A stretch of 64,000 bases of DNA from Streptosporangium amethystogenes (GTDB lineage: Bacteria; Actinomycetota; Actinomycetes; Streptosporangiales; Streptosporangiaceae): assembly GCF_000721075.1 (NCBI RefSeq), contig NZ_JOEQ01000027.1:62001-126000 (forward strand). The letters are read 5' to 3'. The translations under genes and the position numbers were made by a program. This document shows, piece after piece, positions 1 to 64,000 of the stretch. Position 1 is the stretch's first letter, and every line of letters starts with the position of its first letter. The notes under the pieces are model-generated. The model did no database searches. It was not told the DNA's origin and worked only from the letters and a program-made list of their open reading frames with translations.

Positions 1-283
1 CCATCAGCAACTGCCAGGGCTCACCCGACTCCCAGAAGCGGATGACCCGGGCCACTCGATCCGGCGGATCGAACCCGCCGGCCCCGTACGGCCCGAAACA
101 CCCCGCCTCCACGAGGACGGCCACGAACGGGTCGTCCTCCTTCAGGGACCGGGTGTAGGCCGCCGCGTCGAGCAGGGCCAGCGCCGAGCGCGCGTTGCGC
201 CCTCCGTCCCTGGACTCCACCCGGTCCAGCTTCCGCCTGCCCTGGTCACGGAGATAGTCGGCCAGCGATTCCGTCCTGCTCAT
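1..283 (-). CDS. Hypothetical protein, 3-prime end outside window
   Basis: An open frame reads leftward from an ATG at 283 and runs off the window edge without a stop, giving 94 residues that begin MSRTESLADYL. A strong ribosome binding site (GGGAGG, then GAGAGGG) lies just upstream of the ATG, which is the main reason to believe it. The visible part is charged and soluble, with no signal peptide or membrane segment, and contains a Gly/Pro-rich stretch (GPYGAGGFDPPDR) followed by an aromatic segment. I do not recognise the family. It is divergent from the carbonic anhydrase gene, with about 165 bp between the starts that must hold both promoters. Confidence 0.6.
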   Translation of the reverse strand, partial: MSRTESLADYLRDQGRRKLDRVESRDGGRNARSALALLDAAAYTRSLKEDDPFVAVLVEAGCFGPYGAGGFDPPDRVARVIRFWESGEPWQLLM

Positions 284-448
284 TACCCTCTCCACCTCCC
301 GGACTTCGAGTGACGACATCATCACTCAATGTCAGTTCGAGCGGTGGGATCTTGGTGAAGTCGTCACCTGAGGCGCCCCCGACAACTCTCGCTAAACAGG
401 CATGCCGCATCATTAGTCCGTTAGCTCCATCGACCGAGGGATACGTAC

Positions 449-943
449 GTGAGTGCCTTTGACGACCTGCTGGCCGCCAACGAGGAGTTCTCCGCCACGT
501 TCACCGACGCGGAACTGACCGGCAAGGCCGCTCGTGGCCTTGCGGTGGTCACCTGCATGGACTCCCGGATCGATCCGCTGGGTCTCTTCGGCCTGAAACC
601 GGGCGACGCCAAGATCCTCCGCAACGCCGGCGCCAGGGTGACCGACGACGTGCTGCGCACGCTCGTCCTGGCGGTCAACCTGCTGGCGGTGGAACGGGTG
701 CTGGTCATGCCGCACACCGACTGCGGCATGACCAAGGTCACCGACGACGAGGTACATGCGATCGCCGCCCGCCGGGGTGTCGACACCCGGAGTCTGGACT
801 TCCACACCGTCCCCGACCAGGACGCGGCGCTACGCCACGACCTCATCCGGATCAGGACCAGCCCGTTCCTTCCGGCGGGCATGCCGGTGGGCGGCGCCAT
901 CTACGACGTGCGCACCGGCAAGCTGATGCCGGTCGAGATCTGA
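449..943 (+). CDS. Beta-class carbonic anhydrase
   Basis: This enzyme interconverts carbon dioxide and bicarbonate in the cytoplasm. The 164-residue product matches the short actinobacterial beta-class type (Mycobacterium Rv1284-like, about 163 residues). The zinc ligands are visible as Cys36 in CMDSR, then His89 and Cys92 in HTDCG, and Asp38/Arg40 form the conserved catalytic dyad. The start is a GTG with a modest GAGGG upstream, and the beginning (MSAFDDLLAANEEF) is the usual one for the family. It converges with parE across about 50 bp in which I see no strong terminator hairpin. Confidence 0.93.
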   Translation: MSAFDDLLAANEEFSATFTDAELTGKAARGLAVVTCMDSRIDPLGLFGLKPGDAKILRNAGARVTDDVLRTLVLAVNLLAVERVLVMPHTDCGMTKVTDDEVHAIAARRGVDTRSLDFHTVPDQDAALRHDLIRIRTSPFLPAGMPVGGAIYDVRTGKLMPVEI

Positions 944-992
944 GCCTCGGGTCCCGGCCCCGTCGCGGCCCACGGCCCGCCGGACCGCCCCG

Positions 993-3071
993 CTACGCGT
1001 CGATGTGGTCGCGGTCGATCTCGGCCGAGCTGCTCACGATGAACTCCCGGCGCGGGGCCACGTCGCTGCCCATCAGGAGGGCGAAGATACGCTCGGCCTC
1101 CTCGATGTCCTGGATGCGCACCCTGCGCAGGGTGCGGTGGCGGGGCTCCATGGTCGTCTCGGCCAACTGGTCGGCGTCCATCTCGCCCAGGCCCTTGTAC
1201 CGCTGGACCGGGTCCTTCCAGCGCTTACCCCTGCGCTCCAGATCACGCAGCACCTTGTGCAGCTCGGCGTCGGAGTAGCAGTAGACGTACTTGCCGTGAC
1301 CGCGGCTGGGGTTGATGACCTCGATCCGATGCAGCGGCGGCACGGCGGCGAAAACGCGCCCGGCCTCGACCATCGGCTTCATGTAGCGGTGGAACAGGGT
1401 CAGCAGCAGACAGCGGATGTGCGCCCCGTCGACGTCGGCGTCGGCCATCAGGATGACCTTGCCGTAGCGAGCCGCCTCGATGTCGAAGGATCGGCCGGAA
1501 CCCGCCCCGATCACCTGGATGATCGCGGCACACTCGGCGTTCTTGAGCATGTCCGCGACGGACGCCTTCTGCACGTTCAGGATCTTGCCCCGGATCGGCA
1601 GCAGCGCCTGGAACTCCGAGTCGCGGGCCGCGCGGGCGGTGCCCAGCGCCGAGTCACCCTCGACGATGAACAGCTCGCTGCGGTCGACCTCGTCACTACG
1701 GCAGTCGACCAGCTTGGCGGGGAGCGCCGAATTCTCCAGGGCGGTCTTGCGGCGCTGGTTGTCGCGGTGCTCCCGGGCGGCGATACGGGCCTTGGCCGCC
1801 GCGACGATCTTCTCCAGGGCCGCACGGAGCTGCGGCTTCACAGTGCGCGACGGGTTGGCGAGCAGTTCCTTGAGCTCACGCGAGACGACGTGGGCGACGA
1901 TCCGGGAGGCCGCCGAGGTGCCCAGGACCTCCTTGGTCTGGCCCTCGAACTGCGGCTCGGGCACCCGGACGGTCACCACCGCGGTGAGACCCTCCATGAT
2001 GTCCTCGCGGGTGACCGGGGCGTCGCCGTTCTTGAGCAGACGGGTCTCGCGCAGTTGCTCGTTCAGGGTGCGGACGAGGGCGCGCTCGAAGCCGTTGACA
2101 TGGGTGCCGCCCTTGGGGGTGGCGATCACGTTGACGAAGGACCTGACCGTGCTGTCGTAGCCCTTGCCCCAGCGCACCGCCACGTCGACGGTGAGCTCGC
2201 GCTGGACCTCGGTCGGGGTCATGTGCCCCAGGTCGTCGAGGACGGGGACCGTCTCGTGGAAGTGGCCCGAGCCCTGCAGGCGCAGCACCTCGCAGACCGC
2301 CTCGTCGCGGGCGAGGAACTCGGTGAACTCCGAGATGCCGCCGTCGAAGTGGAACTCCTCCTCGACCGCCTCCTCGCCGCGGCTGTCACGCACGGCCAGG
2401 GTCAGGCCGGGGACCAGGAACGCGGTCTGGCGCAGGCGGACATGGATCTCGTCGAGGGAGACCTCGGCCTCGGGGAGGAAGATCTGGTGGTCGACCCAGA
2501 AGCGCACGCGGGTGCCGGTGACCTTCTTCGCGACGGCGCCTCCGTCACGCAGCCCCGACTTCTTCTTGAACTTGGCCTTGGGCCCGTCGCCCTCGAAGAC
2601 GCCGGGAACGCCCCTGCGGAAGCTGATCTCGTGGATCCGGCCGTCACGGTCGACCTCGACGTCCAGCCGCGAGGAGAGGGCGTTGACCACGGAGGCGCCG
2701 ACGCCGTGCAGGCCACCGGAGGCGCCGTAGGAACCGCCGCCGAACTTCCCGCCGGCGTGCAGCTTGGTGTAGACGAGCTCGACGCCCGCCAGACCGCTCT
2801 TGGGCTCGACGTCGACGGGGATGCCCCGGCCGTTGTCACGGACCTCGATGGAGCCGTCGGCGTGGAGTTCGACCTCGATCCGGGTGCAGTAGCCGGCCAG
2901 GGCCTCGTCGACCCCGTTGTCCACGATCTCCCACAGGCAGTGCATGAGACCGCGGCTGTCGGTCGACCCGATGTACATACCGGGGCGCTTACGGACGGCT
3001 TCGAGCCCCTCCAGCACCGACAGGTGGCGGGCCGTATAACCCGTCTCCGCGCTAACTGCGGTCACACCCAC
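993..3071 (-). CDS. parE: Type IIA DNA topoisomerase subunit B (ParE-like)
   Basis: ATPase and TOPRIM subunit of a type IIA topoisomerase, pairing with a GyrA/ParC subunit that is not in this window. The GHKL ATPase shows Glu48-Asn52 in EIVDN and DNGRG at 79-83. The TOPRIM domain has EGDSA at 471-475 and DADVD at 544-548, and the usual QRYKGLGEM follows near the C-terminus. At 692 residues it lacks the large insertions of proteobacterial GyrB. Its place beside the principal sigma factor favours the ParE (second, decatenating) paralogue over gyrB, which normally sits near dnaA and recF. The start shown is a GTG. A second in-frame GTG at 3065 has the better-spaced GGGAG and may be the true start. 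Confidence 0.94.
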   Translation of the reverse strand: MGVTAVSAETGYTARHLSVLEGLEAVRKRPGMYIGSTDSRGLMHCLWEIVDNGVDEALAGYCTRIEVELHADGSIEVRDNGRGIPVDVEPKSGLAGVELVYTKLHAGGKFGGGSYGASGGLHGVGASVVNALSSRLDVEVDRDGRIHEISFRRGVPGVFEGDGPKAKFKKKSGLRDGGAVAKKVTGTRVRFWVDHQIFLPEAEVSLDEIHVRLRQTAFLVPGLTLAVRDSRGEEAVEEEFHFDGGISEFTEFLARDEAVCEVLRLQGSGHFHETVPVLDDLGHMTPTEVQRELTVDVAVRWGKGYDSTVRSFVNVIATPKGGTHVNGFERALVRTLNEQLRETRLLKNGDAPVTREDIMEGLTAVVTVRVPEPQFEGQTKEVLGTSAASRIVAHVVSRELKELLANPSRTVKPQLRAALEKIVAAAKARIAAREHRDNQRRKTALENSALPAKLVDCRSDEVDRSELFIVEGDSALGTARAARDSEFQALLPIRGKILNVQKASVADMLKNAECAAIIQVIGAGSGRSFDIEAARYGKVILMADADVDGAHIRCLLLTLFHRYMKPMVEAGRVFAAVPPLHRIEVINPSRGHGKYVYCYSDAELHKVLRDLERRGKRWKDPVQRYKGLGEMDADQLAETTMEPRHRTLRRVRIQDIEEAERIFALLMGSDVAPRREFIVSSSAEIDRDHIDA

Positions 3072-3306
3072 TCCCAGCTCTGTCGAACACGTGTGCGCAG
3101 CTTACCGTTCTTCCCGCCACGACGCGTACAAGCTTGCCATCCGGTGGACAACGGCGTTACATCCAGCGTGATCATCGTTACTTTCGGCCGCTTTCCGCTC
3201 TGGGCGTAGCAGGGGGTCGATTGGGAACGTTCGTATCGGGTTAGATGTTCTCTCAAGTGACTGACGCCAGATCCTCCACCTCAGGGGATGACCTGAAAGG
3301 CGATAC

Positions 3307-3537
3307 GTGACTGGAACCCTCGCCCCCGCCAAGCAGCTGACCGCTGCGGACCGCTGTGACCGGTGCGGCGCCCAGGCCTACATCCGCGCGACCCTGCCCG
3401 TAGGTGGGGAGCTGCTGTTCTGCGCCCACCACGGGCGTCAGCACGTAGCCGTGCTGAGAGACAAGGGTGCCAACATCCAGGACGAGTCTGCGCGTCTCAG
3501 TGACGCTCCGGCAACGGCAGGCAACGACGAACGATAA
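3307..3537 (+). CDS. Small zinc-binding protein (DUF7455-type)
   Basis: A 76-residue cytoplasmic protein with a paired zinc motif, CDRCGAQA near residue 17 and FCAHHG near residue 39, and a polar C-terminal tail. Small proteins of this kind sit beside the principal sigma factor and topoisomerase genes in many actinomycetes. The biochemical role is unknown, and metal binding is inferred from the Cys/His pattern. The GTG start follows an AAAGG ribosome binding site. The gene is divergent from parE, with roughly 235 bp between them. Its stop is 17 bp from the convergent acetyltransferase gene. Confidence 0.8.
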   Translation: MTGTLAPAKQLTAADRCDRCGAQAYIRATLPVGGELLFCAHHGRQHVAVLRDKGANIQDESARLSDAPATAGNDER

Positions 3538-3554
3538 CCAGACGGATGGAGCCG

Positions 3555-4280
3555 TCATCGGACCCGATAGTGATATCGGCCCGCCACGGTGAAGCCATGG
3601 CGCTCGTAGAGCGTCCTGGCCACCGTGTTCGACTCCACCACTACTAAATATGCCCGCTGCGTGCCCTGCTCTCGCGCATGTGTGAGCAGGGCGCGTAACA
3701 CCTTCCCTCCGTGGCCCTTGCGCCGCGCGTGCGGCACCACGGCCATGGAGTAGATCCCGAACCACTCCCCCTGGGCCACACCCCGCCCCACGGCCTCCTC
3801 ACCGAGCGAGGCGTACGTGGCGGGCACACCGGTGAGGATCCGCGCGGCCGTCGCCAGACCGTCGCCGCCGAACCTCCCGTCCACGCTCCACCAGGCGTCC
3901 AGCCATGCCCGCGAGGGCGCTTCGGCGAGATCGACCTCCTCCCGCGACGCGCCGCCGTTCCCGGGCGCCTCGGGCACCAGATTCGCCGTCATGACCAGCG
4001 TTGGATCCACCACCCGATAGCCACGCGCGTGCAGCAACGCGTCCAGGCCGGGTGTGGCGCCACCTCCCACCGAGAAGACGCAGGGCAGGCCCCGGTCGGC
4101 GTAGAACTTCTCCGCCACCTCGACGCCCGCCTCCAGATCCCCCGGCTCCCCCAGCGGCAGCACGGAGTTGGCCCGCTTGGTCACCCCGTACGCCGCACGC
4201 AGGATCCAACCACCCGCGTCCAGCCGGTGAATCGCCGGCCATGCCTGGTCGACCAGCCGGTCAAAGACCTCAACGATCAT
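3555..4280 (-). CDS. GNAT family N-acetyltransferase
   Basis: A 241-residue protein with a C-terminal GNAT fold. The acetyl-CoA binding motif A is visible as VVPHARRKGHGGKVL, followed by ESNTVARTLYERHGF, which is the typical motif B ending. The N-terminal half is a diverged GNAT-like domain, so this may be a double-domain acetyltransferase. The substrate is unknown. I chose the ATG at 4280 (MIVEVFDRL). The frame stays open further upstream, but that extension would overlap yaaA antisense and its composition is not protein-like. The start lies about 40-45 bp from the divergent yaaA start, so the two genes share one compact promoter region. Confidence 0.9.
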   Translation of the reverse strand: MIVEVFDRLVDQAWPAIHRLDAGGWILRAAYGVTKRANSVLPLGEPGDLEAGVEVAEKFYADRGLPCVFSVGGGATPGLDALLHARGYRVVDPTLVMTANLVPEAPGNGGASREEVDLAEAPSRAWLDAWWSVDGRFGGDGLATAARILTGVPATYASLGEEAVGRGVAQGEWFGIYSMAVVPHARRKGHGGKVLRALLTHAREQGTQRAYLVVVESNTVARTLYERHGFTVAGRYHYRVR

Positions 4281-4326
4281 GTTGCAGGATCCTAACCCCT
4301 CGGTCGCCGCACTACGCTCGGTGAAT

Positions 4327-5067
4327 GTGCTGATTCTGCTACCTCCGTCCGAGGGAAAGGCCGCGCTGGGTGACGGCCCCGCCCTCAACCTGTCCCGGCT
4401 GAGTTTCCCCGCCCTCGCCCCGTCCAGGCGACGCGTCCTGGACGCGCTCACCGCCCTGTGCGAGGGTCCCGCCGCGCGGGAGGTGCTCGGACTGTCGCCA
4501 GGACAGGCAGGTGAGATCGGCAAGAACCTGCTTCTGCGCACCGCGCCCACGCTGGCCGCGGCCGACCTGTACACCGGCGTGCTCTACGACAATCTTCACC
4601 TGGCCTCGCTCTCCCCCGAGGCCGCCGCGCGGGCCTCGGAAAGTCTGCTGATCTTCTCCGGCCTATGGGGTCTCCTGCGGATCAGCGACCGGGTACCCCC
4701 GTATCGGCTGTCGATGGGGGTGCGACTGCCGCCGCTCGGCGGTCTTGGCGCCTTCTGGCGCCGATCGGTCACCCCGCTGCTCGACGCCGAGCCCGGTCTG
4801 GTGGTGGATCTGCGCTCGGGCACCTACGCGGCGGCGTGGCAGCCGGGCGGCAGGGCGGTGGCGGTGCGGGTACTCAAGGAGGGGAAGGTCGTCAGCCACA
4901 TGGCGAAGGCCACTCGCGGCGTCATAGCCCGCTCGCTGCTGGAGGGGGGCATCGATCCACAGAGCCCCGAGGAGCTCACGAAGATCCTGGACCACCTTGG
5001 GCACTCCGTCACTCTGTGTCCACCTCCCGGGGGGAGGCAGTCATGGATACTTAACGTAACGGTGTGA
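4327..5067 (+). CDS. yaaA: YaaA family (DUF328/UPF0246) peroxide stress protein
   Basis: In E. coli, YaaA lowers intracellular free iron during hydrogen peroxide stress and binds DNA. The family signature LLPPSEGK is at the extreme N-terminus, followed by the conserved LYTGVLYD and the C-terminal region with VVSHMAKATRG. The length (246 residues) is normal. I placed the start at the GTG giving VLILLPPSEGK, as in homologues. An in-frame GTG six bases upstream (4321) is an alternative. Neither start has a clear ribosome binding site, so a leaderless transcript is plausible. The gene is divergent from the GNAT gene. Confidence 0.91.
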   Translation: MLILLPPSEGKAALGDGPALNLSRLSFPALAPSRRRVLDALTALCEGPAAREVLGLSPGQAGEIGKNLLLRTAPTLAAADLYTGVLYDNLHLASLSPEAAARASESLLIFSGLWGLLRISDRVPPYRLSMGVRLPPLGGLGAFWRRSVTPLLDAEPGLVVDLRSGTYAAAWQPGGRAVAVRVLKEGKVVSHMAKATRGVIARSLLEGGIDPQSPEELTKILDHLGHSVTLCPPPGGRQSWILNVTV

Positions 5068-5118
5068 TATTCGCCACATTTCCCTTATAGCCCCACACCA
5101 AGACCTGACGGACCCGGT

Positions 5119-6084
5119 TCACGCCGGGACAAGGCGGAGCCGCCCACAGGCCCGCTCGAACTGCTGAGCGGGATCACCCAGATAGGACCACGGCAGCCGG
5201 CTGACCCTGCCCCCCGTACGTGTCAGGTGTCCACGCGCGGGCCTGCGCAGGTCGGCCAGGTAAAAGGCGGCCCCGAACAGGTTGTGCGCCTCTATCGATC
5301 GTGGATGGCTGTCGCCGCCCAGCCAGCGGCCCGCGTGCGAGACGATCTCGCGCAGCGCTCCGTCCGAGAACCAGCCTCCGCGTGACATCGGTGACCGCTC
5401 GGCGGCCACCTGCTCGAAGTGCGCCAGCGGCAGCAGGGCCGCCATCGGGTCCCCGTCGGGCGCCTGCGACACGGCCTGCCTGGCGAACTCCAGCATCTCC
5501 TGGGCGCTGCCGCCCCAGGCCGGGGACAACGTCATGAGCCTGGCCACATTGGCCGGGAACAGCGTCGGATAACGGCGAACGGCTTCAAACCAGACCGCGT
5601 CCTTCTCCTGACGCGGCCGGTCGAGGCCGAGATAGAGCCACATGATCGACTCCCAGGGCACCGGATCGGACGGCACGAGCGCCGCCGCGGTGAAAAGCGG
5701 CTGCCTGGCTCTCTCCATCGCCGCCTGGAACGCCTGCAGACGCTGCGCCTGCACGGCCCGGGCCTTGACATCCGGCTTGATCGTCCAGGCTTCCTCAATG
5801 CGGGTACGCCCGAGCCAGAGCCACAGGTCGGGGTTGGTCCGGTCATGGAGCGCCAGCGCCTCAATGGCGCCACTGTGACCGACTGCCGCCCTGGCCAGCG
5901 CCTCGACCCTGAGCGCGCGCCTCTCCGGATCACCTCGGGCCGCGCCGAGCGTGAACCTACCGCTCTCGAACACCCTCCGGCGCACCGCGGCGACCGCGTC
6001 GTCGAGCATCACGTCCGCCCACGGACGATCGACGATCACCCGCAGCCTCCGGGCGCGAATCCTGTCAACTTCGGCCACACCCAT
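5119..6084 (-). CDS. Conserved hypothetical protein, probable helical-repeat fold
   Basis: A 321-residue soluble protein beginning MGVAEVDRIRARR. It has no signal peptide or membrane helix and looks mostly alpha-helical, with repeated Trp/Leu-rich helices (NPDLWLWLGR, DPVPWESIMWLYLGL) suggesting TPR- or Sel1-like packing. I do not recognise a catalytic motif. The ATG has no ribosome binding site, but a TAGGCT hexamer ends about 8 bases upstream, which would suit a leaderless transcript. It is transcribed on the same strand as the sigma factor gene but is separated from it by a terminator. Confidence 0.7.
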   Translation of the reverse strand: MGVAEVDRIRARRLRVIVDRPWADVMLDDAVAAVRRRVFESGRFTLGAARGDPERRALRVEALARAAVGHSGAIEALALHDRTNPDLWLWLGRTRIEEAWTIKPDVKARAVQAQRLQAFQAAMERARQPLFTAAALVPSDPVPWESIMWLYLGLDRPRQEKDAVWFEAVRRYPTLFPANVARLMTLSPAWGGSAQEMLEFARQAVSQAPDGDPMAALLPLAHFEQVAAERSPMSRGGWFSDGALREIVSHAGRWLGGDSHPRSIEAHNLFGAAFYLADLRRPARGHLTRTGGRVSRLPWSYLGDPAQQFERACGRLRLVPA

Positions 6085-6152
6085 GAGGCGGGAGCCTAGA
6101 AGTTCGTTTCACACCCTGTGCTACCGACCTGTTACACCGGCGTTAATGACGT

Positions 6153-6180
6153 AGGGCCCGCACCGGACAGTGCGGGCCCT
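6153..6180 (-). terminator. Intrinsic terminator downstream of rpoD
   Basis: A perfect 11-bp inverted repeat, AGGGCCCGCAC and GTGCGGGCCCT, with a 6-base loop lies 13 bp beyond the rpoD stop codon. The T-tract after it on the minus strand is weak, as is usual in high-GC genomes. It isolates the sigma factor transcript from the downstream gene. Confidence 0.75.
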
Positions 6181-6193
6181 CTGTCAGAGAATC

Positions 6194-7837
<1,644 letters not shown>

Positions 7838-8081
7838 GAACACCTCTCGAAGGAAAGCGAGACGAGAATGGACCCAGATGCCCAACTAGGGGCACTTCTA
7901 CCTCTAGTTGTGGTTAGCGAGGCCGCGCGAACCGCGACGCACCTGTCCAGCATTGTGGCATGACACCGTGATCCATACGGCCGCCTCCTGGCGGTTGCCC
8001 TCCACCCTAGGCCGACCAAGAGAGTAGTGCGTACGGAAGCGAGGCACCGATACCCGAAAGCAACCGTTATGACTGTTTCAT

Positions 8082-10175
8082 TCAGTCACTCTTCGTGGCG
8101 GCTGGAACGTGAATCGCGAGCACCGTGACGTCGTCATCCTGCTCATATCCAGACAACATCCGGTCGACAAGGAAATCTAGCAACATGTGAGGGCTTCCAA
8201 CCACTTCGGCCGGCGCTTCGGTCACAACAGAGCAAAGATCAGCGAGTCCGGCATCCAGACCACGCTTCCGGTTCTCCACCAGACCGTCCGAATACAGGAC
8301 GGCGGTGTGGCCCGGCGGGACACAGAACCTGAACTGCCTGCGACTCGTGGGCCAGCCCAGCGGGGTGCCCGGCTCGCCGTCACACAGTATCGGCACGCCC
8401 TCGGGGGAGACCAGCAGGGGCGGCGGGTGACCGGCCAGCGCCAGCGTGCCCTCTCCGGTGCCGGGCTCGACGACCATGTAGGCGAGGGTCGTGACCTGCT
8501 CCTCCTCCTCGGTCGCCTCGAAGACCCGGTCGAGGCCGGTGAGGACCGCCGCAGGCGGCGGGTTGGTCAACGCCAGTGCCCGCATGGCATTGCGGATGCG
8601 GCCCATCCCCGCCGCGGCCTTGACGCCCTTGCCCATGACGTCGCCGACCACCGCCGCGACCCGGCCGTCCTGGAGCACGAACGCGTCGTACCAGTCACCG
8701 CCGACCTGCACATGGCGGCTCCCCGAGCGAAACCGCTGGGCGAGGACCAACCCCCTGACCACCGGCAGGCGATCAGGCAGCAGGCTGCGCTGGAGCGTCT
8801 CGGCGGTGCGGTGCTCGCGCTCGAACAGGGTGGCCCGCTCCACGGCGAGGGCGCACTGTCCCGCGAGCGCCTCCAGGAACACCCCGTCCTCCTGGGAGAT
8901 CTTCTGCGGGCGGGTGAAGGAGAATCTCAGTGCCCCGAGCGCACGACCCGCGGCCAGCAGCGGCAGGCCCACCCAGGCCCGCTCGTCGCTGTGGGCGATG
9001 AAACCGGTGACGCTGTCGTCATCGCCGCCCGCGTCGACCAGTTGGGACCGCAGGCTGTCCGGCGACTCGGCGAAGACCGGGCGCCGGCTGTTGACCGCCA
9101 TGGTCATCACGCTGGAGTGTGACAGCGGGATCTCCTCGCCGGGCGCCCCCGGAACATCGGGGATGCCGCCGCTGTTGACCAGCTTCAGCGCGGCCCGGTC
9201 GACGTCGAGCAGCGCCACGGCCGACCGGTCGGCGGCCAGCGCCGTACGACCCACGTCGATGATGACCTGGACCACCTGCTCGACGGTGAGCGCCTCGGCG
9301 AGCAGCGCCGTGGCGCCCTGCAGGCGCGCGGTCCGCAGGGCCGCGGCGCCGAGCTGGTCGGTCAGGCGGCCCCGCATCTCCTCGGCCTCGCGCTGCGGGG
9401 TGACATCGGTGTTGGCTCCCACCCATTCGACGACCCGGTTGTGCCGGATGATCGGGACGGCGCGCACCTCGAAGTGCCGGTAGCCGCTGGCCCGGGTGCG
9501 GACCCGGTAGCTCCACTCGAACATGATCCGGCCACGCAGCGCCTCACGCCAGGCCTCCTCGGTGTGCGGGCGATCGTCCGGGTGGACGGCCTCCAGCCAG
9601 CCGTGGGTCAGGTACTCCTCCAGCCCCTGGCCGGTGATGGCCCGCCACTGCGGCGCGTCCTCCTCCACCACGCCGTTGGGCGCGGTGATCCAGACCAGCT
9701 GGGACTGGGCCTCGACCAGCGAGCGGTATCGCTCCTCGCTGCGCCTGAGATCCTCCTCGACCTGCCTGCTGTCGGTGATGTCGACGCCGACCAGGCAGAT
9801 CGCGCGCAATGTGCCCTTGTCGTCATGGATCGGGGAGAAGGTCAGCGACCAGTGGTGGGTCTCGCCACCGGCGGTGCGCACCCGGATCCGCTGGTCGACG
9901 TCGACCGAGGCTCCCGAGACCATGCTCCGCACCGAGCCCTCGATCAGGGCCGTCAGGTCGGCGGAGAGCAACTCACCGGGGGCCCGGCCGACCAGGCGCT
10001 CGGCGGGCAGGCCGACCACGCCGGCGAAGACCTCGTCGACACGCTCGAAGCGACCTTGGGGGTCGAAGAACGCGAAGGCGAACGGCGACTGTGACAGCAG
10101 GCCCTGCAGCAGGCCGGAGTCTGAGATGTCCACACCCGACTCCCGGGGACGGGGCACGGAGGTTTCGGCGCTCAT
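8082..10175 (-). CDS. PAS/PAS/GAF sensor with SpoIIE (PP2C) phosphatase domain
   Basis: A 697-residue soluble signalling protein. Two PAS folds lie at roughly 20-130 and 145-265, the second with the PAC-type ending (EWVGANTDVTPQREAEE). A GAF domain spans about 285-440, and a C-terminal SpoIIE/RsbU PP2C phosphatase domain about 470-690, with the metal-binding VGGDWYDAF and VVGDVMGKG. Such enzymes usually dephosphorylate anti-anti-sigma factors in partner-switching cascades. No anti-sigma or STAS gene is adjacent, so the target is unknown. The ATG at 10175 follows GGAGGTG. An ATG 42 bases upstream is less likely. A short 6-bp hairpin overlaps the stop codon. Confidence 0.95.
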   Translation of the reverse strand: MSAETSVPRPRESGVDISDSGLLQGLLSQSPFAFAFFDPQGRFERVDEVFAGVVGLPAERLVGRAPGELLSADLTALIEGSVRSMVSGASVDVDQRIRVRTAGGETHHWSLTFSPIHDDKGTLRAICLVGVDITDSRQVEEDLRRSEERYRSLVEAQSQLVWITAPNGVVEEDAPQWRAITGQGLEEYLTHGWLEAVHPDDRPHTEEAWREALRGRIMFEWSYRVRTRASGYRHFEVRAVPIIRHNRVVEWVGANTDVTPQREAEEMRGRLTDQLGAAALRTARLQGATALLAEALTVEQVVQVIIDVGRTALAADRSAVALLDVDRAALKLVNSGGIPDVPGAPGEEIPLSHSSVMTMAVNSRRPVFAESPDSLRSQLVDAGGDDDSVTGFIAHSDERAWVGLPLLAAGRALGALRFSFTRPQKISQEDGVFLEALAGQCALAVERATLFEREHRTAETLQRSLLPDRLPVVRGLVLAQRFRSGSRHVQVGGDWYDAFVLQDGRVAAVVGDVMGKGVKAAAGMGRIRNAMRALALTNPPPAAVLTGLDRVFEATEEEEQVTTLAYMVVEPGTGEGTLALAGHPPPLLVSPEGVPILCDGEPGTPLGWPTSRRQFRFCVPPGHTAVLYSDGLVENRKRGLDAGLADLCSVVTEAPAEVVGSPHMLLDFLVDRMLSGYEQDDDVTVLAIHVPAATKSD

Positions 10176-10720
10176 GGTCGGCACCTCCGTCGCGTGCCAG
10201 GGTCTCCCACGAGGCACATCTCCAAACTTGCGAATTGGCGTAGCGCGGCTCCGGGGGACCGGATCCTGGAGTACATCATCGGCGATGGGCAGGGGCGGAC
10301 GGAAGCCCCGCCCAAGATGCGGTCAGCACACCCCGGGAACGCCACCGCTCCGATGGCCGGGATCCCCGGGCCGACACGCCGGAACTCCCGTACGGGCGGC
10401 GACCAGTCGGCGTTGCGCCTTCGAACGTTTGCGGCCAGGACCCTAGCAGGATCGCGCCGGACCGTCCCGGCAACTGCCCACCTCATCTCCGTCGGGCTTG
10501 CAGGCGAGATCAGGCTACTGACTCGCCGTCAATTCGGCTCCCTCTTCGGGGACAATCACTTACTCCGCTGTTGCAGGATTCAGTCAAGATACGGGGCCAG
10601 CTTCCCATATCAGGGTGCCGAGGGTTGACACTCCCGAGATAAGTTGTGGAATGAGAACGCACGTCCCCGCCGACACATCCGGGGGATGCTCCCGGGAAAC
10701 TCCGGAGGAATGCGACATCC
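10176..10720. other. Intergenic region, 545 bp, no convincing gene
   Basis: This gap separates the divergent phosphatase gene and the small ORF at 10721. The short open frames in it have poor composition and no ribosome binding sites. A TTGACA hexamer at 10625-10630 is a possible minus-35 element for the small gene, but I see no good minus-10 at standard spacing. Confidence 0.4.
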
Positions 10721-10963
10721 ATGCCCGTTCTTGCCACCCGCTCCACCGGGCCTTCAACGACTTATCACGAGCCGGTGACGTCTCACCTGGCCGCCGAGTT
10801 CCTGACCGTGCCCGTCGAGACCGTCGGCAGGTGCGTGGCAGAGGTCTGTGCCTGCGCGGAGCACCTCGGCATCGAGGCGACGCCCGAGGTCGTCGAGCGT
10901 GTCGCCCGCGAGCATCTGCTCGCCCTTGTCAACTCCGCGCCGCCGCCCCGCGGTCCCCGGTAG
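10721..10963 (+). CDS. Small helical protein of unknown function
   Basis: An 80-residue protein. The core, from about 20 to 70 (EFLTVPVETVGRCVAEV, then HLGIEATPEVVERVAREH), reads as three amphipathic helices and resembles the small three-helix-bundle proteins common in actinomycetes. No catalytic residues are visible. GGAGG lies about 12 bases before the ATG, a slightly long spacing. Codon positions are GC-biased like the neighbouring real genes, which supports coding. Confidence 0.68.
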   Translation: MPVLATRSTGPSTTYHEPVTSHLAAEFLTVPVETVGRCVAEVCACAEHLGIEATPEVVERVAREHLLALVNSAPPPRGPR

Positions 10964-11024
10964 CATCGGGGAACCCGGCCGTCTCTACGCACCGTTTGGA
11001 CCGGGATTGCGAGAAGGTTGGGAC

Positions 11025-11111
11025 GTGAGCGAGCGAAGCGAGCGGGCCGATCCGCACGGCGACGACCGCGATGGGCTCACGCGGCCGACGGGGGAGGCTG
11101 AGACTGCTTGA
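11025..11111 (+). CDS. Possible 28-codon upstream ORF coupled to next gene
   Basis: A short frame starts at a GTG preceded by GAAGG. It encodes MSERSERADPHGDDRDG and a short acidic tail. Its TGA overlaps the TTG start of the following gene (TTGA), which suggests translational coupling. The first 20 bases are a repetitive GTGAGCGAGCGAAGCGAGCG tract. It could be a leader peptide or simply a spurious frame in a repeat. Confidence 0.35.
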   Translation: MSERSERADPHGDDRDGLTRPTGEAETA

Positions 11112-12682
11112 GCCGGCGACACCGTCGAGACCCCAGGGAGAGCCAGTCCCCTGAGGCGGTCTTCTCCGAGATGTTGCTCGCCGCTCGCGAGCTGCTGGCC
11201 GTACGCAGCCCGCTGGACGCCGAACTCATGGTCTCCGACATGGTCGGAGCCTGGTGGGGGCGCCGGCTGAAACGCGGGGACGCCGAACAGGTCCTCGGCG
11301 AGGGCCTGGTCGACTACGCGGCCAAGGCCGGCTCGCCCGCCGCGCTCACCCTGCTGATCGCGCTGGCCTACCTCGGCACGGCCCGCCAGGCCGCCAAGGC
11401 GGAGGGCGCCGCGCTGGCGCTCATGGAGCGCGGTGTGGCCAGGCCCCGCTGGGCCGACCGGCTGGGCGCGGTCAAGACGACCGGCTGCTTCGTCTCCCGG
11501 GACGCCTACGGCGACCAGGACACGGTGGTGTGCACCTTCGGCTACCGGGGCGCCGACAGCGGTGAGGACCGGCATGCGCTGGTCATGATCGTCGACTACA
11601 ACATGCGCGGCATCGCCCGTGACGCCTGGGTCTCCTCGCACGTCGACAAGCTGCTGGAACAGGCCCGGGCCGAGGCCGAGGACAACCCGATGCTCAGGTT
11701 CGGCCAGATCGAGCCGCAACAGGCCAGGGCCCTGCTCGAATCGGCCATGAAGGCCACCGCCGAGTACGGCCACCGCAGGACGGCCGCGCCGGTCAGCGAC
11801 AGCTACAGCGCCTACCACGCCTTCGCCAGGTCCCGGATCAAGGCGCTGCCGCCCGGCCGGAAGCGGCCGGCCCCGCTGCACAGCGAGGCCCCCTACAGCC
11901 GCGACCGCCGGGCGATGCTGGCCGCCGAGTTCCTCTCCTCGGACGCGGCCGAGCACCTTTCCGACCCCTCCGCGGCCTCCCGATGCGCCGATCACATCAT
12001 CGACTACGGCTGCGACCAGGATTTCGGCCGTCCACTACGGGTCAGCCCGACCAAGTGCGAGACCTTCCTGCTCGACTGGCTGCCGCGCAAGGTGATGCTC
12101 AGCACCGCCGAGCAGGAGGCGGTGCCGCACGTGCTGGGTGCCTGGGCGCGTTTTGCCGCCGGCCGGACCGGGCTGCCGGACGAGGGGCTGCGAGCCACCC
12201 TCGACGCGGTCTGGGAGGCGACGGGCAAGTTCGCCGAGTCCTACCGCGATCCAACGACCTTCGGGCTCGACCGCGACCTGCTCGACCGGCTACTGCCGGA
12301 CGGCGACCTGTCGGCGCTGGCCAGGCGGGTGTTCGCGTTCCCTTTCCTGCAGGGCACGCACGGCGAGATCCAACTCGGCCTGCTCAACCCCGCGGACGAC
12401 ACCGACCGGCGGATCCTGCTGGGCATCGACCACGCGGGCGAGCTCACCCGGCCCGGCCACGACGAGCATCTCGCCTGGCACGAGGAGATCGCCGCCCGGC
12501 TGTGGGAGGGCGATCCACCGCAGCTCTGGGAGGCCGCGCAGCGGCTGCTGGACCTGGGCCACGACCGGCACGACGTGCTGCACGTGCTGATCGAGATCGC
12601 CGAGCGTATCGGCGACGACCCCGAGGAGCTGGCCATCGCCCTCGACGACATCGCGGACATTCCCGACGAGCCTCCGGTGTAG
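11108..12682 (+). CDS. Conserved hypothetical protein with DUF1841-like C-terminus
   Basis: A 524-residue cytoplasmic protein. The N-terminal 150 residues are helical. The middle contains SYSAYHAFARSRIKALP. The C-terminal 70 residues (HEEIAARLWEGDPPQLW, then RLLDLGHDRHDVLH) resemble the His-rich DUF1841 pattern. No catalytic activity can be assigned. The start is a TTG with GGGAGG about 12 bases upstream, overlapping the preceding 28-codon frame. The stop is 7 bp before pxpA, so the gene probably heads the pxp transcript. Confidence 0.85.
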   Translation: MSRRHRRDPRESQSPEAVFSEMLLAARELLAVRSPLDAELMVSDMVGAWWGRRLKRGDAEQVLGEGLVDYAAKAGSPAALTLLIALAYLGTARQAAKAEGAALALMERGVARPRWADRLGAVKTTGCFVSRDAYGDQDTVVCTFGYRGADSGEDRHALVMIVDYNMRGIARDAWVSSHVDKLLEQARAEAEDNPMLRFGQIEPQQARALLESAMKATAEYGHRRTAAPVSDSYSAYHAFARSRIKALPPGRKRPAPLHSEAPYSRDRRAMLAAEFLSSDAAEHLSDPSAASRCADHIIDYGCDQDFGRPLRVSPTKCETFLLDWLPRKVMLSTAEQEAVPHVLGAWARFAAGRTGLPDEGLRATLDAVWEATGKFAESYRDPTTFGLDRDLLDRLLPDGDLSALARRVFAFPFLQGTHGEIQLGLLNPADDTDRRILLGIDHAGELTRPGHDEHLAWHEEIAARLWEGDPPQLWEAAQRLLDLGHDRHDVLHVLIEIAERIGDDPEELAIALDDIADIPDEPPV

Positions 12683-12689
12683 GTGAGTC

Positions 12690-13445
12690 ATGGTGATCGA
12701 TCTCAACGCCGATCTGGGCGAGGGTTTCGGGATCTGGCGGCTGGGCGAGGACGAGGCCCTGCTCGAACTGGTGACCAGCGCCAACATCGCCTGTGGGTTC
12801 CACGCGGGTGATCCGCTGACCATTCGCCGTACATGCGCGGCGGCGATCGACCGGGGGGTCGCGATCGGTGCCCAGGTGTCCTACCGGGACCTGGCCGGGT
12901 TCGGCCGCCGTGAGATGGACGTCGACCCGGAGGAGCTCTGCGCCGAGGTGCTCTACCAACTGGGTGCGGTGGACGGCATCGCCAGGGCGATGGGCGGCCG
13001 GGTCTCCTACGTCAAGCCGCACGGCGCGCTGTACAACCGGATCTGCCGTGACCCCGAGCAGGCCGGAGCCATCGTGGCGGCGGTGGCCGACTACGACCGG
13101 GACCTGCCGCTGTTGACCCTTCCCGGCTCCGCCGTCCACGAGATCGCCGCCCGGGAGGAGGTCACCACGGTCGTCGAGGCCTTCGCCGACCGCACCTACA
13201 CCGGTGCCGGAACGCTGCTCTCCCGCCGCTCCCCCGGCGCCGTGCTGCACGACCCCGGTACGGTCGCCGCCCGTATGGTGCGGATGGTGACCGAGGGCGT
13301 GGTCGAGGCGGTGGACGGCTCGCTGGTCCCCGTCGAGGCGCGTTCGATCTGCGTCCACGGCGACACCCCCGGCGCGGTGCTGATGGCCCGGGCCGTCCGC
13401 GACGGCCTGGTGGACGCCGGGGTGACGCTGAGGTCCTTCACGTGA
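12690..13445 (+). CDS. pxpA: 5-oxoprolinase subunit PxpA (LamB/YcsF)
   Basis: One of three subunits of the ATP-dependent prokaryotic 5-oxoprolinase, which opens 5-oxoproline (pyroglutamate) to glutamate. PxpA has the LamB/YcsF barrel. The signature IDLNADLGEGFG is at the N-terminus, followed by SANIACGFHAGDP and VKPHGALYN, and the length (251 residues) is normal. It lies 7 bp after the upstream gene with GGTGAG before its ATG. It overlaps pxpB by 4 bases (GTGA), so the three subunits are translationally coupled. Confidence 0.97.
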   Translation: MVIDLNADLGEGFGIWRLGEDEALLELVTSANIACGFHAGDPLTIRRTCAAAIDRGVAIGAQVSYRDLAGFGRREMDVDPEELCAEVLYQLGAVDGIARAMGGRVSYVKPHGALYNRICRDPEQAGAIVAAVADYDRDLPLLTLPGSAVHEIAAREEVTTVVEAFADRTYTGAGTLLSRRSPGAVLHDPGTVAARMVRMVTEGVVEAVDGSLVPVEARSICVHGDTPGAVLMARAVRDGLVDAGVTLRSFT

Positions 13446-14068
13446 GGATCCGGCGGGCCGGGGAATGGTCGCTGCTGGTGGAGACCGGCTCGCTGGAGAT
13501 CTCCCACCGGCTGGACACCCTGCTACGGGCCGATCGGCCGGCCGGGGTGGTGGAGATCGTGCCCGGCCCCGCCACGGTCCTCGTCACCGCGCCGGGGGCC
13601 GACCTGACACGCCTGCGGGACCGGCTCCTCCACCTGCTGGAGACGGGGTCCACGATCGACGCGGGTAGCGCCGTGCCGGCACCGCCGGTGACCATCCCCG
13701 TCGTGTACGACGGCGCGGATCTCGACGAGGTGGCCGCGCTGAGCGGCCTCTCCCCCGGAGAGGTGGTCGAGCGGCACACCGGGCGGGAGCTGGTGGTGGG
13801 CTGGCTGGGCTTCGCCCCCGGGTTCGCCTACCTCACCGGGCTGGACCCCGCGCTGCGCGTCCCACGGCTGGCCACCCCGCGAACCTCGGTGCCCGCCGGA
13901 TCCGTGGCGGTCGCCGGCCCCTACTCGGCGGTCTACCCCTCGGCCTCCCCCGGCGGGTGGCGACTGCTCGGCCGCTCCACGACGGCGGTCTGGGACGTGA
14001 CCGCCGAGCCGCCCGCCCTGCTCACACCGGGGACTCGGGTGCGTTTCCTGGCGGTCGGCGAGCCATGA
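13442..14068 (+). CDS. pxpB: 5-oxoprolinase subunit PxpB (KipI-like)
   Basis: A 208-residue PxpB/KipI family subunit that acts with PxpC in phosphorylating 5-oxoproline. Conserved features are the C-terminal FAPGFAYLTGLDP, the cyclophilin-like PRTSVPAGSVAVAG and the GGWRLLGRT-type ending (GGWRLLGRS). The GTG start overlaps the pxpA stop and the stop overlaps the pxpC ATG. It sits in a canonical pxpABC operon, so the Bacillus KipI kinase-inhibitor role is unlikely here. Confidence 0.96.
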   Translation: MRIRRAGEWSLLVETGSLEISHRLDTLLRADRPAGVVEIVPGPATVLVTAPGADLTRLRDRLLHLLETGSTIDAGSAVPAPPVTIPVVYDGADLDEVAALSGLSPGEVVERHTGRELVVGWLGFAPGFAYLTGLDPALRVPRLATPRTSVPAGSVAVAGPYSAVYPSASPGGWRLLGRSTTAVWDVTAEPPALLTPGTRVRFLAVGEP

Positions 14069-14955
14069 TCGAGGTGATCGCGCCGGGGCCGTACGCCACC
14101 GTGCAGGACCTTGGCCGGCCCGGGTACGCCCATCTCGGAGTGCCCCGCTCGGGTGCCGCGGACGAGCCGAGCCTGCGGCTGGCCAACCGCCTGATCGGCA
14201 ACCCGGAGGGCGCCGCGGGGATCGAGCTGACCTTCGGCGGCGCCCGGCTGCGCTTCACCACCGGGACCTGGGTCGCCGTCACCGGGGCCGCCTGCCCTCT
14301 GGAGCTCCTGCGACCGCGCGGGACCGCCCCGGACGACGCGGCTCCCGGTGAGCCGGTCCCACAGGGGATGTGCGCGCCTTTCTGGGTGCCCGCGGGCGGC
14401 GAACTGCGCACCGGGACGCCGGAAACCGGCCTGCGCACCTACATCGCCGTCCGTGGGGGCCTCGACACACCCGTCACGATGGGGAGCCGGTCGGCCGACT
14501 CGCTGTCCGGGCTCGGCCCTCCCCCGCTTCGTACCGGAACGGTCCTGCCCATCGGACCGACGAGCGGCCTGCCGCCGATCATCGTGGACGCGGCGCCCTC
14601 GCCGGGGCTCGGAGCGGGCGTCCTGCTCGTCCTGCCGGGTCCCCGGGAGGACTGGTTCGTCCCCGGAGCCCTGACCACCCTCTGCGCGGAGCCGTACGAG
14701 GTCGGCCAGGACAGTAACCGGGTGGGCGTGCGAATGCGCGGCGCCCGCCTGAAACGGGCCCTGGACGAGGAACTGCCCAGCGAGGGCATGGTGGCCGGGG
14801 CCGTCCAGGTGCCGCCCAGCGGCCAGCCGATCGTGTTCCTCGCCGACCACCCGCCGACCGGCGGCTACCCGGTCATCGCCGTGCTGACCCCGGCGAGCCT
14901 CGCCAGGGCCGCCCAGCTCCGCCCCGGCGACCGGGTACGCTTCCGCCGCGGCTGA
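14065..14955 (+). CDS. pxpC: 5-oxoprolinase subunit PxpC (KipA-like)
   Basis: A 296-residue biotin-dependent-carboxylase-like (KipA) subunit, third component of 5-oxoprolinase. It opens MIEVIAPGPYATVQDLGRPG and has GVPRSGAADEPSLRLANRL near residue 28, both family hallmarks. ADHPPTGGYPVIAV lies close to the C-terminus. The ATG overlaps the pxpB TGA (ATGA). An upstream in-frame start would overlap pxpB heavily and is not needed. The end of the gene faces a decayed gene fragment. Confidence 0.96.
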   Translation: MIEVIAPGPYATVQDLGRPGYAHLGVPRSGAADEPSLRLANRLIGNPEGAAGIELTFGGARLRFTTGTWVAVTGAACPLELLRPRGTAPDDAAPGEPVPQGMCAPFWVPAGGELRTGTPETGLRTYIAVRGGLDTPVTMGSRSADSLSGLGPPPLRTGTVLPIGPTSGLPPIIVDAAPSPGLGAGVLLVLPGPREDWFVPGALTTLCAEPYEVGQDSNRVGVRMRGARLKRALDEELPSEGMVAGAVQVPPSGQPIVFLADHPPTGGYPVIAVLTPASLARAAQLRPGDRVRFRRG

Positions 14956-14979
14956 ACCGCTTCTCATTCGAACACGGAA

Positions 14980-15214
14980 GCCCCGGTTGTGACGGCTGGC
15001 GCAGCAGCTCGGACACCCGCTCGGTCTCGGCGGCGAGGGCCGCGGCGGGCACCGCCAGGCCGGCGGAGGAGGCCACCTGTGCCTGCACCCCGGTGAGCCT
15101 GCGCACGACGGAGACCGCGTCCGGCCCGTCTGCCGGGTCCACGAACTGCCGCTTCAACCGCCACGCGAGTACCTGGGGCCAGGTGGCCGAGACGACCACG
15201 GCCCATCTCCACAC
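14980..15214 (-). pseudogene. N-terminal remnant of a winged-helix DNA-binding family gene
   Basis: The minus strand encodes TWPQVLAWRLKRQFVDP, then DAVSVVRRLTGVQAQVASS, which is the characteristic beginning of actinobacterial winged-helix (DUF1006/AlkX-like) proteins of about 350-400 residues. Homology stops after roughly 80 residues. The frame then runs antisense into pxpC with no family resemblance. No ribosome binding site is evident. I read this as a truncated relic left between two operons. Confidence 0.65.
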
Positions 15215-15323
15215 TCCGCCCCCGACAGAAAGCGCGCCTGTCCCGCTGTCGGGTGCCTCCGGGCTCCTTCGGGTGTTCAGCCGCCCGAGGACCGTGAGAG
15301 GCTCCGCCCAACCGGGCCGCGGG

Positions 15324-17030
15324 TCACCGGGTGAAGCCGATGTCCTGGTACCTCAGGTCGTAGAAGCCGCGGGCGCCGAAGTTGGCGACCGTGCTCTTGA
15401 CCGCGACGTTCTGCGGTCGCTGGTAGAGCGTCACCACGTTGACCGCCTGCCAGATGAGCTTGTCGGCGGCGTTGGTATCGGCGATGGCCCGGCCAGGGGC
15501 GAGGGCGGCGGTCGCCTTGTTCATGGCGGCGTCGATCTGCGGGGAGCCGATGCGGCCGAGGTTGGCGTTCCACTGCCCGGTGTCGTCCGGGCGCCTGGTG
15601 GCGTCGGCGTACTGACCGTAGGCGCTGGAGACGGGAAACGGCGTGCCCATGTATGCGAAGGCCGTGATGTCGTAATTGCCGGGAATTATGTATTTGGTGA
15701 AGTAGTCATCGGTGGGTACCGACTGGAGAGTGACCCCGACACCGATCTGAGCGAGCATGTCCTGGACGAGTTCGGCCTCGGACTTGGTGAGCTGCAGGCT
15801 GGACGGCAGGACGAAGCGCAGGTTCAGCTCCCTGCCGTCCTTCCTTCTGATCCGCCCCTCCAGCTTCCAGCCCGCGGCGTCCAGTTCCCGCCCGGCCTGA
15901 CCGGGGTTGTAAGTACCGATCTCGCCGGCGTTGTCCTGGTAGCCCTCCTGGGTGTTCATGAAGAAGTGGTTGTTCAGCAGGACGATCGGCCAGTCGAGGC
16001 CCTGAAGGTCGGACTGGGCGATGGCCTGGCGGTTGATCCCCATCGCCACGGCCCTGCGTACCCTCCGGTCGGACAGCAGGGCACTCTCGCCGTTCATCGT
16101 GATGTGCCGGAAGTCGGGCCCGGCCGCCTGCCGCACGATCGCGCCCGGGGTGGCCTTGACGCGCGCGTAGTCGGGCGCGGACGGACCGATGTCGAAGGTG
16201 TCGAGCTCACCGTTGCTGAAGGCCCCGACCAGTGCGTCGCTCTCCAGGGAACGGTAGATGATCTGGTCCAGCTTGGCCCGCTCTCCCCACCAGCGGTCGT
16301 CCCTGGCGATGGTGACGGTCTTGGCGGTCGGATCGAACGCGACGAACCTGAACGGGCCGGCGGTCACCGGGATGCGATTCAGCCAGGCGTTGTTGAACGC
16401 CTCGGGGGTGGCATTGGTGCTTCGGGGGTACAGCGGCGCGAACAGCGACTGCCAGTCGCCGAAGGGTTTGGCGAAGGTCACCACGACCTGGTGGTCGTCC
16501 TTGCCCCTGGTCACCTTCTCGATGTCCTGGTAGCCGGTGGTGCCGGCCACCCGGTAGTCGCCGTTGCGACCGTTCATCGCCTGCCACTGGGCCCGGTAGT
16601 CCTCCCAGGTGATCGGGGTGCCGTCGGACCACCTGGCACGCGGGTCGAGGGTCAGGGTGACGACCTGCTTGGGGCCGTCCGAGGTGACCCTGCCCGCCGA
16701 CAGGTAGTCGGTGTTCGGGGAGATCTGCCCCTTGGCGTCGGAGCGGAACGGCGAGGGCATGAGGGCGTCCATGACCTTCTTGACCGTCGCCAGGTTGCCG
16801 TCGACGTGGTTGAGGTTCCAGTTGGCCGGATACTCGCCGAGCCCCCAGCGGAGCACCCCCCCGTCCACGACCCGGTCGCGGGCGACGGGGTTGACGTCGT
16901 AGGCCTTGATCGCCGAGGTGGACCCGCTCCCCGTCCCGCCCCCGCCACCACAGCCGGTCAGAGTCGGCGAGACCGCCAGGACCACGGCCAGCACGGTGGC
17001 GAGCGCGCCCACGCACCGGATCGATGTCAC
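15324..17030 (-). CDS. ABC transporter family 5 substrate-binding lipoprotein
   Basis: Extracytoplasmic binding protein of a peptide/nickel-type importer, 568 residues. The signal peptide ends in the lipobox LTGC with the lipidated Cys27, followed by a Gly-rich linker. The family 5 solute-binding fold is visible from the W-SDGTPITWEDY motif near 135 and from RRVRRAVAMGINRQAIA near 330. The start is a GTG with GGAGGAAAACA upstream. It is the last gene of a four-gene operon after both permeases and the fused ATPase. The ligand cannot be told from sequence. The adjacent pxpABC operon makes peptides or pyroglutamyl compounds possible, as inference only. Confidence 0.94.
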   Translation of the reverse strand: MTSIRCVGALATVLAVVLAVSPTLTGCGGGGGTGSGSTSAIKAYDVNPVARDRVVDGGVLRWGLGEYPANWNLNHVDGNLATVKKVMDALMPSPFRSDAKGQISPNTDYLSAGRVTSDGPKQVVTLTLDPRARWSDGTPITWEDYRAQWQAMNGRNGDYRVAGTTGYQDIEKVTRGKDDHQVVVTFAKPFGDWQSLFAPLYPRSTNATPEAFNNAWLNRIPVTAGPFRFVAFDPTAKTVTIARDDRWWGERAKLDQIIYRSLESDALVGAFSNGELDTFDIGPSAPDYARVKATPGAIVRQAAGPDFRHITMNGESALLSDRRVRRAVAMGINRQAIAQSDLQGLDWPIVLLNNHFFMNTQEGYQDNAGEIGTYNPGQAGRELDAAGWKLEGRIRRKDGRELNLRFVLPSSLQLTKSEAELVQDMLAQIGVGVTLQSVPTDDYFTKYIIPGNYDITAFAYMGTPFPVSSAYGQYADATRRPDDTGQWNANLGRIGSPQIDAAMNKATAALAPGRAIADTNAADKLIWQAVNVVTLYQRPQNVAVKSTVANFGARGFYDLRYQDIGFTR

Positions 17031-17082
17031 TGTTTTCCTCCCGGAGGATACGACTGGGCGAACAGAAGGGCACTCGGCTGGA

Positions 17083-19263
17083 TCATTCGGCGCCGAGCCT
17101 CTCGGCGAAGTGGCACGACACTCCGTGGTCGTCTCCGAGCCGGCGTACCTGCGGTTCCTCCTCCACGCAACGCCTTCTGACGGCCTCGTCGAGGGATCTG
17201 AACAGGGGACAGCGGGTGCGGAAGCGGCAGCCGGAGGGGGGGTCGGCCGGGCTGGGCAGGTCTCCCTCCAGCAGGATCCGCCTTCTGGACCGTTCCATGA
17301 CCGGATCCGGCAGCGGGACGGCCGACAGCAGTGCCCGCGTGTAGGGATGCATCGGAGCGTCGTACACCCGGTCGGCCTGCCCGATCTCGGCGATCCTGCC
17401 GAGATACATGACCGCGACCCGGTCCGCGATGTGCCGGACCACGGCCAGGTCGTGCGCCACGAGCAGGTACGACAGACCCAGGCGGGTCCTCAGCTCCTCC
17501 AGCAGGTTGAGCACCCCGGCCTGGATGGACACGTCGAGCGCCGAGACCGGCTCGTCCAGCACGACCAGCCGGGGCTCCAGGGCGAGGGCGCGGGCGATGC
17601 CGATGCGCTGACGCTGCCCCCCGGAGAAGTCCTGCGGATAGCGGGCGGCATGGCCGGCCTCCAAGCCGACCATGCCGAGCAGTTCGCGGACCCTCGGGCC
17701 CACCTCACGGCCGCCGTGCGCGCGCAGCGGCTCGGCGAGGATGTCGTGGACGGTCATCCTCGGGTCGAGCGAGGCCAGCGGGTCCTGAAAGACGACCTGC
17801 ATGTCGCGCCGGACGGCCATCCGGTCACGGGCGCTCATCCGTGCGGTGTCATGGCCCAGCACCGTGATCCCGCCGCCCTGCGGTGCGGCCAGTTCGAGGA
17901 TCTCCATCAGGGTGGTCGTCTTGCCGCAGCCCGACTCTCCGACCAGGCCGAGCGTCTCCCCCTCCCGGATGTCGAAGCTGACACCGTCCACCGCGCGGAC
18001 CGTGCCGACCCGCCGCCGCAGGAGCGTTCCCTTCGTCAGGGGATAGTGCTTGACCAGGCCGTCGACGGCCAGGACCAGGTCACGCTCGCCACGCGGCCGT
18101 GGCCGCTCCCCACGGACGGCGGTGTCGGCGGTGGAGGCGACGGCACGCATGCCGTAGATCTGGGCGGGTGACCACCCCTCCGCCTCGATCTCGCCGGAGC
18201 GTACGCACGCCGCGAGGTGGCCGGGCGAGCCCACCCGTACCGGCTCGGGCTCGGACTCGGCGCACGCCGGGACGGCGATCGGGCAGCGCGGCTCGAACGG
18301 GCAGCCCGGCGGCAGCGCCGCCGGTGACGGCGGGCTGCCCTCGATGGGCACCAGCGGCTGCTCCCGGCCGCGGTCAAGGCGCGGGATCGAACCGAGCAGG
18401 CCCATGGTGTAAGGCATGCGGGTGCGGTAGTAGACCTCGTCCACCGAGCCGACCTCGACGGGGCGCCCGGCGTACATGACGAGAACCCGGTCGGCGAACC
18501 CGGCCACCACCCCCAAATCGTGGGTGATGATGACGATCGCCGCGCCCGTCTCCCGCTGCGCCGTCTTCAGCACCTCCAGCACCTGAGCCTGGATGGTCAC
18601 GTCGAGCGCGGTGGTCGGTTCGTCGCACAGGATCACGTCGGGGTCGTTGGCGATCGCCATCGCGATCACCGCGCGCTGGCGCATGCCGCCGGAGAACTCG
18701 TGCGGGAACGCCCTGGCGCGCTGCGCCGCGTTGGGGATGCCGACCAGGTCGAGTAGTTCGACGGCGCGCCTGGCGGCCTGCGCGGCGCCGATCCGTTGGT
18801 GGACGCGGACCGCCTCGGCGATCTGGTCGCCGACCCGGTAGACGGGGGTGAGCGCGGAGAGCGGGTCTTGGAAGACCATCGAGACGGTCCTGCCGCGGAA
18901 CGCGGTGAGTGTCCTCTCCGGGGCGCCCAGAATCTCCTGTCCGCGTAGCCGCACCGACCCGGTGACGTGGGCGTGCGGCGGGAGCAGGCCCATCACGGCC
19001 AGCGAGGTGACCGACTTGCCGGAGCCGGACTCGCCGACGATCCCGAGCACCTCGCCCGGACGGACCGCGTACCCCATCCCCCGAACCGCGCGGACCGCGC
19101 CGGGGCCCCGGCCGAAGGTGATGTCGAGGTCGCGTACCTCGAGCACGGGGTCGGCGGGCACGGGGTCGCTCCCTGCCCTCAACGGCAGAGGCGCGGCCCC
19201 GGAGCCGTGCCCGCCGGTCCGGCCGTTCCGGGATCTCGCGTCCGCGGTTCGCTCGCTTGTCAT
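17083..19263 (-). CDS. Fused double ABC ATPase (DppD-DppF type)
   Basis: Cytoplasmic ATPase of the oligopeptide-type importer, with both nucleotide-binding domains in one 726-residue chain. NBD1 shows GESGSGKS, the signature SGGMRQR and Walker [14 protein letters not shown]2 shows [15 protein letters not shown] and [10 protein letters not shown]. Each is followed by the oligopeptide-transporter C-terminal domain with CPFEPRCP- and [12 protein letters not shown] cysteine motifs. I prefer the ATG at 19263 (MTSERT), which has GGTGAG upstream. A GTG at 19275 is also in frame and would overlap the permease stop by 8 bases. Separate DppD and DppF genes are more usual, but fused versions are well known in actinobacteria. 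Confidence 0.95.
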
Positions 19264-19267
19264 CCGC

Positions 19268-20176
19268 TCACCCACTCCTGCGGGCCGTGGGGTCGAAGGC
19301 GTCGCGCAGGGAGTCGCCGACCAGGTTCACCGCGAGCACGGTGACGATCAGCAGGCCCGCGCAGAACCAGAACGTCCAGGGGGCGTAGAGCGCCGTCTGG
19401 GCGCCGTCCGCGATGAGGCTGCCCAGCGAGACGTCCGGCGGCTGGATGCCGAAGCCGAAGTAGGAGAGGGACGTCTCGGTGAGGATCGCGGCGCTGACGT
19501 TCAGCGTGGCGTCGACGACCAGCAGCGAGGACATGTTGGGAATGATGTGTCGGAAGATGATTCTTGTCGGCGGCACGCCCATGAACCTGGCCGCCTGGAT
19601 GAACTCCCGTTCCCTGAGCGAGATGGTCATGCTCCGGACGATCTTCGAGGTCACCATCCAGAGGAAGAGCGCCAGCACCAGCACGAACATCGGCCACTGT
19701 CCCCCGGCGAAGAGCGGGGACATGATCGCCAGGATCAGGAAGGCGGGGAGCACGAGCAGCAGGTCGGTCACCCAGGTCAGCGAACGGTCGGTCCAGCTTC
19801 CGAAGTATCCGGCGAAGGCCCCCACCACGGCCGCGAGCGCGGTGCCGACCACCGCGGCGAGCAGGCCGACGACCAGGGACCTGCGCGTGCCGCGCAGCGT
19901 GACCGCGTACACGTCGGCGCCGGTCTGCAGGGTCCCCCACCAGTGCTCGGTCGACGGCGGCGCGAGAAAGGCCGTGAAGTCCTTGGCGGTGTAGGTCCAG
20001 CGGGTGAGGTAGGGGCCGGCGAAGGCCAGCAGGAAGATCAGCGCGAGCAGCACGGAACCGGTCCGGCCCCGGCCCGAGCGCAGGAGGCGGCCCATGACCA
20101 CCCGCAGCCGTGAGGGCGCCTTGATCCTGTCCACGGACGCCCGCTGCTCGGTGAGCTCCTCCTCGGCGATGGTCAT
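19268..20176 (-). CDS. ABC transporter permease (DppC-like)
   Basis: A 302-residue inner-membrane permease with an N-terminal cytoplasmic segment, a first membrane helix at about 40-60 and the MetI-like domain after about 95. The EAA loop is recognisable as [27 protein letters not shown], which contacts the ATPase. It pairs with the DppB-like permease whose stop lies 7 bp upstream. Its own stop sits 4 bp before the preferred ATPase ATG. Confidence 0.94.
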
Positions 20177-20183
20177 CTCCGGC

Positions 20184-21167
20184 TCACCCCACCCGGACGC
20201 GCGGGTCGAGGACGGCGTGGAGCACGTCGGAGGCCAACGCGGCCAGCAGCACCGCCAGCGCGGCGAAGCAGCTGATCGCGGCGACGGTGTTGATGTCGTT
20301 GGTGGAGATCGAGTCGACCAGCTGCTCTCCCACGCCGTGCCAGCCGAAGATCTTCTCGGTGAAGGTGGTGCCGACCAGCAGCGCCCCGAAGGTGAAGGCG
20401 AAGTAGGTGACCGCCGGGATCAGCGCGGTGCGCAGCGCGTGCCGGGTCAGCGCGGCACGGCGGCTCAGCCCCTTGGCCATGGCCGTGCGGATGAAGTCGG
20501 CGCCGAGCACATCGAGCATCATGTTGCGCTGGTAGCGGCTGTAGACGGCGGCCAGGCCGAGCGAGAGCGACAGCGTGGGCAGCAGCAGATGCTGGATCCG
20601 GTCGATCCCGGCGGCGGCGAACCCGCCCTGGAGCCCGGGGGTCGCCTCTCCGCTGACGAGGAGGATCTGGGCGCCGACGGCCTCGTTGAACCGGACCGCG
20701 GCGATGATCAGGATGTTGGCCAGCACCACCGTGGGGACCGCGAGGACGACGAAGGAGAGAGCCGTCGAGAGCCGGTCGAAGGCGCCGTACTGCTTGACCG
20801 CGGCGTAGGCGCCGACCAGCACTCCGGTGACGCTGCCGACGAGAAGCCCGACCGTGATCAGGCGCAGGGTGACGCCGATCCGGCGCCCGAGGTCGTCGCC
20901 GACCGAGCCGCCGGCCACCGTCCTGCCGAAGTCGCCGTGCGCCAGGGCGCCCGCCCAGGTCAGGTAGCGCTCGAAGAGCGGGGTGCGGTCGTTGAGGTTG
21001 AGGTCGGTGAGGCGGGCGTCGACGACCGCGGGGGGGATCGGCGGGTTGCGGCCCTCGTAGTTGGATCGCGGGTCGAGCGCGGAGGCGGCCAGCATGTAGG
21101 CGAGGCTGGTGGCCACGACGATCAGCACCAGGTAGTTGAGCAGCCTGCGGGCAAGGAATCCCGCCAT
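20184..21167 (-). CDS. ABC transporter permease (DppB-like)
   Basis: A 327-residue permease, first gene of the importer operon. It has the DppB arrangement: an N-terminal helix (NYLVLIVVATSLAYMLA), a periplasmic segment with LTDLNLNDRTPLFERYL, then the transmembrane domain with the EAA loop around GADFIRTAMAKGLSRRAAL. GGAGGAGGAAAG precedes the ATG, a strong ribosome binding site. About 120 bp upstream separate it from the end of the AAA+ gene on the same strand, which must hold the operon promoter. Confidence 0.94.
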   Translation of the reverse strand: MAGFLARRLLNYLVLIVVATSLAYMLAASALDPRSNYEGRNPPIPPAVVDARLTDLNLNDRTPLFERYLTWAGALAHGDFGRTVAGGSVGDDLGRRIGVTLRLITVGLLVGSVTGVLVGAYAAVKQYGAFDRLSTALSFVVLAVPTVVLANILIIAAVRFNEAVGAQILLVSGEATPGLQGGFAAAGIDRIQHLLLPTLSLSLGLAAVYSRYQRNMMLDVLGADFIRTAMAKGLSRRAALTRHALRTALIPAVTYFAFTFGALLVGTTFTEKIFGWHGVGEQLVDSISTNDINTVAAISCFAALAVLLAALASDVLHAVLDPRVRVG

Positions 21168-21290
21168 CTTTCCTCCTCCGGAGCCCCACCGCTGTCGGTG
21201 ACCATCTTGCTACACTCGGCAACCGATGGGCTGCATAGCGTACCGAATCGGAGGGATCTCGGTGGACGATGGCGCCGGTCGGACCCGGAA

Positions 21291-23654
21291 TCACTTTCCG
21301 GAGAGTTCGTCCACGGCGGCGCGCAGGTCAACGCTGGTGATGGTGGTCAGGTCGGCGGCGGTGGCGGTGGTGCCGCCCAGGGCGGCCAGGCGGACGTCCC
21401 TGCGCATCGCCGCGCGCTCGAAGAGCGAGCGAGCGAACCGGCCGTTGCCCAGGCCGTCGATCAGGCCCTCGTCGCAGACCCAGGCGAAGACCTCGGCCAG
21501 GTCACGCCGGGCGGCGTCGTCGAACCTGTCACCCGAGGAGTCGGCGAGCAGCACCGCGATCTCGGTGAGCTCCTCGGCGGAGTACGAGGGAAACCGCACC
21601 CGCTGGCTGAACCTGCTGCCCAGGCCGGGATTGGACGCCAGGAAGGTGTTCATCTCCCGCTCGTATCCGGCCAGGATGATCACCAGCCGGTCGCGGTCGT
21701 CCTCGGCCCGCTTGAGCAGCGTCTGCACGGCCTCGGTGCCGAAGGCGTCGCCCCCGCTGTAGCCGGAGTTGACCAGGCCGTAGGCCTCGTCGACGAAGAG
21801 CACCCCGCCGAGCGCCCGATCGACCAGCTCGTTCGTCTTGATCGCGGTGGCGCCGAGGTGCTGGCCGACCAGGTCGGCCCGCTGGGCCTCCACCACGTCG
21901 GGCTGGGAGAGCAGGCCGAGCGCGGCGAAGATACGGCCCAGGATGCGGGCCACCGTGGTCTTTCCGGTGCCCGGCGGCCCGGCGAAGACGAAGTGCCGCA
22001 TCTGCGGCGGGGTCGGCAGCCCCCGCTCCTGACGCATCTTGGCCACTCTGAGCTGCGCGGCGATCGCGTGCACCTGCCGTTTGACCGGTTCGAGACCCGC
22101 CATGCGGTCGAGGTCGGCCAGCGCCTCCTCAAGGGAGGGCGCGGCCTGGTAGCCCCGGTAGCGGGCGGTGAGCTCGTCAAAGGCCTTGACGACATCCCCC
22201 AGAACCGTGGTGACCAGGTCCTCGGTGGTGGGCGCGCCACCCGCCCCCACCACGCGCACGTCCCTGGCCTGCGCGGCGGCCTCCACGAGGCTGCGGACGA
22301 ACCGGGCGTTGCCCAGGTCGTCGACTATCGAGCGCCGGTGGATGTCCTCGAATCGGGCGAGCAGCGCGGGCGCGGCCTCCGGTGACATCCGATCGCCCCG
22401 GCGCCTCTGCAGCAGCTCGGTGATCTGGAGCAGCTCATCGGGAGCGTAGCTGGGGAAGCGGACCCGGCTTGCGAACCGGCTGGACAGGCCGGGGTTGGAC
22501 GACAGGAAGGTGGCCATCTCCTTCTCGTATCCGGCCAGGATGACGACCAGCCGGTCGCGGTCGTCCTCGGCCCGCTTGAGCAGGGTCTGCACGGCCTCCG
22601 CGCCGAACCTGTCCGGCTGGCCGTCACCGGAGTTGATCAGGCTGTACGCCTCGTCGATGAAGAGCACCCCGCCGAGCGCCCGGTCGACCAACTCGTTCGT
22701 CTTGATCGCGGTGGCGCCGAGGAACTCCCCCACCAGGTCGGCCCGCTGGGCCTCGACCACATAGGGGGTCTCCAGCAGGCCGAAGGCGTAGAAGATCTTC
22801 GCGACGGTCCTGGCCACGCTGGTCTTGCCGGTGCCCGGAGGGCCGACGAACACGAAGTGCCGCATCGGCGGCTCGGTGGAGTATCCGGCCTCTCTGCGTA
22901 ACCTGGCCGCCTCGATCGAGGCGGCGATCGAACGCACCTGTTCCTTCACCGGGGCCAGGCCGATCATGGCGTCCAGCTCTCCGAGCGCCTCCTCCACCGA
23001 GATGGGCGGCGGCGCCTCCCGCTCGTCGGCCACCGCGGCGGGTGCGGGGAGACCGCCCCCGCGGCCCCTGAGCCCGGCCTGGCTCCGCTCCCCCGCCGTC
23101 AGCCCCGCCCGCACCCGGCGGGCCTGGAGGAGGCGCTGGACGAGCACCCCGGCCGCCACCGCGTACGCGACCCAGATGGCGGTGACCGGCGCGAGCCCGG
23201 GGATGACCGCGCCGAGCAGCACGGCCACCAGTCCGGCGGGCACCAGTGCCATGGCCGTGCTCACCCACGGGGTGACCCAGCGGATGAGGTGGGCCGCGCC
23301 GGCCACCAGGGGGGCGAGGATCATCAGCGCGGTCGGGACCGGCGAGTTCCAGCCGGAGGCGCCCTGGAAGATCATCAGCGCCGACAGCCAGGCGAGCACC
23401 ACGAGCAGGGTGGCCGCGGCGCGGGGAAAGCTCAGGGTCAGCGCCGCGAAGCCGAGCAGCGTCAGCGTGACGAAGAGCGTGTTGAGCACCGACCAACCAA
23501 GGCCGAACGCCAGCCCGACCGCTCCGACCAGTACCGCGACGTAGATCAGCCTGCGCAGAGGCGGCGAGAGCCGGAAGTAGCCCAGCCGCACCCGCTCGAA
23601 CAGATCCCGTGCGGCCGCGCGCCCCGCCGGCTGGGCCCTGCTGGATTCCCGCAT
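21291..23654 (-). CDS. Membrane-anchored protein with two CbbX/SpoVK-type AAA+ domains
   Basis: A 787-residue protein. Residues about 35-185 hold several hydrophobic helices, probably five or six membrane passes. Two AAA+ modules of the CbbX/SpoVK/EccA class follow. Module 1 has GPPGTGKTS and LFIDEAYSL. Module 2 has GPPGTGKTT and LFVDEAYGL. Each is preceded by the same lead-in (AL..LD.M.GL.PVK.QV). The two modules are clearly internal duplicates and share long identical stretches such as VEAQRADLVG and TEAVQTLLKRAEDDRDRLV. The substrate is unknown. I chose the ATG at 23654 (GGGGAGG four bases away) over the adjacent GTG. No ESX or RuBisCO genes are near. Confidence 0.9.
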   Translation of the reverse strand: MRESSRAQPAGRAAARDLFERVRLGYFRLSPPLRRLIYVAVLVGAVGLAFGLGWSVLNTLFVTLTLLGFAALTLSFPRAAATLLVVLAWLSALMIFQGASGWNSPVPTALMILAPLVAGAAHLIRWVTPWVSTAMALVPAGLVAVLLGAVIPGLAPVTAIWVAYAVAAGVLVQRLLQARRVRAGLTAGERSQAGLRGRGGGLPAPAAVADEREAPPPISVEEALGELDAMIGLAPVKEQVRSIAASIEAARLRREAGYSTEPPMRHFVFVGPPGTGKTSVARTVAKIFYAFGLLETPYVVEAQRADLVGEFLGATAIKTNELVDRALGGVLFIDEAYSLINSGDGQPDRFGAEAVQTLLKRAEDDRDRLVVILAGYEKEMATFLSSNPGLSSRFASRVRFPSYAPDELLQITELLQRRRGDRMSPEAAPALLARFEDIHRRSIVDDLGNARFVRSLVEAAAQARDVRVVGAGGAPTTEDLVTTVLGDVVKAFDELTARYRGYQAAPSLEEALADLDRMAGLEPVKRQVHAIAAQLRVAKMRQERGLPTPPQMRHFVFAGPPGTGKTTVARILGRIFAALGLLSQPDVVEAQRADLVGQHLGATAIKTNELVDRALGGVLFVDEAYGLVNSGYSGGDAFGTEAVQTLLKRAEDDRDRLVIILAGYEREMNTFLASNPGLGSRFSQRVRFPSYSAEELTEIAVLLADSSGDRFDDAARRDLAEVFAWVCDEGLIDGLGNGRFARSLFERAAMRRDVRLAALGGTTATAADLTTITSVDLRAAVDELSGK

Positions 23655-24021
23655 CACGCCTCCCCGGTCCGCCCCCGGTTATACCGCACCGGGAGGACGT
23701 TTGCGCGTGCCTGAGCGTCGCGCCACGCCGCCGCGCGGGCACGATCAGATATGTGGACGACAATGGATGAAATCCACGTTCGAGGTGGCAAGCTCCGACC
23801 GGTGCCGCACCGGTGGCCACACCCTTCCCTGTGCCGCCTCCGCGCCCCGCGCGCGGTGGTTCGCGCCGGTGTTCCCGCCTGGTGGGAGTACCCGGCCCCC
23901 GCGCCCGTCCTACCCGGGGAACCGGCCAGGTGACGGGCATGGGAATATCACCGCCGGGCAAGGCGGTCCGCGCTCCCGACGGCCGCCCGCGCCCGGCGTG
24001 GCCGCTCTTTCCGGGGGCGGC
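23655..24021. other. Intergenic region, about 365 bp, no gene seen
   Basis: Between two minus-strand genes. It contains a perfect ACCGGTGC-C-GCACCGGT inverted repeat near 23799-23815 and several GC-rich repeats. I find no coding frame with a credible start and no U-tract terminator. Confidence 0.4.
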
Positions 24022-25887
24022 TCAGCCTCGGCGGGCACGGCCCTGGTGCCGGCCGGGATACTCGCCGACCACGACCTGCTTGGGGGTGACCCTCAGCAGG
24101 TCGGCCTCGGTGTCGCCGATCGCGATGCCGCGCACCTCGGCCCAGAGGCCGCGGCCCTGCTGGTCCGCGACGAAGACCGCCACCCTGGGGTCGCGCTCGG
24201 CGGCCTCCCACGCGTCGGAGGCCGCGATCAGGCGCAACTCGCCGCTCGGGCCGACCGAACTGACCGCGCCGACGGCCAGCGCGCGCGGGCCGCTGGGGTC
24301 GGCGTAGGCGAGCACCACCCCCCGCGCGTAGGTGAAGGCCGCGCGCACCTCCCCGCTGAGCCCCACCGGCGGGGAGGCATCGCCGGGCAGGCGGCCGCCG
24401 CAGCCGTCGCACATGACCAGCGAGGCGCGCCAGGGACCCGGCGCACCCCGCCACCACGCCCGCACCGACCTCGTGGCGAACACCGCCGACGAGACGGCCG
24501 GCAGCGCGGTTCCGGCCCGCCAGGCCCACTCACCCGCCTGCGCGAGCCCGAGCGTGGTGACCGCGGCCGCCATGCCGAGCAGAAGCGCCGCCGCGGCGGA
24601 CAGGGCCAGCGCCACCGCCAGCCCGCGGTCCGCCGCCAGCACCCTGCCGAGGCCCAGGGCGGGACCGGCCCCGCGGTACGCCCAGCCGAGCACGAGCGGC
24701 ACGGCGAGCGCGGCGAGCGCCCAACGCCGTTCGCCCAGGACCTCCGCCGCCAGCACCACCGCCACCGGCACCGACCAGGCCCGGCCCGCCACCAGCCAGA
24801 GGGTCACGTTGACGTCCCGCCGGGCCGTACGGTCGCCACCGGCCGCGGCGAACTCGGTCAGTGCCCTGACCGGCCGCCCGCGCCAGGCCTCGACGAGCAC
24901 GCGCAGGACGAGCAGTACGGCGCCGTTGAGGAGCACCAGCCCGGCGAGGCCCGCCCAGAGCACCCCCGTGGCGTCCGGCGGCGGTCCGGCCAGGAGCGGT
25001 GGGACCTCCGATGGGAGGGTGGCGACGACCGCGACGTACGCGGCCACGACGACCAGGGTGATCAGGATCGACGTGCCGAGCCAGAGGTCGCGGGCGAGCA
25101 TGCCGGGCACGTACGACCAGAGCCCGACCCGGTGCGCCTGTCTGAGGGTGATCACCAGGACGGCGAGCGGCACCAGCCCGCCCCCGATCCTCGCCACGCC
25201 TGCCAGGCCGAACCCGAACTCCGCCGCGCAGACCGCGACGAGGGCGACGGCCAGCAGGAGGCGGATCTGCCGCGACCATGTCTCCAGGGCGCGCCTGGCC
25301 CGGCCCGTCTCGCGGGGGTCGACCGGCCAGGCGGGGTCGTGGTGGGCACGTGGGCGCTCCCAGCGCAGCCAGGTCAGGCCGAGGTTGATCCTGGCGCCGG
25401 GATGGTCGGGCAGGCGGCGCAGCGCGTCGCGGTAGGCGGCCCGCGCGCGGGGGTACTCACCGCGCAGCAGCGCGAGGTCACCGATGAGGACATGCGGGTC
25501 CGGCTCCTCCGGCGCGTAGCGGACGGCCCTGGCCGCCTGTGCCCGCGACTCGCGCCAGCGGCCCGGCACCCTGCGCAGCGCCGCCCCCAGGCGCATCCGC
25601 GCGGCCCAGGAGCCCGGCGCGAGGCGCACCGCCTCCTCGGCGGCGGCCACGGCCTCCGCGTCGCGGCCGAGCCGCTCGAATGCGAGACTGGCGAGGCGGT
25701 ATCCCCAGTCGGCTCCCGACTCGGACCGGGGGTCGAGGTCCAGCGCCCTGCGGGCGGCCTCCAGCGCGGCCTCGGGATGGTCACGGCCCAGCAACGCGGC
25801 GGCCACGGCACACCACTGCCGGGGGTCGTCGGGATCTCGGGGCGGCGACACCGGGGCCGAGTCGTGCCCGCCGAACCCGCTCACCAC
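24022..25887 (-). CDS. TPR - polytopic membrane - PNPOx-like flavin barrel fusion protein
   Basis: A 621-residue protein with three parts. Residues 1-165 are TPR-like helical repeats (ALEAARRALDLDP, AVAAAEEAVRLAPGS, RAAYRDALRRLPDHPGARINLG). Residues about 200-470 contain roughly eight hydrophobic helices. The C-terminal 110 residues look like a pyridoxamine-phosphate-oxidase-type split barrel (AASDAWEAAERDPRVAVFV, then LLRVTPKQVVVGEYPG). A CDGCGG pair near 490 could bind metal. The domain calls rest on pattern similarity only. Function is unknown. The start is the GTG giving MVSGFGGHD; an internal start is possible. Confidence 0.82.
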   Translation of the reverse strand: MVSGFGGHDSAPVSPPRDPDDPRQWCAVAAALLGRDHPEAALEAARRALDLDPRSESGADWGYRLASLAFERLGRDAEAVAAAEEAVRLAPGSWAARMRLGAALRRVPGRWRESRAQAARAVRYAPEEPDPHVLIGDLALLRGEYPRARAAYRDALRRLPDHPGARINLGLTWLRWERPRAHHDPAWPVDPRETGRARRALETWSRQIRLLLAVALVAVCAAEFGFGLAGVARIGGGLVPLAVLVITLRQAHRVGLWSYVPGMLARDLWLGTSILITLVVVAAYVAVVATLPSEVPPLLAGPPPDATGVLWAGLAGLVLLNGAVLLVLRVLVEAWRGRPVRALTEFAAAGGDRTARRDVNVTLWLVAGRAWSVPVAVVLAAEVLGERRWALAALAVPLVLGWAYRGAGPALGLGRVLAADRGLAVALALSAAAALLLGMAAAVTTLGLAQAGEWAWRAGTALPAVSSAVFATRSVRAWWRGAPGPWRASLVMCDGCGGRLPGDASPPVGLSGEVRAAFTYARGVVLAYADPSGPRALAVGAVSSVGPSGELRLIAASDAWEAAERDPRVAVFVADQQGRGLWAEVRGIAIGDTEADLLRVTPKQVVVGEYPGRHQGRARRG

Positions 25888-25976
25888 AGCGGTTCACGGG
25901 CCTCACGCTGACTCCCCACGATCGCCATGGTCCGTGGGAGATCACCATTTGCCTAGATAACGGTATATGCCTGTAT

Positions 25977-25988
25977 CTCTCTAGAGAG
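25977..25988. promoter_or_regulatory. Perfect 12-bp palindrome upstream of MFS gene
   Basis: CTCTCTAGAGAG sits about 160 bp before the MFS start in a locally AT-rich stretch. It may be an operator for the drug-exporter gene. No regulator gene is adjacent, so this is tentative. Confidence 0.3.
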
Positions 25989-26149
25989 GTCACTCACAGT
26001 GTCACCGGAAACACGGACTGTCGATCGACCCCGAGCGACAAGGTACACATATCCATGTAAATCCATCATCGAATGCCACCCCGCGCACTGCCGCACTTCG
26101 CCTAGGCTGCGACGTATGTTCGTCCAGGCTGACAATTCCTGAGCGGCCC

Positions 26150-27706
26150 ATGACCACCATCATGGCCAAAGCCAGGGGTGGGGACGGCGGCTCACCGGCA
26201 CCTGGGGCCAGCCGGTGGTCGATCCTCGCCCTGCTCTGCTTCAGCCTGCTGCTGATCGCGGTGGACGCCACGGTGCTGCACATCGCGGTGCCCACGCTGA
26301 CGGCGGCCCTGGAGCCGACCTCCGTGGAGCTGCTGTGGATCATCGACGTCTACTCGCTGGTGGTCGCGCCGCTGCTGCTGACCTTTGGCACGCTCGGTGA
26401 CCGCCACGGTCGCAAACGGCTGGTGCTGGCCGGATACGTGGTCTTCGGCATCGCCTCGGCGGCGGCCGCGTTCGCCCCGACCCCGCTCACGCTGATCTCG
26501 GCGCGAGCACTGCTCGGCGTCGGCGGTGCCATGATCATGCCCGCCACCCTCTCCATCATCCGGCAGGTCTTCACCGACCGGCACGAGCGGGCGATCGCGC
26601 TGGGCGTGTGGAGCGCGGTGGCGGCGGCCGGGGCCGCGGTCGGCCCGCTCATCGGCGGGCTGCTCGTCGAGAAGTTCTGGTGGGGCGCCGTCTTCCTGAT
26701 CAACGTCCCCATCCTGATGGTCCTGCTGCCCGCCGCGATCAGGCTTCTTCCCGAGATCCCGAGACGCTCCGACCAGCCGTGGGACGCGCTCAGCGCGCTG
26801 CTGTCGGTATTGGGCATCCTCGGTGTGGCCTTCGGCCTGAAGGAGACGGGCGCCGGGCATCTCGGCGGGGTGGCGGTCCTGCTGTGCGGGGTCTGGCTGC
26901 TGACCTGGTTCGTCCGCAGACAGCGGCGACTGGCCTTCCCCCTGCTCGACCTGGAGCTGTTCCGGCGACGGGCGTTCTGCGCCGGGGTGGGCGGCGTGCT
27001 GCTGACCGTCTTCGCCCTGGTCGGACTGGAGCTCATGCTCGCCCAGTACCTCCAGCTGGTCCTCGGCGACAGCCCGCTCGAGGCGGCCGTACGGATGCTC
27101 CCGCTCATGATCGCCGCGATCGCGGGTGGCCTGGCCGGGGCTCGGCTGCTTCGGTGGTTCGGACTGCGCGCCACGATGAGCGGCGGGCTGGCGCTGACCG
27201 CCCTGTCCCTCGCCCCCACCCTGGCCTGGGGCACCGAGGGACATCCGGTGGCCCTGACGTTCTGCTTCGTCGGTATCGGCTTCGGCATCCAGGTCACCCT
27301 GCTGGCCGCCTCCGACACCATCATGTCGGCCGCGCCCGAGTCGCACGCGGGCGGCGCCGCCGCGATCGAGGAGACCGCCTACGAGCTGGGTGCCGGTCTC
27401 GGGGTCGCGGTGCTCGGCACGATCACCACGGTCGTGTACGCCCCCTCGCTGGGCCCGGTCCCCGGCGTCGCTCCCGAGACGATGCACCAGGCCCGCCAGT
27501 CGCTCGCCTCCGCCGCGCACATGGCACGGGAGATCGGCGGCGGCGTGGGAGACGCACTGCTCTCCGCGGCCCGCGTCGCGTTCGTCGCGGGCCTGCACAC
27601 GACGATCGTGGTGAGTGTGCTCCTGCTCGGCTTCACCGCACTGGCCGTGCTGCTCCTGGTACCCCACCGCCCCGAGAAAGACGGAGAGGGGAGTAACTCC
27701 TCTTGA
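26150..27706 (+). CDS. MFS drug exporter, DHA2 (EmrB/QacA) type, 14 helices
   Basis: A 518-residue proton-driven exporter. The N-terminal half shows VDATVLHIAVPTL (motif D1-like), GDRHGRKR (motif A) and GPLIGGLL (motif C), and the hydrophobicity suggests 14 membrane helices. Members export cationic dyes, biocides or antibiotics; the substrate here is unknown. The ATG has no ribosome binding site and another ATG lies 12 bases downstream, so the exact start is uncertain and a leaderless transcript is possible. No TetR regulator is adjacent. Confidence 0.94.
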   Translation: MTTIMAKARGGDGGSPAPGASRWSILALLCFSLLLIAVDATVLHIAVPTLTAALEPTSVELLWIIDVYSLVVAPLLLTFGTLGDRHGRKRLVLAGYVVFGIASAAAAFAPTPLTLISARALLGVGGAMIMPATLSIIRQVFTDRHERAIALGVWSAVAAAGAAVGPLIGGLLVEKFWWGAVFLINVPILMVLLPAAIRLLPEIPRRSDQPWDALSALLSVLGILGVAFGLKETGAGHLGGVAVLLCGVWLLTWFVRRQRRLAFPLLDLELFRRRAFCAGVGGVLLTVFALVGLELMLAQYLQLVLGDSPLEAAVRMLPLMIAAIAGGLAGARLLRWFGLRATMSGGLALTALSLAPTLAWGTEGHPVALTFCFVGIGFGIQVTLLAASDTIMSAAPESHAGGAAAIEETAYELGAGLGVAVLGTITTVVYAPSLGPVPGVAPETMHQARQSLASAAHMAREIGGGVGDALLSAARVAFVAGLHTTIVVSVLLLGFTALAVLLLVPHRPEKDGEGSNSS

Positions 27707-27785
27707 GGGGTTTGGAAGGTCCTCGCTCGGTCATCTATCGGTCAAGCCTGGGCAGGAACGGTGAATCTAACCAGAATGAGGAACC

Positions 27786-28499
27786 GTGCGACGAACCCTC
27801 CATGATCTTGCCTCCCTGGCCGCCAGGCTGGGGGTGGGCGGGATCTTCTTCGCCAACGGCTGGCACAAGCTCGAAGCGGGCCTGACCGCCACCGCCGGGC
27901 AGTTCACCACCCTGGGTGCCCCCGCACCGGGCGTGTGGGCCGCCACCACCATGCTGACGGAACTCATCGGTGGCGCGCTGCTGGTGGCCGGGCTCGCCGT
28001 ACCCGCGTGCGGGCTGCTGCTGTTCGCCGAGGCCCTCGCCGTGTTCGTACTGGCCAGTGGCGAGACGGGCCTGCCGCTCACCGGGGGCGACGCCAAGCTG
28101 ATCGTGGCACTCGGGGCCGCCTCCATCCTGCTGGCGGTGGGCGGCGCGGGCCGCCTGTCGGTCGACCACATGGTGGTGATCAAGCGCCGTGAGGCCGAGG
28201 CCGCCGAGGACTTCGCCGCCGAGAGCGAGGCCGACGACGTCATCGCCGCGCTGCGCGAGCCGGAGACCCCTCCGGCGCCCGCCCTGCCCGCCGCGGGGAA
28301 GAAGCCCGCCGACACCGACAAGCCCGCTCCGGCCACCTCCGAGAGCACCGTCGACACCGCGGAGTTCCCCGCCGCCGCCCGTCCGCGCACGCGTACCCGC
28401 AAGCCCTCCTCCGGTACCGCACCCACCGCGCCGCCCACCTCCGGCAAGGCAGGCGACACCCTCGTGGCGGGCAAGAAGGACGAGCCCTCCGGAAGCTGA
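27786..28499 (+). CDS. DoxX family membrane protein with long charged tail
   Basis: A 237-residue protein. Residues 1-130 are a four-helix DoxX domain (LGVGGIFFANGWHKLEAGL at the start, LPLTGGDAKLIVALGAAS near 95). Residues about 140-237 are a hydrophilic Ala/Pro/Lys/Glu tail without predicted fold. Related DoxX proteins in mycobacteria take part in redox homeostasis at the membrane. The GTG start follows AGGAACC. It is downstream of the MFS gene with an 80-bp gap and may be independently transcribed. Confidence 0.87.
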   Translation: MRRTLHDLASLAARLGVGGIFFANGWHKLEAGLTATAGQFTTLGAPAPGVWAATTMLTELIGGALLVAGLAVPACGLLLFAEALAVFVLASGETGLPLTGGDAKLIVALGAASILLAVGGAGRLSVDHMVVIKRREAEAAEDFAAESEADDVIAALREPETPPAPALPAAGKKPADTDKPAPATSESTVDTAEFPAAARPRTRTRKPSSGTAPTAPPTSGKAGDTLVAGKKDEPSGS

Positions 28500-28641
28500 G
28501 CCCTTCCGGGACCTGAGCGGACGAATCCCGGACGCCCGGCCCTCGCACGACTCACCGCGGTCGCACGGACGGTACCCCGGCACCATCACAGCCGACCTCG
28601 GGAGATGGCCGCGGAACCGCCGGCCTGACACCGGTCGGCCG

Positions 28642-29352
28642 TCAGTCCCTTCCCTGCCAGGTCGTCACGCACGCCTCGTTGCCCTCCACGTCCGCCAGCA
28701 CCCAGAAGGAGGGCGCCGAGACGTCGGACAGCAGCACCCCGCCCGAGGCGAGGGCGGCCTCGATCCGGTGGGGCGCCTCGTCGTGGGGGACCGAGACGTC
28801 GAGATGGATCCGGTTGCGCTGCGGCCGGGGCGCGGTCATCCGCTGGAACCAGATCGCCGGCCCCTGCCCGACGGGATCCACCAGCGCGCCCTCGCCACCG
28901 GACGCTCCGGGCTCGTCGTGATAACCCATCACCGCCTTCCAGAACGGGCGGACGGCGGCGATGTCGATCGCGTCGATCGCGATCTCAAGGACCTGGACCG
29001 ACCGCACCTCCTGGCCGCCCACGTCGGCGCCGGTGCTCAGCCCGAGCTCGCCCACGACCGCGGAGATCCGACCGGCGAGCTCGACCTCGACCGGCGTCAC
29101 CGCGCCGGTGACCGGTGAGCGCAGGGTCAAGACCACCCGGCCGGGGCGGACGTCCATCTCCAGGCTTCGCTCGGCGTCCGCACCGGCCACGGCCACCGCG
29201 CGCGCGACGACCTCGACCGCCCGCGCGGGCGATGCCACGGCCACCGACGTGCGCACCACGTCCAGGACGTAGCGCCACCCAAGATCGCCGACAGCGTCGG
29301 AGATCTCCCGTCGGCTCAGCCTCTTGTCACCATCCGGAACCTGCTGCGTCAT
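28642..29352 (-). CDS. Pterin-dehydratase-like / VOC (glyoxalase-fold) fusion protein
   Basis: A 236-residue protein. The N-terminal 100 residues start MTQQVPDGDKRLSRREISD and resemble a 4a-hydroxytetrahydrobiopterin dehydratase fold. The C-terminal 110 residues are a VOC domain (VQVLEIAIDAIDIAAVRPFW, then NRIHLDVSVPHDEA and SFWVLADVEGNEACV). The conserved metal or substrate residues are only partly recognisable, so enzyme activity is uncertain. I chose the ATG at 29352 because the upstream 14 codons lack homology. It converges with doxX. Confidence 0.85.
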   Translation of the reverse strand: MTQQVPDGDKRLSRREISDAVGDLGWRYVLDVVRTSVAVASPARAVEVVARAVAVAGADAERSLEMDVRPGRVVLTLRSPVTGAVTPVEVELAGRISAVVGELGLSTGADVGGQEVRSVQVLEIAIDAIDIAAVRPFWKAVMGYHDEPGASGGEGALVDPVGQGPAIWFQRMTAPRPQRNRIHLDVSVPHDEAPHRIEAALASGGVLLSDVSAPSFWVLADVEGNEACVTTWQGRD

Positions 29353-29402
29353 ACCGCCATGATCGCAGCGCCCCTCCCTCTCGCGGGACCCCATCGGCGG
29401 AC

Positions 29403-30806
29403 TCAGAGCTCGAAGCGGGCCACCCGGCGGAGTTTGTTCATCGCGTCCAGGGCGGCGACCTTGTAGGACTCGGCCAGGGTGGGATAGTTGAAGACGGCGT
29501 CGACCAGGTAGTCGATGGTGCCGCCGCAGCCCATGACCGCCTGGCCGATGTGGAGCAGTTCGGTGGCGCCGGTGCCGAAGACGTGCACGCCGAGCAGGGC
29601 ACGGGTCTCCGGGGAGACCAGGAGCTTGAGCATGCCGTAGGTGTCACCGATGATCTGGCCTCTGGCCAGCTCTCGGTAGCGGGAGATGCCGACCTCGAAG
29701 GGGACGTGGGAGGCGGTCAGCTCGTCCTCGGTGTGGCCGATGAAGCTGATCTCGGGGATGGTGTAGATGCCGATCGGCTGCAGGTGGTGGATACCGCGCA
29801 GCGGTTCCCCGCAGGCGTGGTGGGCGGCGATGCGGCCCTGCTCCATGGAGGTGGCGGCCAGGGACGGGAAGCCGATGACGTCGCCGACGGCGTAGATGTG
29901 CGGCGCGGTGGTGCGGTAGTGCTCGTCGACCTGGATGCGGCCTCGGGCGTCGGCGGCCAGCTCCGCGTTCTCCAGCGCGAGTTCGTCGGTCATGCCATGG
30001 CGGCCGGCCGAGTACATCACCGTCTCGGCGGGGATCCTCTTGCCGCTCTCCAGCACGGTCAGCGCCCCTCGGGTGCGGCGCTCCACGGCGGCGACGGTCT
30101 CACCGAAGCGGAAGGTCACCGCCAGGTCGCGCAGGTGGTACTTGAGCGCCTCGACGATCTCCAGGTCACAGAAGTCGAGCATCCGGTCGCGGCGCTCCAC
30201 CACCGTCACCTTGGTACCCAGCGCGGCGAACATCGAGGCGTACTCGATGCCGATCACCCCGGCCCCGACGACCACCATGGAGTCGGGGATGTCCTGCAGC
30301 TTCAGGATGCCGTCCGAGTCGATGATGGTGTGGTCGTCGAACTCCACGGTGTCGGGACGGGCCGGCCGGGTACCCGTGGCGACAATGATCTTGTCAGCGG
30401 TGACCTTGGTCTCGTGGCCGTGCTCGTCGACGACGCCGACCGTGTGCGGGTCGACGAAGTGGCCCATCCCGCTGAGCACCGCCACGTGGTTGCGCGACAG
30501 CTGGCTGCGGATCACGTCGATCTCCCGGCCGATCACGTGCTGGGTGCGGATGCCCAGGTCGGCCGCGGTGATCTCGTCCTTCACCCGGTAGCTCTGGCCG
30601 TACATGCCGCGCTGGTTGAGGCCGGTCAGGTGCAGGACGGCCTCACGCAGCGTCTTGGAGGGGATGGTGCCGGTGTTGATGCACACTCCGCCGAGCATGT
30701 TGCGCCGCTCGACGAGCGCGACGCGCCGTTCGAGTTTCGCGGCGGCGATCGCGGCCTTCTGCCCACCCGGCCCGGAACCAAGAACGATGACATCAAAATC
30801 CCACAT
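29403..30806 (-). CDS. sthA: Soluble pyridine nucleotide transhydrogenase
   Basis: FAD enzyme that transfers hydride between NADPH and NAD. The 467-residue length is exactly that of the family. The FAD motif GSGPGGQ is at the N-terminus. The redox site reads [13 protein letters not shown], where the second cysteine of dihydrolipoamide dehydrogenase is replaced by Thr, the hallmark of Si-specific transhydrogenases. The NAD motif [11 protein letters not shown] and the C-terminal dimerisation domain follow. I used the ATG giving [12 protein letters not shown]; a longer frame reaching 30863 is not conserved. It lies next to, but not clearly in operon with, the VOC gene. Confidence 0.95.
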
Positions 30807-31058
30807 AGGGCTCAGTGTGAACGCACCGGGCGATCTCAGCCAGACTTGTGATCCCGCGCCCACCGGGGGCTTCTCGCCTCCCCGGCCGGGAAAGACACCC
30901 CTGCCGGGTGAACCCGGACCGTGACGGCCTGGTCAACACCGCCGCGGGCCGCCGTCTCCTCCGGCCTCGGCGCACCGGCACCCCGCCCCGTGACCGCGTC
31001 TCAGACAAGCGTCTCCCCCAGCGGCGGCCGTACGCCGCCGCCCCGTGTCGTCACCGGC

Positions 31059-31304
31059 CTAAACCGTCATCCCCACATGGTCCACGATCGCGGTCGCCCC
31101 TTCCTGGCGTGCGCAGTTGGCGCAGCAGAACCAGCGCCGATCGGCCTCGACGCCGTGTCCGACGATGCGGACCCCGCAGTGCTCGCAGATCGGCGCCATC
31201 CGCTGGATCGCGCACTCGAAGCTGTCGAAGACGTGCACCCTGCCCTGGGTGTGCACCTCGAAGCTCATGTCGTAGTCGTTTCCGCACGTTTCACAGGTCG
31301 CCAT
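31059..31304 (-). CDS. Small zinc-ribbon protein
   Basis: An 81-residue cytoplasmic protein. Four paired cysteines form two knuckles: CETCG near residue 4 and CEHCG near residue 40. A further WFCCANCARQ lies near residue 60. It resembles the small metal-binding proteins often annotated as prokaryotic metallothionein-like. A strong GGGGGG precedes the ATG by four bases. Function is unknown. Confidence 0.8.
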   Translation of the reverse strand: MATCETCGNDYDMSFEVHTQGRVHVFDSFECAIQRMAPICEHCGVRIVGHGVEADRRWFCCANCARQEGATAIVDHVGMTV

Positions 31305-31361
31305 GTTTCCCCCCGAAAAATCGTGGCTTTTCCGGTGCAGTCCTACCCAGGTATCCGCGAG

Positions 31362-32423
31362 TCAGACAATCCTTCCCACCGCGATCACCGCCGCGACCAG
31401 TACGAACACCGCCGAGACGGCCAGCAGCGGGGGGAGCAGCCGGGCGAACCTATCGCGCGCCACAAGACGGGCGCGGTTGGCGTCGATCCACTCCCCCAGG
31501 CGGGGCCAGGCGTAGGGCAGCGCCTGGTGGACCAGGCACGCCCGGCCTCCCCGGTGCTCGACCAGCCCCGCGAAGCCGTGCAGGACGTCCTCGGAGCCGG
31601 CGGGGATCCTGGCCTCGCGGGCGACCGCCTGCCCGTCGGTGTCGATGGCGACGAGCCTCAGGAACACCGCCGGCACGCGCTCCCGGTCCGTCGGGTCCAG
31701 CGCGGCGAACGCCGACTCGGCAAGCGCGCCCAGCCCCGGATCGTCGCAGGCCGTGCGGACCCTGGCCGCCACCTCGGCACCTGCCCGCAGCAGCGGGGCC
31801 GTTTCGGGCCCCGGCGTATCCCTCCGGGGAACGGCCGGGTCGGCGGCGATCAGGGCGATCAGCAGATCACGCGCGGCGGGTCTGGCACGGGGATCCTTGG
31901 CGAGCGCGGCAGCGGCCAGGGGCCGCAGCGGGCGGGGCAGCGGGCTCAGGTCGGGGTCGAGTGAGAGGATCCGGTGCATCACCGCGCCCAGGCTGCCCGC
32001 CGCGAACGGATCCTCGCCACTCGCGGCGTACAGCACGATCCCGCCCCAGGCGAACACGTCGGCGGCGGTACCCGCCTCGCCGCCGGTGAACACCTCGGGC
32101 GCCGTGTACGACGGCGCGCGCGGCCTGATCCCGGTGACGGTCAGCGCGGTTCCCAGGCCGGGGCTCACCCCGAATCCGAGGATCCCGGGCCCGTCCCGGC
32201 CGAGGAACACCTTGTCGGGGGTGAGGTCGCGGTGGATGACCCCGGCCTCGTGAAGGGCGGTCAGCGCGACGGCGATCGCCGTCGCGAGGGCGTGCAGGTC
32301 GTCACCGCCGAAGAACTGGCCGGCCCCGCGCAGGCTGGGGCCCTCGACGTACTCGCTGACGATGTACGGCCTGGGCCCGTCCAGATCGGCGTCCAACACC
32401 CCCGCCGTACAGAACGACGCCAC
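31362..32423 (-). CDS. N-lobe-less Ser/Thr pseudokinase with C-terminal membrane helix
   Basis: A 353-residue frame that begins directly in the kinase hinge region (SFCTAGVLDADLDGPRPY). The N-lobe, with glycine loop and catalytic Lys, is absent. HRD is kept at 64-66, but the following motif is HRDLTPDK rather than HRDLKPDN. The metal-binding DFG has become GFG at 83-85, so it should not be an active kinase. After the C-lobe comes a helical region paralogous to that of the next kinase, ending in a membrane helix (about 329-353). A GAGGG lies 6 bases before the GTG, so translation is possible. The first 96 bases of the gene lie within a perfect repeat of the upstream paralogue. Confidence 0.75.
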   Translation of the reverse strand: MASFCTAGVLDADLDGPRPYIVSEYVEGPSLRGAGQFFGGDDLHALATAIAVALTALHEAGVIHRDLTPDKVFLGRDGPGILGFGVSPGLGTALTVTGIRPRAPSYTAPEVFTGGEAGTAADVFAWGGIVLYAASGEDPFAAGSLGAVMHRILSLDPDLSPLPRPLRPLAAAALAKDPRARPAARDLLIALIAADPAVPRRDTPGPETAPLLRAGAEVAARVRTACDDPGLGALAESAFAALDPTDRERVPAVFLRLVAIDTDGQAVAREARIPAGSEDVLHGFAGLVEHRGGRACLVHQALPYAWPRLGEWIDANRARLVARDRFARLLPPLLAVSAVFVLVAAVIAVGRIV

Positions 32424-32426
32424 CCG
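32328..32426. repeat. 99-bp perfect direct repeat, copy 1
   Basis: This block is identical base for base to 35688-35786 (offset 3360). It covers the first codons of the downstream kinase fragment, while sequence on both sides diverges. The identity is far above that of the rest of the two paralogues. Confidence 0.95.
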
Positions 32427-32450
32427 CGACCCTCGGATAAAAAGTTTCTA

Positions 32451-35400
32451 CTAACCGGGGCAAACGTTGCGATAGGGCAGGTCACCGAGATAACTGCGCC
32501 ACTCCTCGCGCGCGAGAGTGCGGCCCGCGCGCTCGCAGACCGCCCGCGCCACCGCCTCCGGCTCGACCGGATACTCGTCCAGGGTGCCGGCCGAGTCGAC
32601 GACGACCAGCCGGGCTCCGTCGGGACTGAACGCCAGGGACCGGAACTCACCGCTCTGCGCGGCGATCGGCGGGCCGAGGCGGCGTCCGGTCTCGACGTCC
32701 CACAGCCCCACCGACCGGTCGTTCACCGCCCCTGCGACGACGTCTCCGCGAGGTGAGAACGCCAGGGTCGTCTTTGTGGCCGGTTCTGTCCTGATCAGGT
32801 TTCCCACCCGGTCCCTGCTCCGGGTCTCGAACACCGAGACCCGCCCGACCTGGTCGGCGGTGGCGAAGCGGGCGCCCTTCCTGTCGAAGGCCAGCGCGGT
32901 GGTCGGGATGGTGACGGTGGGCGCGCCGTACGTCTCGCCGAACGGCTCGCCCGTTGAGGCGTTCAGCAGCCGGTGCTCTCCCCCCGCGACCGCCAGCGTC
33001 CTGCCATCGGGGGTGAAGACCAGCCCCTCGACCGACTGCTGGGGCCTTGACCAGCGGAGCTTGCCGCCGGGCAGGTCCCACACGGTGATCTCCCCGTCCG
33101 GGCCGCCCGTCGAATCGAAGTAGAGGGTGTAGGAGGCCACCGCGGTGCCGTCCGCGCTGATCGCCACGGCGAACACCTGCCCCTCGCGGACCGTCTCGAC
33201 GGCGGCGATCCGCTTGGCGCTGGCGACGTCCCACACGGTCAGCCGGGAGCTGTCCCCACCGGTGTTGGCCACCAGTCGCCGTCCGTCCGCGCTGAAGGCC
33301 ATCGCGAAGGCGCCGTCGGCGCCTCCGGGCCCGACGTTCAGCGTGCCGGTCCGGGTACGCCGGCGCACGTCACGGATGACGATCTCATTCGCTCCCTCGT
33401 CCCTGGACGCGAGCAGCCGGCCGTCCGGGCTGAGCGCCGCCCAGTTGGTCCCGGGCCCCTTCAGCGGGGTGGGCCTGGTCAGCGCGCCGACGTCGAGGGT
33501 CGTCACCGAATCCTCGGTGAGATAGCGCAGCGCCCGCCCGTCCGGGTCGAAGGCAACGGCGGGCATGAACCCGTCGACCTTCTGGGTGAGCAGGAGCCTG
33601 CCGTCTCCTACCCGCCAGACGCGCAGGGTCGTGTCGGTCACCGCGGCCAGGAAGCGCCCGTCGGGGCTGAAGACCAGATCTCCACTGACACTCCCCTCGA
33701 AGAAACGGTCGAGATCGACCCCGGTGGACGCGTCGCGCAGTTCGAGCCTCCTGCCCCGGGAGACCGCGACGGTTCTGCCGTCCGGGCTGTAGGCCACCCG
33801 CAGTCCGCACCCGTTGCAGCGGGTGCCCAGTGGGATCCTGCGCAGGCCGTCCAGGGTGAAGGCCGCCAGTTCCCCGTCCAGCCCGCCGACGGCGATCCCG
33901 CTCCCGTCCGTGGAGATGTCGAAGTCGATGCCCGCGATGGGCGGGTACAGCTTCCTGCCGTCCAGGTGGTTCCAGACCGTGAGTCCCTCTCCCTGGGTCA
34001 CCATGATCCAGTCATCGGACCGGCCGAAGAACGCCCCGGTGTCGCCGCCCGCGTTGCGTCCCTGGACGGTGAGGACCGCGCCGGTCGGCTTGCCTGTCGC
34101 CACATCCCAGACCCTCAGCTTCAGGCCGCTGATCACGACGAGCAGTCTGCCGCTCGGGCTCAGCGCGATCACGCGCAGGTCGTCGCCGATCCCGCTGAGG
34201 GCACTGACGCGCCTGCCGGTCCGCACGTCCCAGAGTCGTGCCTCACCGTCACTCGCGCTGACGAGCGTGCGCCCATCGGCGCTCAGCGCCCTGAGGGTGT
34301 GTATTCCGGCGGCCGGGTCGTGGAAGGTGGCGGTCTCCCGCTGGGTCAGCGAACCGGCCAGGCTCGCCCTGGCCTCGCTCACCGGTGCCAGCCGCCAGGC
34401 GGCCACGCTGAGCAGCATGGCCCTGACCGGCTCGGCGATCCGCAGCGTGTCGGCCGTCGCGGCGAGCCGGGCGGCCGTCGCCTGGTCGCGCTGGGAGGCG
34501 ATGACGGCGCTGCGCGCGTCGGCCACCCTGCTCTGCTGCACGGCGAGCACCCCGGCGACCAGCGCGACGACCAGCAGTACGGCCAGCGTGCCGGACAGCG
34601 CCCGGCTCCGGCGGGCGCGGCGCCGGGTGAGGGCGGCACCCGCCTCCAGGAAGTCCCGTTCGACCGGGCTGAGCGTGATGTTGCGGCGTCCGGTGGCCGC
34701 CCAGCGCATGGCGTTCTCCAGGCTGCTGCCCTGGAACAGGTCGCCGTCCCGGTGCCCCTGGGCCTGCCAGCGCCGCGCCGCGGTCAGGATGCCGCGGTGC
34801 ACGGCCAGACCGTCCCGGTTGGCCTGGACCCACATCCGCAGCCTCGGCCAGGCCTGCGGCAGCGCGGGCCGCGACAGCCAGACCTCCTCCTCGTCGTGGG
34901 CGATCAGGTACGAGAACACCTCCACCAGACGCCGGACCGCGGTCACCTCGCCCTCCCCGCGTCCGTCGAGGAGCTCTGCCCACCGCGCCTGCCGTACGAT
35001 CAGCTGGTCGTCGTCGGTCACGGTGACCAGTCGCAGGAAGATCTCGGGGGCGAGTTCGCGCTCGGCCGGGCCGAGCGCGACGTAGGCGTCCTCGGCGAGG
35101 GTGCCCAGCGCGGGGTCGGCGGAGGCCGCGCGGATCTGGGCCCCGGCGTCGCTGCCCGCCGCCAGCAGTCTCGGGGTGTCGATGGCTCCGTCCCCGCTGA
35201 CCAGGGCGAGCAGCAGGTCCCTGGCTGTGGGCCTCGCGGCGGGATCCTTGGCGAGCGAGGCGGCGACGAACGGCCGCAGGTGCTCGGGGAGCATGTCCAG
35301 CTGTGGCTGTACCGACAGCACGCGGTGCATGATCCCGCCCAGGCTCTCCGCCCGGAACGGGTCGGCGCCCGTCGCGGCGAAGACCATGATCCCGCCCCAC

Positions 35401-35792
35401 GCGAAGATGTCGACGGCGGTGCTCGCACGCTGGCCCATGAAGATCTCGGGGGCCATGTAGGTCGGGGTGCCCGCCACCATGCCGGTCGCGGTCAGTGACA
35501 TGTCCTCGGTGCGGGCGACACCGAAGTCGATCACGCGGGGACCGTCGGGCCCCAGCAGCACGTTGTCGGGCTTGAGGTCGCGGTGGATGACCCCTGCCTC
35601 GTGGACGGCGGTCAGCGCGGTGGCGATCGCCGTGGCGAGACGGTGCAGGTCTCCCCCGGTGAAGCGGCGCCCCTCGGCGACGGCCCTGCGCAGGCTGGGG
35701 CCCTCGACGTACTCGCTGACGATGTACGGCCTGGGCCCGTCCAGATCGGCGTCCAACACCCCCGCCGTACAGAACGACGCCACCCGGATCAC
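32451..35792 (-). CDS. N-lobe-less Ser/Thr kinase with WD40 propeller
   Basis: A 1113-residue frame. Residues 1-200 are a kinase C-lobe with intact HRDLKPDN (70-77), DFG (89-91) and APE (114-116), but the frame starts at the hinge, so the ATP-binding N-lobe is missing. An in-frame stop lies seven codons upstream. Residues about 200-390 are a helical region like that of nSTAND-type proteins, then a membrane helix (about 395-417) and a coiled segment with SQRDQATAARLAATADTLR. WD40 repeats follow to about 1070 (repeated FSPDGR.L and VWDV). The normal architecture would be a full kinase followed by an extracytoplasmic propeller. The GTG start has no ribosome binding site, so the gene may be a silent cassette. 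Confidence 0.8.
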   Translation of the reverse strand: MIRVASFCTAGVLDADLDGPRPYIVSEYVEGPSLRRAVAEGRRFTGGDLHRLATAIATALTAVHEAGVIHRDLKPDNVLLGPDGPRVIDFGVARTEDMSLTATGMVAGTPTYMAPEIFMGQRASTAVDIFAWGGIMVFAATGADPFRAESLGGIMHRVLSVQPQLDMLPEHLRPFVAASLAKDPAARPTARDLLLALVSGDGAIDTPRLLAAGSDAGAQIRAASADPALGTLAEDAYVALGPAERELAPEIFLRLVTVTDDDQLIVRQARWAELLDGRGEGEVTAVRRLVEVFSYLIAHDEEEVWLSRPALPQAWPRLRMWVQANRDGLAVHRGILTAARRWQAQGHRDGDLFQGSSLENAMRWAATGRRNITLSPVERDFLEAGAALTRRRARRSRALSGTLAVLLVVALVAGVLAVQQSRVADARSAVIASQRDQATAARLAATADTLRIAEPVRAMLLSVAAWRLAPVSEARASLAGSLTQRETATFHDPAAGIHTLRALSADGRTLVSASDGEARLWDVRTGRRVSALSGIGDDLRVIALSPSGRLLVVISGLKLRVWDVATGKPTGAVLTVQGRNAGGDTGAFFGRSDDWIMVTQGEGLTVWNHLDGRKLYPPIAGIDFDISTDGSGIAVGGLDGELAAFTLDGLRRIPLGTRCNGCGLRVAYSPDGRTVAVSRGRRLELRDASTGVDLDRFFEGSVSGDLVFSPDGRFLAAVTDTTLRVWRVGDGRLLLTQKVDGFMPAVAFDPDGRALRYLTEDSVTTLDVGALTRPTPLKGPGTNWAALSPDGRLLASRDEGANEIVIRDVRRRTRTGTLNVGPGGADGAFAMAFSADGRRLVANTGGDSSRLTVWDVASAKRIAAVETVREGQVFAVAISADGTAVASYTLYFDSTGGPDGEITVWDLPGGKLRWSRPQQSVEGLVFTPDGRTLAVAGGEHRLLNASTGEPFGETYGAPTVTIPTTALAFDRKGARFATADQVGRVSVFETRSRDRVGNLIRTEPATKTTLAFSPRGDVVAGAVNDRSVGLWDVETGRRLGPPIAAQSGEFRSLAFSPDGARLVVVDSAGTLDEYPVEPEAVARAVCERAGRTLAREEWRSYLGDLPYRNVCPG
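35688..35786. repeat. 99-bp perfect direct repeat, copy 2
   Basis: Identical to 32328-32426. It covers the first codons of the WD40 kinase fragment, and homology between the two genes ends abruptly at its outer edge. The block may be a recombination junction. Confidence 0.95.
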
Positions 35793-36544
35793 CGTCGATA
35801 AGTGTCGTGCTCAACTCACACTCCGTTCAACGGCAGATTGGACGCCCCCGAGGGCGACGAAGTTCGCGGAGTGCCGAACATTTCGAACACGTCTCGCCCT
35901 CCTTGCGTGAACGGTGACGAAACTCTCGCGGCCGACATGGCCCGTGGCCCACTGGGCGGCTTCGACGAGGCCGGGAACACCGACCAGGATGCCTGCTTCC
36001 GGCCTGCCGGGGAGGACCGTTCGGAGATCGGAGACGTCACGGGCCGGCTGGTCGCCAGATTAGCCGGGCCCGCACCGGACGTGCCGCGTTCGGCGCGCGT
36101 ACGCCGCGAAAAACACGTTGTGCCGTGGCGGCCGGAGGTGTCGGCGGCACGGGTCGTGACGATTTCGGCGACCAGCGTCCAGCCCCGAGTCGTCGTCACC
36201 ATGCGTATGTCTTCGGAGTCTCTCCGTAGCCAAACCGGTTGATCCAGAGGGCGGGAGCGGACTAGGTTGGCTCGCACGGACTTTCGCGCGTGCCGGGCCC
36301 ACCAGCCCCGGGCACGCCGGTGTCAGGCGACGCATAACACGGCGAGCCCGAGGAGGGGAGGAAGATCATTCGACGCGTCAGGATCATCCGGCAGCGGAAC
36401 GCCCGCCGTCCCGCCCGCGTTTCCGGTCTGGATCTGAGGTCTCCCTCGGGCCGCACACTCCCCTATTGACCTGGTCTTTACGGCAGTCTTATGCGGCGAT
36501 CTGTAGATATTTCATATAACGGAACCATCACGCCGGGGGGCTCA
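35793..36544. other. Intergenic region, about 750 bp, no gene supported
   Basis: Overlapping frames exist on both strands (about 150 codons each), but neither has a ribosome binding site, recognisable motif or actinomycete codon bias. No missing kinase N-lobe can be found here. The right end carries the promoter of the small gene at 36545. Confidence 0.45.
36466..36494 (+). promoter_or_regulatory. Candidate housekeeping promoter for the 57-codon gene
   Basis: TTGACC (36466-36471), 17 bases of spacer, then TTATGC (36489-36494). The minus-10 is imperfect, but the surrounding DNA is unusually AT-rich. A TAGATA slightly further down is an alternative minus-10. The leader would be about 45 bases. 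Confidence 0.45.
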
Positions 36545-36718
36545 ATGAAGAGACTTGTGGTCGTGCCACCATATGTCGCACGGCTCAAGATCAGGGATAT
36601 TCGTTCCGCGACACGCCGTGGAGTGACCGGCGACACCAAGGTGGTCGATCTCAGCGCCTACACGGGCCGCAACGTTCTGCGCTTTCCACAGACGAGCGGT
36701 CCCACCTCCGCCGCCTGA
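36545..36718 (+). CDS. Orphan 57-residue basic peptide
   Basis: A monocistronic small gene encoding MKRLVVVPPYVARLKIRDIR and a further 37 residues ending in an Ala-rich tail. It has a GGGGGG before the ATG, its own promoter-like sequence and an immediate strong terminator. It is basic and has no signal peptide or membrane helix. Codon choice (CTT, CCA, TAT, AGA, ATT, ACA) is less GC-biased than in neighbouring genes, suggesting recent origin or transfer. I do not recognise it. A modified-peptide precursor is conceivable, but no modifying enzyme is adjacent. Confidence 0.6.
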   Translation: MKRLVVVPPYVARLKIRDIRSATRRGVTGDTKVVDLSAYTGRNVLRFPQTSGPTSAA

Positions 36719-36728
36719 CCTCCATCGC

Positions 36729-36754
36729 GAAAGACCCGCCCGGGCGGGTCTTTC
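36729..36754. terminator. Strong bidirectional intrinsic terminator
   Basis: A perfect 26-base palindrome, GAAAGACCCGCCC with GGGCGGGTCTTTC, lies 10 bp after the stop of the 57-codon gene. T-rich ends on both sides allow it to work in both directions. On the other strand the nearest gene is the NmrA gene at 36930. Confidence 0.88.
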
Positions 36755-36929
36755 CCCGTTTCCGGCCCCTTCCCATGCCCGCTCGCCGGCCTCCGGGCCT
36801 GCTCGCGGCCCGGCGCCTTCCGGGTGAGGAGCGGCAGGATCATCGGAGCCGGCGCGCAGAGGGCGAGCACGCCCCGCTGTCAGGTCACACTCCCGCGGAA
36901 CGGCACACGCGTGATGGAGACCATCTCGT

Positions 36930-37703
36930 TCATCGTCCCGTCGCTTTCGCCTCGTACCCGCTCCGGCCGGAGGCCGCGGAGACGAAGTCCGCGAAGGTCC
37001 CACGCCCGTCGGGGTGGTCGGGCGCGAGGTGCACGCCACGCCGGAAGGCGGCGGCGATCCTGCCGGGTAGGGGCAGCGGCATGACGAGCCCGCGCCCGCC
37101 GGTGAGCCGCAGATAGGTCCGCGCGAGCTCCGCCGCGCTCACGATCTCCGGGCCGCCCATGTCGGGCACCCGCCCGGCGGGTGCGCCCAGTGCCAGCTCC
37201 ACCAGTCGCTCGGCGACCTCCGTGACCTCCACCGGTTGGAAGTCCGTCCCCGCGGAGACCGGCAGGACCCTGGACCTCGCCAGCTTCCCCAGCACGAGCA
37301 CCAGCAGGTTGTGGAACTGCGTCGTGCGCAGGATGGTGTACGGCAGCCCCGAGTTCTCGATCAGCCTCTCGACCTCGTGCTTGCGCCGGTAATACGTGTA
37401 CGGGTGCCGGTCGACGCCGACGATGGAGACATGGACCAGGCGGGTCCCGGGTGGCGTCGCGGCGATCAGCCGCCGGGCGGCCTCGACGTCCGCCGAGGGG
37501 TCGCGCGGGTCACTGGCGAGGTGCACGATCGTATCGACCCCTTCGAGAGCGGGGCCGAGTCCCGCTCCCGTCCGCAGGTCTCCGATGTAGGGCTCACGGG
37601 TGCGGCTCAGCACTCGGACCGGGTGACCGGTCCTGGCGAAACGGTCCACGACATGGCGCCCGAGGACCCCGGTACCACCGGTTACCAGCATGTTTTCCGT
37701 CAT
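36930..37703 (-). CDS. NmrA/atypical SDR family NAD(P)-binding protein
   Basis: A 257-residue Rossmann protein with TGGTGVLGRHVVDRF at the N-terminus. It has the family pattern VHVSIVGVDRHPYTYYRRKHEVERLI, where the usual SDR catalytic Tyr is not clearly placed, and SGLPYTILRTTQFHN. Proteins of this type bind NAD(P)H as redox sensors or act as reductases/epimerases. It begins 4 bp after the sigma factor stop, with GTAGGGGT before the ATG, so the two are one operon. ECF41-type sigma genes are typically linked to such an oxidoreductase or epimerase. Confidence 0.9.
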   Translation of the reverse strand: MTENMLVTGGTGVLGRHVVDRFARTGHPVRVLSRTREPYIGDLRTGAGLGPALEGVDTIVHLASDPRDPSADVEAARRLIAATPPGTRLVHVSIVGVDRHPYTYYRRKHEVERLIENSGLPYTILRTTQFHNLLVLVLGKLARSRVLPVSAGTDFQPVEVTEVAERLVELALGAPAGRVPDMGGPEIVSAAELARTYLRLTGGRGLVMPLPLPGRIAAAFRRGVHLAPDHPDGRGTFADFVSAASGRSGYEAKATGR

Positions 37704-37707
37704 ACCC

Positions 37708-38571
37708 CTACGAACCAGTGACCCCTTGCAAATGTGACAGCTTTTCCGGATTGAGCACGATACGCAGGCCGACGACGGTCTCGGCGGAGACCTCGATCAC
37801 GAAGATCGAGATGATCTCTCCCCCGTGCCGGACCAGGACCGCGTCCTGACCGTTGACGTCGGCGTGGGCGAACTCCACCGCCTGCCCGTACCTGCCGGCG
37901 ATCCCGGCGAGGTAGCGGACGACCTTCTCCCTGCCGGTGATCGGCCGCAGCGCGGCACGCGCCTTGCCGCCACCGTCGGCCCAGGCGACCACGTCGTCGG
38001 CGAGCAGCCGCTCCAGCCCCGCCAGGTCGCCGCTCGTGGCGGCCGTCAGAAACCGTTCCACGATCCTTCGCCGCTGCTCGCCCGGGGCGTCGAACCTCGG
38101 ACGTTTACCGACCCTGCGCCGGGCCCTGCCGTACAGCTGGCGGCAGTTGGCCTCGGACAGATCGAGCACGTCTGCGATCTCGCGGTAGCCGTAGGAGAAC
38201 GCCTCCCGCAGCACGAAGACGGCCCGCTCGGCCGGGGTGAGCCGCTCCAGCAGGAGCATGAAGGCCATGGACACCGCGTCGCGCTGCTCGGCGGTCTCCA
38301 TCGGGCCGAGCGCGCCGGTCTGCGCGGGCTCGGGAAGCCAGAAGCCGACGTAGCGCTCACGGGTGGCGCGGGCGGCGGTCAGCCGGTTGAGGCAGAGGTT
38401 GGTGACCACCTTGGCCAGCCAGGCTCCAAGGGAGCCGATGTGCTCACGATCGGCACCGCTCCAGCGCAGGTAGGCGTCCTGGACGACGTCCTCGGCCTCG
38501 GCCGCCGAGCCGAGCATCCGGTAGGCCAGGCCGAACATCCTCGGCCGCTCCGCCTCGAACTCCTCGATCAC
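37708..38571 (-). CDS. sigJ: ECF41-type sigma factor (SigJ family) with SnoaL-like C-terminal domain
   Basis: A 287-residue extracytoplasmic-function sigma factor. Region 2 covers about 5-70 (MFGLAYRMLGSAAEAEDVVQDAYLRW) and region 4 about 120-175 (YGYREIADVLDLSEANCRQL). A C-terminal SnoaL-like domain of about 110 residues carries the ECF41 signatures WADGGGKARAALRP and NPEKLSHL. In this group the C-terminal domain, rather than a separate anti-sigma factor, controls activity. I chose the GTG giving MIEEFEAERPRM. The frame extends to a TTG at 38646, but that part is Gly-rich and not conserved. Confidence 0.92.
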   Translation of the reverse strand: MIEEFEAERPRMFGLAYRMLGSAAEAEDVVQDAYLRWSGADREHIGSLGAWLAKVVTNLCLNRLTAARATRERYVGFWLPEPAQTGALGPMETAEQRDAVSMAFMLLLERLTPAERAVFVLREAFSYGYREIADVLDLSEANCRQLYGRARRRVGKRPRFDAPGEQRRRIVERFLTAATSGDLAGLERLLADDVVAWADGGGKARAALRPITGREKVVRYLAGIAGRYGQAVEFAHADVNGQDAVLVRHGGEIISIFVIEVSAETVVGLRIVLNPEKLSHLQGVTGS

Positions 38572-38688
38572 CTGACCAGGGTGCCAGACGGAGCGGAGAC
38601 CCCCGCCGCCGCCCTCCCCGACCTCGCGCGTCGCGGTCGCCGGCAAGGATGCCGAGACGGTGGCCAGGCCACCGGTGCCGGTGCAGCC

Positions 38689-38794
38689 GTCCCCGCGGGG
38701 ACCAGCAGGATCCCGGACCTCGCCGGCCTCTCAGCACGAGTACCAGCAGGTTGTGGAACTGCGTCGTGCGCAGGATGGTGTACGGCAGTCCCGA
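38689..38794 (-). pseudogene. Scrap of a second NmrA-family gene
   Basis: About 106 bp closely match 37246-37352 inside the intact NmrA gene. A 62-bp core has only two mismatches, and the left part has more plus a one-base deletion. On the minus strand it still encodes SGLPYTILRTTQFHNLLVLVL. It lies just upstream of the sigma gene, so the order is scrap, sigma, intact NmrA. Confidence 0.8.
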
Positions 38795-39069
38795 CGGTCC
38801 CACGCCGCCGGCTGTCAGGTTCCCCTCGGAAGGCAGTGCCGACATCCACGCCTGGATCGCCGGCGGGGCGTGTCACGGTGGTGACCGGGGCGGGCAGGAA
38901 GGCCGAGAGCCGCTGGGTGATGTGACCCGACGTCCCGGAGGCGGGCACGGGACCACGCCTCTGAGCACGGCCAGCCGATGAGGACATCCATCGGACTCCG
39001 CCGGGCACCCCGATCTATGATCATCTCCGTACCCGGGCACAGCCTCCGCGGCATGGCCGGGAACACAGG

Positions 39070-39100
39070 CCGCGGCCCCGGTGTGTCACCGGGGCCGCGG
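39070..39100 (-). terminator. Intrinsic terminator of the secreted-protein gene
   Basis: A perfect 14-bp stem, CCGCGGCCCCGGTG with CACCGGGGCCGCGG, and a 3-base loop, located about 30 bp beyond the stop at 39132. No marked T-tract follows. Confidence 0.78.
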
Positions 39101-39131
39101 CGGTCAACGTGTCGGGCCGAAGCCGAACTCG

Positions 39132-40307
39132 TCAGATCCAGTTGGAGATCAGGCGTACCTCCATGCCGACCGGGCGGGCGGCGCAGGGCATGGACTTGAT
39201 CTGTCCGGCGCTGCCGGCCTGGACGCTGTAGCAGGAGTCGACCCAGTCGTCGCTGTCGGTAACCCAGTCGCTGGGCAGCGCGCTGATGACCTTGTCGGCG
39301 ATCGCGACGTACTGGCCGTTTCCGCTGACGACGAGCACGCCTTCGACGATGGCCTTGGCCACGCCGGACAGGTCGGCGTTGTCGTCGCGCTCCATGAAGA
39401 CGACGTCGACGGCGGTCCAGCTGAAGTTAGACCACTCGATCAGGACCTGGTTCACGTTGCTGTAGGTCGTGCCCTCGTCGGTGATGTAGGGCATCTCGAT
39501 GCTGTCGACCCGAGCCTTACCGTCGGTCCCGGCGCCCATGGTCCAGGCGTAGATCTCCGGTCCGCCCTTGTACCAGGGCTCGTGGTCGTTGTAGTTGGTG
39601 ATGCGATGGATCTGGGCTGCCCAGCGGGGCGTTCCCGCGGCCTGCGCCGTAGGCTGCTGGGCCTCATCGGCCTTACGGTCGATTCCGGTGATGCCGGCCT
39701 CGGTGAGAGCCTTGCGAATGACCTGCTGGCCCAGCTCGGCGGTCTTGCGCTCGTTCAGGCCCACGACGAGCACCGCCTGCTTGGGAACCCGGCGGGCATC
39801 GAGTTCGTAAGTGCGACCGGCCGAGTCGTAGGCGGTGACGGTGCGGACGAACTTCTCGTCCTTGGACGGGGTGAACATGACCAGTGGCTTCTCGCCCGCG
39901 GCGACCCGCTTGACCGTGGCGGGGTCGGCCGAGACCTCCAGCAGCGACTCGCCCTTGCCTTCGGCCTGGAGACCCTTCAACTCCAGGATCTTGCTGTCGG
40001 CCTGGCGGGTGTAGTCGGTCAGGTCCTGCGCGCCTGGCACGGAGGCGAACAACGCGGCCAGGTCGGCCTGGCCGTCACCCGCCAGCTCGTGGTTGAGCAC
40101 CGCCCTGAACTCACCGTTGTCGAGCCTGCGGGCGATCTGCTCGGCGAGCGTTCGCTTGAGCCCGTCCATGGTGGCGGCCGACTCTGCGGCCTTGAGCTTG
40201 GCCGACTGGCCGGGGGGCAGCGGATCGGCCACGGCCGTCGCCGGTGCTACAGCACCCATCAGGGTGGCGGCCAGGGCGAATGCCGCCAGCCCAACTACCT
40301 TCTTCAC
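39132..40307 (-). CDS. Secreted protein, probably DUF3103 family
   Basis: A 391-residue exported protein. The signal peptide (about residues 1-28, ending ATAVADP) has a Lys-Lys start and a good hydrophobic core. The mature part is mixed alpha/beta. The segment DSIEMPYITDEGTTYSNVNQ followed by a Trp-rich strand and VVFMERDDNADLSG matches my memory of DUF3103 proteins. Two Cys near the C-terminus (SCYSVQ, SMPCAA) may form a disulfide. Function is unknown. The GTG follows AGGAGG with ideal spacing. It is a single-gene transcript with its own AT-rich upstream region and terminator. Confidence 0.87.
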   Translation of the reverse strand: MKKVVGLAAFALAATLMGAVAPATAVADPLPPGQSAKLKAAESAATMDGLKRTLAEQIARRLDNGEFRAVLNHELAGDGQADLAALFASVPGAQDLTDYTRQADSKILELKGLQAEGKGESLLEVSADPATVKRVAAGEKPLVMFTPSKDEKFVRTVTAYDSAGRTYELDARRVPKQAVLVVGLNERKTAELGQQVIRKALTEAGITGIDRKADEAQQPTAQAAGTPRWAAQIHRITNYNDHEPWYKGGPEIYAWTMGAGTDGKARVDSIEMPYITDEGTTYSNVNQVLIEWSNFSWTAVDVVFMERDDNADLSGVAKAIVEGVLVVSGNGQYVAIADKVISALPSDWVTDSDDWVDSCYSVQAGSAGQIKSMPCAARPVGMEVRLISNWI

Positions 40308-40426
40308 AAAACCTCCTGGTCAATGCGAGAAGAAGACCGATAGAGCACTACTGCCGGATTCTTGCGGGAACCGAGCAGTTGCATAAGGCAGAGAATGACC
40401 GGCACGCCTTATCAAATAATTATGTC

Positions 40427-40461
40427 TTCTTATGAATTCTTATGGTCAGCCCCATAATGGG
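40427..40461. promoter_or_regulatory. AT-rich control region with TTCTTATG repeats and palindrome
   Basis: Upstream of the secreted-protein gene, TTCTTATG occurs at 40427-40434 and again at 40437-40444, one helical turn apart. The 11-base palindrome CCCATAATGGG follows at 40451-40461. This stretch is much more AT-rich than the window average and is a plausible regulator-binding region. Confidence 0.4.
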
Positions 40462-40524
40462 TTTAACGTTCATTTTCGGACCTGGATGTGTGGACGCCCC
40501 CGTGCAGCCGGCTATGGGATCGGA

Positions 40525-40705
40525 TCGCGATGGCCAAGGTCGGCACGGCCCCGCGTCGCCTCCCCCAGCGGGTCTTCGGGGTCGGTCATCCCGAGGTCGA
40601 CTCGCACGCCCGGATGCTCCTGGCGAAGCCGGGCGAGCGCGGGCGCCAGCAGAGCGGCGCCCGCCGTGGCGAAGTAGCGTATCGCCAGCCGCTCGGTGTG
40701 CCCGG
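40525..40705 (-). pseudogene. Fragment of a LysR-family regulator (substrate-binding domain)
   Basis: The minus strand encodes ERLAIRYFATAGAALLAPALARLRQEHPGVRVDL, broken here as ERLAIRYFATAG then ALARLRQEHPGVRVDL, followed by TDPEDPLGEATRGRADL. This is the typical beginning of a LysR effector domain. An in-frame TGA stands just before it, no HTH is present, and similarity ends after about 55 residues. It is a relic. Confidence 0.7.
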
Positions 40706-41110
40706 CTCATAGGTCGGTCACCTTCTACATCTCGGACGAGGGCACGACCAGCGCCGCCATCGTCGGATACCTGCTGCCGGGAACGACGGTGCTCGACGAG
40801 GAACCCGGCCCGCGCGTCATCTCGGGAATGATCGTCGCGCCCCTCGGCGCCGGGATGACGACGCCCGGGTCCGTCATGCCTGTCCGATCAGCCGCGGAGC
40901 CCTCACCGCACGGGAGGTCGGCTCCTCCGGTTGTGGGACACCCGAGTCGCGGCGCGAGCGGTGCGGGTCCGAGGCGGCAAAGCCCACAGACAGCCGGAGG
41001 CGGGGCACCGGACCTCCGCCGACGCCCCGCCTCTGACCGGGGGCCTCACATCCGAAGCACGCCCAAAATACCGGGGCAGAGCACTTATTCGTGGCTGCGG
41101 TATTCCTGCG
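40706..41110. other. Non-coding or decayed stretch
   Basis: The plus strand around 40705-40880 has protein-like composition (VTFYISDEGTTSAAIVGYLL) but no start signal or family I can name, so it may be another relic. A 10-bp stem, GAGGCGGGGC (40997-41006) with GCCCCGCCTC (41024-41033), could terminate the PQQ-propeller gene. Confidence 0.35.
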
Positions 41111-42052
41111 TCATTCACCTCGCCGGTACGGGTCGATGGCGATCATCCTCAAGCTTCCCTTGGTCACCATGACCGTCTCCCCTGCTCCAAGATCTCGCAG
41201 TGCGGCCACCCTGGTAACCGACGAGGACCGCTCCAGGACGTGCCCATCAGATCGCAGGCGGAAGAGCAGGCCGCCCGCGCCGGCCACCACGAACCCCTCA
41301 CCGTCTCGGACCACCTCACCGACGAGTGGCTGCCTGACGTCCACGTTCCACAACACCGATCCGGCTTCGGGGTCGACGGCGAGATAACCGGCCCCTGGTT
41401 CTCGCAGCCACACCACACCGCCGGTGAACTGGGCGGCCGAAGGCGAGAGGTCGGCATCGTGACGGAAGAACCGCTCGACGAGACCCGATGACAATCGAAT
41501 GCTCACAACGGATCGCGGGCCGCACGGCACCAGGCAGCGGTCAGGGCCGACCGTGGTGAACGCCGGACGACCGTCGGTTTCGACCAATGGCTCCGGCAAC
41601 CGCCAGCGGCCCAGTTCCCTGCCATCACCTGGATCGATCAGCCACGCTTCCGAGCCGTCTCCCAACAGCACACCGCCATCCCAGGGCAGAGGAAGCACCG
41701 TGGCCATGCGCCGCCGTGTCCGCCACAGAGACCGCCCGTCCTTCAGGTCGAAAGCAGACATGGGTGTGTAACCACGCCAGCCGCCGACGACGACCGTCTC
41801 CGCAATAGCCACGACATGCCCCGAGTATTGCGGCAACCCGGCGCGCCACACCACAGATCCCGTAGGGAGATCGAGACAGAACAGTTGATCGGTGTCCTGC
41901 GGCAGAACCAGACAACGATCACCGGTGACCACGACGGCACGCGGCCAGGTTCCTATCGGAACGTCCCAGCGGACCGAGCGGTCGTGGCGGTCCAGGCAGA
42001 CAAGCCGAGTGTGGCGCTCATGGAGGACGACGCGGTCCTCCGTCGCCGCCAA
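41111..42052 (-). CDS. PQQ-type beta-propeller repeat protein, possibly 5-prime truncated
   Basis: A 313-residue frame made of propeller blades with the repeated pattern of a short strand, LVCLDRHDRSVRWDVPIG-type ends and paired Trp/Asp (LFCLDLPTGSVVW, MSAFDLKDGRSLWRTR, YLAVDPEAGSVLWNV). There is no signal peptide. The only in-frame start near the 5-prime end is a TTG without a ribosome binding site, and an in-frame stop lies 13 codons upstream, so an N-terminal part may be lost. Related proteins often carry a kinase or signal region first. It stands alone between relics. Confidence 0.65.
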   Translation of the reverse strand: MAATEDRVVLHERHTRLVCLDRHDRSVRWDVPIGTWPRAVVVTGDRCLVLPQDTDQLFCLDLPTGSVVWRAGLPQYSGHVVAIAETVVVGGWRGYTPMSAFDLKDGRSLWRTRRRMATVLPLPWDGGVLLGDGSEAWLIDPGDGRELGRWRLPEPLVETDGRPAFTTVGPDRCLVPCGPRSVVSIRLSSGLVERFFRHDADLSPSAAQFTGGVVWLREPGAGYLAVDPEAGSVLWNVDVRQPLVGEVVRDGEGFVVAGAGGLLFRLRSDGHVLERSSSVTRVAALRDLGAGETVMVTKGSLRMIAIDPYRRGE

Positions 42053-42332
42053 CGCCGAAGCGGACCCCCTCTGATGAAGCTGCCGCTCCTACAGCGTCTT
42101 TCCGATCATCCGCCGATTTCACCAGGAAAGCACTAGCGGCATCAATCGCATTAACAATGGGAGGTCATACCGGCCGAAGCCAGGAGTGGAACCCAACAGG
42201 TCCCGTTTGACCAGGAGCAAGGCCGCAGCAGACGTTCAGGATCGGTAATTACTCGCTAAATCCGGGCACGAGAAAGGGCACGACTCCTGAGGATCAGCGG
42301 TATCTGACGCCGTCTCATCCTTGGAGGAAGCC

Positions 42333-42870
42333 GTGCCCGTGGTCCTATCATCGCTGGTCAGCCTGGCTGAGAGCGGCCAGAGCACAGGATCGGTGCCCGA
42401 TCGGCTGTTCCAGGAGGGTTTGCTGGCCCGGTTCCGCCGGATTCGTGATCATCGGTCCGCCAAAAACGTGCGACACCCGCTGGCCTCGATCCTGGCGCAC
42501 TGGCCGCGTGCGGGGTGGCCGTGGTCGGTGGTGACTCGATCGTGGCAGTGTGGGACTGGGCCGTCGATGCGTGTCCGCAGAACGTACTGGCTGTTCACCG
42601 GCCGCTACACACCGCCCAGCGAGAGGACCTTCCGCCGGGTACTGGCCGGCCTCGACGGTGATGAACTCGATCGCCTGGTCTGCACTTGTCTGACCGAGCA
42701 GGGCGAGCTCGCGGCCTCCGACGATGCGCAGATCAGCCGAGTGGCCACCGATCCGGCGCCGGTGCGAGCGGCGTCACCAGCCGTCGGACCCGGGAGCCTG
42801 ATGGCACACCGCTGCTGTCCGGGCTATGGGGGGAACCTCAAGGCTGTCTCGAGCCTTCTCTGGAGGCCCG
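42333..42870 (+). pseudogene. Frameshifted, truncated ISAs1-type transposase
   Basis: A GTG with GGAGGAAGCC upstream begins a frame encoding LLARFRRIRDHRSAKNVRHPLASILA. The family sequence then continues in another frame (ACGVAVVGGDSIVAVWDWAVDA) and returns to the first (YTPPSERTFRRVLAGLDGDELD). A third frame holds TSRRTREPDGTPLLSGL. At least three shifts and loss of the catalytic C-terminal half show it is dead. The pattern is that of the ISAs1/H-repeat family. I cannot identify intact terminal repeats. It ends about 60 bp from the nrdJ stop. Confidence 0.78.
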
Positions 42871-42933
42871 AGACAGCGAACTCATTGAGATGTGGTGGCC
42901 TTACTCCACGCAAAGACTTGCTTGCGCCCAGCC

Positions 42934-45900
42934 TCAGCTGCAGCCGCTGGTGGAGCCGCAGCCCTCGCAGACGTAGCAGCTGCCCGCGGGGCGCATCTTG
43001 GTGCCGCAGGTCATGCAGAGCGGCGCGTCGGCGGTGCGGCCCTGGTGGGACTCCAGGGAGCCGGCCCCCCTCGGGGTTTCCAGCGGCACCGCCTCGGCTC
43101 GGGTCTGGAGCTCCTCGATGGGGGCCGAGGTGGCGAGTTCGGCGATGACCTCGTCGGTGTGGATCGGAGCCGGGTCCTCACCACGCTGCTGGGCGGCGCG
43201 CTCGGAGGCGGAGAAGATACCGAGGGCGGCGCGGTCGTCGTAGGGCAGGTGGTCCAGGGCCAGGCGGCGGAAGATGTAGTCCATCACCGAGGCCGCCATC
43301 CGGATATCCGGGTCGTCGGTCATGCCGGCCGGATCGAAACGCATGTTGACGAACTTGCCGACGTAGGTCTCCAGCGGCACCCCGTACTGCAGGCCGATAG
43401 AGATGGCCACCGAGAAGGCGTCCATGACGCCCGCGAGGGTCGAGCCCTGCTTGGACATCTTCAGGAAGACCTCTCCGAGGCCGTCGTCGGGGTAGGAGGA
43501 GGCGGTCATGTAGCCCTTGGCGCCGCCCACGGTGAAGCGGGTGGTGGTGCTGGGACGCTGGTTCGGCATCCGACGACGGGTCGGGCGGCTGATCTCCACG
43601 ACCTGGATCTCCGGCTCGGCGACAGCCTCCTTCGCCTCGGTCTTCCGACCGGCGGCCGAAAGGGGCTGGCCGACCTTGCAGTTGTCGCGATAGACCGCGA
43701 GGGCCTTCAGGCCGAGCTTCCAGCCCTCCATGTAGACCTGCTCGATGTCCTCGATGGTGGCGGACTCGGGGAGGTTGACGGTCTTGGAGATGGCGCCGGA
43801 CAGGAACGGCTGGGCCGCGGCCATCATCCGGACGTGTCCCATGGGGGCGATCGCGCGCTCGCCCATGGCGCAGTCGAACACCTCGTAGTGCTCGCGACGC
43901 AGGCCGGGGGCGTCGACGACGTGGCCGTGATCGGCGATGAACTCGACGATCGCCTCGACCTGCTCCTCCTGGTAGCCCAGCTGCCGGAGCGCGCGCGGGA
44001 TCGTCTGGTTGACGATCTGCATGGAACCGCCGCCGACGAGCTTCTTGAACTTGACCAGGGCGAGATCGGGCTCGATGCCGGTGGTGTCGCAGTCCATCAT
44101 CAGGCCGATGGTGTTGTGGCTGACCATGCCGTTGGCCACGTAGGTGACGTTGTCCGGGACGGACAGGTCATAGGTCGGCTGCACGCCGCCGTCCTCGTTC
44201 GCCTCGACTCGCTCGAAGAGGTAGCCGAGCGCGTGGCCGAGCCGCTCGTCGAGAAACTCGGCGAAGATCTGCTTGGCCAGCATGCGAGCGACACCGTCGC
44301 TCCTGCGAACCGACTGGAGCACGGTCCCGCGCAGGGAATGCCCCTCGGGCAGGATCGTCTCCCACACCTCTCGGGGCAGGAACACCTGGTCCTTCCTGGC
44401 GGACCGCTCAGGCTCCAGCTCGGCCATGAGCTTGTTCTTGCGGTCTCCCATGAACCCGACGATCTCGCCGAAGTTCAGGGCGTGGTCGATGTTGCGCAGC
44501 CGCACCTGGAAGATCGGCCCGCCGAAGCCACTGACCGTTTCACCGGTCGTGGTGGCCATGCCGAGGGCGAGAAGCAGGGTCCGGATCTCACCCGCGAAGG
44601 AGTCCGAAGCCGTCGAGAGGCTCGGCACGCCCTCCAGGACGGCGCCGTCTGCCTCGAAGAGACCACGCAGGAAGGCACCGTAGATCTCGCTGTCGTTGGT
44701 CTCAAGGATCGCCGAGGGAACCCGCGGCGTCCAGCCCTTGCCGGAGTGGTCGATACCGGGAAGTTCTTTCGCGAAACCCGAGGCCTGCCACCAGCGCGCG
44801 AGCCGCACCGACTGGAGGACGACCTCCTGGTATCCCTCCCGCTGGGTGAGCACCGGTTCGAGGTGGAAAAGCTCCTTGGACAGGATGCGGAGACGCTCGA
44901 CCACATCTAGGTCGGCGTCCGCGACACAGAACCGGACACCCTTGGCGTGCAGGCTGCCGTCACCCATGAAGTAGCCGACCAGCTCGGCCAGCTCCGGCGA
45001 CACCGTGTCGGGGACGACGATGGAGCGGTCTCCGGCGTAGTACGCCTGGTCGAGCACGGGCAGGGGAACCGCACGGCGCTCACCGACGAGGGTCTGCAGC
45101 TGCATGGGGACGAGGTCACCCGGCTCGATGTCGGCCAGGCGCTTCCACTCCCACACTCCGGTCGCGCTGTCGACGACCTTGACGCGGTGGGTCAGCGTGC
45201 CCTGGACGCGGTAGCCGCCGTGGGTGCGGATGAGACGGGTGGGCTCCTCGCCGTTGACGAAGAACTTCGTAGCCCGGCGCGGCCCCTCATCGGTGGAGAC
45301 CATCATGTCGAGGTCCTGCCAGCGATCGCCGTACACGTTCGCGATCTCGGCCAGGCGGACGAGCCCTCGGTCCGTGGTGATCAGTGTTTCACCCGTCAGG
45401 CACCCGGTAGGCGCGAGCAGCGAGGCCTGGGCGTTGCGGTAGCCGTTCTTCTCACCGAGCCTGAGGCACTCGGCCCACTGCCTGGAGGCCTCGTGGTGGA
45501 TGTCGCCGTCCATCTTCTCGAACGTGCGCAGGACCTCGTTGGCGTCGTTGTGCTTGCGCATGACCCGCTTGTGTGCGTCGGCGTTGCGGGCGTAGCCGTC
45601 GTACGGGCCCACGACCGCGGCCAGTTCCGCGCTGCGGCGGTAGGAGGCGCCGGTCATCAGCGACGTGATGGCTCCGGCCAGGGCGCGGCCGCCCTCGGAG
45701 TCGTAGGCGTGGCCGGTGGCCATGAGCAGCGCGCCGAGGTTGGCGTAGCCGATGCCGAGCTGGCGGTAGGCGCGAGTGGTCTCGCCGATCTTCTCGGTCG
45801 GGAAGTCGGCGAAGGTGATGGAGACGTCCATCGCGGTGATGATCAGCTCAGTGATCTTCACGAAGCTCGCGATGTCGAAGGTGTCGTCGTCCCTCAGGAA

Positions 45901-47046
45901 CTTCAGCAGATTGATGCTCGCCAGGTTGCACGAGGAGTTGTCCAGGTGCAGGTACTCCGAGCAGGGGTTGCTGGCGGTGATGCGGCCGGTCTCGGGGCTG
46001 GTGTGCCAGTCGTTGATCGTGTCGTCGTACTGGACGCCGGGGTCGGCGCACTCCCACGCGGCCTTGCCCATCTTGCGGAACAGGCTCCTGGCGTCGACCT
46101 TCTCGATGACCTCGCCGGTGAGCCGGGCGCGCAGGCCGAACTCCTCGCCCTGCTCCACCGCGCGCATGAACTCGTCGGAGACGCGCACGGAGTTGTTGGC
46201 GTTCTGGTACTGGACGGAGACGATGTCCTTGCCGCCCAGGTCCATGTCGAACCCGGCGTCACGGAGGGCGCGGATCTTGTCCTCCTCGCGCGCCTTGGTC
46301 TCGACGAACTCCTCGATGTCGGGGTGGTCGACGTCGAGGACCACCATCTTGGCGGCGCGGCGGGTGGCGCCGCCGGACTTGATGGTGCCCGCGGAGGCGT
46401 CCGCTCCGCGCATGAAGGAGACCGGGCCGCTGGCGGTGCCGCCGCTGGAGAGCAGTTCCTTGGAGGAACGGATCCTGGAGAGGTTGACGCCGGAACCGGA
46501 ACCGCCCTTGAAGATCACCCCCTCTTCCTTGTACCAGTCGAGGATCGACTCCATCTGGTCGTCGACGGCCAGGATGAAGCAGGCGCTGACCTGCTGCGGC
46601 GACGCCGTGCCGACGTTGAACCAGACGGGGGAGTTGAAGCTGAAGACCTGGTTGACCAGAGCGTGCTTGAGCTCGTGGTCGAAGATCTCCACATCCTCCT
46701 CGGCGGCGAAGTAGCCGTGCTCGACCGCCGTACGGGTGTAGACGCCCACCACGCGGTCGATCAGCTGCTTGAGGCTCCACTCCCGCTGCGGGGTGCCGAC
46801 CGCGCCGCGGAAGTACTTGGTGGTCACGATGTTGGCGGCGTTGACCGACCACGACTGGGGGAACTCGACGTCGCGCTGCTCGAAGTTGACCGAGCCGTCG
46901 CGCCAGTTGGTCATGACGACGTCACGGCGCTCCCAGGACAACTCGTCATAGGGGTGCACGCCTGGGGTGGTGAAGATGCGCTTCATCCTCAGGCCCTTGC
47001 GCGGTCGTTTGCTCCCACGTGCCACCGCGCCGGCGGTCTCCGTCAT
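42934..47046 (-). CDS. nrdJ: B12-dependent (class II) ribonucleotide reductase with intein
   Basis: Adenosylcobalamin-dependent reductase that makes deoxynucleotides without oxygen. The precursor has 1370 residues; removing a 430-residue intein leaves 940, normal for the actinobacterial NrdJ type. The active-site NPCSE is at 360-364, with thiyl-radical Cys362, Asn360 and Glu364. GSGSGVNLS near 182 belongs to the substrate site. The intein (549-978) interrupts the loop LAPTG/TIGLMMDCDTTG. The C-terminal CMTCG...CYVCEGCG is the redox-active/zinc-ribbon tail. It lies about 80 bp after nrdR on the same strand, so the pair is likely an operon controlled by NrdR boxes upstream of nrdR. Confidence 0.97.
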   Translation of the reverse strand: MTETAGAVARGSKRPRKGLRMKRIFTTPGVHPYDELSWERRDVVMTNWRDGSVNFEQRDVEFPQSWSVNAANIVTTKYFRGAVGTPQREWSLKQLIDRVVGVYTRTAVEHGYFAAEEDVEIFDHELKHALVNQVFSFNSPVWFNVGTASPQQVSACFILAVDDQMESILDWYKEEGVIFKGGSGSGVNLSRIRSSKELLSSGGTASGPVSFMRGADASAGTIKSGGATRRAAKMVVLDVDHPDIEEFVETKAREEDKIRALRDAGFDMDLGGKDIVSVQYQNANNSVRVSDEFMRAVEQGEEFGLRARLTGEVIEKVDARSLFRKMGKAAWECADPGVQYDDTINDWHTSPETGRITASNPCSEYLHLDNSSCNLASINLLKFLRDDDTFDIASFVKITELIITAMDVSITFADFPTEKIGETTRAYRQLGIGYANLGALLMATGHAYDSEGGRALAGAITSLMTGASYRRSAELAAVVGPYDGYARNADAHKRVMRKHNDANEVLRTFEKMDGDIHHEASRQWAECLRLGEKNGYRNAQASLLAPTGCLTGETLITTDRGLVRLAEIANVYGDRWQDLDMMVSTDEGPRRATKFFVNGEEPTRLIRTHGGYRVQGTLTHRVKVVDSATGVWEWKRLADIEPGDLVPMQLQTLVGERRAVPLPVLDQAYYAGDRSIVVPDTVSPELAELVGYFMGDGSLHAKGVRFCVADADLDVVERLRILSKELFHLEPVLTQREGYQEVVLQSVRLARWWQASGFAKELPGIDHSGKGWTPRVPSAILETNDSEIYGAFLRGLFEADGAVLEGVPSLSTASDSFAGEIRTLLLALGMATTTGETVSGFGGPIFQVRLRNIDHALNFGEIVGFMGDRKNKLMAELEPERSARKDQVFLPREVWETILPEGHSLRGTVLQSVRRSDGVARMLAKQIFAEFLDERLGHALGYLFERVEANEDGGVQPTYDLSVPDNVTYVANGMVSHNTIGLMMDCDTTGIEPDLALVKFKKLVGGGSMQIVNQTIPRALRQLGYQEEQVEAIVEFIADHGHVVDAPGLRREHYEVFDCAMGERAIAPMGHVRMMAAAQPFLSGAISKTVNLPESATIEDIEQVYMEGWKLGLKALAVYRDNCKVGQPLSAAGRKTEAKEAVAEPEIQVVEISRPTRRRMPNQRPSTTTRFTVGGAKGYMTASSYPDDGLGEVFLKMSKQGSTLAGVMDAFSVAISIGLQYGVPLETYVGKFVNMRFDPAGMTDDPDIRMAASVMDYIFRRLALDHLPYDDRAALGIFSASERAAQQRGEDPAPIHTDEVIAELATSAPIEELQTRAEAVPLETPRGAGSLESHQGRTADAPLCMTCGTKMRPAGSCYVCEGCGSTSGCS
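44113..45402 (-). other. LAGLIDADG intein within NrdJ
   Basis: Residues 549-978 of the precursor, encoded in frame. It starts with Cys (CLTGETLITTDRGL, block A), has the block B pattern GTLTHRVKV with the conserved Thr-His, and ends GMVSHN with the penultimate His and terminal Asn. The first downstream extein residue is Thr. A two-motif homing endonuclease lies inside: LVGYFMGDGSL and LRGLFEADGAV carry the paired acidic residues, so it may still be active. The element sits in the most conserved loop of the enzyme, as inteins usually do. Confidence 0.95.
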
Positions 47047-47128
47047 GATTTCCCCCTCCTGGGGCTCCGCGAGCCCTCATATCGGACCACACCAACACGC
47101 CGCTCACCCCCGGCGCCCAGGGTCTTTC

Positions 47129-47590
47129 TCAGTCTTGCTCGCTGGAGCGCCCCGTCCGGAGCTGCTCGATCTCCGCCTCGAAGTCGGCCAGGGTCTCGAA
47201 CCCCCGGTAGACGGAGGCGAACCGCAGGTACGCCACCTCGTCCAGTTCGCGAAGTGGACCCAGGATCGCCAGTCCGACCTCGTGGGCCGCGATCTCGGCG
47301 CATCCGGTGGCCCGGATGCTCTCCTCGACCCGCTGGCCCAGCTGCGCCAGGGAGTCCTCGCCGACGGGCCGCCCCTGGCAGGCCCGCCGGACCCCGGCGA
47401 TCACCTTGTCCCTGAAGAACGGCTCCGTCACGCCACTGCGCTTGCTCACCATGAGCAGGACCGTCTCCTGCGTGGTGAACCTGCGCCCGCACTCCGGGCA
47501 CGTGCGCCTGCGGCGGATGGCGCCGCCGTCCTCGGTCGCCCTGCTGTCGATGACTCGCGTGTCCGGGTGACGACAGAACGGACAGTGCAC
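47129..47590 (-). CDS. nrdR: Transcriptional repressor NrdR
   Basis: A 153-residue nucleotide-sensing repressor of ribonucleotide reductase genes. The N-terminal zinc ribbon shows [17 protein letters not shown] and [10 protein letters not shown]. The ATP-cone domain follows, with [16 protein letters not shown] and the ending [15 protein letters not shown] chose the GTG at 47590, which has AAGGAGG eight bases upstream. The longer open frame beyond it is not conserved and runs through the operator region. The length is typical. It directly precedes nrdJ. Confidence 0.96.
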
Positions 47591-47701
47591 GCGCGTCGCC
47601 TCCTTGAGCTGCGAGAGCGGCTCACCCACCTCACCTGTCCCATGGCGCGCATGTCGAGACGCTCGCGCACGCCCCTCGAATAGTCGAGAGGCGGTAATAG
47701 A

Positions 47702-47749
47702 ACCACAATCTGTGGTGAAGTGTTGCGGTGCAGCCACTAGATGTTGTGG
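47702..47749 (-). promoter_or_regulatory. Pair of NrdR boxes upstream of nrdR-nrdJ
   Basis: On the coding (minus) strand, CCACAACATCTAGTGG (47749-47734) closely matches the NrdR box consensus. A weaker inverted repeat, CCACAGATTGTGG, lies at 47715-47703. The centres are about 32 bp apart, three helical turns, which is the spacing known for NrdR box pairs. They lie about 110-160 bp before the nrdR GTG. The rest of the 47591-48000 gap shows no gene and no cobalamin riboswitch that I can see. Confidence 0.8.
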
Positions 47750-48000
47750 TCTAACGGTAGAAGTGCGCGACCATGAACGCAAGTTGAAAGGCCCTCACCA
47801 CACGAAGTCGCTGATCAGCCGTCACGTCTCGGCGTGTCGCCCCTCGGGCAACGCCCTCCCACCTCACGCGTCCCTTCCCTCACCTGCGCCCCAGACGATA
47901 TGTCAGGCAGGACCCTCGTCGACCCCTCCCGCACGGCTCGCCCACGTCTTCCCCGAACCCGGCCGGCGAATCCCACGCGCCCCACCGAACACGCCCCTTC

Positions 48001-48705
48001 TCAGCGGACGAGGCCCTCGGGGAGATAGAGCCGGGTTCCGGGCCGGACCCCGGAGCCGGCCAGCCCGTTGAGGTCCATGATGCGGCGGACCGTCCGGTCG
48101 GCGTCGCCCTCCGGCGTCAACGCGTCCGCGATCTCCCACAGCGTGTCGCCCGCGTGCACCGTGATCCGGGGCAGGCCCTCACGACCTGTCCGCTCGCCCG
48201 CCAGGGCTGTGTCGATGCGCCCGGCGACCCAGAGCGCTCCCAGGGTGAACAGCACGAGCGCCGTCACCGCCACGATCCTCCCACGCCGGGTGAGCCGGAG
48301 TGGCCGCCTGGCGGTCCGGGGCCGGGCGGCACCCGGGCGGCGGACGCCCGCACGAACCGCTCCCGCCCCAGGCGCCCGCTCCGGCGCCCCGCGCCCAAAC
48401 CCCTGCCGAGGCCCCTGCCCCCGCCTCACTCCACGCCCGAGTCCCGGCCTCGGCTCGCACCCGGCCTCCGGCTCCCGCGGCCGCCCGGCCACCCGCTCAC
48501 GTCCGGGCCGCCCCGGCCCCCTTCCGCCTTCCGGACTCCGCCCCGCCCCGGTCCCCCTGCCGGATTCCGGTGCGGGAGCGGACTCCGATCTCGGCGGCGG
48601 CACAAGGCGAAGCAGCGGTGCCCCCGGCGATCGCCGCGCGGTCCGGGATCTCGGCACGGCCATGGATCGTGGTGTCGTCGCGGTCGGTTTCACGGTGGCC
48701 CCCAT
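48001..48705 (-). CDS. LysM-domain membrane protein, likely SOS-induced division inhibitor
   Basis: A 234-residue protein. Residues 1-140 are a disordered Arg/Pro/Gly-rich segment. A membrane helix follows at about 143-163 (RIVAVTALVLFTLGALWVAG), then an extracytoplasmic LysM domain at about 180-230 (ITVHAGDTLWEIADAL to GTRLYLPEG). Divergent neighbours of lexA with one membrane helix and LysM include YneA-type cell-division suppressors. That role here is inference from the fold and position. The ATG start is tentative because GAGGGG abuts it; a GTG 12 bases downstream is an alternative. SOS boxes lie upstream. Confidence 0.85.
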   Translation of the reverse strand: MGATVKPTATTPRSMAVPRSRTARRSPGAPLLRLVPPPRSESAPAPESGRGTGAGRSPEGGRGPGRPGRERVAGRPREPEAGCEPRPGLGRGVRRGQGPRQGFGRGAPERAPGAGAVRAGVRRPGAARPRTARRPLRLTRRGRIVAVTALVLFTLGALWVAGRIDTALAGERTGREGLPRITVHAGDTLWEIADALTPEGDADRTVRRIMDLNGLAGSGVRPGTRLYLPEGLVR

Positions 48706-48748
48706 CCCCTCGACCTGGCCGAACACATGTCGAAGAAAGATCGGTGAA

Positions 48749-48832
48749 TCGAACACGATGTCGATCGAACTCCCGTACGATGTTGTACACCACGGCGTCG
48801 CCGATATCGAGGACATTCGAACAATTGTTTGA
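48749..48832. promoter_or_regulatory. Cluster of SOS (LexA) boxes in divergent promoter
   Basis: TCGAACAATTGTTTGA at 48817-48832 fits the actinobacterial SOS box TCGAAC-N4-GTTCGA with one change. TCGAACTCCCGTACGA at 48765-48780 also has one mismatch. TCGAACACGATGTCGA at 48749-48764 is a weaker third site immediately next to it. The first is about 75 bp before the lexA ATG and the other two are closer to the LysM gene. Autoregulation of lexA and SOS control of the LysM gene follow. Confidence 0.85.
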
Positions 48833-48904
48833 ATATGATCTTCGGCCATTGTATGGTCGCTGTGTGCGACACATCAGATACAGACCGGGAGGCGAGGAGT
48901 TCGT

Positions 48905-49615
48905 ATGAGCCAGCACAACGAGAACGGTTCGGCCGCCAGCGACCTGGCGGTGCGAAGGCGTGACTCCCTTGGCCTCACCCCCAGGCAGCGGAAGATCCTT
49001 GAGGTGATCCGCGACTCCGTGCAGCAGCGCGGTTATCCGCCGTCCATGCGGGAGATCGGTGAGGCGGTGCAACTCACCAGCACCTCCAGCGTGTCGCACC
49101 AGTTGACGGCTTTGCAGCGCAAGGGCTACCTACGGCGTGACCCGCACCGCCCCCGTGCTCTGGAGGTCCGCCTTCCCGGCGAGCCCGTGCTGTGGGTGGA
49201 TCCCGACTCCGGCGAGGACGAGACCCCGGTCAGCCGCCCCACCGCAACCTACGTGCCACTTGTCGGCCGGATCGCCGCCGGTGGCCCGATCCTCGCCGAG
49301 GAGAGCATCGAGGATGTCTTCGCCCTGCCCAAGCAACTCGTCGGCGAGGGCACGCTCTTCCTCCTCCAGGTGACCGGAGACTCGATGATCGAGGCCGCCA
49401 TCGCCAACGGCGACTGGGTGGTCGTACGCCAGCAGCCGGTGGCCGACAACGGTGACGTGGTCGCGGCGATGATCGACGGCGAGGCCACGGTCAAGACCTT
49501 CAAGCGCAGGGACGGCCACGTCTGGCTGGTCCCGCACAACCCCAACTACGACCCGATCCCGGGTGACGAGGCCACCGTGCTCGGCAAGGTCGTGGCGGTC
49601 CTCCGCAAGCTCTGA
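48905..49615 (+). CDS. lexA: SOS response repressor LexA
   Basis: A 236-residue repressor and self-cleaving protease. The winged HTH covers about 22-85 ([20 protein letters not shown], then [20 protein letters not shown]). The RecA-stimulated cleavage site is Ala125-Gly126 in GRIAAGGPI. The catalytic Ser160 is in GDSM and Lys197 in ATVKTF. GAGG ribosome binding sequences precede the ATG. It is preceded by SOS boxes and followed by a very strong terminator, so it is a single-gene transcript. Confidence 0.98.
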
Positions 49616-49660
49616 GGCACGCGCCTTCACCCCTCCGGGCCATATGCCCAAGCACGACAC

Positions 49661-49704
49661 GCCGGGCGACCGGCACCCCGACGTAGGGGTGCCGGTCGCC
49701 CGGC
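49661..49704 (+). terminator. Strong intrinsic terminator after lexA
   Basis: A perfect 19-bp stem (49661-49679 with 49686-49704), loop GACGTA, followed by GTTTTCTC on the plus strand. It lies between the convergent lexA and leuS genes. Confidence 0.92.
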
Positions 49705-49820
49705 GTTTTCTCAGGTGACGGTACGACGAGCAGACGGCAGTGCCCGACCCGGATGAGCCGGACCCCGGTCCACCCGTGAACGTTCGGGGCACCCGCCGGA
49801 CGGGCGCCCCTCTCGAACGT

Positions 49821-52310
<2,490 letters not shown>

Positions 52311-52366
52311 GTCGATTTTCCCTCGGGTATGGCTGCGTGGATGGTCTGACCCGCCTGGCCCAATGC

Positions 52367-52391
52367 AAAAACCCCCCGCTCACGCGGAGGG
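52367..52391 (-). terminator. Attenuator terminator in the leuS leader
   Basis: On the minus strand CCCTCCGC-GTGA-GCGGGGGG forms an 8-bp stem (one G-U pair) followed by TTTTTGC. It lies about 57 bp upstream of the leuS start on the same strand. No other minus-strand gene precedes it that it could serve, except the short leader frame. It is therefore best read as a conditional terminator for leuS. Confidence 0.82.
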
Positions 52392-52392
52392 C

Positions 52393-52437
52393 GGCCGCAT
52401 CGGCAGGGCGCTCAGGGGCGGGGAGGCCGATGCGGCC
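52393..52437 (-). promoter_or_regulatory. Leader hairpin preceding the leuS attenuator
   Basis: A perfect 12-bp stem pairs 52426-52437 with 52393-52404 (GGCCGCATCGGC with GCCGATGCGGCC). The 5-prime arm lies inside the leader ORF just after its Leu codons, and the 3-prime arm abuts the terminator. The loop contains CTCCCCGC (52425-52418), which can alternatively pair with the GCGGGGGG arm of the terminator. Confidence 0.7.
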
Positions 52438-52462
52438 CGATAAGCAGGGTCGCGGCACGCAT
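52412..52462 (-). CDS. Leader peptide of leuS with tandem Leu codons
   Basis: A 16-codon frame, MRAATLLIGPHRPPRP, begins at an ATG 6 bases after a TAGTCT minus-10-like hexamer (52474-52469), as expected for a leaderless mRNA; the minus-35 is poor. CTG CTT code adjacent leucines just before the first arm of the leader hairpin, and the stop falls in the hairpin loop. Short Leu-containing leaders upstream of leucine genes are a classic attenuation device. That it controls a synthetase gene here is inference. Confidence 0.6.
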   Translation of the reverse strand: MRAATLLIGPHRPPRP

Positions 52463-52847
52463 AGAGCAAGACTATCGCAGCCCGCAAGGCGTATTCGTGG
52501 CCTGGGGAAACAGACCCGATCACGGCAAACGGGAGACAGCCGTCCGAGCAGGTCGGCAGAATGAGGATTTCCGCATTCGCCGGAGCGAACGAGACCCGAT
52601 GGCTATACACCTGTTGTGACCTCGTACGTCCTTCGCGTTTACTCTTTTCACCGTGGCACATTCAGTAGAGCCGGGGCGGGGCCCGGATCCGTTGGAGGTC
52701 GGCCTGCCCATGCAGGACCCCCCGACCGACCCAACAGGACTCCAGTTCAGAGGGGCGTTCTCCAGTTTCCCTGCGAGCCCCCCCGTCTCACGTGAGATCA
52801 TGCCCAATACGCCTAATTCGGGCACCCACGCGGGAGGTAAGGAAAGC

Positions 52848-54865
52848 ATGGCCTCGGAGCAGTCCAGCCAGTCCCACCTGCCTCCGGTATGGCCGGAGGC
52901 TGCCGAACCGTCACACTCGTGGACGAACGATCCTCTCGGCACCGGTCCCCAGCTCCCTCGCCCGCAGGAGGAGCCACAGAGCGGCAACGCCTCCTGGCAG
53001 ACCTCGCCCGGTGGGGGGCAGCGCGCCTCCGATCCACAGGCCGGTTCGCCCGGCCAGACCTCCCCCGGCGGCGGCTGGGCACAGGCCTCCACCCCACAGA
53101 ACGACAGCTGGGCAAAGGCCTCCAACCCACAGAGCAACGGCTGGGCACAGGCCTCGGCCCCGCAGAACGACAGCTGGGCACAAGCCTCGGCTCCCCAGAA
53201 CCGGCCCCGCAGGGCGGCGCCGACGACCCGCGCCAGACCTCCCCCGGCAACGGGTGGCCGCAGCCCACCCCGTCACAGGGCGGCGGCTGGTCACAGACGT
53301 CCGGCCCACAGGGCGGCGCAGACGACCGCAATCCGTCCTCCCCGGCCAACGAGTGGCCACAATCCGTCCCCGCTCCCCAGTCCGACCCGCTGGGCCAGGC
53401 CTCCCCGGGCGGCAACGGCTGGGCACAGGCCACCGCACCCTCGCACGACGGCTGGGCGCAGGCATCCAACCCGCAGCACGACGGCCGGACGCATCCGTCA
53501 GGCCCGCAGGGGGATGCGCGCGGACAGCAGGTTCCCGGCGGGGGGGAGGCGTGGCAGGCCACGCCAGCGCGCGACGCCTCCGGCCGCCCTCCGGCTCAGC
53601 CAATGGAGAACAGCGTGTGGCCGCCCACCCCTCCGGCGTCCGGCGCCACCTGGCCACCCGCTCCCCCCATGGGAAACCAGGGTTTCACCGAGGCACAGAC
53701 GTCGACGTTCCCCTCCTCCTGGGCCGGCCCTCCCACGGAGGGCCCCGCCGCCCATTTCGGCGACGCCCCCGCAGGCACCGTTCCCGCCACCTCCCCTGAC
53801 GGGGGCGCCGGAAACGCGCGGCGCAGTTACGGCGTGCCGGACAATCCCGCCATGTGGGCCATGGCCGCGGCGAACGCGGCGGCGGCCTCCCAGGCCCCCT
53901 CGCAGGGAACTCCCGTTCACCCCGGAGCCGGCCCCCAACCGCCACAGCCCCAGCCGGGACAGCCCGCGCATCCGGGGCAGCCCGGCCATCACCTGAGCCG
54001 CGACCCCTCCGACCCGAACAAGCCGTTCGTCACCGCCGGCCAGATCAGCGGTCCGAAGACCCCTCCGCCCGAGCGCCAGCAGGAGCTGTGGAACACGGTC
54101 TTCGGCGACAACTACCAGGCCATGGAGGACGAGGACGAGTTCGAGGAGCGGGGTCGGCCGGTCTGGATCTTCGCGCTGGCCGGATCTGTGATCATCGCGC
54201 TGGTCGGCGCGGTGCTCTGGGCGTTCCTGGCCGGGCCGCTGGCCTCCGCGGAGGAGGAGATCACCGAACCCAAGCCCTCGGCGACTCCCCAGAAGACCGC
54301 CAAGCCCGCCGCCATCGGTCGTCTGCCGCGATTCACCGGCGATCCCTCGCCGGTGGCCGGTACGCTCACCGACCAGCCCGCGGGGATCACCCTGGCCCAG
54401 CTCGGTGCCCCATGGCGGCAGGACCAGCGCCCCAGCGTGCCCACCACCTACGGCTTCACAACCCGCCAGTACCTCCCCGCCGGTACGGACTCCACGGGCA
54501 AGACCCAGTTCGCGCAGCTGATGTCGGGCCCGCTCTCACCTCGTTTGAAGAGCAGGTACACCTCCCCGGAAAACCTCGCCCCGGTGATCAACGCGGTGGC
54601 CTCCAGCGGCCGCAAGCGGTTCTTCCCCGAGGACAACACCGCCCGCAAGACCGCCCAGCAGACCCTGTCCGTGAACGGCCTGCCCGGCCAGCTCGCCGCG
54701 TACGAGATCACCTCGGGCGGTTCGAAGACGACCATGGTCGTGGCGGCCGTGAGCACCGGCGCCGACCTGCCGGCGATCGTCTACATGTCGGTGCCGGACA
54801 GCAAGAAGGAACTGCTCCCCGACATCAACACGGTCTTCAAGTCGATCCGCGTGCCGGGGCGGTGA
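52848..54865 (+). CDS. Pro/Gln/Trp-rich single-pass membrane protein, interrupted by a frameshift
   Basis: The gene would encode about 672 residues if one base were restored near 53201. Before that point the frame reads MASEQSSQSHLPPVW and an 11-residue repeat of the type DSWAQASAPQN. After it, the same style (GWPQPTPSQ, GWAQATAPSHDG) continues in another frame, one base off. A long disordered Pro/Gln/Gly/Trp region runs to about 390. One membrane helix (VWIFALAGSVIIALVGAVLWAFLAGPL, split here as VWIFALAGSVIIALV and GAVLWAFLAG) follows, then an extracellular domain of about 220 residues without recognisable motif. AAGGAAAGC precedes the ATG. A GTG at 52653 is a possible leaderless start. Confidence 0.78.
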
Positions 54866-54931
54866 CCTCGCCGGCCCGAACGGCCCAGCGGGCGCGCTCC
54901 ATGTTCTGACCGGGGCCGGAGTCGTCCCCGT

Positions 54932-54970
54932 CCTGCTGGTGGTCTCGTTTCGCCGATCACCACCGGCAGG
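54932..54970. terminator. Terminator between convergent genes
   Basis: A 12-bp stem (54932-54943 with 54959-54970, one mismatch that can form a G-U wobble) and a 15-base loop lie between the membrane protein gene and the convergent P450 gene. It probably works for both strands. Confidence 0.65.
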
Positions 54971-54973
54971 GCG

Positions 54974-56206
54974 TCAGAAGTCACAGTCGAGGTGCTTGAT
55001 CCCGTTGATGAAGCTGGATCGCAGGCGGTCGGGCTCACCGATCGAGCGGATCGTGGGCAGGCGGGTGAACAGCTCGCGGAACATCACGGTGATCTCGCGG
55101 CGGGCCAGGTGGGCACCGAGGCAGAAGTGCGGCCCGGGGCCGCCGAAACCGACGTGCGGACCCTCGGTGCGCAGGATGTCGAAGCGGTGCGGGTCGGTGA
55201 AGACGCTCTCGTCGCGGTTGGCGGCCCAGTAGTAGAGCAGGACCTTCTCCCCCTCGCGGTAGAGGTGGCCGTTCATCTCGTGGTCGCGGGTGAGGCTGCG
55301 GCGCATCCAGGTGACGGGCGAGGCGAGACGGACGATCTCCTCCACCGCACCGGGCAGGCGCCCGTCGATGTCCTCCAGCAGCAGGGCGCGCTGGTCGGGG
55401 TTCTCGGTGAACAGGTGCAGGCCGTGCGAGATGGCGTTGCGGGTGGTCTCGTTGCCCGCCACCACCAGCAGGATGAAGAACGAGCCCAACTCCTGCATCG
55501 TCAGCTTCTCGCCGTCGATGTTGGCACTGGTCAGGGAGGTGGTGAGGTTGTCCCCGCCCTCGGCGGCCAGGGAGACGACGAGTTCCTGGAGCCGTTGGCC
55601 CGTACCGAGGAGCAACTCCGCCACGCGGCTGATGTCAGCGATGAACTCGGGGTCGCCGCCCGACAGGATGATGTTCGTGGCGTCGAAGACCTCCTGGTAG
55701 TGCTCGGGTCCGATGCCCATCAGATCGCAGATGATCTTCAGAGGCAGCTTGGCGGCCACCTCGGTCACGAAGTCGCAGCCGGGTCCGGCGGCGATCAGCT
55801 CGTCCACGATCCGCGCGGCGGCCGCGTCGACGTCCGCCTCGAACTTCTTGATCATCTTCGGGGTGAACGACCGGGCGACGATCCGGCGCAGCCGCGCGTG
55901 CCGGGGGTCGTCCATGTTGATCATCGAGCCGAAGTACTCGTTGAAGTCGGGACCGAGGTCCTGGATGGACGTCGCCCCCCGGCCCGAGGAGAAGATCTCG
56001 GGGTGACGGCTGGCCTCGGTGATGTCCGCGTGCCGGACCAGGGCGTAGGAGCCGGGGCCGGGCGGCAGGAAGGGAATCTCGGGCTCGGCGAACAGGATCG
56101 GGCCCGGCTGCGCGCGGAGCAGCGCGAAGGCGGCCTCCCGTTCGGCCATCGGACGCTCCCAGAAAGCGATGTCCGACAGGTCGATGTCCGCGAGTGAAAC
56201 CGTCAC
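54974..56206 (-). CDS. Cytochrome P450
   Basis: A 410-residue soluble P450 monooxygenase. The I-helix oxygen-binding motif is LVVAGNETTRNA, the ExxR motif is in VEEIVRLASP, and the heme loop is FGGPGPHFCLGAHLARRE with the proximal Cys. It resembles the actinobacterial groups that oxidise steroid or terpenoid side chains (CYP125/CYP142/CYP124 style), but the substrate is not fixed by sequence. I chose the GTG at 56206 with GGAGG five bases before; the longer frame has no P450 homology. It shares strong similarity with the P450 at 57178 and ends a three-gene minus-strand set. Confidence 0.95.
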   Translation of the reverse strand: MTVSLADIDLSDIAFWERPMAEREAAFALLRAQPGPILFAEPEIPFLPPGPGSYALVRHADITEASRHPEIFSSGRGATSIQDLGPDFNEYFGSMINMDDPRHARLRRIVARSFTPKMIKKFEADVDAAAARIVDELIAAGPGCDFVTEVAAKLPLKIICDLMGIGPEHYQEVFDATNIILSGGDPEFIADISRVAELLLGTGQRLQELVVSLAAEGGDNLTTSLTSANIDGEKLTMQELGSFFILLVVAGNETTRNAISHGLHLFTENPDQRALLLEDIDGRLPGAVEEIVRLASPVTWMRRSLTRDHEMNGHLYREGEKVLLYYWAANRDESVFTDPHRFDILRTEGPHVGFGGPGPHFCLGAHLARREITVMFRELFTRLPTIRSIGEPDRLRSSFINGIKHLDCDF

Positions 56207-56258
56207 GCCAACCTCCACTAGAATCCCATTCGGTTTTACCGATCCTGCCACAGGATCC

Positions 56259-57107
56259 TCAGCGCAACCAGTCGAGAACGATGTCGTTGACTTCCCTGGG
56301 CCGTTCCAGATGCAGGAAGTGACCTGCCTGGAGAACATGCTCCACCCTGGAACCCTGCGGAAGGAAGGCCGCGGCCTGATCGACCTGCCCTATCCCCAGG
56401 CAGCCGTCACGAACCCCGTGCAGGTAGAGGATCGGAACCTGCCCGCCGGTCGCGGACTGCTCGGCGGCGTAGCGACCGGTGGGTGCCACCGTGCCGAGCA
56501 TCGCCCGGTAGTAGCCGATCGCGGCGGCGAGATTCTCCGGGGAGCCCAGAGCACGCCGTACGAACGCGATGTCCTCGGCCGCGTCGTAACCCGGCGACCA
56601 GTCGCGCCACAACCCCTCGATGAACCCGTCCCGCGACATGGCGGCCTCGGCGAGCCCGGTCTGGCAGAGGAAGATGTAGAACGACCGCTTGAGCTGCTCG
56701 TAGTCGAAGAAGGCGGCCAGCATCGCGCCCATCGGGGGCACCGCCATCGCAACCGCCCTGCGCCAGCGCTCGGGGGCGAAGGCGGTGGCGCCGTAGACGG
56801 GGAAGGCGCCCCAGTCGTGACCGATGAGCACGGCGTCGCCGTCGCCGCCGAGCGCCTCGTGCAGCGCGCAGGCGTCGGCGACCAGCGCCCCGCCCTCGTA
56901 GGCGCCGTCGGCGGGGATCGAGGTGGGCGCGTAGCCGCGCATGAACGGCGCGACCGCGCGGTAGCCATGCCCGGCGAGCTCGGGTATCAGATGCCGCCAG
57001 GTGTGCGCGGTGTCGGGGAACCCGTGCAGGCAGAGTGCGAGCGGCCCCTCCCCTGCCGACAGGTACGCGAACTCGACGCCGTTGGCGGTGACGGTGCTGA
57101 TGTCCAT
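56259..57107 (-). CDS. Alpha/beta hydrolase, epoxide-hydrolase-like
   Basis: A 282-residue alpha/beta-hydrolase. The oxyanion motif HGFPD is near residue 30. The nucleophile elbow GHDWGA near 95 carries Asp, as in epoxide hydrolases and haloalkane dehalogenases, not Ser. The acid is probably in GVRDGCLG and the base His in AGHFLHLERP. Lying between two P450 genes, it may open an epoxide made by one of them; this is inference. The ATG (MDISTVTANGVEF) was chosen because the upstream part of the frame is low-complexity Arg/Ser. Confidence 0.9.
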   Translation of the reverse strand: MDISTVTANGVEFAYLSAGEGPLALCLHGFPDTAHTWRHLIPELAGHGYRAVAPFMRGYAPTSIPADGAYEGGALVADACALHEALGGDGDAVLIGHDWGAFPVYGATAFAPERWRRAVAMAVPPMGAMLAAFFDYEQLKRSFYIFLCQTGLAEAAMSRDGFIEGLWRDWSPGYDAAEDIAFVRRALGSPENLAAAIGYYRAMLGTVAPTGRYAAEQSATGGQVPILYLHGVRDGCLGIGQVDQAAAFLPQGSRVEHVLQAGHFLHLERPREVNDIVLDWLR

Positions 57108-57177
57108 GAGGCGGAACCTAGCATTCGCTTGGCCGACGCGGCGGCGATCGCCCCAACCCCTCGCCCGGCGCCGGCGG

Positions 57178-58434
57178 TCAGGTCGTGTACGACAGGTGCT
57201 TGACCCCGTTGATGAAGTTGGAGAGCAGATAGGAGGGCTCACCGGCCGACCGGATCTCGGGCAGACGGGTGAACAGCTCGCGGAACATCACCGTGATCTC
57301 GCGGCGGGCCAGGTGGGCCCCCAGGCAGTAGTGGGGGCCGGGGCCGCCGAAGCCCACGTGCGGGTTGGGGTGGCGGGTGATGTCGAAGGCGTCGGGGTCG
57401 GTGAAGACGCTCTCGTCGCGGTTGGCGGAGTTGTAGAAGAGCAGGACCTTGTCGCCCTTGCGGTACCGCTGCCCGTTCATCTCGTGGTCGCGAGTGACCG
57501 TACGGCGGAACTGGATGACCGGGGTGGAGTAGCGGATGATCTCCTCCACCGTACCGGGAATGTGCTTTTCGAAGTCGCCGACGAGTAGTTCGCGCTGCTC
57601 GGGATTGTCGGTGAGCAGCTTGAGGCCGTGCGAGATGGCGTTGCGGGTGGTCTCGCTTCCGGCGACCACCAGCAGGATGAAGAACGAGCCGAGCTCCTGC
57701 GGGGTGAGGTGCTCGTCGCCGTTGACCAGCATGCTGGTCAGGTCGCCGGTGGAGGCGCCCCGGCGCTCGCGGCCGAGCCTGGCCGCCAGCCTGTTCAGCT
57801 CGCGCCCGGCCGCCAGCAGTTTGACCAGACCCCGGGCCACGTTCCAGCGGTTCAGCTCGGGATTGATTCCGGTGTACTCGGAGTCGGCGTTGCCCAGGAT
57901 GATGTTGGTCGCGCGCAGGACCCGGTGATGGAACTCCGGGGGGATGCCCATCATGTCGCAGATGACCTCGACGGGCAGCCGGGCGGCCACCTGGGTGACG
58001 AAGTCGCCCGGCCCCTCGACGATCGCCTCGTCCACGATCCGGGTCGCCGCCCGCTGTAGATCCTCCTCCATCTTCGCCAGGACCCTGGGGGTGAAGGCCC
58101 TGGAGACGATGCGACGGAGTCTGGCGTGCCGGGGGTCGTCCATATTGATCATCGAACCGAAATACACCGCCAGCCAGCGGGGCATGTCCGCGATGCTGTT
58201 GGCGGTCGGCTCACTGCTGAACACCCCGGCGTTCCTGCTGGCCTCGGAGACGTCGGCGTGCCGCACCAGGGCGTAGTAACCGGCCCCGTGCCCAATGAAG
58301 GGGATCTTGTTCTCCTTCGTGAACACCGGCCGGTCCAGCGCGCGGAGACGTCGGAACGCCTCCATGCGCTCCCGCTGGGAAAGCCCCCAGAACGGAATCT
58401 CTGACAGGTCGACATCCGCCATGTTCACGGTCAT
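57178..58434 (-). CDS. Cytochrome P450
   Basis: A 418-residue P450, paralogous to the one at 54974. It has VVAGSETTRNAISHGL in the I helix, VEEIIRYSTP as ExxR, and FGGPGPHYCLGAHLARRE as the heme loop. The shared stretch ARLRRIVSRAFTP-type and the identical C-terminal LARREITVMFRELFTRLP point to duplication. The start is the ATG giving MTVNMADVDL. The promoter lies so close that the transcript may be leaderless. A palindrome sits inside that promoter. It leads the set P450, hydrolase, P450. Confidence 0.95.
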   Translation of the reverse strand: MTVNMADVDLSEIPFWGLSQRERMEAFRRLRALDRPVFTKENKIPFIGHGAGYYALVRHADVSEASRNAGVFSSEPTANSIADMPRWLAVYFGSMINMDDPRHARLRRIVSRAFTPRVLAKMEEDLQRAATRIVDEAIVEGPGDFVTQVAARLPVEVICDMMGIPPEFHHRVLRATNIILGNADSEYTGINPELNRWNVARGLVKLLAAGRELNRLAARLGRERRGASTGDLTSMLVNGDEHLTPQELGSFFILLVVAGSETTRNAISHGLKLLTDNPEQRELLVGDFEKHIPGTVEEIIRYSTPVIQFRRTVTRDHEMNGQRYRKGDKVLLFYNSANRDESVFTDPDAFDITRHPNPHVGFGGPGPHYCLGAHLARREITVMFRELFTRLPEIRSAGEPSYLLSNFINGVKHLSYTT

Positions 58435-58441
58435 TGCCCTA

Positions 58442-58469
58442 GATTTATGCAAGTAGTTACTTACGTCAA
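58442..58469 (-). promoter_or_regulatory. P450 promoter with embedded operator
   Basis: On the minus strand TTGACG (58469-58464), a 16-base spacer and TAAATC (58447-58442) form a promoter 7 bases from the ATG. The inverted repeat AAGTA-GT-TACTT (58451-58462) fills the spacer, an arrangement typical of TetR-type repression. No TetR gene is in the window. Confidence 0.6.
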
Positions 58470-58505
58470 GTGTGAGTCATAACACAATTTGTCCACATAT
58501 ACGGC

Positions 58506-60068
58506 TTAACGAGCTGCGGCGATGAGGTCGGCGGCCCTTTCCGCGATCATGACGGTGGGCGCGTGAGTGTGTCCCCGGTTGATGACCGGCATCACCGAGG
58601 CGTCGACCACCCTCAGTCCCGCGACCCCGCGGACCCTCAGGGCGGGGTCCACCACCGACTCAGGATCCTCACCCATCCGGCAGGTGCCGACCGGGTGGTA
58701 GAGGGTCTCGCTACGCTCGCGGATCCAGCGGACGAGCTCCTCGGTGCTCCTCGCCCCCCAGTACGGGTCCATCGGGGGTCCCGCGAGCGGCCGGAGCGCC
58801 TCGGTGGCGAACAGTTCCCCGGCCTTCCGCAGTCCGGCCACCTGCCGCCGGACGTCGGCCTCCGCCGTCAGGTAGCCGGGATCGATCACGACGTCGCGGC
58901 CGTCCAGCGAGACGCGGCCGCGGCTCTCGGGCTGGAGCAGGATCGAGGCGATGGTCAGGCCGTGGCCGGGCGGCGGGGTGAGGCCGTGGTTGACGAAGGG
59001 GCCCGGGGCGAAGATCAGCTCGATGTCCGGGGCGTGCTCCTCGGGAGAGGAGCGGATGAACGCCACGGCCTCGCCGACGTTGGAGGTGAGCATGCCCCGG
59101 CGGCCGACCAGGAAGCGGAGCAGGTTGCCCGCCGACTCGGCGCCGGCGAGCGTGATCGGCTCGGGGCAGTGCAGGACGACGCCCGAGGCCAGGTGGTCCT
59201 GGAGGTTGGCACCGACCTCGGGCAGTTCGTGGACCAGCTCGACCCCGGCGGCCCGCAGCTCGTCGGCCGGGCCGAGGCCCGACAGCATCAGCAGGTGCGG
59301 GGAACCGATCGCCCCCGCCGACAGCACGACCTCCCCGCGCGCCCGGACCACGGTGCCTCCACCGTCACCGCCGCCGTACTCCACCCCGATCGCACGCCCG
59401 CCCTCGATGAGCACCCGGCTCACCTGCGAGGAGGTCAGCACCGTGAGGTTGGGCCGCTTGGCCGCGGGTCCGAGATAGGCGTCGGCGGAGCTCCAGCGGC
59501 GCCCCCGGTGCTGGGTGACGGGCGTCGGCGAGCAGCCCTCGTTGGAGGGGCCGTTGAGCTCCTCCAGGCGGGCGATGCCCAACTCCTCACAGGCCCGCAG
59601 GAAGAGCGCGGTGGCGCGGTTCGGGGAGCGCAGCTCCGAGATGTGAATCGGGCCCTCCGTGCCGTACACACCGCCCCGGTTGGAGCCGGCGCGGCGCTCG
59701 GTCCGGCGGAAGTAGGGCAGGACCTCGTCGTAGGACCAGCCGGGCACGCCCCAGCCGTCGTAGTCCGCGCGGTGCCCGCGTACCCACATCTGGGCGTTCA
59801 TCGAGGAGGAACCGCCGAGCATCCGGCCGCGCGGCCAGTAGAGCTCCCTGCCGGAGAGCTCGGGCTGCTTGGCGGTGGTGAAGTTCCAGTCGTGTTCGGT
59901 CTTGAACAGCTTGGCGAAGCCGGCCGGCATCCGGACCTCAAGCCTCTTGTCGGAACCGCCCGCCTCGATGAGGGCGACCCTCGTGCCCGGATCCGCGGAG
60001 AGACGGTTGGCCAGCACGCACCCCGCCGACCCCGCGCCCACGATGACATAGTCGTACTCCACGCTCAC
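58506..60068 (-). CDS. GMC family FAD-dependent oxidoreductase
   Basis: A 520-residue glucose-methanol-choline oxidoreductase that oxidises an alcohol to an aldehyde. The FAD motif YDYVIVGAGSAGCVLANRL is at the N-terminus. The GMC signatures GGSSSMNAQMWVRGH and GAIGSPHLLMLSGLGP are visible. The active-site region near the C-terminus reads RGHTHAPTVMIAERAADLI, with His where many choline dehydrogenases have Asn. The substrate is unknown; the P450 and acyl-CoA ligase neighbours fit oxidation of a hydroxylated chain. GGAGGGGTCA precedes the GTG. It is divergent from the ligase gene. Confidence 0.94.
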   Translation of the reverse strand: MSVEYDYVIVGAGSAGCVLANRLSADPGTRVALIEAGGSDKRLEVRMPAGFAKLFKTEHDWNFTTAKQPELSGRELYWPRGRMLGGSSSMNAQMWVRGHRADYDGWGVPGWSYDEVLPYFRRTERRAGSNRGGVYGTEGPIHISELRSPNRATALFLRACEELGIARLEELNGPSNEGCSPTPVTQHRGRRWSSADAYLGPAAKRPNLTVLTSSQVSRVLIEGGRAIGVEYGGGDGGGTVVRARGEVVLSAGAIGSPHLLMLSGLGPADELRAAGVELVHELPEVGANLQDHLASGVVLHCPEPITLAGAESAGNLLRFLVGRRGMLTSNVGEAVAFIRSSPEEHAPDIELIFAPGPFVNHGLTPPPGHGLTIASILLQPESRGRVSLDGRDVVIDPGYLTAEADVRRQVAGLRKAGELFATEALRPLAGPPMDPYWGARSTEELVRWIRERSETLYHPVGTCRMGEDPESVVDPALRVRGVAGLRVVDASVMPVINRGHTHAPTVMIAERAADLIAAAR

Positions 60069-60122
60069 TGACCCCTCCTCGTACAGACGGTCAGCTCGCC
60101 TCCCCGTAAGCGGGCTCTTATC

Positions 60123-60181
60123 TACTTACTCCCCCATGGTTTGCCCGTCAATTTGTAATCAAAGTTACCTACCAGTAGGTA
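60123..60181. promoter_or_regulatory. Divergent promoters and 16-bp operator
   Basis: For the minus-strand oxidoreductase, TTGACG (60151-60146), 17 bases, then TAAGTA (60128-60123). For the plus-strand ligase, TTGTAA (60153-60158), 17 bases, then TAGGTA (60176-60181). The perfect inverted repeat TACCTAC-CA-GTAGGTA (60166-60181) covers the ligase minus-10, so a repressor there would block the ligase and perhaps both genes. Confidence 0.6.
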
Positions 60182-60234
60182 TCTGAGGGCTGCCAGTATG
60201 AGCGAGTCAGAGCTCGCTCGGAGGAGGACGCACG

Positions 60235-61767
60235 ATGCTCAACCTGTCGATCGCACTGGAGGACAGCGCCCGGGAGAACCCCGACCGCACCGCACTGGTC
60301 TTTGGTGATCTGCGGCTGCCGTACTCCCTGGTCAACACCGTCGCGAACCAGGTTGCCAACCTACTGGTCTCCAGGGGCGTCGGTAAGGGCGACAAGGTCG
60401 CGCTGGCCTGTCCCAACCTGCCGTACTTCCCCTTCGTCTACTACGGCATCCTCAAGACCGGCGCCACGGTCGTGCCGCTCAACGTGCTGCTGCAGTCCAG
60501 GGAGATCGCCTACCACCTGGACGACTCCCAGGCCAAGGCGCTGTTCTGCTTCGAGGGCACTCCCGAGTTGCCGCTCGGCGAGCGGGGCAGGGCGGGCTTC
60601 GAGGGGTCGTCGGCGGAGCACTTCTTCGTGCTGCCCGCCGCCGCGTTCGCCACCGAGTCCGAGTACGGCGAGACGCTCTGGGCGGCGCTCGACGGCGTGT
60701 CCGGCGAGTTCGAGACCGTGCAGACCGCACCCGACGACACCGCCGTGATCCTCTACACCAGCGGCACCACCGGCCAGCCCAAGGGCGCCGAGCTCAGCCA
60801 TCAGAACATGCTGCTCAACGCCATGGTCTCCGATGAGATGTTCCCCCGCACCGAGAGCGGCGACGCCTACCTGGCGGTACTGCCGCTCTTCCACTCCTTC
60901 GGGCAGACCGTCATCATGAACGCCGGATTCCGGCGCCAGGCGACCATCGTGCTCGTGCCGCGCTTCGAACCGGGGCCCGCCCTGGAGCTGATGCGCACCG
61001 AGAACATCACGCTGTTCGCGGGCGTGCCGACCATGTACTGGGCCATGCTGACGAAGATCCACGCCGAGGGCGACGAGGTGCCCACCTCGCTCAAGGTCGC
61101 GGTGGCCGGCGGCGCGTCCTCACCCGTCGAGGTGCTCAGGGACTTCGAGAAGACCTTCGGGATCGGGATCCTGGAGGGGTACGGCCTGTCGGAGACCTCC
61201 CCGGTGGCCAGCTTCAACCAGTTGGGCAGGCCCACCAAGCCCGGCACGATCGGCACGCCGATCTGGGGTGTGGAGATGAAACTGGTGGACGGCGACTGGA
61301 AGACGGTCGAGGGCCAGGGCCCCGGCGAGATCGCGATCCGCGGCCACAACGTGATGAAGGGCTACTACAACCGGCCCGAGGCGACCGCCGAGGTCATGAG
61401 GGACGGCTGGTTCCGCACCGGCGACATCGCCACCCGCGACGCGGACGGTTACTACGCCATCGTCGACCGAGCCAAGGACATGATCATCCGGGGTGGCTTC
61501 AACGTCTACCCGCGCGAGCTCGAAGAGGTCCTGATCACCCATCCGGAGGTCTCCCTCGCCGCGGTGGTCGGAGTCGCCCACGACTCGCACGGCGAGGAGG
61601 TCAAGGCGTACGTCATCCGCACCCCCGGCGCGACGATCACCGAGGACGAGCTCATCGCCTGGGGTAAGGAGAACATGGCCGCGTACAAGTATCCGCGGAT
61701 CATCGAGTTCCGTGACGCGCTGCCGATGACCGCGACAGGCAAGATCCTCAAGCGCGAGCTCCGTTGA
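60235..61767 (+). CDS. Long-chain fatty acid--CoA ligase (acyl-CoA synthetase)
   Basis: A 510-residue AMP-forming ligase. The phosphate loop LYTSGTTGQPKGAELSH is near 175, the A5 motif LEGYGLSETSP near 310, the A7 motif GWFRTGD near 395, GGFNVYPRELEEVL near 425, and the C-terminal catalytic Lys in TATGKILKREL. These place it with medium/long-chain fatty acyl-CoA synthetases. GGAGGAGG precedes the ATG with good spacing. It activates a carboxylate for beta-oxidation or lipid synthesis. The divergent GMC oxidoreductase and shared operator suggest common control. Confidence 0.95.
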   Translation: MLNLSIALEDSARENPDRTALVFGDLRLPYSLVNTVANQVANLLVSRGVGKGDKVALACPNLPYFPFVYYGILKTGATVVPLNVLLQSREIAYHLDDSQAKALFCFEGTPELPLGERGRAGFEGSSAEHFFVLPAAAFATESEYGETLWAALDGVSGEFETVQTAPDDTAVILYTSGTTGQPKGAELSHQNMLLNAMVSDEMFPRTESGDAYLAVLPLFHSFGQTVIMNAGFRRQATIVLVPRFEPGPALELMRTENITLFAGVPTMYWAMLTKIHAEGDEVPTSLKVAVAGGASSPVEVLRDFEKTFGIGILEGYGLSETSPVASFNQLGRPTKPGTIGTPIWGVEMKLVDGDWKTVEGQGPGEIAIRGHNVMKGYYNRPEATAEVMRDGWFRTGDIATRDADGYYAIVDRAKDMIIRGGFNVYPRELEEVLITHPEVSLAAVVGVAHDSHGEEVKAYVIRTPGATITEDELIAWGKENMAAYKYPRIIEFRDALPMTATGKILKRELR

Positions 61768-61805
61768 GCGGTCCGCACCAGCCTGGCCGGTGAGGCCACG
61801 GCGAC

Positions 61806-61854
61806 GGGGCCGGGTTCCGGGAGGCACGCGACGTGCCTCCCGGAACCCGGCCCC
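61806..61854. terminator. Very long intrinsic terminator hairpin
   Basis: A perfect 23-bp stem (61806-61828 with 61832-61854) and a 3-base loop lie about 40 bp after the ligase stop. No T-tract follows. It stands between convergent genes and may act on both strands. Confidence 0.8.
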
Positions 61855-61920
61855 AAGGTGTCAGTCCGGGTAGACCCCGAACTCGCCCAGCCGCGTGGCC
61901 GGCCAACCGGTGTTGCCGGT

Positions 61921-61961
61921 GTACGGCCCTTGCCGCGAGGTGTCCGCGGCAAGGGCCGTAC
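61921..61961. terminator. Second hairpin between convergent genes
   Basis: A perfect 17-bp stem (61921-61937 with 61945-61961) and a 7-base loop lie about 110 bp beyond the stop of the minus-strand methyltransferase gene and probably serve it. The remaining bases of this 300-bp gap hold no gene. Confidence 0.7.
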
Positions 61962-62069
61962 GGTCCGGTGTGAACGCGTCCGCGTGAGGGCCCGCGCGGA
62001 TTCTCGTATAGGAACATCCCATATGAGCGTCTCCCGCGCGGGGTCCCGCGTGAGCGTGTGTCCCGGAGA

Positions 62070-63329
62070 TCAGGGCCAGTCGAGCGAGGGGCGGAGCGGG
62101 ACGCCGGCCGTGCCGTCGGCGTTGAGCTTCACCCCGAGGACCTGGTGGAGCTGGATCTTGTTGCGTTCGAAGCCGACCACGCAGGCCGCCATGTAGAGAC
62201 GCCAGACCCGCGCCGTGCCCTCCCCTACCTCGGCGACCGCCTCGTCCCAGTGCTCGTCGAGGTTGGCGCACCAGTAGCGGAGGGTCTGCGCGTAGTGCTC
62301 ACGCAGGTTCTCCTCATGCCGGATCTCGAAACCGGTGTCCTCGATCTGACGGGCCAGGTAGCCGACCGACTCCAGCTCCCCGTCGGGGAAGACGTAGCGA
62401 TTGATGAAGCCGCCGGCGTTGAGGGTCTTCTCGGTGCCCGTCGGCCGGGTGATGCAGTGGTTGAGCAGCCGCCCGCCGGGGACGAGCTTGTCGTACAGGA
62501 AGCGGAAGTAGAAGGGCAGTTGCTCCTTGCCGATGTGCTCGGTCAGGCCGATAGAGCTGACGGCGTCGAAGCCCGTCTCCGGTACGTCGCGATAGTCCAT
62601 GTGCCGGACCTCGGCGAGCTCGCCGAGACCGGCCTCCGCGATGGCCTTCTGCGCCCACTCGGCCTGCTGGCGCGAGAGGGTGACGCCCAGCGCCTTCACC
62701 CCGTACTCACGGGCGGCGTGGATGACCATGCCGCCCCAGCCGCAGCCGACGTCCAGCAGCCTCATCCCCGGCTTCAGGCCGAGCTTCCGGGCGACCAGCT
62801 CGAACTTGGCGTGCTGCGCCTCCTCCAGGGTGGACTCCTGCTCGGGGAAGACCGCGCAGGTGTAGGCCATGGACGGGCCGAGCACCCACGAGTAGAACTT
62901 GTTGGAGACGTCGTAGTGGTGGTGGATCGCCTCGGCGTCGCGCTGCTTGGCGTGTCTGCTGCCCATCCGGGCGAGCATGCTGCGCCGCACCTCCTGCGGA
63001 GGCGGCGGCATCCGGGTGAGCAGCGGGCGGACTCCGAGGGCTCGGATGGCCGCGAGCTTCTGCCCGACCGGGAGGTCGTTGACCGTGAGCGACCACATCC
63101 GGGAGAGCAGCGTGTACATGTCTCCCTGGACGTCGAGGTGGCCGGACACGTACGCCCTGGCCAGTCCGAGCTCCCCGGGAGCCTGTGCCAGGTACGCGAC
63201 GGCCGCCGGGGTCTTCACCTCGACGCTGATGTCGGCGCTGGCCGATCCCGCCTTACTTCCGTCGTAGGCAACGAAGCGCACATCTGCCTCGGGGCCCATC
63301 ACCTTTTCGAAGATCTCTGCGAGCAACAC
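62070..63329 (-). CDS. Cyclopropane-synthase-family methyltransferase (TmsB/BfaB-like)
   Basis: A 419-residue SAM-dependent lipid methyltransferase. The SAM motif LLDVGCGWGGMVIHAA is near 195, HHHYDVSNKFYSWVLGPSMAYTCAVF shows the family pattern as HHHYDVSNKFY followed by MAYTCAVF, and the C-terminus has RYWCANLDEHW. In actinomycetes this gene paired with a flavin oxidoreductase makes 10-methyl branched fatty acids (tuberculostearic acid type) from oleoyl lipids; the TmsAB/BfaAB names are from that work. I chose the GTG at 63329, preceded by AGAGAGG eight bases away. A GTG at 63362 would overlap the upstream gene. The oxidoreductase stop is 14 bp upstream. Confidence 0.92.
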   Translation of the reverse strand: MLLAEIFEKVMGPEADVRFVAYDGSKAGSASADISVEVKTPAAVAYLAQAPGELGLARAYVSGHLDVQGDMYTLLSRMWSLTVNDLPVGQKLAAIRALGVRPLLTRMPPPPQEVRRSMLARMGSRHAKQRDAEAIHHHYDVSNKFYSWVLGPSMAYTCAVFPEQESTLEEAQHAKFELVARKLGLKPGMRLLDVGCGWGGMVIHAAREYGVKALGVTLSRQQAEWAQKAIAEAGLGELAEVRHMDYRDVPETGFDAVSSIGLTEHIGKEQLPFYFRFLYDKLVPGGRLLNHCITRPTGTEKTLNAGGFINRYVFPDGELESVGYLARQIEDTGFEIRHEENLREHYAQTLRYWCANLDEHWDEAVAEVGEGTARVWRLYMAACVVGFERNKIQLHQVLGVKLNADGTAGVPLRPSLDWP

Positions 63330-63343
63330 AGAATCAACCTCTC

Positions 63344-64000
63344 TTAACGCCCCCGCACACACTTGTCGTAGAGGTCGAGCAACCGGCCACCCCCGTCGTA
63401 TGCCCGCTTGACCGGCCAGTAGGCGGTTCCGTTATAAAACCGCCAGAATTCATCCTCTGGGTAGAACGAGGTGGAGTACAGCGATTTATGGCCGTCCAGT
63501 TCGTGGACCCGGTTCTCGATGAGACGGTTGTGGTAACCGTCGAACTGCCCCCTGGGCAACGGGACCGTTCCCCAGAAGCCGAAGTTGACGTACAGCCGGC
63601 CGGGCTCCAGCGGATAGAGCGGCCACTCGCCCTCGGACCTCAGCGGGCACATCCAGACCGGCGCCATCCCGACCTTGTCATGGAAGAAGCTCAGGAACTC
63701 GGCACCGCGCTCGACGGGCACCTCGATGTCCTGGATGACCGACTCCTGCACCGGCAGGTCACGCCAGCGGTCGATCCTGGCGATCACCCCGTACTTGCGG
63801 TCAAGGCCCACGAGCTTGCGGTAGACGTCCGAGCGCATCCACTTACGCGGCATCAGGGAACGCACCAGCGCGGTCTGCACACCGAAGGCGCGCGAGCACC
63901 AGAACCAGTCGGTGTCCCAGCGCCACAGGTAGTCGCGGACGGTCAGCCAGTCGCGGGTCCTGGTCTGGATCGACCGGTAGTAGATGCGCATCCCGGTGTA
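63344..64000 (-). CDS. FAD-binding oxidoreductase (TmsA/BfaA-like), 5-prime end outside window
   Basis: The C-terminal about 218 residues of a larger protein; the frame continues beyond 64000. The visible part (DWLTVRDYLWRWDTDWFWCSR, split here as DWLTVRDYLWRW and DTDWFWCSRAFG, then KYGVIARIDRW and FYPEDEFWRFYNG) resembles the C-terminal domain of sterol-24-reductase-like flavoproteins. In the 10-methyl fatty acid pathway this enzyme reduces the methylene intermediate to a methyl branch. The FAD domain itself cannot be seen. Position and order next to the methyltransferase support the assignment. Confidence 0.85.
   Translation of the reverse strand, partial: YTGMRIYYRSIQTRTRDWLTVRDYLWRWDTDWFWCSRAFGVQTALVRSLMPRKWMRSDVYRKLVGLDRKYGVIARIDRWRDLPVQESVIQDIEVPVERGAEFLSFFHDKVGMAPVWMCPLRSEGEWPLYPLEPGRLYVNFGFWGTVPLPRGQFDGYHNRLIENRVHELDGHKSLYSTSFYPEDEFWRFYNGTAYWPVKRAYDGGGRLLDLYDKCVRGR

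Follow-up and report, generated by a model that had tools for sequence, protein, structure and literature searches.

The window, by which we mean the whole 64-kb stretch of DNA analysed here, carries leuS on its minus strand, encoding leucine–tRNA ligase (49821..52310; TIGR00396, E 2.8e-278). This gene, which is proposed to be the regulated one, starts with a GTG at 52310. The features upstream of it are all on the same strand. A candidate promoter, TGCGATAGTCT (52469..52479), contains the minus-10 box TAGTCT (52474-52469), and six nucleotides further on is the ATG (52462) of a leader peptide ORF encoding MRAATLLIGPHRPPRP (52412..52462, 16 codons plus TGA). Within this frame are the putative control codons CTG CTT (52442..52447); the second of these, CTT, closes the Leu run and is conserved in that position. 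Hairpin A (52393..52437) has 12 pairs, with arms at 52437-52426 and 52404-52393, and its GCCGC core (52436-52432) starts five nucleotides after the CTT. The last base of hairpin A is directly followed by the first base of an intrinsic terminator hairpin (52371..52392; stem 52392-52384/52379-52371), which has nine pairs, seven of them G-C, a four-nucleotide loop GTGA, and TTTT after it at 52370-52367. An initial annotation had described a TAGTCT box six nucleotides before an ATG, a 16-codon frame with adjacent Leu codons, a 12-bp hairpin following those codons, and a terminator stem with a T tract before leuS. We located all of these at the positions given, the terminator stem being computed as nine pairs followed by TTTT.

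The folding energy of the whole leader is ordinary (z −0.59, with 56/200 shuffles equally stable), and the case for the leader thus rests on comparison. The terminator scan found one terminator in the scanned stretch, against 0.2 expected. Rfam 15 gave no matches in the 64-kb window at gathering scores, and at E≤10 it gave just one chance-level match in 52250-52750, on the opposite strand. Because none of the ORFs upstream of the leuS leader has a Pfam match, the presence of a divergent upstream gene rests on codon composition: the plus-strand ORF 52889-54865, divergent from leuS, is coding-like, with a GC content at third positions of 0.85. The minus-strand ORFs 52520-53137 and 52380-52661 are non-coding-like (0.73 and 0.69, compared with 0.95 in leuS). 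The terminator is therefore probably not the end of a same-strand gene.

We compared leuS upstream regions from two sources, namely the best 80 of 590 leuS loci found in named genomes, and 30 leuS loci from 60 genomes of relatives of the source genome. Among the best 80, the closest named relatives by LeuS (81–88% identity) are Planobispora, Sphaerisporangium, Thermoactinospora, Microbispora and Nonomuraea, and on this ground the source genome is taken to belong to the Streptosporangiaceae. Two loci with no or too little upstream sequence (L009 and L057) and a duplicate of the window (L081) were dropped in drawing up the set of 108 upstream regions, of which 106 are distinct (L106/L023 and L109/L038 are each counted twice). 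A TANNNT box 5–8 nucleotides before a short frame with Leu codons was found in 77 of the 108 actinobacterial regions. We regard 75 of these as credible, setting aside L006, where the frame is spurious, and L036, which is doubtful and has no Leu run. A stricter scan required TANNNT, six nucleotides, [AG]TG, and a frame of 6–24 codons with adjacent Leu codons. The leuS leader is its single match on either strand of the window, and it matches 66/107 leuS upstream regions and none on their reverse strand, with a mean of 0.15 matches when the 107 regions are dinucleotide-shuffled (20 rounds).

The leader is present in Streptosporangiaceae, Actinomadura, Arthrobacter and relatives, Nocardioides, and others. 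The initial annotation named related leuS leaders lacking the Leu codons or the terminator as a refutation, and its proposal withstands this check: many genera of the class have the box, the Leu codons, both hairpin A and the terminator before leuS, even though 31 of the 108 regions are without a leader by the scan. The latter include all seven Nocardiopsis/Thermobifida/Streptomonospora loci (L010, L011, L013, L018–L020, L026). These seven loci have a TAACCT box instead, in the form GCTAACCT or GTTAACCT. Two other loci, L103 and L006 (Microbispora corallina), have a recognisable leuS leader with CTG CTT and a minus-10 box, and no ATG at the expected place; they are perhaps decaying copies.

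The box-to-start gap is six nucleotides in 72 of the 75 credible leaders and seven in the other three. In the window, TGCGNTANNNT-N6-ATG occurs once, and not at all in 100 shuffles; TGCGNTANNNT by itself is not above chance there (1 found, 1.49 expected), and the promoter scan found no sigma-70 consensus at the leader. A TANNNT box six nucleotides before the leader ATG has the spacing expected of leaderless starts, and in S. lividans TAnnnT lies on average 6.3 nucleotides before starts (PMC8079986). The promoter position would give a leaderless leader-peptide mRNA. TGCG stands directly before the box in 60/75 leaders, and an NTGAC minus-35 was found in only 2/75. This conserved TGCG ahead of NTANNNT, with hardly any minus-35, constitutes an unusual extended minus-10 common to the leuS leader promoters.

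For the structural comparison, 67 leaders were aligned, leaving out L006, L036, L096, L025, L012 and L067 (the last two with no terminator by script) and identical segments. In the 10-pair core of hairpin A and the 7-pair core of the terminator taken together, 94.9% of cells are standard pairs, compared with 85.2% in shuffles, and sliding the two helices reduces the paired cells to 41.5–54.4%. Double changes occur at 13 of the 17 pairs, in 134 cells against 43.0 (sd 7.5) in shuffles. Eight of the ten pairs in the hairpin A core have double changes, as do five of the seven in the terminator, whose helix is 98.5% paired. In the 25 family leaders, 97.0% of cells in hairpin A are paired, and for all 12 + 9 pairs of the two hairpins the figure is 97.9%. 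The initial annotation had called for an alignment of related leuS leaders, and this one reveals both conserved Leu codons and compensatory changes in the two hairpins.

A covariance model, R1, was built from the 67 aligned leaders. Its best match in the source genome is the window leader (E 5.3e-13). In the class as a whole, with E≤0.001 and strict filters, it matches 208/394 genomes and 92/137 genera, these 208 having been partly inspected, and gives no match in the remaining 186 genomes. A leader with terminator was obtained by script in 67 of the 70 class loci inspected, the exceptions being L169, L170 and L183, where L169 and L170 are second R1 matches in two genomes. Four of the 67 leaders already occur, with the same sequence, in the first set and, since the class loci were chosen by R1, their agreement with R1 is partly built in. 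A LeuS-like N-terminus follows the leader in 67/67 (tblastn E≤1e-3, 35–89% identity). For four more distant class loci scored with NCBIfam, TIGR00396 is the best model, below its full-length cut-off because the proteins are fragments. Fourteen of the 67 class loci encode MRAVRLLLSEPR followed by a stop codon, the published S. lividans leuL2 peptide, and are taken to be Streptomyces on this ground. A single covariance model thus detects both the window leader and loci encoding exactly this peptide, which supports its homology to that of Streptomyces. In one genome there are two genes of leuS type (L135, L168), each with a CTT leader, hairpin and terminator of its own, in stretches that are both partly N.

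CTT is the last codon of the Leu run in 67/69 leaders, with CTC in the other two; the first codon is more variable (CTG 48, CTC 11, CTT 9, TTG 1). The run also ends in CTT in 64/67 of the class loci, these being model-chosen. By comparison, CTT accounts for only 93/4687 Leu codons (2.0%) in the leuS bodies of the same loci, some of which are partial genes, and for 0/64 Leu codons in the leuS of the window. In theory, an isoacceptor whose charging drops readily should be the one that reads the control codons (PMC1183508).

The GCCGC of hairpin A begins five nucleotides past the CTT in 62/67 leaders, and in the remaining five it has one or two substitutions at the same position. The front edge of a ribosome lies about 10 nucleotides past its A-site codon. 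Given this, a ribosome stalled at CTT would cover the whole of GCCGC; stalled one codon earlier it would cover two of the five bases, and two codons earlier, none. The 5′ arm of hairpin A is therefore placed within the expected footprint of a ribosome stalled at the control codons. In leaders of the short type, this arm would also lie under a ribosome that has reached the stop codon, and polarity would therefore rest on dwell time.

We consider it very likely that the leader is a leucine-responsive, ribosome-mediated transcription attenuator of leuS, as the initial annotation proposed when it described a leader-peptide attenuator; the promoter box, Leu codons, hairpin A and terminator all recur upstream of leuS. 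Comparison of sequences shows the minus-10 box and its spacing, the peptide, CTT, the CTT–GCCGC spacing, hairpin A, the terminator and the place before leuS, and from these features we infer the transcript start, the stalling, the polarity and the pause. The first transcribed base would be the A of the leader ATG or one adjacent to it, and the ribosome would accordingly load on the 5′ end. With enough Leu-tRNA, the ribosome would pass CTG CTT and leave, and hairpin A would form; RNA polymerase would then probably pause in the terminator loop, the abutting terminator would form, and most transcripts would stop. When Leu-tRNA is short, the ribosome would stall with CTT in its A site and its front edge over GCCGC. 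Hairpin A could then not form, and transcription would continue into leuS.

A classical attenuator needs an antiterminator, and we looked for one in several ways. In our main test, the RNA freed by the stall was compared with the terminator 5′ arm plus loop, and its complementarity was scored against its own shuffles. In the 67 leaders the freed segment is less complementary than the shuffles (mean z +0.57, with 2/67 below −1), and the same is true of the 67 class loci (mean z +0.88, none below −1); in the 14 leaders of Streptomyces type no antiterminator was detected (mean z +1.21). The same test on six attenuators of E. coli MG1655, which likewise have a leader peptide, a hairpin after the control codons and a terminator, gave thr −0.85, leu −1.22, trp −1.50, his −2.46, phe −3.31 (with pheM outside the stretch used) and ilv +0.79; thus five of six are negative, unlike the leuS leaders. 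The E. coli amino-acid attenuator leaders are not known to be leaderless.

Across the 67 leaders, the complementarity of the hairpin A loop to the terminator 3′ arm is below that of its shuffles (mean z +0.44). Among 25 region pairs, negative means were obtained for the left arm of hairpin A, at −0.40 against the terminator loop and −0.23 against the terminator 3′ arm, and for the leader ORF with the 3′ arm plus U tract (−0.28), the 3′ arm (−0.18) and the terminator loop (−0.04); all other pairs were zero or positive. Swapping loops between leaders (n=91) or permuting them (n=98) gave no sign that the loops are adapted to the hairpin A right arm, although this arm is nearly invariant, which leaves the loop-swap test with little power. 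The energy of the best competitor relative to the terminator has means of 0.57 and 0.61 in leuS leaders and ranges over 0.39–0.97 in E. coli. These ranges overlap, and absolute strength alone therefore does not exclude an antiterminator. When the full leader is folded in the stalled state, the terminator is still present. None of the tests used detected a conserved antiterminator.

The alternative that survives best is a classical Yanofsky attenuator, in which blocking hairpin A lets its right arm AUGCGG (52400-52395) pair with CCGCGU (52387-52382) and so sequester the last part of the terminator 5′ arm while the 3′ arm is still to be transcribed (52382..52400 in all). The pairing is present in 94.0% of cells in the 25 family leaders, with slid versions reaching at most 74.1%. 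When the ribosome is stalled and polymerase has reached the terminator loop, the minimum free energy structure contains the inner GCGG:CCGC in both the window and L082. These are only four of the six pairs, and when the 3′ arm is added the terminator wins. The best competitor has −9.0 kcal/mol, against −18.0 for the terminator. Hairpin A and the terminator already constrain both segments, and the pairing has no excess of compensatory change (98/500 shuffles as high); nor is an antiterminator pairing enriched in the wider family, where the loops are not adapted to the right arm. A precedent is provided by C. glutamicum ilvBNC, for which a weak antiterminator with a small overlap is described as working: its antiterminator (36-79) overlaps the terminator (77-113) by a few nucleotides (PMC11857589). 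That leader resembles ours in having CUU among its control codons, a first hairpin discussed as a pause hairpin, and a terminator, and differs in its antiterminator and in the gene controlled. A weak AUGCGG:CCGCGU antiterminator in Streptosporangiaceae is possible, and we consider this alternative plausible, though less likely than not.

A second version of the attenuator dispenses with the antiterminator. The step U|G is a typical RNA polymerase pause step, and a candidate pause position of this kind is found in the terminator loop of the window (52381..52382, minus strand), 12 nucleotides after GCGGC of hairpin A. Of 134 leaders, 125 were parsed and 98 are distinct; U|G occurs 9–12 nucleotides after hairpin A in 82 of these 98, against 33.5 (sd 4.4) from loop permutations, the 82 not being independent events since the leaders are related. 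In 58 of the 82 there is a G at −10 or −11. In a small control using other terminator-like hairpins from the same loci, U|G was found in 6/21 loops against 4.3 expected, and the leader-like hairpins in the same control had it in 41/49 against 19.3. The spacing of 9–12 nucleotides is that of a hairpin-stabilised pause, and by analogy with trp and his we read hairpin A as a pause hairpin that a stalled ribosome would remove. The U|G hypothesis was derived from the same sequences that were used to test it, and a loop preference for other reasons may also explain the excess. A cimA leader in the same genome, described below, has no U|G at 9–12 nucleotides from its hairpin and a C|G at 11 by hand count, which speaks against the pause.

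The full proposal is that termination depends on the hairpin A pause, with no antiterminator, and that the same design, a control codon followed after five nucleotides by a hairpin with an abutting terminator, is a general actinobacterial sensor that includes cimA with Ile codons. We put this forward tentatively, as a rather unlikely reading when taken whole. If it were true, a ribosome stalled on a single CUU would remove both hairpin A and the pause, and polymerase would pass a terminator insulated from competing structures.

Control that does not involve the ribosome, by a T-box, a protein such as LeuRS or a small ligand acting on the leader, we consider very unlikely. The strongly conserved GCCGC/GCGGC of hairpin A might conceivably serve as a binding site; however, the reading frame, the CTT and the fixed distance to hairpin A have no role in such a model, and no T-box was matched by Rfam in the window at gathering scores, or in 52250-52750 at E≤10. 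Equally poor prospects attach to the antiterminator suggested in the initial annotation, in which CTCCCCGC in the loop (52425-52418) would bind to GCGGGGGG in the 3′ arm of the terminator (52379-52372). Eight pairs are indeed possible in the window sequence, but the antiterminator role is contradicted by relatives: in the 25 family leaders 73.3% of cells are paired, a value that 492/500 shuffles reach, there are no compensatory double changes, and two of the eight pairs are broken in 16 and 17 of the 25. Such an antiterminator would also have to displace a local hairpin via that hairpin's own 3′ arm. We have rejected this pairing. Finally, a spurious short frame lying by chance beside another transcript's terminator, for which one might cite the ordinary folding z-score and the upstream minus-strand ORFs in the mechanical ORF list, can practically be dismissed in view of the 66/107 matches observed against 0.15 expected, the compensatory changes in hairpin A and the terminator, and the non-coding appearance of those ORFs.

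The leucine-responsive attenuator that we favour has precedents, which answer the doubt expressed in the initial annotation on how widely attenuation is described for a synthetase gene in actinobacteria. Classical attenuators before leuS were predicted in S. avermitilis and S. coelicolor (Seliverstov et al. 2005, PMC1262725), with a Leu-codon leader peptide and a terminator before leuS as here; in the accessible text of that study, leuS attenuators are named only in Streptomyces among some 20 genomes. The same text reports antiterminator hairpins in the two Streptomyces, whereas we detected none in our 14 Streptomyces-type leaders, a comparison made without their drawn pairing. In S. lividans TK24, a leaderless leuL2 before leuS was described from RNA-seq in 2021 (PMC8079986); according to the portion available, it encodes MRAVRLLLSEPR and is followed by a hairpin and a U stretch. 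The window leader is similar in position and layout, and differs in that its peptide is longer (with a GPHR tail) and that the left arm and part of the loop of hairpin A lie inside the frame. Predicted intrinsic terminators are few in actinobacteria (PMC2965389), and we found no leuS attenuator case in the accessible text of PMC2965389 or PMC4833913. Among the literature matches listed, no title concerns a leuS leader in Streptosporangiaceae, the CTT rule or a missing antiterminator; subscription journals are mostly outside the coverage, and for the novelty of these points this is weak evidence. The kind of attenuator is already known from Streptomyces, and the Streptosporangiaceae member is new. 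The present analysis extends a 2005 prediction in two Streptomyces genomes to a class-wide element with support from compensatory changes. It also provides testable handles, in the form of one rare codon, one fixed spacing and a pair of hairpins. Because a conserved antiterminator is apparently lacking, the element is well suited as a model for attenuation in actinobacteria.

Three further R1 matches were found in the source genome. The second match overall (E 6.4e-6) is a leader encoding MFYGLLIIGRRAG and a stop codon before a citramalate synthase gene (TIGR00977, E 7.1e-178). It is a candidate isoleucine/leucine attenuator before cimA (L119, 1595 to 1446, minus strand), with a hairpin GCGCGCUGGC/GCCAGCGCGC near a terminator. 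Of 30 cimA loci (L192–L221), the script flags a branched-chain run in 26, and by eye 24 are II(I)GRRAG-like; in L218 the run is in another frame. In the cimA leaders that were printed, the hairpin arm is five nucleotides past the last Ile codon, as in leuS, and the terminator follows within a few nucleotides. The literature search on a cimA leader listed a single match, unrelated by its title.

The third match (E 0.0125) corresponds to the LEU element of leuA (PMC1262725) and lies in L120, on the minus strand from 1620. Its Leu run ends in CTT, with AGCT and a GCCGC hairpin after it (CTT-AGCT-GCCGC), nearly the same unit as in the leuS leader; it differs in its place before leuA and in its four-nucleotide spacing, with no terminator seen, and it was published as a pseudoknot. 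The window leader is not such an element, its gene being leuS and a terminator being present. The R1 matches before cimA and leuA suggest a single sensor unit, composed of a control codon, a short spacer and a hairpin, that is used with different outputs. The fourth match (L121) has an E value of 0.106.
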